This document shows positions 1 through 64,000 of a stretch of DNA of 64,000 nucleotides, piece after piece (positions within the stretch are counted from its first letter, which is position 1; every line of letters begins with the position of its first letter). A program made the translations under genes and the position numbers. Source of the DNA: an uncultured Glaciecola sp. (GTDB lineage Bacteria > Pseudomonadota > Gammaproteobacteria > Enterobacterales > Alteromonadaceae); the NCBI RefSeq assembly GCF_937770335.1, contig NZ_CALJHY010000005.1, positions 62,001-126,000 on the forward strand, given 5' to 3'. A model generated the notes under the pieces. It was given only the letters and a program-made list of their open reading frames with translations, was not told the origin of the DNA and searched no databases.

Positions 1-71
1 TAATTCTGCAACTATGTTAATCTATGAATTATTTTAAACAATACATCTATTTGTAAAAGGACTTGTGCTTC

Positions 72-998
72 ATGGACACAAATCATTTAATCCCTTTATT
101 GTCCGACATGGCCATTTTTGTCACTGTGGTTGAGCAGGGAAACTTTAGTAAAGCGGCAAAAAAACTTGGGGTCACACCTTCAGCTGTGAGCCGTCAAATT
201 GGTAGGTTAGAAGATGCATTAGGCATCAAACTATTACAGCGTACTACGCGACAACTGGCGTTAACGGAGTCAGGTACATTAACGTTTGATTATTGTAAAC
301 AGATGGTTGAGTCTGCGGATAAAGCGGTTAATGCCAGTCGCTCTGTCACATCTACGGTTAGTGGTTTATTAAGAGTAGCTGCGCCAAGATCGCTAGCGAA
401 TAAGGTATTAAGACCACTCTTTGTTGAGTTTTTAAAAAGCTACCCAGACATTCAGTTGCACTTAAAAGTAACTGATCGTATTTTAGATCCTATCCATGAC
501 GGTGTGGATTTCTTGATTCATATTAATGACACCCCCATTGAAGCCTTAGTAAATGTTAAAGTTGGTCGCGTTGAACAGGTGTTATGCGCCAGTCCTGATT
601 TCATAAAAAAACATTCTCTGCCAACACATCCCGATGATTTAAAATATGTAGCATGTATTTGTTTAGGCGAAAATATGGCGGATAGCCGTTGGCGATTTAG
701 TCATAATAACCAACAAACGACCGTACAAGTGACTGGGTCGTATTTACTTAATCACAGTGATATGCGCAAAGATGCGATTGAACAAGGCCTTGGTATTGGT
801 CCTTTGCCAGATTATATTGCGCAACATAGTATTGAGGCGGGGAAACTCATTCCATTATTGCAAGATTGGCAGTTACAAGGTAATTATCAAGGTGATATTT
901 GCTTGCAGTATGTGCAGAGTAAATATATGCCCAATAAAAATCGTGTGTTTATTGATTTTATGAAACAAAGTTTACTTATAATTCAGCCTGATTCATAA
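72..998 (+). CDS. LysR-family transcriptional regulator
   Basis: DNA-binding regulator of the LysR type. The N-terminal winged helix-turn-helix is clear at about residues 20-65 (NFSKAAKKLGVTPSAVSRQ), followed by a substrate-binding domain with the usual alpha/beta periodicity. Its length of about 308 residues is normal for the family. The ORF track opens at a TTG at 63, but an AAAAGG ribosome site at 55-60 fits the ATG at 72 better; the TTG would be only 2 bases from it. No divergent target is visible because the window starts just upstream. The gene downstream is convergent, so the regulated genes are probably to the left of the window or elsewhere. The short second frame at 757-963 is a shadow. 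Effector unknown. Confidence 0.9.
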   Translation: MDTNHLIPLLSDMAIFVTVVEQGNFSKAAKKLGVTPSAVSRQIGRLEDALGIKLLQRTTRQLALTESGTLTFDYCKQMVESADKAVNASRSVTSTVSGLLRVAAPRSLANKVLRPLFVEFLKSYPDIQLHLKVTDRILDPIHDGVDFLIHINDTPIEALVNVKVGRVEQVLCASPDFIKKHSLPTHPDDLKYVACICLGENMADSRWRFSHNNQQTTVQVTGSYLLNHSDMRKDAIEQGLGIGPLPDYIAQHSIEAGKLIPLLQDWQLQGNYQGDICLQYVQSKYMPNKNRVFIDFMKQSLLIIQPDS

Positions 999-1099
999 GC
1001 GCTGATTGAGTTCTGTGACTCATTTAACTAGTATTATTCTCCGCTTATTGCTCATTGGTACTTAGGTGTCAGGTGTATCAGATAGAACGCTATTGTCTT

Positions 1100-1978
1100 T
1101 TAGCTATTGATTAATCCTGCCTTGATTAACTCAATCACAGTGTTCATTCTTTTAGCGAGTGGTCTATTGCGGTGGTAGCACACATAAATTTTTTCACTCA
1201 TTGGGTTACCTAAATGGTGCGCTTTTATGCGGTTAGGTTTATTAAATGCACTTACCGCATGTGCTGGTAAAACGGTAAATCCCAACCCGAGACTGACAGG
1301 CTCCAGTATTAAACTAATTTGATTCGAAAATCCTGTCCGCTTTATTTGGTCAACATGTTCAAACTCTGGGTAGTTTTCGCTAAGGAGTAACTGTGCATGA
1401 TGTTTAGCATCTGGATGGGCAATAAAACCTAAATTACACAACGTTTGCCATGTTGGGGTCTCAATGTTGTTGGGTGTTACTAACAACAGTGACTCATCAC
1501 CTATTTTATGGCTGGTCACTTCACTGAGCGAAGGCGCTTGCGTTAAAAATCCAATATCGACGCTGTGGTTAGAAACCGCTTGTTCAACACTTATATTAGG
1601 TGCAAAGCGGTAGTCTATAATAAGCCCTTTATGTTGGGTTTGTAGTGCCAGCAATTGGCTGTAAAATTGCAAGCCGCAACTACCCGGCGACTGTATTTTT
1701 ACTAAACCGCTAGTAGGCGAATCATCTCTTAATTGTTGTTCTAAAAACTGCCATTCCTTAAGTAACATAGTGCCTTTTTGATATAGGTTCTGTCCATGCA
1801 CGGTAAGCGAAAACTGTTTTCCGTGGCGCTCAAGCAATGCGCAATTCACTTGTTGCTCTAATTTTTTAATATGTTGGCTCACACCCGATTGTGTCATGTG
1901 TAGCCGCTCAGCCGTTTGAGTAAAGTGATTTACCTCAACCAGCGTGCAAAAGGTATTCAACCATATTGGATTTATCAT
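1100..1978 (-). CDS. LysR-family transcriptional regulator, divergent from VOC gene
   Basis: A 292-residue LysR regulator. The helix-turn-helix lies at about residues 15-58 (HFTQTAERLHMTQSGVSQHIKKLEQ) and the C-terminal part is a periplasmic-binding-protein-like effector domain. It is transcribed away from the VOC-family gene starting at 2085, with about 106 bases between the two starts. That is the classic arrangement for a LysR regulator controlling its divergent neighbour and itself. The shared region is very AT-rich, with TAATTATTGATAATTTT-type sequence. The likely target is the VOC gene; this is inferred from position only. The effector is unknown. Confidence 0.88.
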   Translation of the reverse strand: MINPIWLNTFCTLVEVNHFTQTAERLHMTQSGVSQHIKKLEQQVNCALLERHGKQFSLTVHGQNLYQKGTMLLKEWQFLEQQLRDDSPTSGLVKIQSPGSCGLQFYSQLLALQTQHKGLIIDYRFAPNISVEQAVSNHSVDIGFLTQAPSLSEVTSHKIGDESLLLVTPNNIETPTWQTLCNLGFIAHPDAKHHAQLLLSENYPEFEHVDQIKRTGFSNQISLILEPVSLGLGFTVLPAHAVSAFNKPNRIKAHHLGNPMSEKIYVCYHRNRPLAKRMNTVIELIKAGLINS

Positions 1979-2084
1979 TACTAAATGTACTCAATAATAT
2001 AATTATTGATAATTTTACTTAATATTATTCGCTTAGTAAAATTACGCCATTAAATAAGCAAACTGTTAAATAGGAGATCATATT

Positions 2085-2585
2085 ATGAATCAGACATATC
2101 CACGGAGTTTTTCGCATATTGGCATTTCTGTGCCAGACGTTGAGAAAGCAGTAGAGTTTTATACTAAGGTTATGGGTTGGTATACAATAATGGAGCCAAC
2201 CTTAATTACCGAAGATGACAGTCCAATTGGCGAAATGTGCACAGAGGTATTTGGTGAAAAGTGGGAAAAATTCAAAATTGCGCACCTCTCTACAGGAGAC
2301 CGTATTGGCGTTGAAATCTTTGAATTTAAAAACCAAGAAAAACCAGAAGACAACTTTGAGTACTGGAAAACGGGGATCTTCCATTTTTGTGTTCAAGACC
2401 CAGATGTAGAAGGCTTAGCTGAACGTATTGTTGAGGCGGGCGGTAAAAAGCGTATGCAAGCACCACGCTACTATTACCCTGGTGAAAAGCCATATCGCAT
2501 GATTTATATGGAAGACCCGTTTGGTAACATTCTTGAGATTTACAGCCACAGCTATGAGCTTATTTACAGCGCAGGTGCTTACTAA
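2085..2585 (+). CDS. VOC-family (glyoxalase/dioxygenase fold) protein
   Basis: A 166-residue single-domain member of the vicinal oxygen chelate superfamily, made of two beta-alpha-beta-beta-beta modules. The first opens with SHIGISVPDVEKAVEFYTKV and the second with FHFCVQDPDVEGLAERI; the protein closes with MEDPFGNILEIYSHSYE. Candidate metal ligands are His11, the Glu of VEIFEF, the His of FHFC and the Glu of LEIYS. This pattern is typical of lactoylglutathione-lyase-like and small-molecule lyase or dioxygenase members, and the substrate cannot be read from sequence. A GGAGAT ribosome site precedes the ATG. It is divergent from a LysR gene and followed by a good terminator, so it is probably a single-gene unit induced by that regulator. 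Confidence 0.85.
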   Translation: MNQTYPRSFSHIGISVPDVEKAVEFYTKVMGWYTIMEPTLITEDDSPIGEMCTEVFGEKWEKFKIAHLSTGDRIGVEIFEFKNQEKPEDNFEYWKTGIFHFCVQDPDVEGLAERIVEAGGKKRMQAPRYYYPGEKPYRMIYMEDPFGNILEIYSHSYELIYSAGAY

Positions 2586-2603
2586 ATTTTTACAAATCAC
2601 TTT

Positions 2604-2636
2604 AAGGCCGCAATATAACCTACGGCCTTTTCTTTT
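2604..2636 (+). terminator. Rho-independent terminator after the VOC gene
   Basis: A perfect 7-bp GC-rich stem (AAGGCCG / CGGCCTT) with a 12-base loop is followed by TTTCTTTT. It begins 18 bases after the VOC stop codon, which is ideal placement for termination on the plus strand. Confidence 0.85.
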
Positions 2637-2802
2637 GCCTTATTATAATTTTTATAAAGCTTTGAGCGCACTAATCATTAAACGCTATACTTTACTGGCG
2701 TGTGAATTATGAAGCGCTCATGGGCTCCATCAATCCTAGCTGTAACGATCACCGTTTGTTATAGTTATTTCACACACATATAATCATGGAAATCTTCAAA
2801 CA

Positions 2803-3807
2803 ATGTCTGAGCTAAATACATTTAAAGCTGTGCTAGTAGAGGAGACTGCCGACGAACAATTTACGGTCAATGTAACCAATCGTTCGGTAAGTGACTTACC
2901 CAACAATGACTTAACCGTTAACGTTCACTACTCGTCATTGAATTACAAAGATGCGTTATCTGCTAGCGGCAATAAACGAGTCAGTAGTCATTTTCCCCAT
3001 ACACCGGGAATAGATGCAGCTGGGGTAGTTGTAAGCGATAAGTCAGGGACGTTTTCGGCCGGAGATGAAGTATTAGTATTTGGTTATGATTTGGGGATGA
3101 ATACCCCTGGCGGATTAGGACAGATGATTTCCATCCCCGCCAACTGGGCAGTCAAACGGCCAGACAATTTGTCTTTAAAAGAAGCCATGATCTACGGTAC
3201 TGGTGGTTTAACGGCTGCCCTTTGTGTCCAAAAACTAGAAAAAATGGGCGCACGTCCTGAAGATGGCCCCGTTGCAGTGACCGGTTCAACCGGCGGTGTG
3301 GGCAGCATTAGCATCGCTCTACTCAAGCAGTTGGGTTACAGAGTAGTCGCGTTTTCAGGTAAACCTGAACAAGCAGAACATTTAAAATCTATTGGTGCCG
3401 ATGAAGTCTTACATCGAGATGTTTTGAATGAAACGGCTGAACTGCCAATGGGTAAAGAGAGATGGGCCCATGGAATAGATACGTTAGGCGGTGATTACCT
3501 GACTAACCTATTAAAACAAATTAAGTCTGGTGGTGGTGTTGCAGCATGTGGGTTGGCATCTTCTGACTCTTTCTCGTCCACTGTATTCCCGTTCATTATC
3601 CGAGGTGTGTCTTTACTTGGTGTGGATTCGGTATATATCCCGCTTAGTGATAAACAACATATTTGGCAACGAGTGGCTAGCGACATGAAGCTAGCGAATC
3701 TGCAGGACTTATGTGAAGAAATAACCTTAGAACAAACGCCTGAGTATTTACGACGTTTTATGCAATCTAAAGTTGTGGGACGTTATTTGGTTAACTTAAA
3801 AAGTTAG
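2803..3807 (+). CDS. acuI: AcuI/YhdH-family NADPH-dependent (acryloyl-CoA) reductase
   Basis: A medium-chain dehydrogenase/reductase of the YhdH/AcuI branch, 334 residues against a usual 324-330. Family-typical stretches are VHYSSLNYKDALSASG near residue 45, the PGIDAAGVV segment near 68 and the nucleotide-binding VTGSTGGVGSISIALLKQLGY near 165. There is no zinc-binding cysteine set, as expected for this branch. Characterised AcuI proteins reduce acryloyl-CoA to propionyl-CoA in cytosolic acrylate and DMSP metabolism of marine bacteria; E. coli YhdH is an orthologue. No other DMSP genes (dddD, acuN, acuK, prpE) are adjacent, so the physiological substrate is inferred from family only. It stands alone between two terminator-like hairpins. 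Confidence 0.87.
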   Translation: MSELNTFKAVLVEETADEQFTVNVTNRSVSDLPNNDLTVNVHYSSLNYKDALSASGNKRVSSHFPHTPGIDAAGVVVSDKSGTFSAGDEVLVFGYDLGMNTPGGLGQMISIPANWAVKRPDNLSLKEAMIYGTGGLTAALCVQKLEKMGARPEDGPVAVTGSTGGVGSISIALLKQLGYRVVAFSGKPEQAEHLKSIGADEVLHRDVLNETAELPMGKERWAHGIDTLGGDYLTNLLKQIKSGGGVAACGLASSDSFSSTVFPFIIRGVSLLGVDSVYIPLSDKQHIWQRVASDMKLANLQDLCEEITLEQTPEYLRRFMQSKVVGRYLVNLKS

Positions 3808-3834
3808 AATATTTAGAGGTTTGATGAGTCGTTT

Positions 3835-3870
3835 CAAAGAGCAGGGAACTTGCGTATTTTCTGCTCTTTG
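3835..3870 (+). terminator. Hairpin downstream of acuI
   Basis: A 10-bp perfect inverted repeat (CAAAGAGCAG / CTGCTCTTTG) separated by 16 bases, 28 bases after the acuI stop. It is followed by an A/T-rich stretch rather than a clean T-run, so termination is likely but not certain. It also lies between acuI and the convergent EamA gene and may act on both strands. Confidence 0.6.
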
Positions 3871-3947
3871 ATAAATAAAATTTTATGAGCGAGCCAACAA
3901 ATTACTTGAACGCCAAATAAGTCGCTAAATAATGCTTAACCTCAGCG

Positions 3948-4817
3948 TTAACTTAACGCCTTCATTCTGCTATTTGGAAAAATTTTCTGGTTAATAAGAA
4001 GAGCCAGTAAAATGATACCTGAGCCAATGCTCAATCGAACAATGTCGGCATCACGATTCCAAATTAACACATTAACGAGTATTCCAGCTGGTATGAGTAG
4101 ATTATTCATTACAGCCAGAGTCCCAACATTAACCTGGGTCGCTCCCTTGTTCCAAGCAAAATAGCCAACACCGGATGCTACAATTCCTAAGTAAGTTAAT
4201 ATACTCCACTGTAGAGTAGTTTGCGGTAGCTTTGATACATCCCCAAATAATGCAAAAGAAACAGCCGCAACTAAAAAAGCACCGATGAAAAAATATCCAA
4301 AAACAGTATGTTGTGAAAGGTTCGGCTCGTTAGCCATTATTCGCTTATAAAATACTTGGCCACTTGCGAAACATAAGTTTGCACCCTGCACAATAAAAAA
4401 CCCAATAACAAAATCACCACTAAGGCCATCATAGCGGATAGTAATTGCGCCTAGCGTGGCTACTGTAGCCGCAATAAAGAACAGAGGATTAAAGCGCTTG
4501 TCTAATGCATCATTTAAAAGGGTGACTATTAATGGTGTCATTACGGTGAACAATAACACTTCCGGTACGGTCAAGAACAAGAAGGAATGATAATAAAAAC
4601 CATACATCACACCCAATTGTATCGCACCAATACCCATCAATTTAATGACCAGTGATTTTGAAATGTGACGACACTTTAAAAAGGGTAAAAATATAAGCAC
4701 AGCCAAGGCAACGCGCATTAATACAGAAAACCAAGCATCAACTTGGCCAGCTAAATAGACACCTATTAAACTAAATGAAAATGCCCACAGCAACGTTGTT
4801 GCAAATAAATATATCAA
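3948..4817 (-). CDS. EamA/DMT-superfamily transporter
   Basis: A 289-residue integral membrane protein with about ten hydrophobic helices arranged as two EamA repeats. The first starts LFATTLLWAFSFSLIGVYLAG and the second near FVIGFFIVQGANLCFASGQVFYKR. This is the drug/metabolite transporter architecture, used by many bacteria to export amino acids or other small metabolites across the inner membrane. The ending IFPNSRMKALS is short and cytoplasmic. The substrate cannot be deduced. Its start lies about 107 bases from the end of the co-directional methyltransferase gene, so the two may share a transcript, but no functional link is apparent. Confidence 0.88.
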   Translation of the reverse strand: MIYLFATTLLWAFSFSLIGVYLAGQVDAWFSVLMRVALAVLIFLPFLKCRHISKSLVIKLMGIGAIQLGVMYGFYYHSFLFLTVPEVLLFTVMTPLIVTLLNDALDKRFNPLFFIAATVATLGAITIRYDGLSGDFVIGFFIVQGANLCFASGQVFYKRIMANEPNLSQHTVFGYFFIGAFLVAAVSFALFGDVSKLPQTTLQWSILTYLGIVASGVGYFAWNKGATQVNVGTLAVMNNLLIPAGILVNVLIWNRDADIVRLSIGSGIILLALLINQKIFPNSRMKALS

Positions 4818-4924
4818 TACTTTCTTCCTTTAGACTTACATAATAAAAAACGTGCATCACAAACAATGCCATGAACGACTCTCTGAGCCATTTACCCACT
4901 AGGAGCGGCATTAAAAACATATGG

Positions 4925-6163
4925 TTACAGGAAGTTATTGATACTTCGCTTAATACTAAGTTCAACAGTTTCAACTATATGGATGGTAGCACTTACATCT
5001 TGATCTGGTGGATCCTGTTTATATGTGTATGGTTTAGGGTCAACTTTATGCTCCTCCTGTGCAGGCTGAGTCTGTATCAAAAAACCCATTTTAGACGCTT
5101 TAACCTTCATCGCATTGCGTAATAATTGCCTAGCTTGTTGTAACGTTTCACTATCCTTTTGTATTTTCACTAACACCGGCGTACCGTCATGATGCTCAAC
5201 CAAGATAGCGTCGATACCCTGATTTCTATGTACGGGGTTATACTCAATCCCGACTAAACACTGCAACGCATCTACATTTGCATTTTCAAATGCTTTGCGC
5301 CCTTTTTTCATTAAGGTAGATTCAGTTTTAATTGGATTATCTAGCCTTGCTTGCGAGAGCTGAACCGCATCTTCTGACTGGTCGATACCGATATATTTTC
5401 TATTTGTTAAACTTGCCGCTACGCAAGTCGTCCCACTGCCACAAAAAGGGTCGAGTACTAGATCGTTTTCGTTAGTGACAAGGTCAATAATACGTTCTAA
5501 TAATAACAATGGCTTTTGAGTTGGATAACCCACCCGCTCTTTTGCTTTTGGATTCAAGTAAGGAATATCCCAAACGTCACTTAAAGGCACGCCTTGCTTC
5601 GCATCGGCCTGCTGAATATTGCCTTTATCGTCTCGCGCATAGATAGATTTATTATGCTTGTCGCGTGTTCTGCGCTGCAAAATTTGATCAAGATTAGTTG
5701 CCTCGGAATAAGGCATAAACACTTTGTTGAAGGTGAAATCTTGGGTTTTACTATAAAAATAGATATTTTGATGGCTCGGTAAAAGCCCTTTTTTAGCGTT
5801 AGACCAACGTTTGTATTGCCATATGATTTCCGACTGAAAACAGTCAGATCCAAACACATCATCAAGTACACCGCGCACAATGTGGTTAGCCATTTTGTCG
5901 CAATGCACAAAAATACTGCCAGTATCTTTTAATAGAGTACGCATTTTGAGAATACGTCGATGCAGGAACTCAGCGTAACTCGACTCCTGCTTCCAAATAT
6001 CATCGAAACTGAATTCTTTGGTACGCTGACGATTTTTAAGCTTATGTTTACGCTCAGTAAAAAACGGAGGGTCTAAATAAATCAAATCCACCGTAGAGTC
6101 GGCAATTTGGTTCATTTTTTCTAAACAGTCACCTAGCAATAGCTGGTTAGCCATAGTGATCAT
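4925..6163 (-). CDS. Orphan site-specific DNA methyltransferase (DPPF-first, beta-class order)
   Basis: An amino-group DNA methyltransferase of about 412 residues. The catalytic motif DPPF is at residues 31-34 and the S-adenosylmethionine-binding FxGxG motif comes later, as LDPFCGSGTT near residue 240. This is the beta-class order (motif IV before motif I) with the target-recognition region between. DPPF suggests N6-adenine or N4-cytosine methylation. The C-terminal 140 residues hold an extra domain (GIDAILVEHHDGTPVLVKIQK) that looks like a decayed PD-(D/E)xK-type fold. The track start at 6241 is too long: GGAGG at 6175-6180 fits the ATG at 6163 (MITMANQLLLGDCLEKM). No restriction gene is adjacent, so it is probably an orphan enzyme with a regulatory or protective role. 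Confidence 0.87.
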   Translation of the reverse strand: MITMANQLLLGDCLEKMNQIADSTVDLIYLDPPFFTERKHKLKNRQRTKEFSFDDIWKQESSYAEFLHRRILKMRTLLKDTGSIFVHCDKMANHIVRGVLDDVFGSDCFQSEIIWQYKRWSNAKKGLLPSHQNIYFYSKTQDFTFNKVFMPYSEATNLDQILQRRTRDKHNKSIYARDDKGNIQQADAKQGVPLSDVWDIPYLNPKAKERVGYPTQKPLLLLERIIDLVTNENDLVLDPFCGSGTTCVAASLTNRKYIGIDQSEDAVQLSQARLDNPIKTESTLMKKGRKAFENANVDALQCLVGIEYNPVHRNQGIDAILVEHHDGTPVLVKIQKDSETLQQARQLLRNAMKVKASKMGFLIQTQPAQEEHKVDPKPYTYKQDPPDQDVSATIHIVETVELSIKRSINNFL

Positions 6164-6353
6164 TTTAGGTGTGGTCCTCCGCTTGTCTGAAACATTTAAC
6201 GCTACGTAATAGAACATGTTACCCATGCGCCTTATATACAAGCAAGCATTTTAAAAAGTTGTTTATGCAAAGCGAACTCACTATGATAGAACAAAGAGAA
6301 CAAGATGGAGCTCAGCTTTATGAAGTCTAGGTTAATGCACTTTGCAGTACTCA

Positions 6354-7007
6354 ATGAAAGCAACGTCGATATCACTTCCCACAACAGGTGTGCAGGTTAT
6401 TAATAACTCAATCACTGATAATCCAAATAGCCCGCCTAAAGGTGGTAATAAATTCACAGGCTGGCTTGGTGACTCACTGCTAAGCGTTACTGGTTGGAAG
6501 TTCGAAGGGGAATTACCACAGCACCCTAAACTGGTATTAGCTATTGCACCACATACCTCAAACTGGGATTTCTTTTTAGGTGTCACCCTGTTGTTTGCGT
6601 TACGAATTAAAATTCGTTTTTTAGGCAAGCACAGCATTTTTGTGCCCGTGGTTAAGCAGTTGCTTGAATTAATTGGCGGCATACCCGTTGATCGAAAATC
6701 AGCTCGTGGGGTGGTTGGTGAAGTAGTAACTCAATTTAACGCACAAGAAAAAATGATTTTAGCCGTTGCTCCAGAAGGAACTCGGTCGCCTAAATTCCCT
6801 TGGAAAACTGGCTTTTTAGCGATTGCGCATCAAGCGAAAGCTCACGTTGTATTAATTGGCTTTGATTTTGCGCGTAAACGCATTGTGTTTGGTCCTGTAT
6901 TTTTGAGTGACGGTAATTTCGATGAAGATATGCAAAAGGTCTATGGCTTTTTTTCTACAATCACTGCCAAGTACCCTGAAAACGTGGTTTTTCCTAAAGA
7001 CATGTAA
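6354..7007 (+). CDS. PlsC-like 1-acylglycerol-3-phosphate acyltransferase family protein
   Basis: A roughly 217-residue lysophospholipid-acyltransferase-fold protein. Motif I is HTSNWD (the HX4D catalytic dyad), motif II is the GGIPVDR segment and motif III is PEGTRS; together these define the glycerolipid acyltransferase family. It probably acts at the inner membrane face in phospholipid synthesis or remodelling. The closest type looks like the small acyltransferases with HTSNWDF rather than the main PlsC. The start is uncertain: an in-frame TTG at 6342 has an AGG ten bases upstream, whereas the ATG at 6354 has no clear ribosome site. It is monocistronic and convergent with the MDR gene. Confidence 0.85.
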   Translation: MKATSISLPTTGVQVINNSITDNPNSPPKGGNKFTGWLGDSLLSVTGWKFEGELPQHPKLVLAIAPHTSNWDFFLGVTLLFALRIKIRFLGKHSIFVPVVKQLLELIGGIPVDRKSARGVVGEVVTQFNAQEKMILAVAPEGTRSPKFPWKTGFLAIAHQAKAHVVLIGFDFARKRIVFGPVFLSDGNFDEDMQKVYGFFSTITAKYPENVVFPKDM

Positions 7008-7151
7008 TATTAGCCAAATGAAATTGTAGAGCAAAGCGACCATCAACATTCCGCCGAGAAGATAATCAGGTACCACCAGCGCCGCTTTATAAGCTAAATT
7101 CATAAATCGCTTCGCACTGATGAATACGCTTCCTCGAACGAAAATGTGCCA

Positions 7152-7178
7152 ATAAAAAGGGCTTCAATTGAAGCCCTT
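7152..7178 (-). terminator. Strong terminator of the MDR dehydrogenase gene
   Basis: A perfect palindrome, AAGGGCTTCAATTGAAGCCCTT (7157-7178), forms a 9-bp stem with an AATT loop. Read on the minus strand it is followed by TTTTTATT, a good U-tract, and it lies 22 bases beyond the MDR stop codon. It may also stop plus-strand transcripts from the acyltransferase gene. Confidence 0.85.
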
Positions 7179-7199
7179 AAAACACACTAACTAATCAGC

Positions 7200-8318
7200 T
7201 TACTTTGACGGATTAATCAGGAATTTTTCACCCGTTTTCTTAGCATTATAACGTGCAATATTTGCAGGTTGCATAGCTTCTTCTAAGCTGATTTCGTCAC
7301 TAAAATCCAAAGCGAAAGTCGTATTAATTTCATCAGCTACCCGTTTATGCATTGCTAATACTTGGCTAATTTCTAACTTACCCAAGAAACGCATCAACAA
7401 CCAACCACCGATCCCCCAAGTCATACCATACGCTCGGTTTAAAACGCTAGGCGAAAAGTCCAGTCCACCGTAGATATAAACTTGCTTGTTTTCAGCAGAA
7501 CCGTAAGTGTTAAAACCTGTTGCGTCTTTACTTCCAACTGCTTCCATTGCCGTTAAAATATCACTCACTAGCGTGCCACCGCCAATAGCGTCAAACGCTA
7601 ATGTTGCGCCGGTCGCATCAATGGCTTTGTATAAATCCTTCTTAAAATTGTCATCGCTTGAATTAATAACGTACTTCGCACCCAAGGCTTTCAATATATC
7701 GACTTGTTCTTGCTTTCGAACAATATTTACCAAATCAATGCCAGCATGTATACATACTTTATTCAGCATAATGCCCAAACTAGAAGCTGCTGCTGTATGT
7801 ACTAAGGCCTTGTGACCTTCTTGACGCATTGTCTCAACCATACACAGCGCAGTTAACGGATTGACAAAAGATGATGCCGCCTGCTTTGCGGTTGTACCTT
7901 CGTTGTGCACAATACAAGCTTGAACTGGTACACAGCAATATTCGCTATAGGTTGCCCCTGAAAGAATAGCAACTGTTTTACCGATTAAAGCCTGAGCCTG
8001 AGGGCTATCACCTGCAGAAACAACCGTTCCCGCACCTTCATTACCGATGGGTAATGTCTGGTCTATACGTGGCTTTATTCTTGAGAGCATACCCTCGTGC
8101 AACGGTGCTGTAAGCGTTTTATCATCGTCAGAAAAGCTTGCAGCACGCAAGTCAGCTGGACCGAACATTGGCCACATATCAGACGGATTAATTGGCGCAG
8201 CTTCAATTTTAACAACAACTTCGTGAGCTTTTGGCCTAGGTATTTCAACGTCAACTAATGAGAGTGAAAGTTCTCCCTTGGATGAAATAGTACTAAATAG
8301 CTGTTTAGATGTGGTCAT
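7200..8318 (-). CDS. MDR-superfamily zinc-type alcohol dehydrogenase-like / quinone oxidoreductase
   Basis: A 372-residue medium-chain dehydrogenase/reductase. The N-terminal GroES-like domain includes VVKIEAAPINPSDMWPMFG, and the core contains LPIGNEGAGTVVSAG. The nucleotide-binding domain has ALVHTAAASSLGIMLNKVC and GAKYVINSSDDNFKKDL. The cysteine cluster of the structural zinc lobe is absent, so a quinone reductase or enoyl reductase-like NAD(P)H-dependent activity is more likely than a zinc alcohol dehydrogenase. It is about 40 residues longer than typical QOR proteins because of an insertion near residues 60-85. It is monocistronic, with its own terminator. The substrate is unknown. Confidence 0.82.
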   Translation of the reverse strand: MTTSKQLFSTISSKGELSLSLVDVEIPRPKAHEVVVKIEAAPINPSDMWPMFGPADLRAASFSDDDKTLTAPLHEGMLSRIKPRIDQTLPIGNEGAGTVVSAGDSPQAQALIGKTVAILSGATYSEYCCVPVQACIVHNEGTTAKQAASSFVNPLTALCMVETMRQEGHKALVHTAAASSLGIMLNKVCIHAGIDLVNIVRKQEQVDILKALGAKYVINSSDDNFKKDLYKAIDATGATLAFDAIGGGTLVSDILTAMEAVGSKDATGFNTYGSAENKQVYIYGGLDFSPSVLNRAYGMTWGIGGWLLMRFLGKLEISQVLAMHKRVADEINTTFALDFSDEISLEEAMQPANIARYNAKKTGEKFLINPSK

Positions 8319-8673
8319 TCGAATTTTCCTTTTAAAAGTTGTTAAGCCAATTGTTGTTTAATCAGAAGCGGAATTTTTGTCGAAAAGCACCGATTTGGCT
8401 ATTTATATTCATATTCATAGCCAAAGTGAAGCGTTATTCATAGTCCTGTTCAAAAAAACACGGCACCGAGACATGCTGAAATTATCAGCAAAAAATAGCA
8501 TGCTGAAATACCGCTGGCTAGTCACACAAAATGTTATATGACTATCACCAAGATCAATTTAAATATTAAACAGCTTTAACTCAGCGTAATTAATGAAATA
8601 TTTTTAAAACCTTGACTAAGTAGGACACTATTTTAAACTGAGGAAATGCTACCCCCCATAACGTTTAAACCTA
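8319..8673. other. 355-bp divergent intergenic region
   Basis: This AT-rich stretch separates the divergent MDR and aspartoacylase-like genes and presumably carries both promoters. It contains an exact 11-bp direct repeat, CATGCTGAAAT, at 8472-8482 and 8499-8509 (27 bp between starts), which could be tandem regulator sites but may be chance. I see no open reading frame or structured RNA in it. Confidence 0.4.
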
Positions 8674-9804
8674 ATGTCATCATTGAAAGTAAAGTTTTCT
8701 AAAGAATATCTTGTTGTCGCACAAAACGCCTCAGGGAGAAATTTGAACGTACCCGTTTATAAGTTCGTCAGCAATATACCTGGTCCTAAAGTATATATCC
8801 AAAGCTCAATACACGGTGCAGAAGTGCAAGGAAACGTTGTACTCCTTCATCTCCTTAAAGAACTGCAAGGTGCTCCGCTGCGAGGAGAGGTTACTTTGGT
8901 TCCCAACTGCAACCCAGTAGGTAGTAATTTAAAGTCGGGGGAATATACACTCGGACGTTTCGATCCGGTTAATGGCCAAAATTGGAACAGGGCTTACCAT
9001 TACAATAAAGATTTAATCTCTGAATTTGCCGATAAAATACACCCTGATATGGATATCAGTGAATTGAAGCAAGAATACCGTAGTAGGCTAAGAGCTTCGA
9101 TTGAAGAAAGGTTAAACAATGAGTGGGGACTGGGACTGGCCGAGTGTTTAAACCTAAAATTACAGCTCATGGCACTAGAAGCGGATATCGTTTTAGACCT
9201 TCACAATGGACCTGTTTCTACGAGACACATCTATGTTCCTGAGTATGCGAGAGAATCAGCCAAATATTTCAATATTCCTCATGTCATCTTAATCAATAAC
9301 GTATTTTCTGGAGCCTTAGATGAAGCCACATTTTGTCCTTGGTGGTCTTTATCAGATTCATTGAAAGAACGTTTTCCCGGTTTCGAGTGGGACTTTGGGA
9401 TTGAAGCGTTTACGGTTGAAATGGGCTCTCAAGAAGTCATCGATTTTGATGCAGGAAAAGAAGATTCCAAAGGGATCCTTTCATATTTATCGTACAAAAA
9501 ATGCTTCGTTACCCCCTTACAAAAGCCGGAAAATATAAGACGTTATGCCGTTTATCTAAGAGACTATAAAATAATGTATAGCCGTTTTGGTGGGATGGTT
9601 GAATACGTAGCGAAGCCCGGACAGTTTATTAAAAAAGGTGAATTAATGGCGCGAGCACTTAATATTGATTTACTTGACGATGAGCAAGCAATTAGCTTAG
9701 TGAACGCGCCTTGTGATTTAATACCGATATTACACTTTCCATCCGCCAGTGTGCTAGGAGGCACACAATTGTATAAGTGCTTTACCAATTATTTTGAAAT
9801 TTAA
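8674..9804 (+). CDS. Succinylglutamate desuccinylase/aspartoacylase-family metallohydrolase
   Basis: A 376-residue M14-like zinc hydrolase of the AstE/AspA (aspartoacylase) family. The zinc-binding HGAEVQG motif is at about residues 46-52, a second zinc histidine lies in LDLHNGP near 176, and the catalytic glutamate is likely in FTVEMGSQE near 250. The C-terminal GGMVEYVAKPGQFIKKGELMARAL is the biotinyl/lipoyl-like beta barrel found in many members. The family removes acyl groups from N-acyl amino acids or cleaves related amides in the cytosol. No arginine-succinyltransferase genes are nearby, so AstE itself is unlikely and the substrate is open. It is convergent with the aminotransferase gene. 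Confidence 0.85.
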   Translation: MSSLKVKFSKEYLVVAQNASGRNLNVPVYKFVSNIPGPKVYIQSSIHGAEVQGNVVLLHLLKELQGAPLRGEVTLVPNCNPVGSNLKSGEYTLGRFDPVNGQNWNRAYHYNKDLISEFADKIHPDMDISELKQEYRSRLRASIEERLNNEWGLGLAECLNLKLQLMALEADIVLDLHNGPVSTRHIYVPEYARESAKYFNIPHVILINNVFSGALDEATFCPWWSLSDSLKERFPGFEWDFGIEAFTVEMGSQEVIDFDAGKEDSKGILSYLSYKKCFVTPLQKPENIRRYAVYLRDYKIMYSRFGGMVEYVAKPGQFIKKGELMARALNIDLLDDEQAISLVNAPCDLIPILHFPSASVLGGTQLYKCFTNYFEI

Positions 9805-9840
9805 CTTTAGGGGGCTAAGCCTAAATATTACGTTGTCTAA

Positions 9841-10968
9841 TTAGCGTTTAAGGACAGACGTTAATGCGTTAACGCAGTAATCTACATTCTTTCTATTGCT
9901 GCCGTATCCCATTAAGCCTATGCGCCATGCTTTTCCTGCTAGTTCACCTAAACCAGCGCCAATTTCCAGGTCAAATTCACTCAGCAATTGACCACGGATT
10001 TTGGCATCGTCAACGCCATCCGGAATACCCACTAAATTAAGCTGCGGTAAGCGATAGGTTTCTTCAACCATAAACTCAAGGCCTATGTTTTCAAGACCCG
10101 CTTTAAGAGCCAAGTGCATATCTGTATGACGCTGCCAAGCCGCTTGCAAACCTTCGTTGTGCAAAATCCGCAGCGATTCATGCAAGGCATAGATGCTATT
10201 TACCGGTGCGGTATGGTGGTAAGCGCGTTTGCCCCCTTGCCCCCAGTAAGCCATAACAAGCTCCATATCTAAGAACCAACTTTGCACCTTGGTTTTACGG
10301 TTTTTGATAACATCAACGGCTTGTTGACTAAATGAAATAGGAGATAAACCCGGTACACAAGATAAACATTTTTGTGTGCCTGAATAAATAGCATCTATTT
10401 GCCAGCCATCTACGTCAAGTTCAATGCCGCCTAACGACGTTACTGCATCGACTATGGTTAAACAGTCATATTGTTTCGCTAAAGCACAAAGCGCCTTTGC
10501 ATCGTTGCGCACACCGGTTGATGTTTCTGCATGCACAAAAGCAACTGCTTTAGCATCAGGATTGGCTTTTAGAGCGTCTTCTAATTTATGCAGGTCCGTT
10601 GGCGCCCCCCAAGTGTCTTGCACCATAACAGCGGTTGCCCCGCAACGAATAACGTTTTGCTGCATACGACCACCGAATACACCGTTTTGACACACGATTA
10701 CTTTGTCGCCAGGTTCTAATAAATTGACAAAGACAGATTCCATGCCAGCAGAACCTGGTGCAGAAACTGGCATAGTTAGCTGGTTTTCAGTTTGGAAAGC
10801 GTATTGTAGTAATAATTTCACTTCGTCCATCAGTTGAATAAACGCGGGGTCTAAGTGGCCAACTGTTGGTCGTGAAAGTGCGTTTAATATACGCGGGTCA
10901 ACATCTGAAGGACCTGGACCCATCAATGTTCTAACAGGTGGAATAAAAGTATTAAATTGCGCTGTCAT
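9841..10968 (-). CDS. Class V aminotransferase (alanine/serine-glyoxylate type)
   Basis: A 375-residue pyridoxal-phosphate enzyme of fold type I, class V. MGPGPSDVDPRILNALSRPTVGHLDP at the N terminus is the signature of the alanine-glyoxylate / serine-glyoxylate / (S)-ureidoglycine-glyoxylate aminotransferase group. The PLP-binding lysine is in YSGTQKCLSCVPGLSP near residue 197, and the cofactor-anchoring Asp is in IVDAVTSLGG. It transfers amino groups to glyoxylate, giving glycine. No ureide or serine-cycle neighbours are present, so the donor (alanine, serine or ureidoglycine) is undetermined. It is followed by a short convergent gap containing a weak hairpin. Confidence 0.87.
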   Translation of the reverse strand: MTAQFNTFIPPVRTLMGPGPSDVDPRILNALSRPTVGHLDPAFIQLMDEVKLLLQYAFQTENQLTMPVSAPGSAGMESVFVNLLEPGDKVIVCQNGVFGGRMQQNVIRCGATAVMVQDTWGAPTDLHKLEDALKANPDAKAVAFVHAETSTGVRNDAKALCALAKQYDCLTIVDAVTSLGGIELDVDGWQIDAIYSGTQKCLSCVPGLSPISFSQQAVDVIKNRKTKVQSWFLDMELVMAYWGQGGKRAYHHTAPVNSIYALHESLRILHNEGLQAAWQRHTDMHLALKAGLENIGLEFMVEETYRLPQLNLVGIPDGVDDAKIRGQLLSEFDLEIGAGLGELAGKAWRIGLMGYGSNRKNVDYCVNALTSVLKR

Positions 10969-11198
10969 GAATTACCGAAGCCTCATTTTTTTAATGTATT
11001 ACCTATACTACCTTGATCTTAGTATGCAACAAGGTATTGATAACCGAAATAAATAACATGAATGGTGAGTGATCTGGGCAATAAGGCTACATTCAACTTA
11101 AGTTTAATAACTTTCTTAATAATTTAGCGAAAATAGTTGGCACTGAATCAGTGATCATTTATGGTCTAGGTAGAATTTTAATAATAGCTAGCATGTGA

Positions 11199-11220
11199 AA
11201 AGTCGCATTTGAGCGGCTTT
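11199..11220 (+). other. Leader hairpin 35 bases upstream of the S9 peptidase start
   Basis: AAAGTCGC / GCGGCTTT (one G-U pair) forms an 8-bp stem with a 6-base loop immediately before the S9 peptidase start region. It could be the terminator of something upstream or part of the 5' leader; no upstream plus-strand gene is seen to need it. Confidence 0.35.
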
Positions 11221-11255
11221 GGATGCATATAAACGGTTTAGGGATAATAATAACA

Positions 11256-13391
11256 ATGAAGCTAAGCATCAATGCAAAGACAGCATGGCAAAATGCCGAA
11301 AGACCACAAACGTTTTTAACATTTTCAATTGTAGCAAGTTTACTTTTACTAAGTTCCATATTTTATAACGGTATGTCGCATGCAAAAGAAGCAGAGCCGG
11401 CAGCTTCAGCTAGCAAAGAGCTAGACGGTATTGCGCATTCTAATTTTCAAGCAGAGGATATTTTTGAGCTAGAGTACGCAGCTGATCCTCAAGTATCACC
11501 TAATGGCAAAGATATCGTTTACGTGCGCCGATCAAATGACATTATGACTGACAGCACCCGTTCAAGTTTGTGGATTGTTGATGAGAAGGGCGAAAGCCAT
11601 CGTCCGATTGTCTCATCACAAAAGAATCACTATTCGGCCCGCTGGTCTCCAGACGGTAAACGTTTAGCTTTCGTTTCAAATTCAGAAGGAAGACCGCAAT
11701 TATATGTGCGTTGGATGGACACGGGTCAAACTGCACTAGTTACCAACGTAGAGGCTTCTCCATCATCTATTGCTTGGGCACCTGATGGCAAAACGATCGC
11801 TTTTACCATGAACGTCAAGTCGGACGAAAAACCGTTTAAAGTGAATATGCCAGCAAAACCAAAAGGGGCGAAGTGGTCCGAACCATTTGAATATATCACT
11901 AAAGCGAGATATCAAGCTGATGGTCAAGGCGTACTTGATCCTGCATTTACTCAAATCTTTGTTGTTCCTGCCGAGGGTGGCACTGCCAGGCAACTGTCAT
12001 CAGGTGACTACCACCATCGCGGCTCATTGAGCTGGGGGGCTGATAGCCAACATATCTACTTTTCTGCTAATCGTTCAGATAACTGGGAGTATGAGCCTGG
12101 TGAGTCAGATATTTTTGCTGTCGACATGAGCGGTAAATTTACTCAGCTGACCAAAGCTGCTGGCAGTGAAAGCAATCCAAACGTATCCCCTAACGGCAAA
12201 TACATAGCCTACTCAAAACGAGATGATAAAAAGTTAGCGTATCGAAATACCTATTTGCATGTAATGGAGGTGAGTGGCAAAAATGATCGAAACTTGTCAG
12301 CTGACGTCGATAACTCACTGTCTAACTTTCATTGGAAAGACAACTCAGGGCTCTATTACCAGCAAATGCGTCGAGGTATTACGCAAATTGATTATGTGAC
12401 GCTGTCGAGTTCAGCACATAGCAACGTTACCTCTGGTCTTAGTGGCACAACACTAGGTAGACCTTATACCAGTGGTACTTTTAGTTATGCCAACGATACT
12501 CTTGCATTCACCAAAGGAAGACATGACCGTCCGGCGGATATTTATGTGCAGCAAGGCAATAAACAAAAACAACTAACGCAATTAAATGAAGATTTATTAG
12601 GCCATAAAACATTAGGCGCTATTGAACAGTTTACTTACACCTCATCAATTGACGGTGAAGAAATTCATGGTTGGTATATTTTGCCCCCTGATTATGACAA
12701 AACCAAAAAGTATCCATTAATCACTGAAATTCACGGTGGCCCGCATTTGGCTTATGGCCCTCACTTTTCAGCTGAATTACAACGTATGGCTGCAGAAGGT
12801 TATATCGTATTTTATAATAACCACCGAGGAAGCACTGGCTATGGCGAACGCTTCGCACTTTTACTGCAAAACAAATATTCGTCAAAGTATGACTTTTCTG
12901 ATCATATGTCGGGGATCGACGCACTTATTGCGAAAGGCTTAGTTGCGCCCGAACGACTCTATATTACCGGTGGTTCTGCTGGCGGCATCGCTGCTGCGTA
13001 TGCTATTGGGTTAACCGACCGTTTTAAAGCTGCGGTAGTGGCGAAACCTGTTATTAACTGGTTATCGAAGGTGCTTACCGCCGACAGTGGTATGTATCAA
13101 ATCCCTTATCAATTCCCGGGCATGCCGTGGGAAGAAGTTGAACATTATTGGGAGCGCTCACCGTTGTCGTTAGTAGGCAATGTAGTAACACCAACAATGT
13201 TGATAACAGGAGTAGAAGATAAACGAACTCCCATGTCTGAGGCTGAGCAATATTATCAAGCGCTCAAGCTCCTAAAGGTTGATACTGTATTGGTTAAAGT
13301 GCCTGGTTCATCTCATAGCATAGCTAGCAGACCATCACGTTTAGTAGGTAAAGTTGAGAATATTTTAGCTTGGTTTAAAAAGTACGAATAA
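11256..13391 (+). CDS. Exported S9-family prolyl oligopeptidase-like peptidase
   Basis: A serine peptidase of clan SC, family S9 (acylaminoacyl-peptidase/DPP-like, S9C type), about 711 residues. The N terminus has a hydrophobic stretch (TFLTFSIVASLLLLSSIFYNG) ending SHAKEAE, consistent with a Sec signal peptide or membrane anchor. The middle is a WD/TolB-like beta propeller with repeats such as PQVSPNGKDIVYVRR and ARWSPDGKRLAFVSN. The C-terminal hydrolase has the nucleophile in GGSAGG, an Asp in GVEDKRTPMSEAEQY and a His in PGSSHSIASRPSR. It probably degrades short peptides in the periplasm. The track start at 11223 is too early; the ATG at 11256 precedes a proper signal peptide. Confidence 0.9.
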   Translation: MKLSINAKTAWQNAERPQTFLTFSIVASLLLLSSIFYNGMSHAKEAEPAASASKELDGIAHSNFQAEDIFELEYAADPQVSPNGKDIVYVRRSNDIMTDSTRSSLWIVDEKGESHRPIVSSQKNHYSARWSPDGKRLAFVSNSEGRPQLYVRWMDTGQTALVTNVEASPSSIAWAPDGKTIAFTMNVKSDEKPFKVNMPAKPKGAKWSEPFEYITKARYQADGQGVLDPAFTQIFVVPAEGGTARQLSSGDYHHRGSLSWGADSQHIYFSANRSDNWEYEPGESDIFAVDMSGKFTQLTKAAGSESNPNVSPNGKYIAYSKRDDKKLAYRNTYLHVMEVSGKNDRNLSADVDNSLSNFHWKDNSGLYYQQMRRGITQIDYVTLSSSAHSNVTSGLSGTTLGRPYTSGTFSYANDTLAFTKGRHDRPADIYVQQGNKQKQLTQLNEDLLGHKTLGAIEQFTYTSSIDGEEIHGWYILPPDYDKTKKYPLITEIHGGPHLAYGPHFSAELQRMAAEGYIVFYNNHRGSTGYGERFALLLQNKYSSKYDFSDHMSGIDALIAKGLVAPERLYITGGSAGGIAAAYAIGLTDRFKAAVVAKPVINWLSKVLTADSGMYQIPYQFPGMPWEEVEHYWERSPLSLVGNVVTPTMLITGVEDKRTPMSEAEQYYQALKLLKVDTVLVKVPGSSHSIASRPSRLVGKVENILAWFKKYE

Positions 13392-13401
13392 GTAGTATTT
13401 T

Positions 13402-13431
13402 AGTCATTACAGTCTGTTGGCTGTAATGACT
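13402..13431 (+). terminator. Hairpin after the S9 peptidase gene
   Basis: An 11-bp perfect inverted repeat (AGTCATTACAG / CTGTAATGACT) with an 8-base loop, 11 bases after the stop. No T-run follows. A second perfect 9-bp hairpin (CTCCAAACT / AGTTTGGAG) lies at 13458-13483. Confidence 0.5.
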
Positions 13432-13532
13432 GATTAACTCAGATGCCTCTGTAATCACTCCAAACTCAATGAAAAGTTTGGAGAGTGCCGTAAACCGAAT
13501 AACAAAAAAACAAATATTAGGAGCAAACCATA

Positions 13533-14342
13533 ATTAATACTGCATTAATTCGAGTGATTATACTTTTTAGCCTATCCTACTTCGCCTTTTTTGTGCACTC
13601 TGCTGAGCAAGTATCAGATGATCTTTATGAAGATGATGGTTCAGGATCTGTTGTAGCACTCACGATACAAAACATTGCTGGCAATATCGACAAGCGAATT
13701 TCTAGTATGAAGATGCTGGCCAATACAATTGCCAACGACACACATATTCAGCAGTGGGTCGATGACGGGTTTTCACCGGCAGGCGAACATACATTAACAA
13801 GAAAGCTAGGTTATTTGGTAAGCGAATACGACCTCACTAGTGCATCTTTTGCCGATACACAAAGCAATAAATATTGGAATCACGAGGGCTTTTTACGTGT
13901 TTTAGTCCCCAAAATTGATACGTGGTATTTTGCTTACCTAGAAAGTGGTGAGCAAAACCTTATTAGTGTTTATCATGACAAAAATAAAAAACGTGTCGAC
14001 CTTTATGTTAACTATCGACAGCCAAACGGGAACGGTCTTTCTGGTATAGCGACTTCATTTAACGGGGTTATTGAGACGTTGGCCAAGTCGCCTTTGAATA
14101 AATATGGCGAGCTATTTATAGTTGATAATGTCGGTAAAGTTCAGGTCCACCCCGATCCTAAAATGGCCGGCCAATTTAATTTAGAGCAACTGTATTCTGC
14201 AGATACAGCAAGAACGTTGCTTGCGCCTCAACCATTCAATTATGTCAATAATGCGGATGTGAACGGTCAGTACTTAGTATCCAGTTATATCCCTAGTATG
14301 GATTGGTTTGTTGTGGCGCAACTCAAGGGTGAGCTGCACTAG
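13533..14342 (+). CDS. Cache (PDC) sensor-domain protein with apparent non-canonical start codon
   Basis: A protein of about 270 residues with an N-terminal hydrophobic segment (ALIRVIILFSLSYFAFFVHSA), then a single extracytoplasmic Cache-like ligand-binding domain. Recognisable pieces are NIAGNIDKRISSMKMLANTIAND, GSYWNHEGF-like TQSNKYWNHEGFLRV, GELFIVDNVGKVQVHPDPK and the terminal VSSYIPSMDWFVVAQL. No HAMP, kinase, GGDEF or methyl-accepting output domain follows; it ends after the sensor domain. The track start GTG at 13554 has no ribosome site and cuts into the signal segment. A strong TTAGGAG (13517-13523) points to ATA at 13530 or ATT at 13533 as the real initiation codon; an in-frame TAG at 13518 limits extension. 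Function unknown, possibly a ligand-binding partner of a separate signalling protein. Confidence 0.72.
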   Translation: MNTALIRVIILFSLSYFAFFVHSAEQVSDDLYEDDGSGSVVALTIQNIAGNIDKRISSMKMLANTIANDTHIQQWVDDGFSPAGEHTLTRKLGYLVSEYDLTSASFADTQSNKYWNHEGFLRVLVPKIDTWYFAYLESGEQNLISVYHDKNKKRVDLYVNYRQPNGNGLSGIATSFNGVIETLAKSPLNKYGELFIVDNVGKVQVHPDPKMAGQFNLEQLYSADTARTLLAPQPFNYVNNADVNGQYLVSSYIPSMDWFVVAQLKGELH

Positions 14343-14514
14343 ATTAAGTGCATTAGAAGAGCAAATAATGCAGGTCCACACTTCTTTTTGACATTTAAGC
14401 GGGAAATTTAAGTCAGCAGTTTTGAATACTCAGCCAATTCAGTCATACTCTTGTCATCAATCGGGATAACGTTAGTATTCCCTTAATACCATCAATAGTA
14501 GTGAAAATATCGAG

Positions 14515-15240
14515 ATGCAAAAAACACTTGTACTTACGGGCGGCAGTTCCGGAATAGGCCTAGCAATTGCGGCTAAGTTTGAAGCGAATGGATTTAACGT
14601 ATTCAACTTAGATATTCAACCTGGCATTCACGGCCAATTTGTTGAATGTGATGTGACAAATCATACAACTGTTTGCAATGTCATTTCCGATATTGCGAGT
14701 AAACACAGCATAAACGTACTGATATGTAATGCGGGGAAACATGTTTCTGCAAATATTGAGGCTACGTCAGAAGCTGAACTATTAGCATTGTTTAACCTAA
14801 ATGTGAAGGGTGCATTTTCAGCAACGCAAGCGGTGTTGCCTTCTATGAAATCGAATGGCAACGGCGTCATTCTCTATATCGCGTCGGAGCAAGCACTTGT
14901 CGCTAAGACTAATTCTTTCGCATATAGCTTAAGCAAACACGCATTAGCATCAATGGCCAAAACAACGGCTTTAGATTATGCAAAATTCAATATTCGAGCA
15001 AATGCATTGTGTCCTGGAACAATCGAAACTCCGCTATATCACAATGCCATTGACCGATACTGCGAGCAAAGTGGCGCAGATAAGACCGAAGTTCATGCAC
15101 AAGAAGCGGCAATGCAGCCATTGGGTCGCATTGGACAACCTGAAGAAGTTGCAGCGATGGCTTATTTCCTAGCATCAGACGACGCTAGTTTTGTGACTGG
15201 TTCTTTACAAGTAATTGATGGCGGCTATACAGCAGGTTGA
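14515..15240 (+). CDS. SDR-family oxidoreductase
   Basis: A 241-residue classical short-chain dehydrogenase. The Rossmann motif TGGSSGIG is at residues 8-15, NAG at about 75-77, and the active-site Ser/Tyr/Lys in IASEQ...YSLSKHA near residues 122-145. The C-terminal SFVTGSLQVIDGGY is standard. Asp at the end of beta-2 (NLDIQPG) suggests preference for NAD over NADP. It is immediately followed, 3 bases later, by a COG3618 lactonase gene, so the pair is almost certainly co-translated. With the convergent dehydratase and aldolase genes this suggests sugar or sugar-acid oxidation (for example an aldose 1-dehydrogenase or deoxy-keto-acid dehydrogenase); the exact sugar cannot be read. Confidence 0.88.
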   Translation: MQKTLVLTGGSSGIGLAIAAKFEANGFNVFNLDIQPGIHGQFVECDVTNHTTVCNVISDIASKHSINVLICNAGKHVSANIEATSEAELLALFNLNVKGAFSATQAVLPSMKSNGNGVILYIASEQALVAKTNSFAYSLSKHALASMAKTTALDYAKFNIRANALCPGTIETPLYHNAIDRYCEQSGADKTEVHAQEAAMQPLGRIGQPEEVAAMAYFLASDDASFVTGSLQVIDGGYTAG

Positions 15241-15243
15241 TGT

Positions 15244-16209
15244 ATGAAAAAAGTTATTGACCCTCACGTCCATTTATTTGATTTAGAGCAGGGTAATTAT
15301 GACTGGCTAAAGCCTGAATGGGCGGATAAAAAACGTATTTGTAATAGCTATAATGATAGCGATTTACAAAGGCAGACAAGCTTTTCAATTGCGGGTTATG
15401 TTCATATTGAGGCTGGTTTTGATAATAAACAAGGCCATCGTGAACTGGTGAATGTTGAACACCGAGCTAGCCTGCCACAGCGTTCTATCGGCTTTATAGA
15501 CATCACCCTTGAACCAGCGGAGTTTATGACTGAGCTCGGTAAGCAATTACAGCAGCGAAGTGCGGTAGGTATTCGCCATATATTAGAACCGTTAGACACT
15601 ATTGAAGAGACAACAGGCCTATATGAAAAAGCCCTCGAGACACGGCATGAGCACCGTATAACAACACTATTAGAGAATACTAATTCTTTTACGAATTTAG
15701 GCGTTTTGGCAAAACACAATGGCATATTTGAGCTGCAATGTGATGTTAACAATCGTGAGTTGGTGGTACATATTTTTAGTTTTTTTCAGCGCCTTCCGAC
15801 GTTAAGGCTTGTGCTTAATCACGCTGGCTTTGCGCCAACGGCATTTGACCTTAATGGACAACTCAATGCGACCTTTACTGACTGGAAAATCAATACTCAA
15901 TTATTAGCTCAGTTGCCTAACATTTACGCAAAATGTTCGGGCTTTGAAATGGTTGAACGGGGTTATGATAAAGCTCAAATCCAAGCGGTACTAATCCATT
16001 GTATTAATGTGTTTGGGGTAGCCAATGTTATGTTAGCGAGTAACTTTCCGCTGTGTCAGTTTTCACTGAGTTACGAAAGTTATTGGCAACAGAGTTTTGC
16101 AGTGTTGGACCAAATGATTGAACAAAGGTTATTAGATTCCAAGCATAAAAAAGCGCTGTATTTCGACAACGCTTTTCGGGTTTATCAGTTTAGCCAAATT
16201 GGCTTATAG
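15244..16209 (+). CDS. Amidohydrolase-2 family lactonase (COG3618-like)
   Basis: A 321-residue TIM-barrel metal hydrolase. The N-terminal IDPHVHLFDLEQGNYDW motif is typical of the L-fucono/L-rhamnono-1,5-lactonase and 2-pyrone-4,6-dicarboxylate lactonase group. Later landmarks are GIRHILEP, LRLVLNHAGF and VMLASNFPLCQF; the last replaces the more usual GSDWP, with Asn for Asp, a known variant in this family. It starts 3 bases after the SDR stop and probably hydrolyses the lactone made by that dehydrogenase or a related one. It is convergent with the dehydratase gene, with only 31 bases between the stops. Confidence 0.83.
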   Translation: MKKVIDPHVHLFDLEQGNYDWLKPEWADKKRICNSYNDSDLQRQTSFSIAGYVHIEAGFDNKQGHRELVNVEHRASLPQRSIGFIDITLEPAEFMTELGKQLQQRSAVGIRHILEPLDTIEETTGLYEKALETRHEHRITTLLENTNSFTNLGVLAKHNGIFELQCDVNNRELVVHIFSFFQRLPTLRLVLNHAGFAPTAFDLNGQLNATFTDWKINTQLLAQLPNIYAKCSGFEMVERGYDKAQIQAVLIHCINVFGVANVMLASNFPLCQFSLSYESYWQQSFAVLDQMIEQRLLDSKHKKALYFDNAFRVYQFSQIGL

Positions 16210-16240
16210 CAAAGACTAGTGATTAGCTATAACAAACAGT

Positions 16241-17416
16241 TTATTTGATGGTTACATGCGGTGAACGCTTCACAATTTTGTCATTTAATTCAATACCAAT
16301 ACCCGGCAAATCAGGCACTTTAAATTTGCCATTAACAGGTTGGTAATCCTGAATACACAGTTCTCTGTTCCATGATTTTATTGCGTAAGTATGATGTTCA
16401 TGAATTAGAAAGTTTGGAATAGCTGCTTCTAATTGCAATGACGCAGCAGTTGCCACAGGCCCACCACACACATGTGCTTGTATTCTTATATCGTATACAT
16501 CAGCATAGTCACACACTTTTTTCGCTTCGGTAAAGCCGCCACATAATCCAACATCTGGTTGCAATACATCAATACTCTGATCTTCAAAGTAAGGCCTAGC
16601 ATCCCAGCGATGATACAAACGTTCACCACCAGCAATAGGGACTTTTACATTCTCAGATACCTTTTTGTGTACTGCCGAATTTAGATAGCTCACGGGTTCT
16701 TCATACATCATGCAACCCACCTCCTCAACAATCGCCCCCATTTGAATGGCCGAGGCGCATCCCATCAGTGAGTGCGCTTCAAAGATAATATCAACATCGT
16801 CACCGACTTCTTTGCGAATAGCGCGCATACGATCACCAAACAACTTCATCTGTTTTGGCGTAAATAGCTTTGTGCGGTCATAACTCGAGTCACCGTTTGC
16901 ATCGTAAACAATAGGATCAACTTTGACCGCATCATAGCCTTCGGCCATTGCTTTACTAGCAGCACGAGCATAGTCGTCGGGGGTTAGCATTTTAATGCAA
17001 TCTTGGCTCCAATCAAACTGCAACTGGCTAGCATAGGTCCGCAGATTATCATTCGTTTTGCCACCTAATAGCTGATACACAGGCACATTTAATGCTTTAC
17101 CTTTAATATCCCACAAAGCGGTATCAATAGCGCTCATTGCTGCATATAGAACAGGTCCTCCGCCTAAACCCCAAAAGCTTTCACGTAACATACGAGACCA
17201 CAACAACTCAGTTTTGAATGGGTCAAAACCAATCAGAACGGCTTCTACTATTTCCTTGACCATAGCAGCTGCCGCACTATGCCCCCAATCATAAGCTAAA
17301 CCTGCTTCGCCAACCCCATGAATGCCTTCATCGGTATGTACGCGCACGAAAACAGGATGCCAGGATGTGCGCTCCGGACAATGAATATCGAAAATTTCTA
17401 CATGGGTTACTTTCAT
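16241..17416 (-). CDS. Enolase-superfamily sugar-acid dehydratase (mandelate racemase/muconate lactonizing type)
   Basis: A 391-residue enolase-superfamily enzyme. The capping domain is at the N terminus (VTHVEIFDIHCPERTSWHPVFVRVHTDEGIHGVGEAG). In the barrel, likely Mg2+ ligands are the Glu of FEAHS near 218, the Glu pair in MYEEPVS near 244 and the Glu in AGGERLY near 270. QPDVGLCGG and HVCGGPVATAA follow, with His near 321 as the probable acid/base residue. The pattern fits the galactonate/gluconate/mannonate dehydratase subgroup, which forms 2-keto-3-deoxy sugar acids. It is the second gene of a minus-strand pair behind a class II aldolase, and convergent with the SDR-lactonase pair. The exact aldonate substrate is unknown. 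Confidence 0.87.
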   Translation of the reverse strand: MKVTHVEIFDIHCPERTSWHPVFVRVHTDEGIHGVGEAGLAYDWGHSAAAAMVKEIVEAVLIGFDPFKTELLWSRMLRESFWGLGGGPVLYAAMSAIDTALWDIKGKALNVPVYQLLGGKTNDNLRTYASQLQFDWSQDCIKMLTPDDYARAASKAMAEGYDAVKVDPIVYDANGDSSYDRTKLFTPKQMKLFGDRMRAIRKEVGDDVDIIFEAHSLMGCASAIQMGAIVEEVGCMMYEEPVSYLNSAVHKKVSENVKVPIAGGERLYHRWDARPYFEDQSIDVLQPDVGLCGGFTEAKKVCDYADVYDIRIQAHVCGGPVATAASLQLEAAIPNFLIHEHHTYAIKSWNRELCIQDYQPVNGKFKVPDLPGIGIELNDKIVKRSPHVTIK

Positions 17417-17498
17417 TTTTATCTCTCACAATAATTTACTTTTGGGACTATCGACTTATAGGAAGCGTATTAGTCCGTGTTATTTTATATTTTCTTAC

Positions 17499-18269
17499 TT
17501 ATGAATCAAACTCAGGATAAGCACGTTTTACTCTGCGCATCATTGCCGGCCATGCTTTTTGTCCGCCGGTTAAGCCTGTATGCACAATATTCGCTTGCGC
17601 TTTAATGCCATCGATAATGGATTGATTAACGGTTGTTAACGGGTTGTTGGTGTTATGCATTTTTACTTGTATTTCACAAGCGCGAAGCAAGTCATACATA
17701 TGCATAAACGCGTCACCTATCGTATTACCCATGGTTAATGCACCATGATTTCGAAGCAGCATAAAGTTAGCGTTACCTAAATTCGCTTGTAGTCGTTTAA
17801 TCTCATCAGGGTTAACCGCTAAGCCCTCATAATTATGGTAACTCATACTGGCTAAAGCAAAGGCTGAGTATTGGCTATACGGTTGTAACCCGCCTGTATT
17901 ACTTGCAACAGCAATCGCGTCTGCATGATGAAGATGCAAAGCACATTGTGCCTCAGGCCTCGATATATGTACGGCACTGTGAATTGTAAAACCAGCAGGA
18001 TTGATGGAGAATGGTGATTCTTTATCAATGACATTGCCCTCAATATCAATCTTAACTAAGTTAGACGCCGTGACTTCTTCAAAAGCGAGTCCAAACGCAT
18101 TGATGAGTAAGTCTTCAGTACCAGGGATACGCGCTGACACATGGGTGTGAATTAAATCATCCCATCCGTGCAAAACCAATAATCGATAGCATGCTGCTAA
18201 CTCCACCCGTGTTTGCCACTCTGAAGATGATACTTTACCTTTTAAATCAATTTGGGGAATGTCGTACAT
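17499..18269 (-). CDS. Class II aldolase/adducin-family protein
   Basis: A 256-residue zinc-dependent class II aldolase/adducin domain protein. Landmarks are HGWDDLIHTHVSARIPG near 34-50, the zinc-type cluster HLHHADAIAVAS near 116-127 and LLRNHGALTMG near 173-183. L-fuculose-phosphate aldolase, ribulose-5-phosphate 4-epimerase and several keto-acid aldolases share this fold. The protein starts 82 bases upstream of the dehydratase start codon region and runs in the same direction, suggesting a two-gene transcript. It could cleave or process the product of that dehydratase. Many family members annotated only by fold have uncertain activity, so no symbol is assigned. Confidence 0.85.
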   Translation of the reverse strand: MYDIPQIDLKGKVSSSEWQTRVELAACYRLLVLHGWDDLIHTHVSARIPGTEDLLINAFGLAFEEVTASNLVKIDIEGNVIDKESPFSINPAGFTIHSAVHISRPEAQCALHLHHADAIAVASNTGGLQPYSQYSAFALASMSYHNYEGLAVNPDEIKRLQANLGNANFMLLRNHGALTMGNTIGDAFMHMYDLLRACEIQVKMHNTNNPLTTVNQSIIDGIKAQANIVHTGLTGGQKAWPAMMRRVKRAYPEFDS

Positions 18270-18397
18270 AGCACTTAGTTAGGTTTCGATAAAACGTAGT
18301 GAAATAATAGCATGCAGATTGTATGGGGATCATTCTTTTAGCAGATTATTAAGAAGTCTAGTGCATTACATAGTATATGATTACCAACGAACCATAT

Positions 18398-20551
18398 TTA
18401 TCTAGCACCTGGTCGATACCGACGCTCTACCTGCTTTTCTAACTCAGCCCGTTCAAACAAGACTAAGCGCTCTTTTTGCTCAACAAACATGTCCATTTGA
18501 TCATTGTAGTGCGCTGAAGTACTGTCCTTCGTAGCGGAACCATACTGATGAATAGCTTCGCTTTGAACCAATCCATTTTGATCCCAAGACACAAACATCA
18601 TAAAACCGTCACCTGCAATATTTTTAATTTGGCCATTGTTGTCCATTTCCCGACCGTAAACTGCTCGCAATATATCGGGACCGCCACTAATTGGCAGGTT
18701 TTTTTGACCATGTTGCAAGCGATATACATCGCCGTACGGCACTTCATAACTGCCCTGATATTTGACTAGTTGAGCTACGGCTGTTTGAAAAGCTTGGGTA
18801 ATTTCGTGCATGCCTACTGGTGCTCCGCTCGCTTCTTGAACAGGAGTCAACGTAAGAACGGCTAGAGCAGCCTGCTTATTATCTTTATGCGTCGAAAAGT
18901 TCCAGTTGCGCAATGCAGTAAGTGCGTCTAGTTCAATTTGACTTAACTCCTCGCTCGGTTGTTGCCTTAGCCATGTTTGTAATGCAGCGACTTGATAAGA
19001 GTTTGGATGATATGCAAGGTCGTATTTCACTTCCTTAAAAAGCCCTTTTGATATTTTCTTTACGCCTTTTAGTTTTTCTTCAATTTGTAATGCTCGATTA
19101 GTAACAGCGGTTTCAATTCCCATCGATTCCGGGTATTCATTTTCTTTTGCGTCGTCATCGCCATCGGTGGCTATCCAAGGTGTATTGTTGGCGTTATAAA
19201 CTAACCCAGAACTCGGATTAACGGTTTTTGGCATCGCAGAAAAATCATGAAATTCCGTCCAAATTAAATCAGAACGATCACCGGGTAAAATCTTATCCCA
19301 TTGCCATCCATCGATGCGTTTCGGAAACTTCGCATTGTAGTAGTGTGCAATATTGCCAACGCGATCTGCATATACAAAATTTATACTGGGCATGCTATTC
19401 AATTTCAATGCATCTTCAAATTCTTGTTTGTTAGTGGCTTTATTTGCCGCGAACATAAACTGTAGGCTGCCCACTTCGTTCATGCCTGACCAACGCAGGG
19501 CAAATGAACCTCGATCAGTCTTCATCATCGGTCCATGCTCGGATACTCTGATTTCTTTGTTAACGGTCCACCTCAGCGGGCCGAACAACTTTATAGTCAT
19601 TTTAGCGGTTTTTATACGAAACGCTTTCCAGCGTCCATCCAACCAATATTGATTTTCATTTTTAGGATTAATTATCAACTGGTAAATATCGACCAAATCA
19701 GGTTTATTCACTGTATTAGACCAACCCAAGTTATCATTATGTCCATGAATAATAACGGGCGCACCAGGAAAAGTAGAACCAACCATGTTCCAACCCTCAT
19801 CGCTATGCAAACGCGCTTCGTACCAAGCGACCGGGCCAGTGAGAGGTTGATGACTATTGATTAATAGATGAGTGAGTCCATCTTCTGAACGATGTGGAGC
19901 AACAGCAATACCTTGACTACCAATGGGCAATGCTTTGGCGGGTTGCCAAATAAGTGCATTTTGCGACGAGGTAAATTCAAGCGCCTCAACAGGGTTAAGC
20001 AAGTCACTTAGAATCTTATCAAATCCATAAAACATCGGCATTTTAAAGGTAAAGCCGGCGACGATATCTTTGGCCGTTACTGGCAAAAAGTAACGACTGA
20101 CACGCTCTGGGTTTTCTGCAGCATACAGGTTTACGCCGTCCGCATAGGCTTGTGCTATCTGCTTAATCTTGTCTGGTACTTGCTTATCATAATTTGCGTT
20201 AACGGCCTCCCATACACCCATAAATTGGACGACAAAATCGGTCTGGGCAGCCTCGTATCCTATTTCAGCACCTAGTGTCCCTCGGGTTGCGAGTAACACC
20301 GACTGAAGCGTTTCAAAGTCGTCTTCACTTTGCACATAACCCAGACCAAATGCGGTATCAATGTCTTTCTTGCCGTAAATATGAGGAATACCTAAGCCAT
20401 CGCGCATGATTTCAACATCGTAGTTTTGCGCCTTAAGCACATACACGCGCAGGTCGGGCATACTGGGGAGTGTTAGATAGGCAATGGAGAAAACTGAAGC
20501 AATAATTAAAGACAATGTATATGCGATCGATTTTAGTGATATGTATTTCAT
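18398..20551 (-). CDS. Penicillin-acylase-family Ntn hydrolase, exported
   Basis: A 717-residue acylase of the penicillin/cephalosporin/AHL acylase family. The N terminus has a signal or anchor helix (IAYTLSLIIASVFSIAYLTL). The alpha part contains YDVEIMRDGLGIPHIYGKKDIDTAFGLGYVQSEDDFETLQ, near-universal in the family. The autocatalytic cleavage site and nucleophile are probably at IG/SQGIAVAPHRS, with Ser212. Downstream PLTGPVAWYEARL and FPGAPVIIHGHNDNLGWSNT match the substrate pocket region. Many relatives have SN at the start of the beta chain; here it is SQ. Activity on penicillin is unlikely to be physiological; N-acyl amides such as acyl-homoserine lactones or lipopeptides are possible. 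Monocistronic. Confidence 0.87.
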   Translation of the reverse strand: MKYISLKSIAYTLSLIIASVFSIAYLTLPSMPDLRVYVLKAQNYDVEIMRDGLGIPHIYGKKDIDTAFGLGYVQSEDDFETLQSVLLATRGTLGAEIGYEAAQTDFVVQFMGVWEAVNANYDKQVPDKIKQIAQAYADGVNLYAAENPERVSRYFLPVTAKDIVAGFTFKMPMFYGFDKILSDLLNPVEALEFTSSQNALIWQPAKALPIGSQGIAVAPHRSEDGLTHLLINSHQPLTGPVAWYEARLHSDEGWNMVGSTFPGAPVIIHGHNDNLGWSNTVNKPDLVDIYQLIINPKNENQYWLDGRWKAFRIKTAKMTIKLFGPLRWTVNKEIRVSEHGPMMKTDRGSFALRWSGMNEVGSLQFMFAANKATNKQEFEDALKLNSMPSINFVYADRVGNIAHYYNAKFPKRIDGWQWDKILPGDRSDLIWTEFHDFSAMPKTVNPSSGLVYNANNTPWIATDGDDDAKENEYPESMGIETAVTNRALQIEEKLKGVKKISKGLFKEVKYDLAYHPNSYQVAALQTWLRQQPSEELSQIELDALTALRNWNFSTHKDNKQAALAVLTLTPVQEASGAPVGMHEITQAFQTAVAQLVKYQGSYEVPYGDVYRLQHGQKNLPISGGPDILRAVYGREMDNNGQIKNIAGDGFMMFVSWDQNGLVQSEAIHQYGSATKDSTSAHYNDQMDMFVEQKERLVLFERAELEKQVERRYRPGAR

Positions 20552-20651
20552 TGACGAGTACTTTTCTGCATTGTTGATTTATAGGCTTTCGAACATATTA
20601 ACAGCCTTCAAGTCAGTAGTGTTAAAATAGGAATACAATGCATATCGGTGC

Positions 20652-20691
20652 ATTGGTAATTGGTAATTGGTAATTGGTAATTGGTAATTGG
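20652..20691. repeat. 7-bp tandem repeat (ATTGGTA)5
   Basis: Five exact copies of ATTGGTA followed by a partial ATTGG, in the intergenic region between the acylase start and the prolyl oligopeptidase stop. The unit has no spacer and is not a CRISPR or integron feature. It lies about 100 bases upstream of the acylase start codon on that gene's promoter side, so copy-number change by slippage could alter promoter geometry. Confidence 0.9.
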
Positions 20692-20840
20692 ATTATGTGA
20701 ATATAATACCGCTCTGAACATTCAATACCATTCACATAAACCATTAATGCTAAAAAGTATGGGTACAACTTCGTAACTTAACGAGATGTACCCATAAAAT
20801 TGTCACAGCGTCTTTAGACTCGCTTTTTCAAGCGCATCAA

Positions 20841-22931
20841 TTATCTTAATGTTAACTTTTCAACACCCATGTTATACAACACAAAGCCATAAATATCAGC
20901 ATACTGTTCAATGGTTTTGCTTATTGGTGTTCCTGCACCATGGCCTGCATCAGTTTCAATGCGGATAAGTACCGGGTTATAACCGTCTTGAAATTCCTGT
21001 AATACAGCAGCAAACTTGAATGAATGTGCAGGCACTACTCGGTCATCATGATCCGCAGTCGTGATCATAGTTGCCGGATATTCAACACCTGATTTCACAT
21101 TGTGAACTGGTGAATAGGCCTTGATGTACTTGTACATTTCTTCACTTTGCTCAGACGTACCGTAATCGTAAGCCCAGCCGGCACCTGCAGTAAATGTGTG
21201 GTAGCGCAACATGTCCAAGACGCCAACAGCAGGTAATGCTACTTTCGCTAATTCTGGACGTTGTGTCATCACTGCTCCAACTAACAAACCACCGTTAGAA
21301 CCGCCGCGTAAAGCAAGGTAATCGCTACTTGTATAATTGTTCTCAATGAGATAATCAGCAGCGGCAATAAAGTCATCAAATACATTCTGCTTTTGCATTT
21401 GTGTTCCCGCTTTATGCCATGCTTTGCCGTATTCACCGCCGCCGCGAATATTAGGTACCGCATAAACGCCGCCTAATTCGAGCCAAGCCGCAGCAGTAGA
21501 GCTAAAACTAGGTGTTAAGCTCACATTGAAGCCACCATAGCCGTAAAGCATTGTTGGGTTTTTTCCGTTTAATTCGGTGTCTTTATGATGCGTAATGATC
21601 ATCGGCACTTCGGTACCGTCTTTCGATTTATAGAACACTTGCTTGGAAACGAACGCAGCACCATCAAATTTTGACGCTGGCTTGTTAAATAAGGTCGACT
21701 CACCGGTTGCAATATTTAGTGAGTAAATAGAAGGTGGCGTAATGTAATTACTGAATGTGTAGTAACTCGTTGTTGCGCCGGACTTATCACCACCAAAACC
21801 AGCAGAACCGATGCCTGGCAGCTCAATAGCACGTAATTGTTTGCCTTCTAAATTGTATTGATAGACCTTAGAAATCGCATCCACCATATATTCTGCAAAA
21901 ATATACCCACCCGCAGCACTTGGCGACAATACATTTTCAGTTTGCGGGATCAGGTCTTTCCAATTTTCGACACTCGGTGACTTCGCATCTACCACAACAA
22001 TTTTACTATTAGGCGCATTGTGATTAGTCACTAAGTAAAGGTTGGAATCTTTATTGGTGAGCATCGAAACATCACTGTCTATTGTGTCGATAATGGTCTG
22101 CCAACCCGCATTCGGATTAGAAAGATCTTTTAAAAATGCACGGTTACCTGAAGTTGAGTTTGCTGCAGATACTAATAAGAAGCGATCATCCTCACTGACT
22201 TGAGCACCAATATAGCGGTGCTTTTCAGCTTCGTTATGACCATATATCTTAAGATCATCGGCTTGGGTATTACCAATTTTGTGATAGTAGAGTTTGTGCT
22301 GATCGGTCTTCTGACTAAGTTCTGAACCCTCTGGTTTATCATAACTTGAGTAATAAATACCCTCGTTCTTATACCACGACAAACCACTAAATTTAACGTT
22401 TATCAATGTATCACTAAGTAACTCTTTGGTTTCGGTGTTCATAACATAGACTTGGCGCCAGTCACTACCGCCCGTTGATGTTTGATAAGCGGCCATTGAA
22501 CCGTCAGTCGAGAATGATAGGCCCGCTAATGAGACCGTGCCGTCGTCACTGAATTTATTAGGGTCAATAAAAACCGTTGATTCACCACCGGCCTTTGAAC
22601 GGTAAACCAGACTTTGATTTTGAAGGCCATCATTTTTATAAAAATAGGTGTATTCGCCCTCAGTAAAAGGAGCTGATACGCGCTCATAATCTAACAAGTT
22701 ACGAACCACTTTAGCTATTTCTTCGCGATACGGAATGTTCTCTAAATAAGTCTGTGTCGTTTCATTTTGTTTTTCTACCCATGCTTCGGTTTCTGCGCTT
22801 CGGTCATCTTCTAACCAACGATATGGATCGGCATCCTGATAGCCAAAATAAGTATCAACAACGTTCCCTTTTGCCGTAATAGGGTAATCCACTGTAATGA
22901 CTTTGCTTTTCTTTTGCTGTGATTCAGACAC
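20841..22931 (-). CDS. Prolyl oligopeptidase (S9A), separated from its signal peptide by a stop codon
   Basis: A post-proline-cleaving serine peptidase, 696 residues from GTG 22931. It has the N-terminal DPYRWLEDDRSAETEAWVEKQN motif of S9A, a seven-bladed propeller, then the hydrolase domain. The nucleophile is in RGGSNGGLLVGAV near 540, with Asp in TADHDDRVVPAHS and His in DAGHGAGTP. Immediately upstream, in the same frame, lies a complete lipoprotein signal peptide ending LMACQPNSE and then TAA (22938-22940), two codons before this GTG. The open part therefore lacks export signals, and the intact gene would have run from 23027. Either it is a recent nonsense mutation, a sequence error, or the enzyme is now made in the cytosol by reinitiation. 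Confidence 0.88.
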   Translation of the reverse strand: MSESQQKKSKVITVDYPITAKGNVVDTYFGYQDADPYRWLEDDRSAETEAWVEKQNETTQTYLENIPYREEIAKVVRNLLDYERVSAPFTEGEYTYFYKNDGLQNQSLVYRSKAGGESTVFIDPNKFSDDGTVSLAGLSFSTDGSMAAYQTSTGGSDWRQVYVMNTETKELLSDTLINVKFSGLSWYKNEGIYYSSYDKPEGSELSQKTDQHKLYYHKIGNTQADDLKIYGHNEAEKHRYIGAQVSEDDRFLLVSAANSTSGNRAFLKDLSNPNAGWQTIIDTIDSDVSMLTNKDSNLYLVTNHNAPNSKIVVVDAKSPSVENWKDLIPQTENVLSPSAAGGYIFAEYMVDAISKVYQYNLEGKQLRAIELPGIGSAGFGGDKSGATTSYYTFSNYITPPSIYSLNIATGESTLFNKPASKFDGAAFVSKQVFYKSKDGTEVPMIITHHKDTELNGKNPTMLYGYGGFNVSLTPSFSSTAAAWLELGGVYAVPNIRGGGEYGKAWHKAGTQMQKQNVFDDFIAAADYLIENNYTSSDYLALRGGSNGGLLVGAVMTQRPELAKVALPAVGVLDMLRYHTFTAGAGWAYDYGTSEQSEEMYKYIKAYSPVHNVKSGVEYPATMITTADHDDRVVPAHSFKFAAVLQEFQDGYNPVLIRIETDAGHGAGTPISKTIEQYADIYGFVLYNMGVEKLTLR

Positions 22932-22937
22932 TGCGGC

Positions 22938-23027
22938 TTACTCTGAGTTTGGCTGACAAGCCATTAATGTGCCGGCGGCGGCTATTGCTAACATCGCTTT
23001 GGTTGCTATTTTCATCTTTCTTTGCAT
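22938..23027 (-). pseudogene. Orphaned lipoprotein signal peptide of the prolyl oligopeptidase
   Basis: A 29-codon ORF too short for the track: MQRKMKIATKAMLAIAAAG, then TLMAC and QPNSE, then TAA. It has positively charged residues, a hydrophobic core and a lipobox (LMAC), and a GGA ribosome site six bases before the ATG. It is in frame with the downstream peptidase, so it is the 5' end of the same gene interrupted by a nonsense codon rather than a separate gene. Confidence 0.8.
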
Positions 23028-23188
23028 GTTTTTTCCATTTTTTATTTTAATTTACGTTTGTATCTATCTTTACTCACTATTATTGGCGTTGCTATTAACG
23101 CTCATTAGTGACGAATGTTGAATGAGATCTCGATCGCCATCATGCTTAGTTTAGAAGCATACACATACGCGCCAAAAGCTGAAATTGT

Positions 23189-23836
23189 TTAGCCCTCTTG
23201 TGCAATCTTTATCAGTGCCTGCTGAAATACTTCTGCAGGCTGGCCACCGCTGATCAAGTGCTTGTTGTTGACAATGACTGCTGGCACAGATTGCACTCCC
23301 GCGCTCTGATAATGCTGTTGTAATTGGCGAACGTCGGTTGTAAAGTCGTCTGAATCCAATATCTTTTTCGCCTCAGTGACATCTAAACCGACGTTTTTAA
23401 CCGTTTCTAAAAGCTGCTCGTGGTCGCTTGGATTGCCGTTTTCTTTAAAGTACAAATCAAATAATGCCAGCTTTAATTCAGTCTGTTTACCGTGATTTTT
23501 TGCCCAGTGTAATAAACGGTGTGCATCGAACGTATTATAGATTCGACCGCCTCCTCTATTCCCAAACTCATAGCCAACGCTAAGTCCACGTTGCTTAATA
23601 GCGTCTCTATTTTGATCTGCCTGTTGCTCTGAAATTTGATATTTTTGAGTTAGATGCTCGGTAATTTCCTGACCTTCGGGTGGCATTTGTGGATTTAATT
23701 CAAAAGGCTGCCATTCGATTTTTGCTGTTATCTCTGGGTCAATTTCTGTTAATGCTTTTTGTAATGCTTTAAAACCGATAATGCACCACGGGCATGATAT
23801 ATCGGACACAATATCTATCTTTAATTCAGTTGCCAT
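23189..23836 (-). CDS. DsbA-family (FrnE-like) oxidoreductase
   Basis: A 215-residue thioredoxin-fold protein of the FrnE/2-hydroxychromene-2-carboxylate isomerase branch of the DsbA family. The N-terminal VSDISCPWCIIGFKAL carries the redox pair Cys15-Pro-Trp-Cys18, and the C-terminal QSAGVQSVPAVIVNNKHLISGGQPAEVF contains the cis-proline loop. There is no signal peptide, so it acts in the cytosol, probably as a disulfide oxidoreductase/isomerase in stress tolerance. Its ATG lies 2 bases after the stop of the cyclophilin gene, so the two are translationally coupled and may cooperate in folding or redox quality control. Confidence 0.88.
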   Translation of the reverse strand: MATELKIDIVSDISCPWCIIGFKALQKALTEIDPEITAKIEWQPFELNPQMPPEGQEITEHLTQKYQISEQQADQNRDAIKQRGLSVGYEFGNRGGGRIYNTFDAHRLLHWAKNHGKQTELKLALFDLYFKENGNPSDHEQLLETVKNVGLDVTEAKKILDSDDFTTDVRQLQQHYQSAGVQSVPAVIVNNKHLISGGQPAEVFQQALIKIAQEG

Positions 23837-23838
23837 TC

Positions 23839-24741
23839 TTATTTGTCCTGTTCAGTTGTAAATCTTGGGCGGTAATAGCAAATATCAAGATTACCGCTAC
23901 CTTTGTGATGAAAGAAATCGCTCTCTAAAGTTCGAGCATCTTGCAAGCGAGCTTGAAATGCAGCGTCGGTTACTAAGTTACGCGTAAAATTAATTTGTTG
24001 GCTCATACCTACTCTATTTCCTAACTTGGCGCTTACTATTTTAGTGCGTTGAGTCACATCAGCGATAACGCCGCCACCAATATTAGGATTACCACGCTGC
24101 ATAGCTTGCGCATGCTTCATGCCATATATGACCTGACCAAACACCGACATATTTCGATCTAAATGACGAGGCGCTTGCCCAATGACAATATAAAAATCAG
24201 TACTCGCTGAGTTAGCCCCATTATTTCTTGCCATCGCCACTGCACCAGGGCAGTGCAGCAACCACTCTTGTTGGTCGGATAAACTGCGCCCAGCGGGAAA
24301 GCCCTGTAAGAAACCAGTTTCTTGGGCTAAAAACTCCGGCGACTGCACGGTAACAAAATCTGAGGCTGTCGTTAATGGCCGGGTAAATTCTGCAGTTAGG
24401 TTTGCGCGATATTTTGACGGTTTCTGCTCCGTTACGTCACCACCTTGAGCGACAAAACCATCAATCACTCGGTAAAAGTCTAAGCCGTTATAGAACCCTT
24501 CATTTACTAATGCTTTGAATTTTGCAACGTGTATAGGTGCTATGAAAGGAGCGAGTTCAATTACTATCAAACCCGTGTCTGTATTTAGATAAACTAAATT
24601 CTGCTGTTGGGGCTGATATATTTTTGATTTTTTTTCTTGAGCAACACCTAACTCTTGGGAATGGAGATTAAATGCCCAGATAAATACTGCGCTAAAAACA
24701 ACGGCGGCTATTACCCAGTTATGCTTACGTTGAATTCGCAT
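23839..24741 (-). CDS. Cyclophilin-type peptidyl-prolyl cis-trans isomerase
   Basis: A 300-residue PPIase with an N-terminal membrane or signal segment (NWVIAAVVFSAVFIWAFNLHS), placing it in the periplasm or anchored to the inner membrane. The cyclophilin domain includes TDTGLIVIELAPFIAPIHVAKFKALV, FYNGLDFYRVIDGFVAQGGDVT and the MARNNGANSASTDFYIVIGQAPRHLD core that binds proline peptides. It is longer than the approximately 190-residue PpiA because of inserts between the catalytic loop and the core and a C-terminal extension. It is the first gene of a two-gene unit with the FrnE-like gene. Confidence 0.88.
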   Translation of the reverse strand: MRIQRKHNWVIAAVVFSAVFIWAFNLHSQELGVAQEKKSKIYQPQQQNLVYLNTDTGLIVIELAPFIAPIHVAKFKALVNEGFYNGLDFYRVIDGFVAQGGDVTEQKPSKYRANLTAEFTRPLTTASDFVTVQSPEFLAQETGFLQGFPAGRSLSDQQEWLLHCPGAVAMARNNGANSASTDFYIVIGQAPRHLDRNMSVFGQVIYGMKHAQAMQRGNPNIGGGVIADVTQRTKIVSAKLGNRVGMSQQINFTRNLVTDAAFQARLQDARTLESDFFHHKGSGNLDICYYRPRFTTEQDK

Positions 24742-24871
24742 TTCTTTCCTTTTTAACCACTTTGTTGTTATTTGAGTGATGCCTTAGGCATCCTATTTTT
24801 GCTAGATTTATTAACATTATGTAGGCCGTTTTTGATTTTTCAAAAAACGAGAACAAGCACCACATGTAGGC

Positions 24872-25411
24872 TCAGCGAACAATGTCTAAAAATGCTTTGA
24901 ACTTAGGATCATTGCAGTTTCCGATAAGTTCAAATAAACACATTTCAGCATTAGTGATGCCAACATTTTTGGTTTGTAATTTAGTTACTGCAAGCTGTTT
25001 ATTTTTGTCCTGCCGCGAACCGATGCAATCAACCACTAACTCAACTGACTTTCCCATTTGTTGCAGACCTATGGCCGTTTGATATAAACAAACATGCGCT
25101 TCAATACCACAAATTAACCAATGTTGAACAGCTGCCTTATTCACTTGCTCAACAAAATGCGGATCTGCACAGCCATTAAAGTCGTATTTTTTTATACAAG
25201 GGAAATTAGCGACTAAGGGTAGGATTTCGGAAGCCGTTTTACCTAACTTGGCAGGATTTTGTTCAAGCACTAAAATCGGTAAGTTAAGTAATGTGCAGCC
25301 TCTAATTAATTTAGATACATTGTGAAACATTAGCTCACTATCGTTCACGAGGTGCGACAGCTTGCCCTGAATATCGACGACAATCAGACCAGTGTTGTAT
25401 CTATCTAACAT
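24872..25411 (-). CDS. Isochorismatase-family cysteine hydrolase
   Basis: A 179-residue cysteine hydrolase of the isochorismatase/nicotinamidase fold, YcaC-like. The catalytic Asp is in LIVVDIQGKL near residue 13, and the catalytic Cys in CGIEAHVCLYQTAIGL near 107, preceded by the conserved cis-peptide GIEAH. The likely lysine of the triad is in QNPAKLGKT. Many such proteins are annotated only as hydrolases and the substrate is unknown. It is a single-gene unit facing away from nagA. Confidence 0.84.
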   Translation of the reverse strand: MLDRYNTGLIVVDIQGKLSHLVNDSELMFHNVSKLIRGCTLLNLPILVLEQNPAKLGKTASEILPLVANFPCIKKYDFNGCADPHFVEQVNKAAVQHWLICGIEAHVCLYQTAIGLQQMGKSVELVVDCIGSRQDKNKQLAVTKLQTKNVGITNAEMCLFELIGNCNDPKFKAFLDIVR

Positions 25412-25652
25412 AACATTTCCATTTCATTAGTCACGAACACAGCTTAATATAATGCTTTTTTTTTGTCACCTTAGATAGCCTCTGACTATAAATTGCACAT
25501 TAAAAAACCAATAAACGGGTAATTTCTGCGCTAGTGCTGAATGATTTAAGCGAACTAGATTACGTAATATTTATTATTATTGTTTTGCACTACGCTACCA
25601 TTATAAATATGCTGACAAGATACCGGGCTAAATACAAAAAGTGAGTGATTAA

Positions 25653-26822
25653 ATGACAACATATTGCGCCAAGCGATTATTCGACGGCCTGCAAGTGCAC
25701 GACAACATGCACTTAGAAGTTAGCGCCGGTATAATTAGTAGTATCAAACCGGCTCACCTAAGTTCGTTCGCAGCAGACGCTGAACTAGACGGACTAGTTT
25801 GTGCTGGTTTTATCGATACACAAGTGAATGGCGGCGGCGGCGTTTTATTCAATTATGCCCCCTCAATGGCGACACTCGTCACCATGATGCAGGCACACTC
25901 AAAGTATGGCACTACAGCCATGCTACCCACGTTAATAACAGATAGTAGCGAAGTAATGAAAGCAGCAGCAAATGCTGTTGCTGAAGCGATAACTGAGGCT
26001 GTACCGGGTATTTTAGGCATTCATTATGAAGGTCCTAACTTAAGTAAAGAAAAGAGAGGAATTCACCCAAGCAATTATGTCCGTGCAATCAGCGATACTG
26101 ATTTAGCCACTTTCACACGCAATGATATTGGTAAGGTTCTAGTCACTATTGCACCGGAGAATGTAGCACCCGATATCATCACTGACCTAGTGAACCAAGG
26201 TGTTGTAGTCTCATTAGGGCACAGTGGCGCAAGTGTTGAGCAAGCGCTCAGGGCTATTCAAGCAGGAGCAACCTGTACTACGCATTTATTTAATGCCATG
26301 TCAGGATTAACAGCGAGGGAACCCGGACTCATAAATACCGCTTTAAGTGATGTACGCGTAACCTCAGGTCTTATTGTTGACTTGCACCATGTTCACCCGC
26401 AAAACTGTGTTCTTGCTTACCAGTGCATAGGTGCTGAGCGTTTAATGTTGGTAACCGATGCAATGGCGCACGTAGGTTCAGAGATGCAAACCTTGCCATG
26501 GCTAGATTCCACTATTACGAGAGTGGATGGTAAATTAACCTTAGAGGACGGTAGTCTCGCTGGTTCGTGTTTGGATATGAACAGCGCCGTTAAAAATATG
26601 TATGATTTACTAAAGCAACAGCCTAGATGGAATAGCGCAGACGACATACTTGCAAACGTACTCAATATGGCAAGCGAAGTTCCGGCGCGTCTATTGGGGA
26701 TTCAAAATATCGGGAAACTAAGCCGCGGCAACAAAGCTGACTTCGTTCTTCTCGACGATAACATGCGTATAAAGGGATGCTGGATCAATGGGGCACAGGT
26801 GTCAGGAAACGCACTACGATAA
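25653..26822 (+). CDS. nagA: N-acetylglucosamine-6-phosphate deacetylase
   Basis: A 389-residue amidohydrolase-superfamily enzyme that removes acetate from GlcNAc-6-phosphate in amino-sugar and peptidoglycan recycling. Family landmarks in order: GFIDTQVNGGGGVLFN, ILGIHYEGPNLSKEKRGIHP (metal Glu and substrate loop), VSLGHSGAS (His ligand), TTHLFNAMSGLTAREPG (His ligand and substrate binding) and VTDAMAHVGS (catalytic Asp). The length is typical. No nagB, nagK, nagP or NagR-type regulator is adjacent, so it stands alone here, unlike the clustered nag genes common in related marine bacteria. It is followed by a strong terminator. Confidence 0.93.
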   Translation: MTTYCAKRLFDGLQVHDNMHLEVSAGIISSIKPAHLSSFAADAELDGLVCAGFIDTQVNGGGGVLFNYAPSMATLVTMMQAHSKYGTTAMLPTLITDSSEVMKAAANAVAEAITEAVPGILGIHYEGPNLSKEKRGIHPSNYVRAISDTDLATFTRNDIGKVLVTIAPENVAPDIITDLVNQGVVVSLGHSGASVEQALRAIQAGATCTTHLFNAMSGLTAREPGLINTALSDVRVTSGLIVDLHHVHPQNCVLAYQCIGAERLMLVTDAMAHVGSEMQTLPWLDSTITRVDGKLTLEDGSLAGSCLDMNSAVKNMYDLLKQQPRWNSADDILANVLNMASEVPARLLGIQNIGKLSRGNKADFVLLDDNMRIKGCWINGAQVSGNALR

Positions 26823-26846
26823 TTATGATGACGTTTAAATGATAGC

Positions 26847-26879
26847 GGATATTCATTTAATCCTGAATATCCACTTTTT
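26847..26879 (+). terminator. Rho-independent terminator after nagA
   Basis: A 9-bp perfect stem (GGATATTCA / TGAATATCC) with an 8-base loop, followed by ACTTTTTG. It begins 25 bases after the nagA stop and sits in the convergent gap with the GNAT-nitrilase gene. Confidence 0.8.
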
Positions 26880-26885
26880 GATGAA

Positions 26886-28445
26886 CTACTTTTCACCCAA
26901 CCATTCAACTCTGAATAAGTCTCGGCGTTTATCCAAATAGTTGCGCACCGAACCTTCATTCTGAAGCTTAGTTAGCTTATCGAAATCAAGGTCAACAATA
27001 AGTGTCATTTCAGTATTTGGTGTTGTTTCAGATACAATTGCATCATGTGGGAACGCAAAATCAGACGGCGAAAATACCGCTGTTTGAGCGTACTGAATGT
27101 CCACATTGTCTACTTGTGGCAAGTTTCCAACGCTACCAGCAATCGCTACATAACATTCATTTTCAATCGCTCTAGCTTGTGCACATCGGCGCACTCGCAA
27201 ATAGCCATTTTTAGTGTCAGTCCAAAAAGGGACGAACAACACTTGGATATCTTGTTCAGATAGCAATCGAGCCAATTCTGGAAATTCAACGTCGTAACAA
27301 ATCAAAATACCAATTTTACCGAAATCAGTATTAAATGACTGCAGCTTGTTGCCACCTTTCATGATCCATTCTTTCTTCTCATGCGGTGTTAATTGCAACT
27401 TGTATTGGCTTTCAATTTTACCATCGCGATGGCATAAATACGCAACGTTGAACAATTCATCATCCTCAACAACTGGCATCGAGCCTGCAATGATGTTGAT
27501 GTTATAGGATACTGACAGGCGCGAGATAGCGGTTAAGATTTCCTCTGTATATTCAGCTAAATGCCAAATAGCATCGATTGAGCTTTCACCATCGCTTAAG
27601 CCCATTAACGGTGCATTGAAAAACTCAGGGAACAGCGCTACATCACACTTATAGTCAGATAACGCGTCAACAAAATACTCGACTTGTTGCAATAGCGCTT
27701 CTACGTTCTCAAAGTAACGCATTTGCCACTGTACACAGCCAACTCTGGCCGATGAGCGCTTACCGCCTATCAAGTTTGGCTTTTCCGCGTCAAAGTACAT
27801 ATTGTGCCACTGCAATAAAGTCGCGTAGCCTAACGAGTCTTTATCTTCTGGCAAATACGCCTTCATGACTTGTTTTACGTCAAAACCGTTAGACAATTGA
27901 AAGGTCAAAATCGGGTCGAAAATGTCTTTCGATTTTACTTGTTCAATATACTGGTAAGGTGTCAGCTCTTTTGCATATTGGATATAGTTTGGAATACGGC
28001 CACCGGCCATAATTGAGCGCAAGTTCAAATTACGCACTAATTCTTTGCGCGCCTCGTACAAGCGTCTACCTAGACGTAAACCTCTATAGTCAGGCGACAC
28101 AAAAACGTCAACCCCATACAGTACATCGCCATTTGGATCGTGCGTAGTAATATAAGCGTCACCGGTTATTTCTTCGTAGGTATGCTTATCACCAAACTGT
28201 TCATAGTCAACGATGACTGACAAAGCTACGGCAACCACTTTGCCTTTATCGTCAATGCAAATTTGTCCATCCGGAAAGGTCGAAATTTGGGCTTTGAATT
28301 GCTTAAAAGGAAGTGCACCACCGACTCGTTGATATATGGCATCCTGCAACTCTCGTATATCGTCGTAATCATCCAGTGTAAGGTGCCTAAGCTCTAATAA
28401 GTGCTCACCTTCTTCGTTCGAATTTACTGTCTCTTTGCTTGGCAT
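26886..28445 (-). CDS. GNAT acetyltransferase - carbon-nitrogen hydrolase fusion protein
   Basis: A 519-residue two-domain protein. Residues about 15-215 form a GNAT N-acetyltransferase domain, with the acetyl-CoA loop at DVFVSPDYRGLRLGRRLYEARKEL. Residues about 225-515 form a nitrilase-superfamily amidase domain: the catalytic Glu is in VALFPEFFNAPLMG, Lys in LTPHEKKEW and Cys in KIGILICYDVEFPELAR. This domain order is known as a conserved fusion in bacteria. The nitrilase half usually hydrolyses amides such as omega-amides, and the GNAT half may acetylate a related amine; the pairing suggests consecutive steps on one substrate or damage repair. All catalytic residues expected in both halves appear intact. 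Confidence 0.9.
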   Translation of the reverse strand: MPSKETVNSNEEGEHLLELRHLTLDDYDDIRELQDAIYQRVGGALPFKQFKAQISTFPDGQICIDDKGKVVAVALSVIVDYEQFGDKHTYEEITGDAYITTHDPNGDVLYGVDVFVSPDYRGLRLGRRLYEARKELVRNLNLRSIMAGGRIPNYIQYAKELTPYQYIEQVKSKDIFDPILTFQLSNGFDVKQVMKAYLPEDKDSLGYATLLQWHNMYFDAEKPNLIGGKRSSARVGCVQWQMRYFENVEALLQQVEYFVDALSDYKCDVALFPEFFNAPLMGLSDGESSIDAIWHLAEYTEEILTAISRLSVSYNINIIAGSMPVVEDDELFNVAYLCHRDGKIESQYKLQLTPHEKKEWIMKGGNKLQSFNTDFGKIGILICYDVEFPELARLLSEQDIQVLFVPFWTDTKNGYLRVRRCAQARAIENECYVAIAGSVGNLPQVDNVDIQYAQTAVFSPSDFAFPHDAIVSETTPNTEMTLIVDLDFDKLTKLQNEGSVRNYLDKRRDLFRVEWLGEK

Positions 28446-28574
28446 GTAATCCTCAAAAAAATACCGACGTCAACAATGACTTCGTTAGTTTATCAGGTAT
28501 TGGTAGGTTTAATAGACGAAGTTTAGATTATTAAAGTGCAATTCTAATTAATAGTCTCCGCGTCATAGTTGTTA

Positions 28575-30161
28575 TCAACGCACGCCAAACACGCCTTCTA
28601 TTTCCTCCAAAGACCGGCCTTTAGTTTCTGGCAGCATCTTATATATCAAAACAAAGCCGACAATACCTAACAAGCCATAAATCATAAACGTCATCGCTGT
28701 ACCTAAATTCGCCAACTCCCAAGGGAATAGGAGTTGCACACTGAAACTAACCGCACTATTTACCGCACCAATGCAAGCAATACCAATGCCGCGCAGCCTA
28801 TTCGGAAGAATTTCAGCTAGTAGCACCCACATGACTGGCCCCAGTGAGACCGCGAACGCGGCAACAAAACCCAAGATACCAATGAGCACAATAACTGAGT
28901 TAATTGTCACTGCAGCTTCAATTAACACAGATTGATGTTCACGAGCGGCATCTGCACCTAGCAATTCGATGGTGGCATTTTTGAAGCTGACGTCATTAGA
29001 AAACGTCTTACCTAAAATTGGCATTAATTTGGTTCGGTGATCTTCACTTTCGATGGACTGAATAGAGGTTTCGGTAAGCTGATAAGTTGCGTTATGAAAG
29101 CCATAAGAAGCAATCGACATGCTAATGAAAACACCGGCTAAACCAATCAGCATTAATGGTTTTCGGCCTAACCTGTCAATTAATAGCATCGCAACAATGG
29201 TGAATACGACGTTTATAACGCCAACCCAAATAGCTTGTGAAAATGCAGCATTTTGGCCAACGCCACTTTGTTCAAAAATACTGGGGGCATAAAAATAAAT
29301 AGCATTTACACCAGTCGCTTGCTGGCAAATTGCGACAACTAAACCAACCAATAAGACGAAGCGCATTTTCTTAGAAAACAAACTTTTGAGTAAATTGAAT
29401 ATCGAATCTTTTTTGCCCTTTGCTGCTTCTTTACGATCTGCTTTTATTTCTTCAATGAAAGCGTCAGCCCGCTCTTCGGTCATTGCGGGTTCAGCAGAAT
29501 TATGGTCATTAAGGAGTAATAAAACAGCTTTAGCTTGAGCTTCGCGATTATTCAAAGCGAGCCATCGAGGGCTCTCAGGAATAGTAAACAACAACACTAA
29601 AAATATGAACGCTGGCACAATTTCCAGTCCTAACATCCAGCGCCAAACATTATCTTCAATACCTAAAGCACTAACCCAAGCTACCGGACTGTCGGAAAGT
29701 TGTAATAAATAGTAATTTGCAAAATAAGCAAACGACAGCCCAATAACAATATTGAGCTGGTTGATAGAAATCATTTTACCGCGTATTTTTGCAGGCGAAA
29801 TTTCAGCAATATAGATAGGGGCAACAACCAAGGAAGCAAAGGCAATGCCGCCTATAATTCGAGCGGTAACTAACATGCTGTAGCTAACCGCCAATGCGGA
29901 GAAAATAGCCGACACCACATACAAAAAGGCAATAGCGATGATGACCTTTTTACGACCAAACATATCTGCAAAAAAACCGGCAAACAACGAACCAAATAAC
30001 GCACCAAGTGTAGGCGAGCTAACCACAAATCCTTGTTGCCAATCAGTCAATTTGAATTCGGTTGTCACAAAGCCAACAACACCTGAAATAACCGATGCAT
30101 CGAAGCCAAAAACAAAGCCTCCTAGGGCAACAACAATGGCGAAATAAACACTTTTGGACAT
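28575..30161 (-). CDS. MFS sugar porter (SP family)
   Basis: A 528-residue inner-membrane sugar transporter with twelve predicted helices. Sugar-porter signatures are present: GFDASVISGVVG in helix 1, GFFADMFGRKKVI after helix 2, PIYIAEISPAKIRGKMISINQLNI, PESPRWLALNNREAQA after helix 6, QQATGVNAIYFYAPSIFEQSG in helix 7, DRLGRKPLMLIG, and the terminal PETKGRSLEEIE. An unusual roughly 60-residue insertion after helix 9 (LTETSIQSIESEDHRTKLM and following) enlarges a loop. It lies directly downstream of the GH16 and GH2 genes on the same strand, so it probably imports the glucose or galactose they release. Confidence 0.92.
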   Translation of the reverse strand: MSKSVYFAIVVALGGFVFGFDASVISGVVGFVTTEFKLTDWQQGFVVSSPTLGALFGSLFAGFFADMFGRKKVIIAIAFLYVVSAIFSALAVSYSMLVTARIIGGIAFASLVVAPIYIAEISPAKIRGKMISINQLNIVIGLSFAYFANYYLLQLSDSPVAWVSALGIEDNVWRWMLGLEIVPAFIFLVLLFTIPESPRWLALNNREAQAKAVLLLLNDHNSAEPAMTEERADAFIEEIKADRKEAAKGKKDSIFNLLKSLFSKKMRFVLLVGLVVAICQQATGVNAIYFYAPSIFEQSGVGQNAAFSQAIWVGVINVVFTIVAMLLIDRLGRKPLMLIGLAGVFISMSIASYGFHNATYQLTETSIQSIESEDHRTKLMPILGKTFSNDVSFKNATIELLGADAAREHQSVLIEAAVTINSVIVLIGILGFVAAFAVSLGPVMWVLLAEILPNRLRGIGIACIGAVNSAVSFSVQLLFPWELANLGTAMTFMIYGLLGIVGFVLIYKMLPETKGRSLEEIEGVFGVR

Positions 30162-30262
30162 TAGCTTAGCTCTCTTTTATTAAGGCTTTTATTTTTGTAT
30201 GTTCGGATAAATGCTAGCTATTCGCGAACTATATCTAACATTATTTGTTTATTGGCAACGGC

Positions 30263-31927
30263 TTATGTAACAAGTTCGCCAAGTTTATTCGCAACAACTG
30301 ACCTAGAGCGCCTTCCTATCGCAACTCCAATTAAACCAACGAGTAACCAAATATGTAAAGCACCACCGCCTGATGTTGCCTCAGGAGTTGGGGCTGGTGT
30401 TGGGGTTGGTGTTGGGGTTGGTGTTGGGGTTGGTGTTGGTGTTGGTGTTGGATCTTCGGTAGCATTACCAAAAAATATATTATCGAAGAACACCGTACCG
30501 TTACCTACAATTTTTAATTGAAATACGTCAGTTAAATCCACGTCATTCGCATAGGTACTAAGCGGTATGACAAGGCTTTGCCAAGACTGCTGCACAACAT
30601 CAACTTCAAAAAATGCTTCAGCTGGCCCTGGGCTGATCACAAAAATTTGCAGAGTAATTGCATCTTGTGTCCAATAATTAAGGTACAAATTATCTAATGA
30701 AGAAACATCCTGTTTGTTGCCGCCAAAATCGGTACCCTGATAGTTCAATGCGGTGTATTTGAGAACGTTGTCACCTTGAATTTGCTCTTGAGTTACTATG
30801 GTTCCTTGATCCCAATTAGGATTAAAGTCTACGCCCTCAATATTTTGATAGCTATCACTGAATAGTGAAATCACCTGATTTTGTGCATTTACTGGTACGG
30901 GTGATATCTCTTGTGGCTCGGTGAAGAATTGGCAGCCTGTTGAGTCAACTTCAGCATTAAGGGGCGTATTTGGGCATTGGTCCAAACTATTGATGACACC
31001 ATCGTTGTCATCATCTAGCGCAGCTGGTGTACTTTCATTGCATTGCTGCCATTCGTTTGCATCGCTTGCAACACAATGAGCAACGTAGTCGATTTCCATG
31101 GTAGCGGTATTCAATTGTGGGTCAATAGTTCCACCTAATGAGCCACCCATTGCCACATTTAATAGAACAAACATGGGTTCTTCATATTGAGAGCAATTAG
31201 ATAAATCATGCTCAGCTACAACAGTGTCGTCCATAAAGAACTTTATGTCGTCTGCGGTCCATTCAATGCCGTAAGTGTGAAAAGCTAAAACGTCGTTTGC
31301 CCCACCAGCATAGCTCGGCCGAACTTCACCACCACAATTGCCGACTTTGCCGACATTGAAAAAATTAGTGATATAGCTATCGCGTGAATTGGCATACCAT
31401 TCCCAAACGTCTATTTCTCCAGCACCGGGGTTAGGCCAACTCACGTTATCGTTATCACCTTTAAATGGGTCTTCGGCAATACGATTTTCTAGCATCCAAA
31501 ATGCAGGCCAAGTACCGCCTCTTAATTCTGAAAAACGAAGGCGAGCTTCCAGTCGACCGTATAAAAATTCTGCTTTGTCTTTGCTGTTAATGCGACCAGA
31601 AGTCCAAGGACGATTCACCCCATTTTGGCCTGGGCAGTTAATGTTTTGCCGGCGAGCGGTAATTTTGAGGGTGCCATCTGATACTTCAAAGTTACGCTGT
31701 GCAGAGCTTTCATCATCGGTATAACATTGAATTTCATTATTGTAATTAGCTTGAATTTGCGCAGTCCAATTATTCCAATTGACGCCTTCGCCGTCGAAAC
31801 GTTCTATCCAAGAAACTTCCCAGCCAGCTTGACTCTGTCCCATCGGTATAAAACACAAAGCAGTCAGAGCAACTACTTTCTTGATCTGCTTTTTCGTCAA
31901 TTGATTGACCAAATTCACAATGTTCAT
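30263..31927 (-). CDS. Secreted GH16 endo-beta-1,3-glucanase (laminarinase-like) with GlyGly-CTERM-like tail
   Basis: A 554-residue exported polysaccharide hydrolase. A signal peptide (KKVVALTALCFIPMGQSQA) precedes the GH16 domain, whose catalytic motif is GEIDVWEW (ExDxxE), with Trp-rich surroundings typical of laminarinases. A calcium-binding thrombospondin type 3-like repeat (DDDNDGVINSLDQCPNTP) links to a beta-sandwich carbohydrate-binding-like module (about 340-500). A (Thr-Pro)n linker then leads to SGGGALHIWLLVGLIGVAIGRRSR, a GlyGly-CTERM-type sorting tail that implies type II secretion and rhombosortase processing. The tail runs about 14 residues past the basic cluster, longer than usual. 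The ORF track start is a TTG at 31933; the ATG at 31927 follows GGGGA better. Grouped with the sugar porter and GH2. Confidence 0.9.
   Translation of the reverse strand: MNIVNLVNQLTKKQIKKVVALTALCFIPMGQSQAGWEVSWIERFDGEGVNWNNWTAQIQANYNNEIQCYTDDESSAQRNFEVSDGTLKITARRQNINCPGQNGVNRPWTSGRINSKDKAEFLYGRLEARLRFSELRGGTWPAFWMLENRIAEDPFKGDNDNVSWPNPGAGEIDVWEWYANSRDSYITNFFNVGKVGNCGGEVRPSYAGGANDVLAFHTYGIEWTADDIKFFMDDTVVAEHDLSNCSQYEEPMFVLLNVAMGGSLGGTIDPQLNTATMEIDYVAHCVASDANEWQQCNESTPAALDDDNDGVINSLDQCPNTPLNAEVDSTGCQFFTEPQEISPVPVNAQNQVISLFSDSYQNIEGVDFNPNWDQGTIVTQEQIQGDNVLKYTALNYQGTDFGGNKQDVSSLDNLYLNYWTQDAITLQIFVISPGPAEAFFEVDVVQQSWQSLVIPLSTYANDVDLTDVFQLKIVGNGTVFFDNIFFGNATEDPTPTPTPTPTPTPTPTPTPAPTPEATSGGGALHIWLLVGLIGVAIGRRSRSVVANKLGELVT
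30396..30451. repeat. In-gene Pro-Thr-encoding microsatellite
   Basis: Three perfect tandem copies of the 12-mer GGTGTTGGGGTT followed by three and a third copies of GGTGTT, all inside the GH16 gene, where they encode the Thr-Pro linker on the minus strand. The period is a multiple of three, so slippage changes linker length without frameshift. The plus-strand ORF 30195-30521 is its shadow. Confidence 0.85.
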
Positions 31928-32086
31928 GTTCAAAAATCCCCGAGATTCGTAAGCTTGTTAACGAACTGCAAAAAAAACAGCTTTTAGCCTTATACTATAC
32001 TTAGTTTAACAATTCATTTACAAGCACATCGGGGTGAAGTGGACTTTTAGTAAGGTGAATGTAACCCATTATCTAAAACACTTTTT

Positions 32087-35362
<3,276 letters not shown>

Positions 35363-35456
35363 TCATTAATGATAGGCCTCACAATATAGCTAAAATTCAC
35401 CATTTAAGTTATGCTTAAATCTATCTTATTTTTATCCAAAACTATCATTATAATTC

Positions 35457-36305
35457 ATGCATAACACGATTAAAGATATTTTAGATATTGGCCCTAATTG
35501 CTATGAACGCTTTATTGACTCTGCAACTTTAGCTGAAATAAAACCCTTGAAAATAGAACTAGCTGGTTGTTCAAACTTATCAGGAAGATATTGTGTTGCG
35601 CGCACAGCACCCGCCGATCACACTTTATTTTATACGCTAAGTGGACAAGGCACATTAACCACACAAAACAAGCAATATGATCTGATTCCGCACACACTTG
35701 CCATTTTGCCAGCGAAACAGGCATTTGCTGTGAGTATAGCCGCCAAACATTGGGATATTTTTTGGATAAATCTCGCGAATACGAAGTGCTGGGAACATGT
35801 TGCGCTCAGTGAAGCCTTAGTGCTGGATAACCAAAACCTCGAATCACTGCATCTTGCCATGGAGCTACTGTACGCAGAATCTAATGCTAATTTACGCGAA
35901 GGTATAATGCCTATACTTAGCCATTATTTGCACATCACACTCAAAGACCAAGCGCAGCAGGAGCAAGCACAAAAAAGTACAAATGATCGGCTACATAAGC
36001 TATTTGAAGAAGTTGAAAAGCGCCTACAGTTTGATTGGAGTATAGATGCGATGTGCAAGCATATTCACTATTCCTCGCCACATTTACATCGTTTGTGCCA
36101 AGCGAAGTTCGGTAGAAGCCCAGTACAACAACTTATCTATTTGCGTGTGCAGCGAGCAAAAACATTGTTATTGAATACATCATGGCCGATCTCGCATATT
36201 GCTAATTACGTGGGTTACCCCAATATTTTTAATTTCTCAAAGCGCTTTAAAAAGTCTGTTGGGGTATCGCCTAGTGAGTTTAGGCGTGGTTCGGTATTAA
36301 TTTAA
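35457..36305 (+). CDS. AraC-family regulator of the glycan block
   Basis: A 282-residue AraC/XylS-type activator. The N-terminal cupin sugar-binding domain (about 30-130) includes TAPADHTLFYTLSGQGTL and LPAKQAFAVSIAAKHWDIFWINL. The C-terminal double helix-turn-helix (about 185-280) has WSIDAMCKHIHYSSPHLHRLCQAKFGRSPVQQLI and the diagnostic ISHIANYVGYPNIFNFSKRFKKSVGVSPSEFRR. It is divergently transcribed from lacZ, about 217 bases apart, so it most likely controls lacZ and perhaps the downstream GH16 and porter genes in response to a sugar. Confidence 0.92.
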   Translation: MHNTIKDILDIGPNCYERFIDSATLAEIKPLKIELAGCSNLSGRYCVARTAPADHTLFYTLSGQGTLTTQNKQYDLIPHTLAILPAKQAFAVSIAAKHWDIFWINLANTKCWEHVALSEALVLDNQNLESLHLAMELLYAESNANLREGIMPILSHYLHITLKDQAQQEQAQKSTNDRLHKLFEEVEKRLQFDWSIDAMCKHIHYSSPHLHRLCQAKFGRSPVQQLIYLRVQRAKTLLLNTSWPISHIANYVGYPNIFNFSKRFKKSVGVSPSEFRRGSVLI

Positions 36306-36388
36306 GATCAGTGACGCAACATTTTATTCCGAAGATAAGTCATTAGGTACCTATTCCGTAATATCCGTACTGAGTTTAAGTTACCCAG

Positions 36389-36946
36389 CTATTCACATTT
36401 CACTACCGAGATATCTGCTTTTATTTCTCTACTTTTAAACCAAGAAAATGCCTCAACGGGTTCATTCATTGCGAATATGTAGGGCTGCTTAGAGGGTTGC
36501 ATACGGTCAATTGACTTGCGGATAGGACGAACGTTCTTCTTACAATAAAGTGTGAATTCCGTTTGTCGGACGTTGGCCTTCTGATGCGCTTCTTTGCCCT
36601 TAAACAAGCCACAAAACACCTCGTTATCGTTGGTTTTATAACGCGTTATATCGTCGGAATCAGCAAATTCATCAGCAAAGTCACCGGTGGGTAATATTAA
36701 TTCATAGCTTCCATCAACGCTATTATCGTTAGGAGGTGTTAAAGAATAGCTCCGCCCTTTAGGTGCTTTGATAATCACCGTTGTGGCTTTTCCGTCTTGA
36801 TCAAACAGATGGGTTAAGTCGTTCCAATACACTATTGAATGACAGGTTTTGCCATTGAATTCATATGACGTTGTTCCAGAGTAAAGGTGATTTGTGCAGC
36901 CCGAGAGTAAAACTATAAAGACCAACGCTAGTGTGTTTTTCATCAT
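36389..36946 (-). CDS. Small lipoprotein of unknown function, paired with an alpha/beta hydrolase
   Basis: A 185-residue protein with a clear lipoprotein signal peptide (MMKNTLALVFIVLLSGCTNH, lipobox LLSGC). I do not recognise the mature domain; it has Lys-rich and Asp-rich segments (TGDFADEFADSDDITRYKTNDNEVFCG) and four cysteines after the lipid-modified one. The residue after the lipid-modified Cys is Thr, which suggests outer-membrane rather than inner-membrane retention. The gene begins 5 bases after the stop of the alpha/beta hydrolase gene, so the two are in one transcript. The hydrolase/lipoprotein pairing resembles toxin-immunity pairs but can have other meanings. Confidence 0.72.
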   Translation of the reverse strand: MMKNTLALVFIVLLSGCTNHLYSGTTSYEFNGKTCHSIVYWNDLTHLFDQDGKATTVIIKAPKGRSYSLTPPNDNSVDGSYELILPTGDFADEFADSDDITRYKTNDNEVFCGLFKGKEAHQKANVRQTEFTLYCKKNVRPIRKSIDRMQPSKQPYIFAMNEPVEAFSWFKSREIKADISVVKCE

Positions 36947-36951
36947 ATTCC

Positions 36952-37752
36952 TTATACCATCATGTCGAGCAGACCATCACCAACCGCTGCACTGTCCCAG
37001 TAAGCGGTATGTGCAAATAGCCAGTTTTTTCCTGTATCAACAGGAAGATCTTTTATAAACCAACCAAAATTTCGTGTGTTTTTTTTATATTTTTCGGCAA
37101 TTTTTTGACCCCTGCGTTTTTTACCAAAAATACTACCTGAAACAACCGGATCTGACACATCAAAGTAATTTAGCCACTTAAAGCTAAATTCGCCCCTTCC
37201 AAAGCTAGCGGCACTGTGGCGCCCGGTTTTTTTAAACATGCTGAGCCCTAGAGGCGAACCAATCGTCAGTAACCCTTGCACCGGCCATGTTAAAGGATCG
37301 TCGCGGTTAAACAGATCGTTGGTTTTAATTAGCTCGTTAATTACATCAAACGCATAAACACTGCCTAAGCTATGCGCAACTATATATAGCGGAACACCGG
37401 CTTCGTAATATGACATTACCTTGTTCCGTAATCCTTTCCTAATTTGGTTGGCTGTGGAGGCGTTTGAGAGAGAAATAGTGACATCGCCTACTAGGTCAAT
37501 AATTGGTTGAGCGAGAATAGCGCCAATGCCAGTAGCCAATAATACATTTGCTAAATTTTTGAATTTTTTAAGGCTAGTATCGGAAATGTTTTCATATTTA
37601 TATAAATCTACGTCAAACTCAAAGTCCAATTTATTGAGTCTTGATTGAATTGATTTGCGGATCATTTTATCTTGTATCAGTGAAGAATCGTCTCCCAATT
37701 GGACACCATGAACAATTAAGACCACTGGATTTTTTTCTGAAGATATTGGCAC
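36952..37752 (-). CDS. Alpha/beta-hydrolase (serine esterase/lipase-like)
   Basis: A 266-residue protein with an alpha/beta-hydrolase core. It begins NPVVLIVHGV (oxyanion loop HG), has the nucleophile elbow AHSLGS near residue 128 (a GxSxG-like AHSLG with Ala in the first position), and ends with a likely catalytic His in LFAHTAYWDSAAVGDG. A hydrophobic stretch (NVLLATGIGAILAQPIIDLVGDV) near 70-92 may be a membrane-binding insert. There is no signal peptide. The family includes phospholipases and acyl hydrolases; the substrate is unknown. It is the first gene of a pair with a small lipoprotein. A cytosolic lipase with an adjacent lipoprotein is the typical gene order of type VI lipase effector/immunity modules, but no T6SS gene is in this window. 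Confidence 0.7.
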   Translation of the reverse strand: MPISSEKNPVVLIVHGVQLGDDSSLIQDKMIRKSIQSRLNKLDFEFDVDLYKYENISDTSLKKFKNLANVLLATGIGAILAQPIIDLVGDVTISLSNASTANQIRKGLRNKVMSYYEAGVPLYIVAHSLGSVYAFDVINELIKTNDLFNRDDPLTWPVQGLLTIGSPLGLSMFKKTGRHSAASFGRGEFSFKWLNYFDVSDPVVSGSIFGKKRRGQKIAEKYKKNTRNFGWFIKDLPVDTGKNWLFAHTAYWDSAAVGDGLLDMMV

Positions 37753-37858
37753 CTGAAGTTCCTTTCGGGATACGTGTTTTTATTACATTAGCTAATGTGA
37801 GCACTAAATCAATACAAATCGTTACACCGTTGATTGGAGAAACAATGCCCCCGGAGAA

Positions 37859-38551
37859 TCACAATCGAGTATAAAGTTGAAAGCCTTCTTTATAAAACAA
37901 TTTCATCGTCGTAATAAATTCTTCTTTATACCAAGTTGTTCTTTTTACCACGAATATAGCTTTACCTATTGCCGTTTCTAATGAGGTGGCGACTTTCTGG
38001 TCAACATTCATCGCTGAAAATATGACGTCCCCGCTCGAAAATGGTACGGTTTTAACTAACCACTCATTCGCACTGATATCATCTAAAGGTGCGGTCAATA
38101 TATTAGGCACTGCTTTTAAATTTACCCATCTTTCTTCGAAGGCAAAGGGGCGATCATCTGCCAAGTGCAACGTTTCGAGATAAAATGCCTTCTCTCCTGA
38201 TTTTAGGCCCAAGCGCGTGACAATCGGTGCTGGCGGTATTTTAAGCATGCTAGTAAGAACACTATGCCGATATTGGCAGCCTGTTGCCTCTACTTGTTCC
38301 CTTACGATCGAAATGGTGAATTTTGCATGACGAACCGGCATCTCACATACTCGAGTACCACCTTTGCGCTTCCTAACCACCACTCCTGCATCAGCAAGAG
38401 CCTGCAGAGCTCGGTTAATAGTTGTCCTAGCGCAACCATATTCACTAGCCAATTCAATTTCACCAGGGATTAGCGCCCCTAACGGCCATTCACCTACCTC
38501 TATTCTATCTTGCATAGATTGGCGAACAGTATGATGTGATTTTTTTATCAT
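37859..38551 (-). CDS. hutC: Histidine utilization repressor (GntR/HutC family)
   Basis: A 230-residue GntR-type repressor of the HutC subfamily. The N-terminal winged helix-turn-helix has EIELASEYGCARTTINRALQALADAGVVVRKRKGGTRV, and the C-terminal UTRA effector domain has VTRLGLKSGEKAFYLETLHLADDRPFAFEERWVNL. HutC proteins repress hut genes and are released by urocanate. It sits downstream of hutF on the same strand, 211 bases from its stop. A palindrome in the hutF/hutI promoter and a matching half-site in front of hutC itself (ACATAATAA, 38560-38568) are candidate operators. Confidence 0.92.
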   Translation of the reverse strand: MIKKSHHTVRQSMQDRIEVGEWPLGALIPGEIELASEYGCARTTINRALQALADAGVVVRKRKGGTRVCEMPVRHAKFTISIVREQVEATGCQYRHSVLTSMLKIPPAPIVTRLGLKSGEKAFYLETLHLADDRPFAFEERWVNLKAVPNILTAPLDDISANEWLVKTVPFSSGDVIFSAMNVDQKVATSLETAIGKAIFVVKRTTWYKEEFITTMKLFYKEGFQLYTRL

Positions 38552-38762
38552 AGAACTCTACATAATAACTACAAAAAATGAAGGTGGATTGACTGATGAA
38601 TACTAAGGCTTAAAACAGTCATCGGTTCGCAGGCAACGCCTATGTTGAGTAAGTTACCAGTTCCCCTGATCCAAACCAATAACTAAGTTTAGCGGTTAGA
38701 AGATAAAAACGGTTTTCGCAATATAGGCCAACTAACAACCAAAATGAAACCGCGATCGTAAA

Positions 38763-40151
38763 CTATAACGCCTTACGCAATTTTTTAATGGTATTGAAGA
38801 AACGACCCGCTATTTGCTCTTCATTAATATGCCTACCGTCCTGCAGTATATGCCGACCCGCAGCCCAGACTTCGCGCACCACATTATCGTTACACGAGAA
38901 AATCCAGGTATCCAAAATCGTATCTCCAACAAGGCCAACCAAAGCGCTACTTTGGTCATCTAACGCAATTAGATCAGCAAGAGCGCCTTTCTCTATTCGT
39001 CCCGAATTACGTCCAATCGCTTTTGCACCGCCCGTTGCGGCTTGTGAATAAAGAAAGCGGCCATTTGATGCGAGGGCATCAGAGCTAAGCACCACCCGTT
39101 TTCGATCTCTTAACCTTTGGCTTACTTCTAACATCCGAAGTTCTTCGCTTAACCCAATTTTTACGTTTGAGTCGGCGCCGATACCAAACTTACCGCCATG
39201 TTGCATAAATTGACTAGCTTCAAATATGCCGTCACCCAGATTAGCCTCGGTAATAGGGCATAACCCGGCAACTGCTCGAGACAAAGCTAAATCTTTAATT
39301 TCCGTGTTATCCATATGGGTCGCATGAATGAAGCACCATCGATGATCTACTGGAAGGTTGTCCAATAGCCAGCGCACGGGAGGGATACCAAATACCGCTT
39401 TAACTTCTTTAACTTCCCCCTCTTGTTCAGCGGCATGAATATGAATGGGCCCGCTGGTCGCTATGTTTATGCATGCATGTAACCCGTCGTGTGATACCGC
39501 ACGCAAAGAATGAGGAGCAATACCTAACACAGAGTCCTTTGGCAACAAGCCCATTTGCGCTGATATACTCGAATACAGGGTTTCAAATTGGTCTATATTA
39601 TTGCCAAATCTCAGTTGCCCACCTTGCAGTTCTCTGCCATCCAAACCGCCTTGCATATAGAGAACGGGAAGATGTGTATATCCGATCCCACTTTGTCGTG
39701 CAGCGCTAAAATGACGCAATGATAACTCTTCAATTTGAGAATATGGTTGCCCTTGTGGGTCGTGATGAAGGTAATGAAACTCAGCCGAGGCAGCAAACCC
39801 AGACTTGATCATTTCCATATGTACTTGTGCTGCTATAGCTTCGATGTCATCAGGAGAAAGGATCTCTAGAAACCGGTACATCACTTTTCGCCATGTCCAA
39901 AAATCATCACTGGCGCTTGGCCACTTGGTTTCAGCGAGTCCACCCATAGCGCGTTGAAAGCTATGGCTGTGAACATTGCACATAGCCGGTAATAAAATAC
40001 CTACATGATGATCAGCAGTTGGCAAGATTTTGGTTTTTGAAGCATGTTCGACAATATCGGTGATAACACCGTCGTGGTCTATCTCTGCCGTGATATTTTG
40101 CAGCCACCCTTTAGGAGTGAGCGCTTGATTTGCAAAAATAGTAGTTGCCAT
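38763..40151 (-). CDS. hutF: Formimidoylglutamate deiminase
   Basis: A 462-residue amidohydrolase-superfamily enzyme that deiminates N-formimino-L-glutamate to N-formyl-L-glutamate. Metal-ligand motifs are in order: LLPAMCNVHSHSFQRAMGGLAE (HxH), IHIHAAEQEGEVKE, WCFIHATHMDN and GIGADSNVKIGLSEEL. The region AAEQEGEV is characteristic of HutF rather than guanine deaminase. Together with hutG this marks the five-step histidine pathway found in Pseudomonas, which yields formate and glutamate instead of formamide. It is divergent from hutI over about 68 bases containing the putative operator. Confidence 0.93.
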   Translation of the reverse strand: MATTIFANQALTPKGWLQNITAEIDHDGVITDIVEHASKTKILPTADHHVGILLPAMCNVHSHSFQRAMGGLAETKWPSASDDFWTWRKVMYRFLEILSPDDIEAIAAQVHMEMIKSGFAASAEFHYLHHDPQGQPYSQIEELSLRHFSAARQSGIGYTHLPVLYMQGGLDGRELQGGQLRFGNNIDQFETLYSSISAQMGLLPKDSVLGIAPHSLRAVSHDGLHACINIATSGPIHIHAAEQEGEVKEVKAVFGIPPVRWLLDNLPVDHRWCFIHATHMDNTEIKDLALSRAVAGLCPITEANLGDGIFEASQFMQHGGKFGIGADSNVKIGLSEELRMLEVSQRLRDRKRVVLSSDALASNGRFLYSQAATGGAKAIGRNSGRIEKGALADLIALDDQSSALVGLVGDTILDTWIFSCNDNVVREVWAAGRHILQDGRHINEEQIAGRFFNTIKKLRKAL

Positions 40152-40168
40152 TCAAACTCGCCTAAAAT

Positions 40169-40190
40169 ATATTATGTGCATACATAATAT
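40169..40190. promoter_or_regulatory. Putative HutC operator in the hutF/hutI divergent promoter
   Basis: A 22-bp inverted repeat, ATATTATGT-GCAT-ACATAATAT, with exact 9-bp arms. It lies in the 68-bp gap between the divergent hutF and hutI starts, 30 bases before the hutI ATG and 18 before the hutF ATG, so one dimer site could repress both. HutC is a GntR-family dimer that binds such palindromes with a TGT-N-ACA type core. The regulator assignment is inference from position and symmetry. Confidence 0.75.
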
Positions 40191-40219
40191 CAATTAACAG
40201 CGATTTAACAAGGCTATTA

Positions 40220-41431
40220 ATGCAAGATATGATCTACACAAACTGTTCTGTCGCCACCATGCTTAAGGGTGATAAGCCTTATGGTTTAATAGATGACGCA
40301 AGCTTAGTGGTTATTAACAAATCGGTTGCTTGGCTTGGCAAAGCTGAAGACTTACCAGATCATTATGCTGACATGTGCTTGGAAGACTTAGGTGGCCGGC
40401 TAGTCACTCCAGCATTGCTCGATTGCCATACTCACCTTGTATTCGGCGGTTCACGCGCACAAGAATTTGAAGCAAGACTAAATGGGGCAAGTTATCAAGA
40501 ACTCGCCCGACATGGCGGCGGTATTGCCTCCACAGTTCTAGCCACTAGAAATGCCACCGATGAGACTCTACTTAACGATTCCCTGAGGCGATTAGACAGC
40601 CTTATTGAGGATGGTGTCGCCGTAGTTGAGATTAAATCCGGTTACGGACTGACAATTGAAGATGAGTTACGAATGCTAAGGATTGCAAGAAAGCTGGCTA
40701 CGTTGCGTCCAATTAAAATCGTTACTACTTGGTTGGCCGCGCATGCTATCCCGCCTGAATATCGGTCAAGAGCTGATCAATATATCGAAGAAGTGGCGAT
40801 CCCTGGTTTACGCCTCGGTGTTGAAGAAGGATTGATCGACGCGGTAGATGGCTTTTGTGAAGACATTGCATTTTCTCCAGCCCAAATTGAACGCTTATTT
40901 AAAGAAGCCAAATCACTGAATATTCCCGTTAAGCTGCACGCTGAGCAATTAACGGATCAGAAAGGGGCTCTGCTTGCTGCGAAGTATAAAGGACTTTCGG
41001 CAGACCATTTGGAATACTTATCCCCTGCGGATGTTCCCGCATTTGCAGACTCTGGTGCTGTTGCTGTTCTATTACCTGGCGCTTATTACACGCTAAAAGA
41101 AACTAAGCTACCGCCACTCGACAGTCTTCGTCAATGCAATGTAGATATTGCTATTGCGACAGATTGTAACCCCGGTAGCTCGCCACTTTCCTCTCTTCTC
41201 ATTGCGATGAACATGGCATGTACAATGTTTTCAATGACACCAGAAGAAGCATTGGCTGGGGTTACGCGGAACGCTGCGAAAGCATTAGGCCTGTCGCAAC
41301 AATACGGTGTTATTGCACCAGGAGCGCTTGCGGAACTTGCAGTGTGGGACATAAATCATCCGGCTGAATTAGCTTATTGGATAGGCGGCCGTCCCTTAAA
41401 TAAACGTATTTCGGCGCTGGAGAACAAATAG
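40220..41431 (+). CDS. hutI: Imidazolonepropionase
   Basis: A 403-residue amidohydrolase that opens imidazolonepropionate to N-formimino-L-glutamate, step three of histidine breakdown. Landmarks are [83 protein letters not shown] and [26 protein letters not shown]. Metal-binding His and Asp residues all appear present. It is first gene of hutIHGU, preceded by the palindromic operator candidate. The stop is two bases before the hutH start. Confidence 0.95.
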
Positions 41432-41433
41432 AG

Positions 41434-42966
41434 ATGATACTTAACCCTGGAAAAACTACATTAAGCGAATTAGAACTGCTGTATAGAAGTGGCGCCAACT
41501 TTGAATTGAATGAAAGTGCTTTCGTTGCCGTGAGACAAGGACAGCAAAGGCTGATTGACCGTATTAAAAGCAAAGAAACAATATATGGGGTTAATACTGG
41601 CTTCGGAAAACTCGCATCGGTCAGAATAGATGATGAGAACTTAGTCAATCTTCAACGCAATTTGGTGCGTTCACACTGCGCGGGCTTTGGTGAGCCGTTA
41701 GCAATAAATATTGTCCGTTTAATGATGGCCTTAAAATGCTTATCACTTGGACGAGGTGTCTCTGGCGTTAGACCCGTTGTTATCGAACAATTACAAAATC
41801 TGGTCAAAGCTGACATTATTCCGGTTATTCCCGCTAAAGGTTCAGTGGGTGCTTCAGGTGACTTAGCGCCACTCGCGCACATGGCAGCGACCCTAATTGG
41901 TGAAGGTGATGTGTTTTATCATGGCCAACTTATGCCTGCTGCTCGAGCACTAAAAGACAGCGGAATGCTGCCAATTGAGCTTCAAGCAAAAGAAGGGCTG
42001 GCGCTATTAAATGGAACGCAAGCGTCTACAGCACTAGCGCTAGTAGGCTTTTTCTCCGCCTGGAGGTTAGCGAAAACATCCATTACAACCGCTGCATTGT
42101 CTATGGATGCGGCAATGGGTTCTAGCGCACCGTTTCATGATGAAATCCACCAGCTACGAGGCCATTTGGGGCAAATTCAAAGCGCACGCAGACTGCGAGA
42201 ACTATTAGAAGGTTCACAAATCACCAACAGTCACCTAACCGGCGATGAAAGAGTCCAAGACCCATACTGTTTGCGATGTGCTCCACAGGTAATTGGCGCA
42301 TGCTTAGATCAATTGCAACATGCAGGCAAGGTTTTACAAATAGAGGCGAACGCCGCAACCGACAATCCTCTAGTGCTCTCTGATGGCAGCATTGTCTCTG
42401 GTGGTAACTTCCATGCCGAACCCGTTGCATTGGTTGCTGATCAAATCGCCATCGCTATTTCAGAAATAGGCTGTATTTCTCAGCGCCGAGTGGCACTGCT
42501 TGTTGACCCAGCGTTGAGTTTTGGCTTGCCCGCGTTTTTAGCCCCCGATCCGGGACTGAAGTCAGGATTGATGATCGCTGAGGTAACTTCAGCCGCGCTA
42601 ATGAGCGAAAATAAGTCGCTAGCCAATCCACGATCAATTGATTCTACCCCGACATCTGCAAATCAAGAAGATCATGTGTCAATGGCATGTCATGCCGCGC
42701 GCAGATTACTTGAAATGAACGAGAATTTGGCCGCCATTTTGGGTATCGAAGCCATGGCAGCTTGCCAGGGAATTGAGCTGCGTAGCCCACTAAAAACCAG
42801 CGATAAACTGCAACGTATAATTAGCCAAATTAGACAGCATTGCCCCGCTCTTACAGAGGATCGCATGGTCAGTGCAGACATAACAGCACTGGCAAACTTA
42901 TTAAGCGATGATAGCGAATTTCTGCATATTGATGAGGGCTTAAGCGCAATTGAGATTGAAGTATGA
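41434..42966 (+). CDS. hutH: Histidine ammonia-lyase
   Basis: A 510-residue lyase that converts histidine to urocanate and ammonia. The electrophilic MIO cofactor forms from Ala-Ser-Gly in [14 protein letters not shown] near residue 142. Other family landmarks are [41 protein letters not shown] and [23 protein letters not shown]. It begins 2 bases after hutI and overlaps hutG by 4 bases (ATGA), so translation is coupled. The length is typical. Confidence 0.96.
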
Positions 42967-43754
42967 ATGCAGTATCCGTAACTCAAGGTAGCAGTGCTAT
43001 TATCTTAAGCCAACCGCATTCGGGCCAATATGTACCTGACGCGATTTGGGCTAACTTAAATCCGTTGGGACGCCAGCTTCTTGATACAGACTGGCATATT
43101 CCCAAACTGTATGAGGGTTTGTTAGACGATGTTACGATCGTAAAGGCTAATTTTAGCCGATATGTAATTGATGCTAACAGAGATCCACAAGGCAGCAGTC
43201 TTTACCCTGGACAAAATACCACTGATCTAGTGCCGTTGAGTTCGTTTGATAATTTACCTATTTGGGATACGCCACCATCCAATGCGGATATCGCCTCGAG
43301 AGTTAGCGACTATCATCGCGTTTATCATGATCATTTAAAAAGTGAAATTAACAGACTAAAGACCATTCATGGTCAAGTTTTCTTGTATGACTGTCACTCC
43401 ATTCGCTCCAAAATTCCCTTTTTATTTGATGACCAGTTACCTGATTTAAACATTGGCGATAACAGTGGTCAAAGTTGCGACAGCAAAATAACTAACGTCA
43501 TTCAGCAAGTCTGCGCGCGCTTTCCTGACTATCGTCATGTGGTCAATGGACGTTTTAAAGGAGGCTGGACAACTCGACATTATGGGCAACCTGATGACAA
43601 CGTGCATGCATTCCAAATGGAATTAGCCCAGCATCGATATCTTGAGTCTGAAAAGCCACCTTTCCTTTATGATCCAGTTAACGCCAATGAGCTTCGCAAG
43701 GTGTTGCGAACCGTACTCTGTGAAATTAACCATATTATGTCAACGACTCAATAG
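42963..43754 (+). CDS. hutG: N-formylglutamate deformylase
   Basis: A 263-residue zinc hydrolase of the N-formylglutamate amidohydrolase family (FGase, not the arginase-like HutG). Landmarks are [10 protein letters not shown] near residue 17, [44 protein letters not shown] and [17 protein letters not shown]. It releases formate and glutamate from N-formylglutamate, the product of HutF, completing the five-step route. The start overlaps the hutH stop by 4 bases. Confidence 0.94.
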
Positions 43755-43763
43755 GAGACCAAC

Positions 43764-45431
43764 ATGAATACTACGATAAAGAAAGCCAGAGATATAAAAA
43801 GCCCGACCGGTAATAAACTAATCTGCCAAAGTTGGTCAACCGAGGCGGCGTATAGAATGCTGCATAATAATTTGGATCGTGAGGTAGCTGAAAACCCAGA
43901 TGAACTAGTCGTATATGGTGGTATAGGTAAAGCAGCCCGAACATGGAAAGATTTTGATGCCATTGCTGATACCTTAAAAACGTTAACCGAAGACGAAACA
44001 CTTTTAGTGCAGTCAGGCAAGCCGGTCGGGGTTTTTCGTACCCACCCAAATGCGCCTAGAGTATTGATTGCAAACTCAAATATTGTGCCGCACTGGGCAA
44101 ATTGGGATCACTTCAACGAACTCGATAAAAAAGGCCTCATGATGTATGGCCAAATGACGGCCGGCTCATGGATCTACATAGGCACTCAGGGCATTGTGCA
44201 AGGGACCTATGAAACATTCGTTGAAGCGGGTCGTCAACACTATGCCGGTAACTTAAAAGGTAAATGGATATTAACCGCCGGATTAGGAGGAATGGGCGGC
44301 GCGCAGCCGCTCGCAGCGGCTATGGCTGGTGCTTGTTGCCTGGCCGTTGAATGCGATCCACAAAGCATCGACTTTCGATTACGTACTCGTTACGTGGACG
44401 AAAAAGCAGACACGTTAGATGAAGCACTGAAAATGATTAACCGTTGGACAAAAGCGGGTGAAGCAAAAACCGTTGGTCTGTGTGGCAATGCGGCCGAGAT
44501 ATTTCCTGAACTTGTTAGACGTGGCGTACGCCCCGATATTGTGACAGACCAAACATCCGCGCATGATCCTATCAATGGCTATTTGCCTTTAGGGTGGTCG
44601 TTAGCAGAATGGAAAGAAAAGCGCGTATCAAACCCCAAAGAAGTGGAAAAAGCAGGCCGAGCATCAATGCGAATTCAAGTTCAAGCGATGTTAGATTTTT
44701 GGGATCAAGGCATTCCAACCCTCGACTATGGAAACAACATACGACAAGTTGCGTTGCAAGAAGGATTAAAAGAAGCCTTTAACTTTCCCGGGTTTGTTCC
44801 AGCCTATATTAGGCCTTTATTTTGTCGAGGTATTGGACCATTTCGCTGGGTAGCATTGTCTGGCGATCCCGAAGATATCTACAAAACCGATCAAAAAGTA
44901 AAAGAGTTATTGCCAGATAACGTGCATCTTCATCAATGGCTAGACATGGCCAGGGAGCGTATTTCATTTCAAGGATTGCCAGCTCGTATTTGCTGGGTAG
45001 GTCTTGGTGAAAGACATCGTTTAGGCTTGGCCTTTAACGAAATGGTAAAGAGTGGCGAACTCAGCGCGCCCATAGTTATTGGACGTGATCACTTGGATAG
45101 CGGCTCCGTTGCCAGTCCAAACAGAGAGACAGAGGCAATGAAGGATGGGTCCAGCGCTGTATCTGATTGGCCACTTTTAAATGCACTATTAAATACCGCA
45201 TCTGGGGCAACTTGGGTTAGTTTGCATCATGGCGGAGGTGTCGGCATGGGATTTTCTCAGCACGCTGGAATGGTAATTGTGGCGGACGGTACTGATGAAG
45301 CCGCGGCTAAATTAGAACGTGTTCTCTGGAACGATCCTGCCACGGGTGTTATGCGTCACGCCGATGCGGGCTATGATGAAGCGCTTGACTGTGCTCGTGA
45401 AAAAGGCTTGAACTTACCCGGTATTTTGTAA
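43764..45431 (+). CDS. hutU: Urocanate hydratase
   Basis: A 555-residue NAD+-dependent urocanase converting urocanate to imidazolonepropionate. Landmarks are [74 protein letters not shown] (NAD site), [18 protein letters not shown] and the Cys-containing [16 protein letters not shown], with [22 protein letters not shown] near the end. A GGAGA ribosome site precedes the ATG. It is the last gene of hutIHGU; no hutT-type permease follows. Confidence 0.96.
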
Positions 45432-45526
45432 GATCTTGAGAGTATGTATCTCTGACGGTCGGCTCTAAGGCAATATCGCTCAATGTTATTTGCTTTGCAT
45501 GACAGCGCAAGAATGATTACTGAGCT

Positions 45527-45736
45527 TTAATAACATGAATTCGGCGTTGTCCCCGGATTGATTTCGCCACCAAGTTCGTCAGGGTCTATCTCTAATTCAA
45601 ATAATACTGCGCGAACAAATTCAATTTGTTCAAGTACTCGTTTGTAGTCGTCACCATACTCATATTTGTTTACTTCTATTGATTGAGGCATGAATGTAAA
45701 TGCGATTTTGAGCGCTTGAAGCTGGTCTGGGGTCAT
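45527..45736 (-). CDS. Small hypothetical protein
   Basis: A 69-residue acidic protein, MTPDQLQALKIAFTFMPQS to DELGGEINPGTTPNSCY. I do not recognise a family. The track ORF is 159 residues, but its first 90 codons cross a hairpin repeat and read as non-coding. AAGGAC ahead of the ATG at 45736 supports the short start. The predicted structure is mostly helical with an acidic tail. Function unknown. Confidence 0.5.
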   Translation of the reverse strand: MTPDQLQALKIAFTFMPQSIEVNKYEYGDDYKRVLEQIEFVRAVLFELEIDPDELGGEINPGTTPNSCY

Positions 45737-45925
45737 GTTGGTAGTCCTTTTTGTTTGGCGTTTCAAAGAAGCATAGCACAGCAAAATTACGAAGGGGCCA
45801 GTTTGCGCGGGCAAACCTCTCCAAAAATACAAGATGATAATAGCGAGTAGTAATCCTAACTGGCCAGATTTATATCCCAATTTACTGGGGTAAACTTTGA
45901 TTGAGCTTCGTGTAGTGTTTAGGAG

Positions 45926-45945
45926 ATCCTTGCCTTCGCAAGGAT
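45926..45945. repeat. REP-like palindromic element
   Basis: A perfect 8-bp stem ATCCTTGC-CTTC-GCAAGGAT with flanking GGAG and GACGGAGG. In my experience sequences of the form TCATCCTTGCGAAGGCAAGGATC occur as dispersed intergenic repeats in several marine gammaproteobacteria. Only one copy is in this window. Confidence 0.55.
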
Positions 45946-46313
45946 GACGGAGGATGTTCAACAGTTCGGTTTCTGACAAAAGTAGTGGTCTAGGTTGCAA
46001 AAACAAGAACCAATAATTAGTACTCTACTTATATTTTAAGCATTACGTGTTCCATATTATGCCATATTCAATGCTATTTAATGGCGACAATAAACACTTG
46101 GTTACTTTATGAACAATATAAAAATGGGTGCTACAGACTACTAATTATTTAATGTGAAACCGTCCATCAACGTGATTTACAACATCATTAAAACAGCTAA
46201 AATCCCATCTATACAAGTAACTTAAGAAAATAACAGGCCTATATAGCCACTCAATATATCTTTAACTTCAACGTGGTTTTTCTCGTTCTTATTGAACACC
46301 AAACTTATCAAAT
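45946..46313. other. Intergenic leader region upstream of the choline operon
   Basis: AT-rich sequence between the small hypothetical gene/REP-like element and the operon promoter. No ORF with a convincing ribosome site, no stable RNA fold and no further copies of the palindromes were seen. It may carry additional upstream regulatory sites for the TonB-receptor promoter. Confidence 0.4.
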
Positions 46314-46342
46314 TTGATTTTAATTGAACGTTCAATTAACAT
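46314..46342 (+). promoter_or_regulatory. Candidate BetI-controlled promoter with 20-bp perfect palindromic operator
   Basis: A perfect 20-bp palindrome, TTAATTGAACGTTCAATTAA (46320-46339), sits between TTGATT (46314-46319, -35-like) and TAACAT (46337-46342, -10-like), spaced 17 bp. A repressor bound here would block polymerase. It is the only such site in the following 9-kb gene run, which includes betI (TetR family). The TTGAAC half-site resembles BetI sites as I recall them, but I cannot confirm this. Transcription would start about 60 bases upstream of the TonB-receptor ATG. Confidence 0.7.
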
Positions 46343-46410
46343 AACTGCGGTTGGCATATTATTCCCACACACGAAGAACGTTTACTAAAATACATTCAAC
46401 AGGAACTTTT

Positions 46411-48771
46411 ATGAAACCTCATTTGCCTATGAAGCAAAGCGTGATCGCACTATCTGTATTATCAGCAATATCTATAATCTCTTTGCCCGCAATGGCGCAA
46501 GACAGTGAAGAACAACAAGCAGAAATCGAAAAAGAAAAAATAGAAACTATCCAGGTTACTGGCCGTAGCGTTTCTTACGCAAACAGCACTGTTTCAACCG
46601 CAATGAAAAAACAGCAAACTCCAATGACCAGCGCACTATCTATTATCGATAACCTGCCTGGCGTTTTGGTTAACGAAGGTAGCCCGTTTGGTTCAGACGA
46701 ATGGTCAACGAGTATTTCAATCCGTGGTTTCACCCTTGACCTGGAATCTCAGCAAATTGGAATGACCGTCGATGGTATCTCCAATGGTAACTCTAATTAC
46801 GGTGGTGGTACTAAAGCCAGCCGTTATATCGATACCGAAAACCTGCGCAGTATCCAAGTATCTCAGGGCACGGCCGATATTGGCTCTCGTTCTAACGAAG
46901 CGTTAGGTGGCACGCTTGACTTCACCACAATTCGTCCTGCTTTTGACGAACAACTTACCGTCAGTACGACACTTGGTGACTACAACGCACGTAAATTCTA
47001 CTTACGCTACGATACCGGCGAGATTGCAAAAGACACCTATGCATGGGCCTCTTTGTCGACCCAACAGAATGACGATTACATGGACGGATCAGTCACTAAC
47101 ACACGTGACCACGCTGAAGCTAAAATTATCAGTAAAGTTGGCGAAGTCGATCTGACTGGTTATTTCAGCTATGACGATGCCCAAGAATATACATACCAGC
47201 GAGTTTATGGTCTTGGCCAGTATGCACAAAACCCTAACTGGGATGGCCTGACAGAAGACTGGACTGGTATACCGTATCAGGATCAAGTATTTCGCGAGGG
47301 CTGGGTAACAGAACGTGAGAATCTGTTTGGTTATTTAAAAGCCGACTTCAGTGTGGGCACGGTCGATGTAAGCACTAACGTTTATTACCATAAAAATGAA
47401 GGTATCGGCAAATGGATCCCATATTACATGGCTGACGTTACCGATGATGGCGAAGGTAATCCGCACTCTGAGCTAGATTCTTCAAGTACTGCCTTTGGCG
47501 GTTCAACCAGAGGCCTGATTTATTTTGTTAATCGTGACGGCCAATCATTGTCTCCTATCGATAACTGTTCGAGTTCTATCGGCTATCCTTATGGCGGCGG
47601 CGGTGCAGCCGTTGATCCTGGTTGCTATGAGCAAGGCGCAATGCCAGTCAGCTCTCATCGTCATACCCATTACGAAAAAGAACGCTATGGCGTGAATGCC
47701 GATGTAGTCTGGAACACGAAGATAGCTGGCATGCCAAATACCTTCCGCAGTGGTTTCTGGTATGAAGATTATCAGCGCGAAGAATACCGTGACTGGCATA
47801 AAACTATTGACGCGGCATCAAGCCCACGTCCTGAAAGTAATCCATATTGGATCCAGTACAGCCGTGAGTTTCCAGTTGAAACCTTGATGTACTATATTGA
47901 AGATGAATTGAATGTTGGTTTTGCAAAGTTACGTGTTGGTGCGAAACAATTTGATGTTGAAGTCTCTAAGGAAGATCAGTTTACCCCAGAAAATAACCTG
48001 ACTGTATCCTCTGATTCTGACGTGTTGATATCTGCAGGGTTTGTTGCACCTCTTCCAATTCGTGGTTTAGAAGTCTTCGGTGGTTATGCTGAAAACTTTG
48101 CAGCCATAAAGGATGCGGTATTAGAACGTGACGACACTGATTTGAGCGTAGTAGAACCTGAAACAGCAGACAACATAGATGTCGGTTTTCGTTACTCTAC
48201 GCCTGGTTTCAACGCCAGTCTTACGTATTACAACATTAAGTTTGAGAACCGAATCACGTTTGTCAGTAATGAAGACGTTAACGGTATCGATTTCTTAGAA
48301 GCCGCTGCTGGCGGATTCGTAAACGACGGCGGCATAGAATCAGATGGTATAGAAGCATCTGTCGACTATAGACTGACAGATAACCTTGGCGTTTACGTTT
48401 CGTATACTAAGAACGACTCTACGTACACCGACGATGCGTTTCTAGGTAAAACCGTAATAGGAAGTGCCCAGGACATGGCCGTGTTTAGCATTGACTATAG
48501 CAAAGGCGATTTTTATGCTGGTTTTAGCACAAAATATGTCGGCGAACGTTTCTTAGACCAAGCAAACACGCAGGAAACTGACTCTTATGTAGTAAGTGAC
48601 CTGTATGTCGGTAAGACGGCATATGATATTGGTGGAGCGATTGATAGTATTGAACTAAGCTTCACGATAAATAATGTTTTCGACAAAGATTATCTTGGTT
48701 CGATTGCGACTAACGCAGCTTGGATAGGCGCTCCAAGAACAGCGGCGCTTAACGCTAAGTTTATAATGTAA
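46411..48771 (+). CDS. TonB-dependent outer-membrane receptor, first gene of the choline operon
   Basis: A 786-residue outer-membrane transporter. A signal peptide (MKQSVIALSVLSAISIISLPAMAQ) is followed by a charged spacer, a TonB box-like IETIQVTG, a plug domain (about 60-190: MTSALSIIDNLPGVLVNEG, SISIRGFTLDLESQQIGMTVDG, ALGGTLDFTTIRP) and a 22-strand barrel ending AALNAKFIM. The start at 46411 follows AGGAAC; the track start adds 20 residues. Receptors import bulky or scarce substrates with TonB energy. Its position behind the candidate BetI operator and ahead of phoD-betIBA suggests a choline-containing ligand; the substrate is inferred only. The family most resembles non-siderophore receptors. 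Confidence 0.9.
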   Translation: MKPHLPMKQSVIALSVLSAISIISLPAMAQDSEEQQAEIEKEKIETIQVTGRSVSYANSTVSTAMKKQQTPMTSALSIIDNLPGVLVNEGSPFGSDEWSTSISIRGFTLDLESQQIGMTVDGISNGNSNYGGGTKASRYIDTENLRSIQVSQGTADIGSRSNEALGGTLDFTTIRPAFDEQLTVSTTLGDYNARKFYLRYDTGEIAKDTYAWASLSTQQNDDYMDGSVTNTRDHAEAKIISKVGEVDLTGYFSYDDAQEYTYQRVYGLGQYAQNPNWDGLTEDWTGIPYQDQVFREGWVTERENLFGYLKADFSVGTVDVSTNVYYHKNEGIGKWIPYYMADVTDDGEGNPHSELDSSSTAFGGSTRGLIYFVNRDGQSLSPIDNCSSSIGYPYGGGGAAVDPGCYEQGAMPVSSHRHTHYEKERYGVNADVVWNTKIAGMPNTFRSGFWYEDYQREEYRDWHKTIDAASSPRPESNPYWIQYSREFPVETLMYYIEDELNVGFAKLRVGAKQFDVEVSKEDQFTPENNLTVSSDSDVLISAGFVAPLPIRGLEVFGGYAENFAAIKDAVLERDDTDLSVVEPETADNIDVGFRYSTPGFNASLTYYNIKFENRITFVSNEDVNGIDFLEAAAGGFVNDGGIESDGIEASVDYRLTDNLGVYVSYTKNDSTYTDDAFLGKTVIGSAQDMAVFSIDYSKGDFYAGFSTKYVGERFLDQANTQETDSYVVSDLYVGKTAYDIGGAIDSIELSFTINNVFDKDYLGSIATNAAWIGAPRTAALNAKFIM

Positions 48772-48784
48772 TAAAACGTGACAA

Positions 48785-48814
48785 AGCCACATACAGTAAC
48801 AACTGTATGTGGCT
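48785..48814 (+). terminator. Perfect 13-bp hairpin between the receptor and phoD-like genes
   Basis: AGCCACATACAGT-AACA-ACTGTATGTGGCT, starting 14 bases after the receptor stop. It is followed by ATTTAATG, a weak U-tract. It may act as a partial terminator or mRNA stabiliser that lowers expression of downstream bet genes relative to the receptor. Confidence 0.6.
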
Positions 48815-48845
48815 ATTTAATGAACATAATGAGGTAATAACACGC

Positions 48846-49889
48846 ATGTTTAGATTATTAGCAATTTGTACATTACTTATTTCTACTGCGGTCTCCGCTA
48901 ATGCACCAAGTCGTATTTTATTTGGCTCGTGCTCACACCAAGACAAAGACATCCCTATTTTTAACAGCATTATCGACGATGAACCAGAAGTGTTTATATT
49001 TCTTGGAGATAATGTTTACGGCGATACCGAAGATATGTCGGTACTGCAGAGTAAATACGACAAATTAGGCGCAAAACCTGGTTTTCAGAAGTTGAAAGAA
49101 CAGGCTGAGCTAATCGCGATCTGGGATGACCATGATTTCGGTGCTAACGATGCCGGTAAGCATTATCCTCAAAAAGAAGCATCTCGTGAAATTATGCTTA
49201 ATTTCTGGGAAGAACCAGAAGATTCGCTTCGCAGAACTCGAGAAGATGGCATTTACACCTCGTATCAATATGGCAAAGGCGAAGAAAGTATTCACGTGAT
49301 TTTACCGGACCTTCGTTGGAACCGAGATGACATTGCTCACGTAACTGGCGAACAATATACTAACGACCGCGAACCGAAGAACATGGGTCCTTACAGCGTT
49401 CATAGCGACTCTAGCGCTAGTATGATTGGTGAAAAACAATGGCAGTGGCTTGAACAAGAACTTAAAAAACCAGCACGTATAAAAGTGATAGGATCCAGCC
49501 TTCAGCTATTAGCAGACTTTACCGGCTGGGAATCTTGGGCTAACTTCCCCTCTGACCGCCAACGTTTATTTTCCCTTATTAAAAAACATAAGGTGAATGG
49601 AGTGGTATTGATTAGTGGTGATACGCATTGGGGCGAAGTCAGCTATTATGATGAAGACCTAGATTATCCATTATGGGAAATCACCTCGTCTGGTTTAACC
49701 CAAGAATGGAAAAACGTCAGCCCAAACAAGCACCGCATAGGTAATTTTACTAGTAAGGTTAACTATGGCGCACTTAATGTAGATTGGGAAAAAGAAGACC
49801 CCATCGTCACTCTCGGACTTTATGACGAGTTAGGCGATGTGCTTAACGAACATCGGTTCAGGCTGTCAACGCTGGAACCTTATCAATAA
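48846..49889 (+). CDS. Exported PhoD-family phosphoesterase (alkaline phosphatase D-like)
   Basis: A 347-residue secreted metallophosphoesterase. The Sec signal peptide MFRLLAICTLLISTAVSANA precedes the catalytic domain. Metal-binding motifs are RILFGSCSHQD, VFIFLGDNVYGD, IAIWDDHDFGAND and VVLISGDTHWGEVSYYD, the PhoD set of Asp, Cys/Asn, Tyr and His ligands. Known PhoD-family members cleave phosphodiesters and phosphomonoesters, including phospholipase D activity in Streptomyces chromofuscus. Sitting between a TonB receptor and betI, it may release choline from phosphocholine or glycerophospholipids in the periplasm. The start at 48846 is chosen for the signal peptide and a GAGG site. Confidence 0.85.
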   Translation: MFRLLAICTLLISTAVSANAPSRILFGSCSHQDKDIPIFNSIIDDEPEVFIFLGDNVYGDTEDMSVLQSKYDKLGAKPGFQKLKEQAELIAIWDDHDFGANDAGKHYPQKEASREIMLNFWEEPEDSLRRTREDGIYTSYQYGKGEESIHVILPDLRWNRDDIAHVTGEQYTNDREPKNMGPYSVHSDSSASMIGEKQWQWLEQELKKPARIKVIGSSLQLLADFTGWESWANFPSDRQRLFSLIKKHKVNGVVLISGDTHWGEVSYYDEDLDYPLWEITSSGLTQEWKNVSPNKHRIGNFTSKVNYGALNVDWEKEDPIVTLGLYDELGDVLNEHRFRLSTLEPYQ

Positions 49890-49909
49890 ACTAACCATGT
49901 GAGAATGGA

Positions 49910-50473
49910 ATGCCAAAAGTAGGAATGGAGTCATTGCGTCGTCAACAATTGATTGATGCAACAATTCATGTTGTTGCTGAAGTTGGTCTAAAAGGCGCAA
50001 CGATTAATCTTATTTCTAAACGAGCAGGAATGTCGTCAGGGATAATCAGCCACTATTTTGGCAGTAAACAGGCGTTGATAGAGGCCTCTGTGCAGTATCT
50101 GCTTTCACAACTTAAGTTAGAGCATTCGCCAGATAACCCTTATGACCGACTAATGAAAATTGTTGACCTAAATTTCTCCGGCTTACAACAGTCAGACGCA
50201 AGCACCCGAATATGGCTAAGTTTTTGGGGGCAGTCCATGCACGATCCAAAGCTGTATCGCTTGCAGGAAATTAATAAACGTCGTCTTGTCAGTAACTTGC
50301 GTTACAGTTTTAAACAATTATTAGATCCCCAAACGGCCCGCGACGCCGCGGAAGTTACCGCGGCACTCATCGATGGTTTCTGGTTGCGCTGTGCATTAAG
50401 TCGCGCCAATCAAGAAAAATTTAGTCAAGCAAAAGAATACTGTAAAAAATATATAAACAGCGTGCTGGAATAG
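49910..50473 (+). CDS. betI: TetR-family repressor of the choline pathway
   Basis: A 187-residue TetR-type regulator that matches BetI. The helix-turn-helix is in MPKVGMESLRRQQLIDATIHVVAEVGLKGATINLISKRAGMSSGIISHYFGSK, and the C-terminal part contains IWLSFWGQSMHDPKLYRLQEINKRRLVSNL, typical of BetI. BetI represses bet genes and is released by choline. Start is 20 bases after the phoD-like stop and 44 before betB, within one operon. Its likely operator is the palindrome at 46320-46339. Confidence 0.92.
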   Translation: MPKVGMESLRRQQLIDATIHVVAEVGLKGATINLISKRAGMSSGIISHYFGSKQALIEASVQYLLSQLKLEHSPDNPYDRLMKIVDLNFSGLQQSDASTRIWLSFWGQSMHDPKLYRLQEINKRRLVSNLRYSFKQLLDPQTARDAAEVTAALIDGFWLRCALSRANQEKFSQAKEYCKKYINSVLE

Positions 50474-50517
50474 GACGTTGTTATTTAAATCATTACCAAC
50501 ACAAATCGGAGTTATCG

Positions 50518-51981
50518 TTGCCTTCTACATTACTTAAGAACTTTATCCACGGTCGCTATGTCGACAACACTGACAACACACGTTTTGACGTTATTAACCC
50601 AAGTACCGGACAGGTAATCTACGCTGTTGAAAGCGCCTGTGAAAACGTGTTGGAACAAGCAGTCAGGAGTGCCCAAGAAGGCTTTAAAATCTGGTCCAAA
50701 ACGCCGGCTATCGAGCGCGCTCGTATTTTACACAGAGCTGCCAATATACTCCGAGAACGCAACGATGAGTTAGCCAAAATTGAAGTGATTGACACTGGAA
50801 AACCTTGGCAAGAAGCCGTAGAGGTTGATGTTCAGACCGGCGCAGACGCCATTGAGTATTTCGGTAATTTATGTCCATCAATGATGGGCGAACAACAAAG
50901 TGTCGGTAATGACTTTTTCTACACAAGACACGAACCTTTGGGCGTATGTTTAGGCATTGGCGCATGGAACTATCCTTTGCAAATCGCTTGTTGGAAAGCC
51001 GCAGCTGCGCTCGCGGCCGGTAATAGCATGATTTTCAAGCCTTCAGAGGAAACGCCTCGAGGTGCAAGCCTATTAGCCGAAGTATTTATTCAAGCCGGTG
51101 TGCCCGAGGGCGTATTTAATGTCATTCAGGGAGACGGCAAGGTTGGTAACTATCTGGTAGAACATCCCGCAATAGCTAAAGTGTCGTTAACCGGCGAAGT
51201 GGGTACTGGCAAAAAAGTGATGGCTGCTGCCGCAGGTACGTTGAAAAAAGTGACGATGGAGCTTGGTGGTAAGTCGCCATTAATCGTGTTTGAAGATGCC
51301 GATATTGATGAGGCAGTAACCGCTGCTATGCTGGCGAATTTTTACACTCAAGGTGAGGTTTGTACCAATGGAACTCGCGTTTTTGTGCACCAGGATTGTT
51401 ACGACACCTTCATGGAACGCCTACTCATTCGCACCCGAGATAATGTTATTGTGGGCGATCCCTTAAATCCAGCTACAAACTTAGGTGCGCTGATTTCCGA
51501 AAATCATATGCAGACAGTACTTGGATACATTGAGTCAGGTAAGAATGATGGCGCGACGCTGGCCTTCGGTGGTGAACGTATTAAGCCTGATGGTTGTGAA
51601 AATGGTTACTTTGTAGGGCCTACTATTTTCACCCATTGTACCGACGACATGCGCATTATTCGCGAAGAAATTTTTGGGCCGGTCATGTCCGTAATGACCT
51701 TTGAAACTGAAGAAGAAGTAATCCAACGCGCCAATGACACTATTTATGGCCTTGCTGCCGGTATCTTCTGCACCGATATACGCCGCGCTCACCGCGTGAT
51801 CGCGCAGTTGGAAGCAGGTATTTGCTGGATTAATGCCTATGGAAACTCGCCGGTAGAAATGCCGGTAGGTGGTTACAAGCAATCAGGCATTGGTCGTGAA
51901 AATGGCATCGAAGGCCTTAAGTCATACACCCAGACCAAATCAATTTATGTTGGTATGGACAAACTTGAAGGTCCATTTTAA
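50518..51981 (+). CDS. betB: Betaine aldehyde dehydrogenase
   Basis: A 487-residue NAD(P)+-dependent aldehyde dehydrogenase converting betaine aldehyde to glycine betaine. Landmarks are [62 protein letters not shown] (catalytic Glu) and [16 protein letters not shown] (catalytic Cys near 286). The start codon is TTG at 50518, with CGGAG seven bases upstream; homology begins right after it. The stop overlaps the betA start (TAATG), coupling the two. Confidence 0.95.
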
Positions 51982-53681
51982 TGTCTGCAAAGATAACTGA
52001 AACCTTTGACTATATCATTGTGGGGGCAGGTTCAGCAGGGTGTGTGTTAGCTAACCGCTTGACCGAAGACCCCACTACTTCAGTATTACTATTGGAAACT
52101 GGCGGCTCAGACCGCAGTATATTTATTCAGATGCCGACCGCGTTGTCGATCCCGATGAATAGCAAAAAATATGCTTGGCAATTTCATTCTCAGCCAGAGC
52201 CGTTTTTGAATAACCGTGAAATGCATTGCCCGCGTGGCAAAGTTTTGGGTGGTTCTTCGTCAATTAACGGCATGGTGTATGTGCGTGGTCATGCCCGCGA
52301 TTTTGATGAATGGCAGACGCATGGCGCCCAAAACTGGGATTATCAGCATTGCTTGCCGTACTTTAAAAAAGCGGAAGACTGGGCTTTTGGTAACGATGAC
52401 TATCGTTCTGAAGGAGGCCCATTAGCTGTTAACAACGGCAACAACATGCAAAACCCTTTGTATCGAGCGTTTATCGACGCAGGGGTAGATGCGGGGTACT
52501 TAGCAACCGAAGATTACAATGGTTACCAGCAGGAAGGCTTCGGTGCTATGCATATGACCGTAAAAAAAGGGATTCGCTGGTCAACGGCTAACGCTTATTT
52601 ACGACCCGCTATGCAACGAGATAATTTGACCGTAAAGACCGGTATTCAGGTGACTAAAGTGTTACTTGAAGGTAAGCGAGCGGTAGGTGTTGAATTAGTT
52701 GAAGGCAACGCCAAAAGCCAAGTGTTAGTTAATAAAGAAGTTATATTGAGTGCTGGCCCTATCGGCTCGCCCCATATTTTACAACTATCTGGTATTGGTA
52801 ATACTAAAACCCTGTCGGCGGCCGGCATTGAAACCCAACATGAACTGCCCGGTGTGGGCGAAAACCTGCAGGATCACCTAGAGTTTTATTTTCAATATGA
52901 GTGCAAGCAACCAATAACACTTAACAGTCAGTTAGGGCCATTGAGTAAGCTTGCCATTGGCGTGCGTTGGATTTTGTTTAAGACAGGATTAGGGGCAACT
53001 AACCACTTTGAGTCCTGTGGTTTTATACGTTCGAAAGAAGGTGTTGAATGGCCAGATCTGCAATATCACTTTCTTCCAGCTGCTATGCGTTACGATGGTA
53101 AATCGGCGTTTGATGGTCATGGCTTCCAGTTGCATATTGGACATAATAAGCCAAAAAGCCGCGGCTCAGTAAAAATCCAAAATGCTGACCCACTTAACCC
53201 ACCGCGCATTCAGTTTAACTATTTGCAGCATGCAGACGATATAGAAGCATTTCGCGCCTGTGTTAGATTATCGCGTGAGATTATTGCGCAACCTGCCATG
53301 GACGCTTATCGGGGTAATGAAATCCAGCCCGGAGATGACATCGTAAGTGATGCGCAAATAGATGCATTCGTGCGCGAAACAGTCGAAAGCGCTTATCACC
53401 CTTGCGGCACTTGTCGTATGGGCGCAGCGGACGACGAAATGGCTGTCATTGATCCGCAAATGCAAGTACGTGGTCTACAGGGGCTCCGGGTTGTTGATTC
53501 ATCTGTCTTCCCCACCGTGCCAAACGGTAACCTCAATGGGCCGACTATGATGGTTGCAGAGCGAGCTGCTGATATCATAAAGCAACAGGTATTACCTGCA
53601 ACTGATGTTGAGGTTTATAAAGACCCAGAATGGCAGCAACGTCAGCGCAGTAATCAGGCAAAGCGAGATGTGACATGTTAA
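51981..53681 (+). CDS. betA: Choline dehydrogenase
   Basis: A 566-residue FAD-dependent GMC oxidoreductase oxidising choline to betaine aldehyde. The FAD-binding [21 protein letters not shown] is at residues 10-30, GMC signature 1 at [22 protein letters not shown] and signature 2 at [15 protein letters not shown]. The active-site His is in [10 protein letters not shown] near 466 and the Asn in [11 protein letters not shown]. It overlaps betB by 1 base (TAATG) and the downstream transporter by 7 bases. BetA is usually peripheral to the inner membrane. Confidence 0.95.
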
Positions 53682-54874
53682 CGCTGGTAAGTATTGGTAT
53701 GCTGTTTTTTATGACTATGGTGGTTTTCATTTTAGCCCGCTGGGGTAATCTTAGGCTTAATGGCCGCTACCCCGTTTCAACCGTCACATTTATTGCCATA
53801 TTGTTTACTTCTGGTCTAGATGTGGGACTGATTATGTTCCCGCTAACAGAGTTCCCAGTATATGCCGATATCCAAGAAAACAGCGAATACGCCTTTACCA
53901 ATCCCCTAGCGATTGAATTTGGTTTTTGGGGTTTCCTTGTCTGGGCGATCTATTTTGTCACCTGTTTTTACTTCTGCGCCATTGAGCCTAAAGTTAAATT
54001 TTTTGAAATCCCTTTGGTTAAGTGGTGCAATAACATCGTCATTATTGGCACCTGTGCTTTTACAGCCCACTTGCTGTTTGCTAACTTAAGTTGGTATTTA
54101 CCTGAGATTGCGGTTGGTGACGGCTTTCCTTGGTACTATGCACTGATTGTCGGTGCCACGATTTTGTTTTCAGTCTATTCCAGTACCGATATTAAGTTTG
54201 TTAAAATTTTAAGCTTGTCTTCCGGAGGCCTGTTTTTTGCCCTAATTATTGGGCTTGGCAGCGTTGCGTTTATATCTGACGAAGTATCAGCGTCCGATTA
54301 TATAAATACACTTCCACTACTAACCAGCTACTTCGAACATTTAGAACAGTTTGTTTTACCTATCAATGACTACCATGCCTTTTATTTATTCTGGTGGTTT
54401 GCTTGGAGCATTATGATTGGCCAGTTTACCGCACGTTTTGTCGGTAACATGAGCACGGTTAAACTGTTTTTGTCCATGCTTATCTGGCCATCCCTTTCCA
54501 TTGGACTATGGTTCAGTGTACTTTATCTATTCCATTTAAAAGGACTGGAAACGTCTGGGTTTATCAATTTGGCCATGGTTTTTGTGGGCATTGTTTTTGT
54601 GATCAATTCCCTCGACTCGCTAATCCGCCTCTACTCAGACAACCTAGACTTAACAGTGGCGCGGTTTGGTAAGCGTAAATACATAACCTTGCATGCCTTT
54701 TTAATGATGATGCTCACGGTACTATTTAGCCTGCAGTTTATCCGAATACAATGGGTTGGCGCTCTAGTTATCGGTATTAGCTTATGCTGCTTTATATACA
54801 TTTTACTAGGCAAACAACGACACCCTTTGCCCAAAAAAGAGTTGCTAATCTCGTTGCCAAATAGCAGGAAGTAA
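53675..54874 (+). CDS. Short, divergent BCCT-like choline/betaine transporter
   Basis: A 399-residue membrane protein with about ten to eleven helices. It aligns by eye with the BCCT family but is shorter than the 500-670 residues normal for BetT or Bet[39 protein letters not shown] occupies the place of the family's GMGIGL...AEP motif, reading GLDVGL. The TM8 signature is [19 protein letters not shown], keeping the Trp-Trp-x-x-Trp aromatic box that cages quaternary amines. Both ends are trimmed; there is no osmosensing C-terminal domain. The start overlaps the betA stop by 7 bases, so translation is coupled. The role is inferred as choline or related quaternary-amine uptake. Confidence 0.75.
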
Positions 54875-54883
54875 CTTCATACA

Positions 54884-54934
54884 GGCATATAAGGTTAAGT
54901 ATTCTTACCCTTCAGTACGCTAACTTTATATGCC
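54884..54934 (+). terminator. Long hairpin after the BCCT-like gene
   Basis: GGCATATAAGGTTA pairs with TAACTTTATATGCC (14 bp with one G-U pair) across a 23-base loop, 9 bases after the stop. There is no strong U-tract. It marks the likely end of the choline operon before topB. Confidence 0.45.
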
Positions 54935-54975
54935 AAAGCTTGCTAGAATACTGTTTTTCATTCAGTTATTTTTCT

Positions 54976-56889
54976 ATGATTGTTTATATCGCTGAGAAAC
55001 CAAGTTTAGGTCGTGCAATCGCTACCGGATTTGATGGCAGCCAACAGAAGCGCGATGGCTATATCGAGCTAGATAATGGCGATTGCGTAACATGGTGTAT
55101 CGGCCATCTATTAGAGCAGGCCGAACCAGATAAATACGATGCAGCCTATGCCAAGTGGTCGCTGCAACACCTACCGATTGTGCCTAAAAAATGGCAACTC
55201 GTACCTAAAAAAAATACGCAAAAACAACTCACCGTGGTAAAGCGTTTGCTAAAAACAGCGACGCATATCGTGAATGCAGGTGATCCTGATCGCGAAGGTC
55301 AGTTACTCGTCGACGAAGTCATCACCTATTGCGGGGTAAAGGCTTCGATTATTGAAAACGCTGGACGTTTATTGATCAATGACTTAAACACTAGTGCAGT
55401 TAAAAAAGCCTTACAAAATATGCGCGCTAACCGGGAATTTTTAGGCTTATCTATTTCAGCCTTAGCGCGTTCTCGGGCTGATTGGTTGTATGGGTTAAAT
55501 TTAACCCGTGCTTACACTTTGCTTGGGCAACGCGGCGGCTATAGTGGCGTACTTTCCGTTGGACGGGTACAAACGCCAATTTTAGGTTTAGTTGTAAGGC
55601 GTGATCAAGATATTGCCCATTTTGTGTCTAAGCCTTTTTTTGAAGTTATCGCAACTTTAGAGACGTTGAACAACCTTATATTCACGGCAAAATGGCAGCC
55701 AAGCAAAGCTTGTGAGCCCTATCAAGACGAAGAGGGTCGAGTGCTGTCGCGCAAATTAGCGCAAACGGTGGTGAATAAAACCCAAGGTCAGAGTGCCTCT
55801 GTCACCGATTACAAAGTACAAAGTAAACAAAGCCCACCACCATTGCCTTATAGCTTATCAATATTGCAAATTGATGCGTCTAAGCGTTTTAACGTATCGC
55901 CTAAGATGGTGTTAGATATATGTCAGTCGTTATATGAAAAACACCAACTAATTACTTATCCCCGATCCGACTCGCGTTATTTACCTCAAGAACAGTTTGC
56001 TCAAGCATCCAAAATATTAAGCGTTATTAAGTCAAATGTGCCAACTTTAGCAGCTGCCGCAGATAATGCGAATCCTAAGTTAAAATCTAAAGCGTGGGAT
56101 GACAGCAAAGTCGATGCCCACCATGCCATTATTCCAACTAACCGCGCTAAGGCATTGGCAAGCTTGACGGCAGATGAAGCAAAAATTTATCAACTCATTG
56201 TTACTCAGTATTTAATGCAGTTTTATGGACCACATAAATATCAAGAACAAGTGGCAAAGGTTGATATTGGCGGTGGCGAATTTATTGCCAAAGGTAAAAC
56301 AACTCAAGACCAGGGATGGTTGGCACTGACTAGAAATGAAAAGACTAAAACAAATAACACCACAGCCGAAAATGCATTACCAACGCTAAGTAAAGGTGAG
56401 TCTTTATCATGCATCGACTCACAACTACTAGAAAAACAAACATCGCCGCCTAAGCACTTTACTGAAGCCACTTTGCTTGCCGCCATGACCGGTATTTCTC
56501 GCTATGTGCAAGACACCAAAATCAAAAAAATATTAAAAGAAACTGACGGGCTTGGCACAGAGGCCACGCGCGCATCAATTATTGATTTATTGTTTAAACG
56601 CCAGTTTATGCAAAAAGTAGGGAAAGAAGTTCATGCAACCCCAACTGGCAAAGCACTTATTAACGCGTTACCAAGTGAAACTACTCATCCCGACATGACT
56701 GCTATCTGGGAAGCAAACCTAGATAAAATCGCCCACCGGCAGTTACGTTACGACGCATTTATGCAACCTTTAACGGATTCTATCAGGCATTTGATTAGTA
56801 ACAGTCAACAGTTAGATACGACTCAGTTTGCAGGTTTGAAGAGTACAAAACCAGTACGCAAGAAACGTTTTTTTAAGAAAAAATCTTAA
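54976..56889 (+). CDS. topB: DNA topoisomerase III
   Basis: A 637-residue type IA topoisomerase that relaxes negative supercoils and decatenates DNA. The TOPRIM domain has MIVYIAEKPSLGRAIA and VNAGDPDREGQLLVDEV. The catalytic Tyr is in LITYPRSDSRYLP near 317. The decatenation-associated region and GLGTEATRASIIDLL motif are present. The C terminus ends in a basic tail (KPVRKKRFFKKKS) without zinc fingers, as in E. coli TopB (653 residues). The ATG at 54976 is chosen because homology starts there; the track start adds 12 residues. Confidence 0.93.
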   Translation: MIVYIAEKPSLGRAIATGFDGSQQKRDGYIELDNGDCVTWCIGHLLEQAEPDKYDAAYAKWSLQHLPIVPKKWQLVPKKNTQKQLTVVKRLLKTATHIVNAGDPDREGQLLVDEVITYCGVKASIIENAGRLLINDLNTSAVKKALQNMRANREFLGLSISALARSRADWLYGLNLTRAYTLLGQRGGYSGVLSVGRVQTPILGLVVRRDQDIAHFVSKPFFEVIATLETLNNLIFTAKWQPSKACEPYQDEEGRVLSRKLAQTVVNKTQGQSASVTDYKVQSKQSPPPLPYSLSILQIDASKRFNVSPKMVLDICQSLYEKHQLITYPRSDSRYLPQEQFAQASKILSVIKSNVPTLAAAADNANPKLKSKAWDDSKVDAHHAIIPTNRAKALASLTADEAKIYQLIVTQYLMQFYGPHKYQEQVAKVDIGGGEFIAKGKTTQDQGWLALTRNEKTKTNNTTAENALPTLSKGESLSCIDSQLLEKQTSPPKHFTEATLLAAMTGISRYVQDTKIKKILKETDGLGTEATRASIIDLLFKRQFMQKVGKEVHATPTGKALINALPSETTHPDMTAIWEANLDKIAHRQLRYDAFMQPLTDSIRHLISNSQQLDTTQFAGLKSTKPVRKKRFFKKKS

Positions 56890-56901
56890 AAATCAGAATA
56901 T

Positions 56902-56933
56902 AAAAAACACGCACTCTATAGTAAAAATGCGTG
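56902..56933 (-). terminator. Terminator of ohr, possibly bidirectional
   Basis: CACGCA / TGCGTG stem with a 14-base loop in the topB/ohr convergent gap. Read on the minus strand it is followed by TTTTTT, favouring ohr; on the plus strand it has GCTTTC. Confidence 0.65.
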
Positions 56934-56959
56934 CTTTCATGACTATATAATGTAGCGGA

Positions 56960-57388
56960 TTAAATTACCGAAAGTACCACTTCAATGTTTCCACGAGTGG
57001 CGTTTGAGTATGGGCATACTTGGTGCGCTTTATCTACCATTACCTGTGCTTGTGCTTTGTCCATATCACCTAGTGACACTGCTAGCTTAACCGAAATAGC
57101 AAAACCACCTTCTATAGCACCAATAGACACTTCTGAATTAATGTGTGTATCGCTTGGTAAACTGATTTTATCTTGGCCAGCAACAAATTTTAGTGCGCCA
57201 ATAAAGCAAGCTGCATAGCCCGCGGCAAATAATTGTTCAGGATTAGTTCCTTCGCCGTCGTCACCACCCAAACCTTTAGGCGTAGATAATGTAACGTCTA
57301 AACGGCCATCGTCAGATTTTGCTGAACCTTCACGACCGCCAGTTGCTGTTGCTTTTGCTGTGTATGCTACGTTTTGTAATATATTCAT
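56960..57388 (-). CDS. ohr: Organic hydroperoxide resistance protein (Ohr/OsmC)
   Basis: A 142-residue thiol peroxidase that reduces organic and lipid hydroperoxides. Typical Ohr sequence YTAKATATGGREG leads to the active-site Cys61 in QLFAAGYAACFIGALK and the resolving Cys near 125 in VCPYSNATRGN. It is a cytosolic homodimer with active sites at the dimer interface. It is divergent from a MarR-family OhrR-like gene, the usual regulatory pairing. Confidence 0.94.
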   Translation of the reverse strand: MNILQNVAYTAKATATGGREGSAKSDDGRLDVTLSTPKGLGGDDGEGTNPEQLFAAGYAACFIGALKFVAGQDKISLPSDTHINSEVSIGAIEGGFAISVKLAVSLGDMDKAQAQVMVDKAHQVCPYSNATRGNIEVVLSVI

Positions 57389-57431
57389 AAAAACTCCAAA
57401 GGATTTAAAAGTAATGCTAATTTAGTTTGTG

Positions 57432-57481
57432 TGCAAAGTATCGCATTTTAAAATACTGATTGCAAATACTTTGCATGCAAA
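57432..57481. promoter_or_regulatory. Candidate OhrR operator array in the ohr/ohrR divergent promoter
   Basis: TGCAAAGTAT (57432-57441) and its exact complement ATACTTTGCA (57466-57475) flank 24 bases. The second arm overlaps the perfect palindrome TTTGCATGCAAA (57470-57481). Two symmetric sites between divergent ohr and ohrR fit binding of one or two MarR-type dimers that shut off both genes. The sequence differs from the well-known TACAATT/AATTGTA type sites. Confidence 0.6.
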
Positions 57482-57508
57482 TTAATATAGACATCTAAGG
57501 AGCAACTT

Positions 57509-57943
57509 ATGCCATTTGATCAATTAAAACTCAAAAACCAGCTGTGTCACCGATTGTATATGGCATCAAACAGTATTGTTCGAGCTTATCGAGAGCCCCT
57601 AAATGAGCTAGATATAACCTACCCACAATATGTTGTTATGATGGCATTGTGGGAAGAAGACGAAGTGACTATTGCAGAACTTGTGAGAAAAACCGCAATA
57701 GATGGCGGTGCGATGACGCAAATTTTAAAGAAGATGACTGATAAATGGTTGCTTGAAATAATTAAAGACGACCAAGACAAACGCCAACGTTTTGTAAAGC
57801 TTACGCCAAAAGGGCAGTCACTAAAGTTAAAAGCCGTCGACATTCCAACTAAAATAGGTTGCAAGTTTACTAGTCTCGATAGTGAGCAAACACAGCAGCT
57901 AATCCAGTTACTCGATTTAGTAGTGATAGATTTATCCGAGTAA
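57509..57943 (+). CDS. ohrR: MarR-family peroxide-sensing regulator
   Basis: A 144-residue winged-helix repressor of the OhrR group. The redox-sensing Cys13 sits in MPFDQLKLKNQLCHRLYMASN, equivalent to the conserved N-terminal cysteine in OhrR, and LDITYPQYVVMMALWEEDEVTIAEL matches the family dimerisation and winged-helix start. No second Cys is near the C-terminal region except Cys in KIGCKFTS, which might serve as the partner in two-Cys OhrR types. It is divergent from ohr. Confidence 0.9.
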   Translation: MPFDQLKLKNQLCHRLYMASNSIVRAYREPLNELDITYPQYVVMMALWEEDEVTIAELVRKTAIDGGAMTQILKKMTDKWLLEIIKDDQDKRQRFVKLTPKGQSLKLKAVDIPTKIGCKFTSLDSEQTQQLIQLLDLVVIDLSE

Positions 57944-57953
57944 TCTTTGTGAT

Positions 57954-58886
57954 TTAGCGTTTTTTACTGGGCCTCACATTTTGTGCTTGCCGATCGATCT
58001 TAATGAAATACTCTTTTAAATAATCGAGGACCAACCTTAGTTTTTTTGAGGCCGCGCTGCCCGGAGGAAATACACCGTAAATGTCGATGTCTTTTAGCTG
58101 ATAGTCATCTAACACTGACTCCAAGGTCCCTGCTTGAATCTTTGGCCACGCGTCATAAACTGGTATCCGGCCTATTCCATGACCGCCTTCAAGAAAAGCA
58201 GTACGCGCAGCGGCATTATTGGTGCTGATACCGCCTTTAACTGCAACAGAGTATGAATTAGCCCCCTTCGTCAATTCGACCGCTCCCGAGGTCATTTTAT
58301 ATACTACCCAATCGTGTTGTTCTAAATCGGTGGCATCAGTTGGGCGACCTCGTTTCTTAAAATAATCAGGAGCTCCACATAAGCAGGTCGCTAATGTAGA
58401 AAGCTTAGTCGCTTGTAAGCCTGAATCAGGCAGAGGCGCACCTCGAATCGCGAGATCGATACCTTCTTGCATGATATTGACTACCTCATCGCTCAACATT
58501 ACATCTAAGTCAATTTTGGGATATAAGTTACGAAAGCCATTCAATGCAGGAACCACCATTTGCAGCCCGACGTTGACCGGGCAGGTAATTTTTAATAAGC
58601 CTTCAGGTTCGTTTTTAAGGTTCTCTATCTGTTGGTTCGCAGTAATGGCTCGTTCAGCAATGATTCGGCAGGACTGATAATAGTCGGATCCCGCTTCGGT
58701 TAATGAAATTGACCGTGTCGTGCGGTTAAGGAGTTTCACCCCAAGCTCGGATTCCAGCTTTTTGATGTGATAACTGACCACCGCTCGAGATAAGCCGATA
58801 TGTTTCGCTGCAGCGGTTAGATTGCCTTGTTCAACGACCTGCGCAAAGACCACCATGCTTTTGAGTTGTTCAAAATATAAATTCAT
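57954..58886 (-). CDS. LysR-family regulator, divergent from DJ-1/YqhD pair
   Basis: A 310-residue LysR regulator with helix-turn-helix QGNLTAAAKHIGLSRAVVSYHIKKLESELGVKLLNRTTR near 20-60 and a C-terminal effector domain resembling the CrgA/YafC group. It is transcribed away from the DJ-1-type gene at 59006, about 119 bases apart. Placed like this it probably controls the DJ-1-like and YqhD-like genes, in the manner of an electrophile-responsive regulator; the inducer is inferred to be reactive aldehydes. Confidence 0.9.
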   Translation of the reverse strand: MNLYFEQLKSMVVFAQVVEQGNLTAAAKHIGLSRAVVSYHIKKLESELGVKLLNRTTRSISLTEAGSDYYQSCRIIAERAITANQQIENLKNEPEGLLKITCPVNVGLQMVVPALNGFRNLYPKIDLDVMLSDEVVNIMQEGIDLAIRGAPLPDSGLQATKLSTLATCLCGAPDYFKKRGRPTDATDLEQHDWVVYKMTSGAVELTKGANSYSVAVKGGISTNNAAARTAFLEGGHGIGRIPVYDAWPKIQAGTLESVLDDYQLKDIDIYGVFPPGSAASKKLRLVLDYLKEYFIKIDRQAQNVRPSKKR

Positions 58887-59005
58887 ACGCTATTATACCT
58901 TGATTGTATTAATTTTTGGAACAATGTTATCTATTTTATTGGTATTGTTAGAAATGATATTAAGATCTACACTGTAATCAGATTAAAGCAGATGTGAGAA
59001 AAATA

Positions 59006-59704
59006 ATGAATACACAACAAACAACTAAGCACATATTAATGGTATTGACGTCGCATGCCGAGCTAGGCAACACTGGCGAAAAAACAGGTTTCTGGATAGA
59101 GGAATTCGCAGCACCTTATTATGCCTTTATCGATGCAGGTCTAAAGGTGAGTATAGTTTCTCCAGCAGGGGGCCAACCACCTATAGATCCGAAGAGTGAA
59201 TCAGAAGATTTTCAAACGCCATCAACTAAACGCTATGACGCCGATAGCGAAGTGCAAACATTAGTGGCTAATACAACGAAGTTAGCTGATGTTAACGCGT
59301 CTGACTATGATGCTGTTTTCTACCCTGGTGGTCACGGACCATTATGGGACCTTACTAATAATGTAATTTCAATTGCGTTAATTGAGAACTTTTTAGCTGC
59401 CAACAAACCAATTGGAGCAGTGTGCCATGCCACAGCGGCATTTTTGAATGTCAAAGATGCTTCTGGCGAATATGTTGTTAAAGACAAAGCGGTAACCGGT
59501 TTCACGAATAGTGAAGAAGATGCAGTGCAACTGACCGACGTCGTGCCTTTCTTACTAGAAGATGAATTAATTAAGCGCGGTGGTAAGTATCAAAAAGCGG
59601 CGGATTGGAATGTGTTTGCGGTTCAGGATGGCTTGGTAATAACAGGTCAAAACCCTCAAAGCTCAGAATTAGCTGCAGAAAAATTACTAGCAGCACTAGC
59701 TTAG
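59006..59704 (+). CDS. DJ-1/PfpI-family protein (glyoxalase III / deglycase-like)
   Basis: A 232-residue class I glutamine-amidotransferase-like protein of the DJ-1/PfpI superfamily, Hsp31-like subgroup. The nucleophile Cys is in GAVCHATAAF near 139 (the nucleophile elbow), preceded by DYDAVFYPGGHGPLWDL. GFWIEEFAAPYYAFIDAG and SPAGGQPPIDPKS are typical of cytosolic glyoxalase III proteins. The role is probably glutathione-independent methylglyoxal removal. It is the first gene of a pair with a YqhD-like reductase; the ATG at 59006 was chosen over GTG 58994. Confidence 0.88.
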   Translation: MNTQQTTKHILMVLTSHAELGNTGEKTGFWIEEFAAPYYAFIDAGLKVSIVSPAGGQPPIDPKSESEDFQTPSTKRYDADSEVQTLVANTTKLADVNASDYDAVFYPGGHGPLWDLTNNVISIALIENFLAANKPIGAVCHATAAFLNVKDASGEYVVKDKAVTGFTNSEEDAVQLTDVVPFLLEDELIKRGGKYQKAADWNVFAVQDGLVITGQNPQSSELAAEKLLAALA

Positions 59705-59749
59705 GTTACAATCGCTGAACTCTCTAAATAATAATAAGGAAAAATATTA

Positions 59750-60907
59750 ATGTTAAATTTTAGTTTTCAAAACACCACTAAAATCCAATTTGGTGAAGGT
59801 CAAATAGCGTCATTAAGCAAGCTGATCCCAAGCGATGCAAAAATACTGGTGACTTACGGCGGCGGCTCAATCAAAAGCAACGGCGTTTATGATCAAGTTA
59901 CAGCTGCATTAGAAAATCATACTTGGTTTGAATTTTCTGGCATCGAGCCAAACCCAAGTTACGATACGTTAATGAAGGCCCAAGATATAATTAAAGAGAA
60001 AGACATCGACTTTATTCTAGCCGTCGGCGGTGGATCGGTTGTTGATGGTTCTAAATTTATTGCAGCTGCGGCGTTGTTCGAAGGCCAAGATCCTTGGGAT
60101 ATCATAGCTAAGCAAGCACGCATTAAAAAAGCTTTACCACTCGCTTGCGTACTCACCCTACCAGCAACCGGTTCTGAATCGAATACGGGTGCAGTCGTAA
60201 CTCGTAATGGTAATAAGCTTCCATTCCAAAGCCCGCTCGTTCGTCCCATTTTTGCTATACTTGATCCAGCGGTAACGCTGTCACTGTCCGACCGCCAAAT
60301 CGGCAACGGTGCTGTAGATGCGTTTGTTCACACCATGGAGCAATACCTGACTTACAGCGTTAACGCGAAGGTGCAAGACCGTTTCGCTGAAGGGCTACTA
60401 CTTACCCTAATCGAGGAAGGACCGAAAGCACTGGCTCCTGAAACGTCAAAAGACTTAGAGGTTCGTGGCAATATTATGTGGGCAGCTACGATGGCGCTTA
60501 ATGGCTTAATTGGAGCCGGTGTGCCACAAGACTGGACCACTCACATGATTGGTCATGAGCTAACAGGTACTCACGGCATAGACCACGCACGTACTTTATC
60601 TATAGTATTACCTGCTGTAATGAAAGTGTGTAAAGAAGCAAAGCGTGAAAAGTTATTGCAGTATGCCGAGCGTGTCTGGAATGTGACAGAGGGCGATGAA
60701 GATTCACGTATTAATCGTGCAATTGAATTAACTGAGCAATTTTTCGAGAAAATGCAAGTTCCAACACGTTTATCGCATGTTGATTTAGGTGAAGCAGATA
60801 TTGATTTATTGATGGAAAAGTTGGTTCAACACGGTATGACCAAATTAGGTGAGCATAGTGCTGTTACACCTGAAGTGAGCCGTCAAATACTAGTCACTGC
60901 GCTTTAA
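59750..60907 (+). CDS. yqhD: Iron-containing alcohol dehydrogenase (YqhD-like aldehyde reductase)
   Basis: A 385-residue group III metal-dependent alcohol dehydrogenase with close YqhD features. The NADPH-binding VTYGGGSIKSNGVYDQV and AVGGGSVVDGSKFIAAA are present. Metal ligands are Asp and His in GNGAVDAFVHTMEQYL and His residues in MIGHELTGTHGIDHARTL. YqhD reduces short-chain and lipid-peroxide-derived aldehydes. It is 45 bases after the DJ-1-like gene, with a GGAAAA ribosome site. The pair forms an aldehyde-defence unit under the divergent LysR. Confidence 0.9.
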   Translation: MLNFSFQNTTKIQFGEGQIASLSKLIPSDAKILVTYGGGSIKSNGVYDQVTAALENHTWFEFSGIEPNPSYDTLMKAQDIIKEKDIDFILAVGGGSVVDGSKFIAAAALFEGQDPWDIIAKQARIKKALPLACVLTLPATGSESNTGAVVTRNGNKLPFQSPLVRPIFAILDPAVTLSLSDRQIGNGAVDAFVHTMEQYLTYSVNAKVQDRFAEGLLLTLIEEGPKALAPETSKDLEVRGNIMWAATMALNGLIGAGVPQDWTTHMIGHELTGTHGIDHARTLSIVLPAVMKVCKEAKREKLLQYAERVWNVTEGDEDSRINRAIELTEQFFEKMQVPTRLSHVDLGEADIDLLMEKLVQHGMTKLGEHSAVTPEVSRQILVTAL

Positions 60908-60963
60908 TTAATTTTATAGCTTGGGCAAGAATCGAAAGAAGTCGATTTACGTCCTGTTTAAGG

Positions 60964-61012
60964 TTTCAGATATCAAGAAAAAATGTAGATGCAGCATACT
61001 TGATATCTGAAA
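60964..61012. repeat. 14-bp inverted repeat, spacer 21
   Basis: TTTCAGATATCAAG and its exact complement CTTGATATCTGAAA. It sits 57 bases after the yqhD stop, next to a gene remnant and a second hairpin. It could be the yqhD transcript terminus or an end of a small mobile element. Confidence 0.6.
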
Positions 61013-61020
61013 TTATAAAA

Positions 61021-61041
61021 CGCTCACTGCCCTAGTGAGCG
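61021..61041 (-). terminator. Hairpin with U-tract beside a gene remnant
   Basis: CGCTCACT-GCCCT-AGTGAGCG, a perfect 8-bp stem. On the minus strand it is followed by TTTTATAATT, and it lies 24 bases beyond the stop of the decayed reading frame 61065-61262. On the plus strand a weaker ATATTT follows, so it may also end the yqhD transcript. Confidence 0.6.
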
Positions 61042-61064
61042 ATATTTAGAACATTGCATCACTT

Positions 61065-61262
61065 TTAGATTATTCCCATTGTCGCTCTTCTGTAACGGCT
61101 TACTTCCTGAGCTTTTGCGCCATACTTGACTATATATTCGTTCCCCATGGGTGTTAAAGCATCAAGTTGTTCTTTATGCAGAGCGGCACCCAATTTGTCC
61201 CTCACCTTTCGCCAGCTGTTTTCGTTGAATTCGGATGTTACATTTAACCAAAGGTATACTTG
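61065..61262 (-). pseudogene. C-terminal remnant of an unidentified gene
   Basis: An open frame absent from the track, with no start codon near its 5' end and an upstream in-frame TAA. It encodes 65 codons that read like real protein: VYLWLNVTSEFNENSWRKV, then DKLGAALHKEQLDALTPMG, then NEYIVKYGAKAQEVSRYRR and ATMGII. Codon use and composition look natural. It has its own terminator, but the front of the gene is missing. I do not recognise the family. It lies next to the tRNA-Arg 3' end, a common insertion site for mobile elements. Confidence 0.5.
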
Positions 61263-61476
61263 TTAATTGTGCGATTCATGCAGGCATAGAGATTATTTTA
61301 ACGTAGTAAGGAGTATCTACTTTACCCCGTTTTCTGACGCACATAACCGGTATTAAATTTGTCTAATTCACGTTGACTAAATTGACTATTGGATTAGGCA
61401 GCGGAAAATAAAATGTGAATTTAAGGGTTACTAGACATGAATTTTACGGTTTGGGATAAGAATTAAAAAAGAAAAG

Positions 61477-61553
61477 TGGTGCACCCGGCGCGATTCGAAC
61501 GCGCGACCCTCGGCTTCGGAGGCCGATACTCTATCCAGCTGAGCTACGGGTGC
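61477..61553 (-). tRNA. tRNA-Arg (CCG anticodon)
   Basis: A 77-nt cloverleaf with encoded CCA. The acceptor stem GCACCCG pairs with CGGGTGC, then A discriminator and CCA. The D arm has AGCTCAGCTGGATAGAGTA, the anticodon stem TCGGC-CTCCGAA-GCCGA gives anticodon CCG (Arg, CGG codon), and the T arm has GCGCGTTCGAATCGCGC. Confidence 0.95.
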
Positions 61554-61680
61554 TTTATAAGACGACAAACAACACGTTAGTTGATTGCAGGGCGAGAGTC
61601 TAAAGATTTAAACTAGATTTTCCAGTCTTATTTTGTGTCTTTTGCTTTTGTACTCATAATCTCATCCAATAAAGCCATCA

Positions 61681-62709
61681 TTAACTTGGGCATATATGTT
61701 GAATGCGCGTTAACCATTCATGTTTTTGCTGTTCGGGCAAAAAGCTGGCACTAATACTATTGCTGATCAATTTCACAATATCTTGTTCTGTTAGGGAGAG
61801 TTTGTCGACCAAGGCATAGAAGTTTTCATTCAAATAGCCACCAAAGTAAGAAGGATCATCAGAATTTACCATGACACATAAACCATCATTTAGCAGATCA
61901 ACAATATTGTGTTCACTCATATCATCAACAACACACAGTTTTAAATTACTCAGGGGGCATACTGTTAAAGGCACTTGATGCTGTTTCAAATAAGCCATTA
62001 ACTTAGGATCTTCAATGCTGCGAACACCGTGATCAATTCGATCTACTTTAAGTAAATTAATCGCTTCCCACACATACTCTGGCGGTCCCTCTTCTCCGGC
62101 ATGGGCAACTAATTTGAATCCCAATGACCCAGCGCTGGCGAATACACGCTGAAACTTTGACGGTGGGTTGTTCAATTCAGCACTATCGAGACCAACGGCA
62201 GTAATCATTGAATAATATGGCTGTGCTTCTTGCAAAGTAGCAATTGCGCTGTCTTCACTCAAATGCCTTAAAAATGATAAAATAAGGTAGACGGATACAC
62301 CTAATTCTGTTTTTGCTTTATCAATTGCTTTGGCAAATCCTGGCATAAACACATCGTAAGTAATGCCCCTTTGCGTATGCGTTTGCGGGTCAAACATAAT
62401 TTCAGTATGCACTATATTTTGCTCGTGACATTTGCACAAGTAAGCCCACATTAGCTCGAAGAAATCGTCTTGGTCGCGCAATACATCCGCACCTTGATAA
62501 TAAAGATCGAGAAAGCTTTGCAGGTTATTAAACTGATATGCATTTTGAATGTCTTCAACGCTAGAAAAAGGCAGATCAATATTATGCTTTTTTGCCAAGC
62601 TCCACATTAATGCCGGCTCCAACGTGCCCTCAATGTGCAAATGCAGCTCTGCTTTGGGTAATTGCTGAATTAGTTGCTTGAGTTTGCTCATTTTACTGTA
62701 AGTGCTCAT
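61681..62709 (-). CDS. Adenine deaminase (adenosine deaminase superfamily, type 2)
   Basis: A 342-residue zinc hydrolase. LPKAELHLHIEGTLEPALMWSLA carries the HxH zinc pair (His23, His25). FNNLQSFLDLYYQGADVLRDQDDFFELMWAYL, HTEIMFDPQTHTQRGI, VAHAGEEGPPEYVWEA (catalytic His/Glu) and VNSDDPSYFGGYLNENF (metal Asp) match the proteobacterial adenine deaminase subgroup closely, rather than true adenosine deaminase. It converts adenine to hypoxanthine in purine salvage. AGGAA nine bases before the ATG at 62709 supports this start. It is divergent from an NCS2 purine permease. Confidence 0.88.
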   Translation of the reverse strand: MSTYSKMSKLKQLIQQLPKAELHLHIEGTLEPALMWSLAKKHNIDLPFSSVEDIQNAYQFNNLQSFLDLYYQGADVLRDQDDFFELMWAYLCKCHEQNIVHTEIMFDPQTHTQRGITYDVFMPGFAKAIDKAKTELGVSVYLILSFLRHLSEDSAIATLQEAQPYYSMITAVGLDSAELNNPPSKFQRVFASAGSLGFKLVAHAGEEGPPEYVWEAINLLKVDRIDHGVRSIEDPKLMAYLKQHQVPLTVCPLSNLKLCVVDDMSEHNIVDLLNDGLCVMVNSDDPSYFGGYLNENFYALVDKLSLTEQDIVKLISNSISASFLPEQQKHEWLTRIQHICPS

Positions 62710-63061
62710 TATTTATATTCCTGTCGAAAACGAATTGGGTTGTCGATATCGCTTGAATTTCATTCACTTACCGAATTGTTTGAGTACAATTCATAATGCA
62801 CAATACTAAGTAAAATACCCTTTTGGTATTTGTTTTTTACTTAATTACGCTAAGTCTCGCTTTATTTTATCAAAAATGAATTACCGACGCTGACATAGAT
62901 ACCAATCAAGTCTTCTAATAAAATCAATATTCAGTAATACTAAAGCAGTCGTAAGAGCCCCGCTGATTAACCTCTTAATAGCAGGACAAATAATAATACG
63001 GTAAATAACTCAGCAACAGCAGCACGACAACATGGCAGAATAAAAATAATAAGGAAAGCCA
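62710..63061. other. 352-bp divergent promoter region between adenine deaminase and NCS2 permease
   Basis: AT-rich region holding promoters for both genes. It contains a small hairpin (AAATACC-CTTTT-GGTATTT) followed by GTTTTTT at 62813-62838 on the plus strand, which would be an intrinsic terminator in the permease leader if transcription starts upstream. I looked for a purine riboswitch and did not see the conserved core. Confidence 0.45.
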
Positions 63062-64000
63062 ATGATCACCCGTTTTTTAGATAAAACATTTTCTCTTAGC
63101 CAACACGCAACCACCGTGAAAACTGAAATTATTGCAGGCTTAACTACGTTTGCGGCGATGTCCTACATTCTTATCGTCAACCCCAGCATATTAGGGTTGA
63201 GCGGCATGCCAGTGGCCGGTTTAATAACAGTGACGGCATTGGCGGCGTGTTTTGGCACGTTATTAATGGCGTGGTTAACGAACTACCCTATCGCACTCGC
63301 TCCCGGCATGGGTCTGAATGCGTTTTTTGCCTTTACTATTTGTCTAACACGCGAAATTCCATGGGAAGCAGCATTAGGCATTGTCTTTTATAACGGCATA
63401 TTATTTCTATTGCTGACACTCTCAGGCTTACGCCAAAAAATTGCAGATGCAATTCCAGCCTCACTAAAAATTGGAGTGCAATGCGGCATCGGTTTGTTCA
63501 TCGCTTTTATTGGACTAAAAAACGCGGGGTTAATTGTAGACAACCCTGCCACTTTCGTTGGTTTAGGTGACTTATCGCAGCCAGCAATACTATTGGCGTT
63601 TCTAGGCATTATTTTTACCATTGTATTGGTAATTAAAAAAGTCACCGGCGCTATCTTAATATCAATAGTAACATTGACTGTTATTGGGCTATTTATTCCA
63701 ACCGAGAGTGGTTATTTAACCGCAATGCCCAACGGTATCGTTGGTCTTCCTGCTCCTATCTCCGATACATTTTTTGCGATGGACTTGCTGTATCCCATCG
63801 TCAATTTCGCGACAACCTGGGACTTAATTTTTGCACTTATGTTTGTCAATATGTTCGACACCATTGGCACACTCATTGGAGTATCTAAGCGTGCGAAGCT
63901 AGTCGACGGCAACGGCAAACTACCTAAAATGGGCCGCGCGATGACAGCTGACGCCGCGGCCGGAGTGGTTGGCGCAGCGCTAGGTACATCACCGGTAACC
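63062..64000 (+). CDS. NCS2-family (AzgA-type) purine permease, truncated by window end
   Basis: The first 313 residues of an adenine/guanine/hypoxanthine permease, missing from the track because it has no stop in the window. The start follows AAGGAAAG. Landmarks are FSLSQHATTVKTEIIAGLTTFAAMSYILIVNPSIL, TNYPIALAPGMGLNAFFAFT, GVQCGIGLFIAFIGLKNAG and LMFVNMFDTIGTLIGVSKRAKLVDGNGKLP, all typical of the AzgA group with the NMFDT helix 8 motif. It imports purine bases by proton symport. Divergence from adenine deaminase makes a coherent purine salvage pair. Confidence 0.92.
   Translation, partial: MITRFLDKTFSLSQHATTVKTEIIAGLTTFAAMSYILIVNPSILGLSGMPVAGLITVTALAACFGTLLMAWLTNYPIALAPGMGLNAFFAFTICLTREIPWEAALGIVFYNGILFLLLTLSGLRQKIADAIPASLKIGVQCGIGLFIAFIGLKNAGLIVDNPATFVGLGDLSQPAILLAFLGIIFTIVLVIKKVTGAILISIVTLTVIGLFIPTESGYLTAMPNGIVGLPAPISDTFFAMDLLYPIVNFATTWDLIFALMFVNMFDTIGTLIGVSKRAKLVDGNGKLPKMGRAMTADAAAGVVGAALGTSPVT

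Follow-up and report, generated by a model that had tools for sequence, protein, structure and literature searches.

A gene for a stand-alone dCache protein in the window (the whole 64-kb stretch of Glaciecola DNA that was analysed) has lost the ATG with which its closest orthologues begin, and may instead be translated from ATA 13530 and/or ATT 13533, two isoleucine codons that lie behind a strong Shine-Dalgarno (SD) sequence. We consider the chances evenly balanced that these near-cognate codons are the working start of the gene, judging from the sequence features set out below.

13402–13483, + strand: two leader hairpins, with a 13-pair stem at about 13402–13431 and a 9-pair stem at about 13458–13483 (fold z −4.1 for 13392–13580)
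13469–13537, + strand: upstream ORF of 22 codons, MKSLESAVNRITKKQILGANHN, from sequence reading; its TAA (13535–13537) overlaps the ATT candidate
13515–13517, + strand: TAT, the column of the ancestral ATG of the G008, G009 and G010 orthologues in the gapless alignment
13517–13523, + strand: SD-like TTAGGAG, containing the in-frame stop TAG 13518–13520 (duplex −6.5 kcal/mol; background 2.4%)
13530–13532, + strand: ATA, candidate near-cognate start; in the alignment its column is an internal Ile codon, ATC, in G008 and G009
13533–13535, + strand: ATT, candidate near-cognate start 9 nt past the SD; in the alignment its column is an internal Ile codon, ATT, in G008 and G009
13554–13556, + strand: GTG, first in-frame canonical start, without an SD (+1.9 kcal/mol) and predicted to be base-paired (unpaired 0.13)
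13530–14342, + strand: predicted dCache protein of 270 codons plus stop, stand-alone and periplasmic, with a McpH-like YRWYN motif (sequence, alignment, model)

Direct reading of the sequence places the Cache open frame at 13521–14342 (+ strand), immediately behind the in-frame TAG. After the stop the frame reads GAG CAA ACC, ATA (13530), ATT (13533), AAT ACT GCA TTA ATT CGA and GTG (13554); it is devoid of ATG, GTG and TTG between the TAG and this GTG, and the earliest in-frame ATG is 62 codons inside. The AGGAG of the SD is spaced 6 nt from ATA and 9 nt from ATT, and the anti-SD duplex energy is −6.5 kcal/mol for these codons versus +1.9 kcal/mol for GTG 13554. A previous, sequence-only reading of this DNA had drawn attention to the strong TTAGGAG at these two distances, to the lack of a canonical start ahead of GTG 13554, and to the GTG itself as having no ribosome site and truncating the signal helix. 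All of these observations held, the last in that the signal peptide would lose its charged n-region if translation began at the GTG. The arrangement, with no canonical start beside a well-spaced SD, is that of near-cognate ATN-start genes of the infC type.

The SD by itself is moderate evidence only, since an SD of equal strength precedes the first ATG in just 2 of the 45 long ORFs of the window and is found before 2.4% of sampled positions; for in-frame ATA/ATT codons inside genes the figure is 2.0%. By our own estimate the likelihood ratio that it contributes for a real initiation site is about 2 to 5, which is suggestive rather than decisive. In longer predicted folds, which reach about 90 nt into the coding sequence, TAGGAG pairs in part with a TCCTA about 50 nt downstream and the unpaired probability of the SD is about 0.2, so that the SD may be partly sequestered.

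A search of 12 other Glaciecola genomes found stand-alone Cache orthologues in seven, and one further Glaciecola MAG also has one; their open frames, of 279–289 codons, start with ATG except in G004, where the start is GTG. The genes of G. pallidula (G009) and G008 open with ATG GGT TCC AAA ACG ATC ATT, where the corresponding stretch here is TAT TAG GAG CAA ACC ATA ATT, and the ATG of G010 also lies four residues ahead of the corresponding Thr. In these three nearest species the ATG is, in other words, five codons upstream of the ATA 13530 column. Gapless similarity to the sister genes covers ACC-ATA-ATT and ends just upstream; if one gap is allowed, the sister ATG aligns to ATT 13516–13518, beside a one-base deletion. 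The ancestral ATG is lost under either alignment, and under both ATA and ATT are former internal codons.

An original ATG mutated to ATA had also been proposed, and this proposal did not survive the comparison: the orthologues have no ATG at the 13530 column, and G. pallidula and G008 carry ATC there. As the ancestral start, an ATG at 13530 is ruled out by the alignment, in which the sister ATG stands five codons earlier; a derived ATG, gained after the loss of the ancestral start and itself lost later, is conceivable. Nor do the orthologues start at the position of the GTG; the sisters carry GTC or other non-start codons at the 13554 column. A non-AUG start kept in relatives, as seen for genes of the infC type, was not found, the orthologues starting elsewhere with ATG (GTG in G004). 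Conservation of a start is unnecessary for its function, yet its absence removes the usual sequence support. No further strain of the species turned up in a scan of genome contigs.

A break in synteny also lies close upstream of the gene. Downstream of the Cache gene, synteny with G008, G009 and G010 holds for the dehydrogenase and amidohydrolase genes. Upstream, the peptidase gene lies 138 bp from the Cache gene here versus about 9.4 kb in G008. The intervening 9.4 kb in G008 includes genes for a solute-binding protein and a GGDEF-EAL protein (Pfam) and, by inspection only, sterol desaturase-, AraC regulator-, cysteine synthase- and penicillin acylase-like genes; in G010 the upstream genes differ yet again. 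More generally, the upstream region varies among Glaciecola species (13392–13530 here; L043 620–10036; L046 1–5229), and a sugar-catabolism-like downstream block is conserved. In G008 (L043 903–4081) the periplasmic solute-binding protein gene overlaps the GGDEF-EAL gene by four bases, which suggests that the two form a ligand-to-c-di-GMP sensing pair; G009 has a similar segment.

When the leader (13392–13523) was compared with the flanks in the sisters and with the rest of 13 Glaciecola genomes, no significant homologue emerged, and therefore the breakpoint can be neither dated nor pinned to a single base; a leader evolving neutrally would in any case have diverged beyond recognition over this distance. 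A rearrangement near the Cache start is plausible. We found no promoter-like site in the leader here or on the Cache strand in the sisters, and the search for known structured RNAs in the leader gave one sub-threshold, chance-level Rfam match (snoRNA). The two leader hairpins are not terminator-like by a consensus scan; the first (about 13402–13431) could form the end of the peptidase transcript.

The coding region itself is intact and conserved. Its dN/dS against the sisters is 0.09–0.12, on nearly saturated dS, with no acceleration on the branch of this gene. Of the residues that do not vary among the other eight orthologues, only the initiator Met is missing. In neutral simulation, the open frame and the invariant residues were both kept in about 3% of cases at 0.02 substitutions/site and in less than 1% at 0.03, limiting unconstrained divergence to about 0.02–0.03 substitutions/site. 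Together these results indicate that the protein has been under selection for nearly all the time since the split. This record fits translation from ATA/ATT or from GTG, or a loss of the start so recent as to be effectively at strain level. An old pseudogene is ruled out by the same constraint.

Start-loss mutations are common relative to true ATA/ATT starts, which counts against initiation at ATA/ATT, as does the lack of a promoter-like site in the leader. It is possible, if on the unlikely side, that the relocated gene used an ATG at 13530 that has recently become ATA, making it an incipient pseudogene whose translation is nearly abolished, or that the ATA is a base-call error. The SD spacing is ideal for an ATG at this position, an intact coding region would be expected because the time for decay was too short, and such changes do occur, as S. 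aureus citZ has AUA in one laboratory lineage (PMC13009471). However, two steps (ATC to ATG to ATA) would be needed where a single synonymous step, ATC to ATA, suffices, and the assembly is good (100% complete, 18 contigs), with the site outside a homopolymer.

Translation could also begin, without an SD, at GTG 13554, which is a canonical codon and would leave the short signal peptide MIILFSLSYFAFFVHSA. Several orthologues likewise have a weak or absent SD (G011, −0.7; G004, with its GTG start, +0.3; G008, −2.4 kcal/mol). We nevertheless find this start improbable, as besides its unfavourable duplex and predicted pairing it would give an n-region without positive charge, it falls in a column of non-start codons in the sisters, and it leaves the strong TTAGGAG unexplained. 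The 22-codon ORF upstream (ATG 13469–TAA 13537), which may permit translational coupling or may have arisen by chance, offers another route, in which it is read and ribosomes reinitiate at ATA/ATT via the internal SD, or slip by one base into the frame of the Cache gene. Its overlap geometry matches that of coupled genes, and leader peptides are known to control translation in bacteria (PMC13009471). Coupling of this kind seems to us very doubtful, however, since ATG 13469 has no clear SD and sits in a hairpin loop, AT-rich DNA is likely to contain an ORF of 22 codons by chance, and the leader has no homologue in the genus for testing conservation.

Near-cognate initiation, the explanation that we prefer, would have come about when the 5′ flank was altered by rearrangement or by several small changes and the ancestral ATG was lost in this lineage. 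The TTAGGAG of the present flank would then steer the initiator tRNA to ATA 13530 and/or ATT 13533. Initiation would be low-level and IF3-sensitive, and the signal peptide, M(I)NTALIRVIILFSLSYFAFFVHSA-EQ, would look normal. Whether the start was captured in the full sense, with an SD in the new flank recruiting internal Ile codons and purifying selection then acting at reduced, IF3-dependent expression, we can propose only tentatively, and we lean somewhat against it. A gene finder restricted to ATG/GTG/TTG would call GTG 13554, cutting off the front of the signal peptide, or miss the start.

The assignment of the product to Cache domains by the sequence-only reading gained support, and can be narrowed to dCache. 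The structure model shows a complete double-Cache domain behind an N-terminal helix (mean pLDDT 77), although the match to Pfam dCache_1 is under the curated cut-off (27.5 versus 45 bits). The best match among solved structures is the McpH domain (PDB 8BMV; sequence E 2e-19, fold E 6e-19), which binds uric acid and has the purine motif Y121-R129-W140-F167-D169 (PMC11245519). In the alignment to McpH the equivalents here are Y115-R123-W132-Y159-N161, invariant across the nine Glaciecola proteins and conforming, as YRWYN, to the five-residue purine motif (Y/F, R/K/H, W/F, F/Y, D/N); residues 115–161 correspond to about 13872–14012. The ORF stops after the domain here and in the eight orthologues, leaving no place for the output domain of a transmembrane receptor. 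The product is likely a secreted, unanchored purine-sensor-like domain, with secretion and purine binding predicted from its sequence, and the orthologues would form a family of such secreted stand-alone domains in Glaciecola. Relatives outside the genus are mostly longer (about 640 aa), and one long relative from another Glaciecola (L009) is a dCache_1-HAMP-MCPsignal protein by Pfam scan. In G009 and G008 (L002 and L003), imperfect tandem TAGAAGGT-type repeats follow the Cache gene, the first unit holding its stop codon.

Among known systems, the protein is closest to the dCache_1PU sensors typified by McpH, which provide its best sequence and fold match and an equivalent five-residue motif. 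Unlike McpH-type receptors, it lacks both a C-terminal transmembrane segment and a signalling domain and is predicted to be a secreted stand-alone domain, and the exact variant YRWYN is absent from the variants tested in the McpH paper (PMC11245519). We therefore file it as a stand-alone relative of these sensors and not as a receptor.

For the start itself, the analogy with the ATT start of infC, drawn earlier from the sequence, proved to be real in the genus. There infC begins with a conserved ATT-AAA-GGC in 12 of the 13 Glaciecola genomes examined (its start in G007 was not resolved), in five of them without an ATG two codons upstream. The form ATG-CAA-ATT is common to this genome and six further Glaciecola; here (L060 1442–1470) the sequence is TTTAGGAGCAA-ATG-CAA-ATT-AAA-GGC, with the ATG two codons before ATT and only 3 nt from the SD. 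The infC and Cache start regions of this genome are identical at 17 of 22 bases and equal in SD–ATT distance, a likeness unmatched among the other AGGAG sites (135 examined); this is a resemblance and not proof of common origin.

In S. aureus, starts at AUA and AUU that follow an extended SD give about 10% of the output of AUG (PMC13009471). Like infC and S. aureus cvfC1 (AUU), ccpN (AUA) and citZ (AUA), the Cache gene has a strong, well-spaced SD and no canonical start nearby, and by analogy with genes of this type its output would be expected to be low. The starts of those four genes were shown by ribosome profiling or reporters, whereas that of the Cache gene is a candidate proposed from the sequence; and the starts of infC, cvfC1 and ccpN are conserved, whereas the ATA/ATT of the Cache gene is species-specific and aligned to internal Ile of ATG-started orthologues. 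The gene also resembles a frameshifted lambda cI whose rescue came from an internal non-AUG codon close to the RBS (PMC6397469): in both, the normal start is lost and an RBS is left near internal codons that may initiate. The lambda cI case is a laboratory construct with a single-base deletion, a strong RBS and reporter tests, whereas the Cache gene belongs to a natural lineage and its internal starts are candidates. We regard the Cache gene as a candidate addition to the known AUA/AUU-start genes. If confirmed, it would be a rare natural AUA/AUU start other than infC in a gammaproteobacterium, and would show a gene surviving the loss of its ATG by means of a nearby strong SD.

Follow-up and report, generated by a model that had tools for sequence, protein, structure and literature searches.

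We found that six genes read in the same direction (46314-54874) in the window, the 64-kb stretch of DNA analysed here, encode a TonB-dependent outer-membrane receptor (TBDR), a PhoD-type phosphoesterase, BetI, BetB, BetA and a transporter of the BCCT family, as judged from open reading frames and profile searches. We read this locus as a bet operon that has gained a front end for the release of choline in the periplasm, placed under the control of BetI, and give this reading a probability of roughly 60 %.

In the working that we propose, BetI would sit on an operator within the promoter when choline is absent, repressing all six genes, and choline would lift this block. Uptake into the periplasm of a phosphoester that carries choline would be the task of the TBDR. 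This ester is most likely a diester whose size or scarcity makes porins insufficient; candidate substrates are CDP-choline, lysophosphatidylcholine, glycerophosphocholine and molecules decorated with phosphocholine. The exported PhoD-type Fe/Ca phosphoesterase would free choline from the ester, the BCCT protein (hereafter BCCTx) would carry it across the inner membrane, and BetA and BetB would oxidise it to glycine betaine, which would probably be kept as an osmoprotectant. What we infer for this locus is that the genes are transcribed into one mRNA and induced by choline, and likewise the substrate, its import and the final use of the product. The choline-scavenging reading of the preliminary description is supported in part.

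If the proposal is true, the locus would encode a TonB-dependent route for the uptake of a choline compound, of which we know no earlier example from the open-access literature that we searched. No description of a linkage between a TBDR, PhoD and bet genes was found in that literature. The locus provides named genes (the outer-membrane receptor, the exported PhoD and the short BCCT) that are tied together by a shared BetI operator, and the step is therefore testable by single deletions.

Gene content of the operon

The six genes are all on the + strand and are tightly packed, with intergenic gaps of 35, 20 and 44 bp followed by overlaps of 1 and 7 bp, in gene order. The first of them encodes the TBDR (46411-48771, 786 aa, Sec-type signal), whose plug and barrel domains were above the cut-off (PF07715 and PF00593); its start is most likely at 46411. 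The gene for the exported PhoD-like phosphoesterase (48807-49889) matched PF09423 with 76.8 bits (cut-off 27), and translation probably begins at an internal ATG, 48846, which is near the start sites of the closest relatives. The following genes are betI (49910-50473), coding for a choline-responsive TetR-type repressor with TetR_N and TetR_C_6 domains, betB (50518-51981), coding for a betaine-aldehyde dehydrogenase (Aldedh), betA (51981-53681), coding for a choline dehydrogenase (GMC oxidoreductase), and the gene for BCCTx, a short diverged BCCT transporter (53675-54874; PF02028 in two stretches, 47.2 bits, cut-off 27).

The locus belongs to the bet operons by the joint presence of betI, betB and betA orthologues, which passed the NCBIfam models NF001978 (236 bits, cut-off 118) and TIGR03384 (218 bits, cut-off 201) for BetI, NF009725 (807 bits, cut-off 593) for BetB and TIGR01810 (793 bits, cut-off 732) for BetA. 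BetB was just under the cut-off of another NCBIfam model, TIGR01804 (664.6 vs 668.6 bits). The preliminary description of this DNA had six co-directional genes following one site, and this proved correct, all six being present in one direction with short gaps or overlaps. It had also called the BCCT divergent, which is right for the sequence of the protein (399 aa, 47 Pfam bits) but not for its direction of transcription, which is that of the other five genes. The upstream neighbour of the operon is a urocanate-hydratase-like gene (43764-45431, named by eye from its sequence), and a DNA topoisomerase gene (54940-56889) lies downstream.

The BetI operator and a promoter-like pair

A perfect 20-bp palindrome, TTAATTGAACGTTCAATTAA, lies at 46320-46339 (no strand), as the preliminary description had reported. 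It occurs only once in the 64-kb window and in none of 100 shuffles, and no further exact copy of its 14-bp core exists in the whole 3.85-Mb genome; the other near-matches that we inspected in this genome fall within unrelated genes. When loci with betIBA-BCCTx or BCCTx were sampled across the order, 15 of the 20 had either the 20-mer or a copy of its 14-bp core that differed at no more than one position, mostly directly 5' of betI or of a BCCTx gene standing alone, and such a site was also found in Colwellia psychrerythraea ND2E. The betI-betT gap of E. coli K-12 holds ATTGGACGTTCAAT, with one mismatch to the operator core, and the footprinted BetI box of Ruegeria has the related form ATTGACG-CGTCAAT (PMC12442346). 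Because the same 20-mer precedes betI in relatives, and because of the E. coli core and the related Ruegeria box, we take the palindrome, on the strength of its sequence, to be the BetI operator. A chance palindrome was ruled out by the shuffles (0/100) and by its recurrence upstream of bet genes in relatives.

The operator fills the spacer of a weak promoter-like pair, TTGATT-17-TAACAT (46314-46342, + strand), read from the letters. The promoter-like site proposed earlier is present in so far as the pair exists and its spacer is occupied by the operator, but the pair alone was below the threshold of the scanner and no better than chance. No second copy of the operator was found before betI in the 64-kb window, and with this sole operator-like site the six genes would therefore share one control point. 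In plain bet operons the operator stands immediately before betI, whereas in the clade of the window the TBDR and phoD genes intervene between the two. The earlier view that all six genes form one operon under BetI thus holds at the level of sequence, through the identity of the operator.

Copies of BCCTx located apart from betIBA were seen in four loci (L234, L235, L236 and L240) with a BetI box (0-1 mismatch) directly upstream. In Idiomarina sp. ATCH4 (L172, G065:C10:784000-796000), the same perfect 20-bp palindrome, near position 6141, lies about 65 bp before a gene of 744 aa, which we judged by eye to be outer-membrane-receptor-like and which is possibly a second BetI-controlled receptor.

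The exported PhoD-type enzyme

The AlphaFold model of PhoD had a pLDDT of 93. Its best fold match in the PDB was 2yeq, the PhoD of B. subtilis (E 9.4e-17), followed by purple acid phosphatases and acid sphingomyelinase-like phosphodiesterases. C42, D68, Y71, the WDDHD motif, D115 and the GDxH motif are invariant, and the Fe ligand C42, the D68/Y71 motif and D115 at the CaB position align with 2yeq. To judge from these residues, the enzyme has an intact active site of the Fe/Ca type and belongs to the cysteine subfamily. PhoD carries Fe3+, and the cysteine subfamily includes the phospholipase D of S. chromofuscus (PMC4223295); since the subfamily is common to both enzymes, cleavage of choline phosphoesters by the window PhoD is, by analogy, chemically plausible. 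It shares the fold, the cysteine-type Fe ligand and the conserved tyrosinate motif with B. subtilis PhoD and S. chromofuscus phospholipase D, but it differs in being a short form with no match to the PhoD_N domain, and it is 15 % identical to 2yeq. The exported PhoD-like phosphoesterase named earlier is confirmed by PF09423, the fold match to 2yeq and the intact metal ligands.

The receptor and the transporter

For the TBDR, the best sub-threshold family was the TonB-dependent siderophore receptor, TIGR01783, with 132.3 bits against a cut-off of 223.5, and the nearest PDB sequences were CntO and FoxA. Phosphocholine and glycerophosphocholine are small enough to pass through porins, so the presence of a TonB receptor suggests an ester that is larger or less abundant.

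BCCTx begins near position 44 of the BCCT profile and misses the cut-offs of two subfamilies (TIGR00842, 29.4 of 407.6 bits; NF047988, 43.9 of 650 bits), and these models do not allow a specificity to be assigned to it. Its best sequence matches in the PDB were a choline BCCT and BetP. Its structure model, with about 11 helices, was of low confidence (pLDDT 60.5) and too weak for residue-level claims; the top 8 fold matches were all BCCT proteins. BCCTx is a diverged branch of the BCCT family. It adjoins betA in 29 of 30 loci, the window included, and the best view is that bet operons of this order normally have it as their transporter. Two full-length BCCTs are also encoded in the genome. In a single-family test the central domain of DMGDH was absent from the genome, which suggests that glycine betaine is retained as an osmoprotectant.

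Conservation of the six-gene cassette

The operator and the six genes were found in the same order in two genomes of the same genus (G008 and G009) and in two Idiomarina, so that the arrangement, whose conservation in relatives the preliminary description had left to be checked, is indeed conserved. The DNA alignment of the window with G008 spans 46288 to 54836, from the operator to the transporter, at 81-84 % identity, and nothing was shared directly beyond these two positions. What is conserved is exactly the operator with the six genes. This unit recurs with unrelated flanks and apparently moved as a whole. Between the window and Idiomarina the proteins of the cassette are 78-87 % identical (82-87 % for Idiomarina abyssalis) and the urocanate-hydratase-like protein 72 %; the simplest reading of this comparison, which rests on one non-cassette protein, is apparently that the cassette passed as a whole from one lineage to another. 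Most betIBA-BCCT loci of the order have no TBDR or PhoD at the front.

The TBDR-PhoD module in other genomes

The receptor and PhoD form a module that is widespread outside the clade. In dozens of genomes a TBDR about 40-83 % identical to that of the window stands before PhoD, and a TBDR gene nearly always comes before those relatives of PhoD that are 45-66 % identical to it. A type I phosphodiesterase-like gene (PDE, PF01663) usually lies between them, which the window operon does not have, and an alkaline phosphatase gene (PF00245) adjoins in several. The PDE of the relatives received no name from NCBIfam. We considered an ENPP6-like choline phosphodiesterase, but the PDB profile search gave only weak matches to bacterial NPP proteins and no choline specificity is therefore claimed. 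At one locus (L058:8218-10323) PDE and PhoD are fused in a single reading frame of 701 aa, which supports a joint function. The large genes after PhoD in Pseudoalteromonas were rejected as partners, being RecC- and RecB-like and unrelated.

A Pho-box-like site (at most 3 mismatches) was present upstream of 20 of the 39 non-BetI modules, compared with 17 among the 608 other genes at these loci, and this signal was spacing-specific in that the 11-bp period mattered; related species are among those counted, which makes the p-values look stronger than they are. The BetI core without mismatch stood upstream of 5/48 modules and 0/608 other genes. The five modules are L070, Aliiglaciecola L088, Thalassotalea L091, L094 and L096, so that BetI boxes precede the module outside the window clade in Aliiglaciecola, Thalassotalea and an uncultured Alteromonadaceae; in Idiomarina, two imperfect copies of the core are upstream of the module. 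The genes betI and BCCTx lie divergent to TBDR-PhoD at L088, L091 and L094, and betI is also there at L096. The genome of L070 (G061), an uncultured assembly whose completeness is not reported, has the operator before TBDR-PDE-PhoD, yet BetI was not found in it; the assembly may be incomplete or another regulator may act on the motif. At L070 and L088 we also noticed TGTCA-type half sites on both sides of the BetI operator upstream of the TBDR, a hint of joint control by choline and phosphate.

On the tree of PhoD, 3 to 4 changes are required to explain where the BetI box occurs; the choline wiring was therefore gained, or lost, several times. It seems that a module for the scavenging of phosphoesters came under the control of choline on more than one occasion. 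BetI- and Pho-type sites are interleaved at L070 and L088, while the window has BetI control alone. We propose tentatively, with somewhat less than even confidence, that a module of a TBDR and an exported phosphoesterase which takes in and opens choline phosphoesters in marine bacteria was switched between PhoB and BetI control in evolution. The locus is a clear example of a scavenging module whose regulator was apparently exchanged for another.

A paralogous TBDR-PDE pair is located elsewhere in the same genome as the window (L245:4879-8681, G000:C17), behind a good Pho-box-like site, CTGTCATCTTTTAGTCAC; after it comes what is left of a truncated PhoD, about 51 aa. The window PhoD is the only intact close PhoD of this genome; a distant PhoD-like gene elsewhere is about 33-36 % identical. 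The window TBDR has no Pho box, the best upstream site having 5 mismatches. From the second pair with its Pho-box-like site and PhoD remnant, the strain seems to have placed one of its two receptors under the control of phosphate and the other, with the window PhoD, under that of choline.

In Kordiimonadaceae, an alphaproteobacterial group, PhoD lies beside betA, betB, BCCTx, a BetI-type regulator and a choline/ethanolamine kinase (L113:113-16205); this locus also carries EutH, two DMGDH-type genes (betaine catabolism) and Fer2-type oxidase genes.

Alternative explanations

Elsewhere the module looks like one for phosphorus scavenging, usually with a second phosphodiesterase and with Pho-box-like sites. 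This is the most important competing context, and the preliminary description had missed it. The TBDR and PhoD could import and cleave many organophosphates for phosphate, with the placement under BetI a convenience in which choline is a cue for the debris of eukaryotic cells; the enzyme would then not need to act on choline esters. The spacing-specific excess of Pho-box-like sites at non-BetI modules fits this explanation, as do the phosphodiesterase and alkaline phosphatase neighbours and the paralogous pair behind its own Pho-box-like site. Most copies of the module, moreover, are not beside bet genes and many have Pho-box-like sites, so the natural substrate may be any phosphoester. The window, however, has a BetI operator only; BetI wiring recurs on separate branches of the PhoD tree, and PhoD is also found within the choline/betaine locus of Kordiimonadaceae. 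We regard broad phosphorus scavenging as rather unlikely.

It is much less probable that only PhoD serves the release of choline and that the TBDR imports an iron chelate, for which the Fe3+ of PhoD (PMC4223295) would provide a need, or some other unrelated ligand. The siderophore-receptor family and the nearest PDB sequences of the TBDR agree with such a role, but in dozens of genomes the TBDR is linked with genes for phosphoesterases and has Pho or BetI sites upstream, and no siderophore or iron-transport genes were seen among the conserved partners. We give very little credence to chance adjacency, in which the TBDR and phoD genes would merely lie upstream of an ordinary betIBA-BCCT operon: most such loci of the order do lack them, but here the single operator is shared, the gaps are short, the unit is kept with exact borders in different genomic settings and the association is repeated on separate branches.

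Relation to known systems

A bet operon with a front end for choline release can be compared with known arrangements. In Phaeobacter, BetT, BetB and BetA are induced when choline is set free from the headgroups of phospholipids (PMC10132767). There, with the Pho-regulated PhoA, PhoX and PhoD, as would be the case for the window, an extracytoplasmic phosphoesterase releases the choline that feeds these proteins; the Phaeobacter phosphatase, however, is under Pho control and outside the bet locus, whereas the window enzyme, for which no Pho box was found, is encoded within the bet operon. The betIBA-betT locus of E. coli shares betI, betB, betA, a BCCT choline transporter and a near-identical BetI box with the window, but it does not have a TBDR and an exported phosphoesterase between operator and betI, and its BetT is a protein of 677 aa that is divergently transcribed, in contrast to the short diverged BCCT downstream in the operon of the window. 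Alphaproteobacterial bet loci, for example those of Ruegeria and Sinorhizobium, carry betC, which codes for choline-O-sulfatase (PMC12442346). They resemble the window in that an ester hydrolase freeing choline is under BetI together with the oxidation genes; in the window the ester would be a phosphoester, the enzyme is of the exported PhoD type and an outer-membrane receptor has been added.
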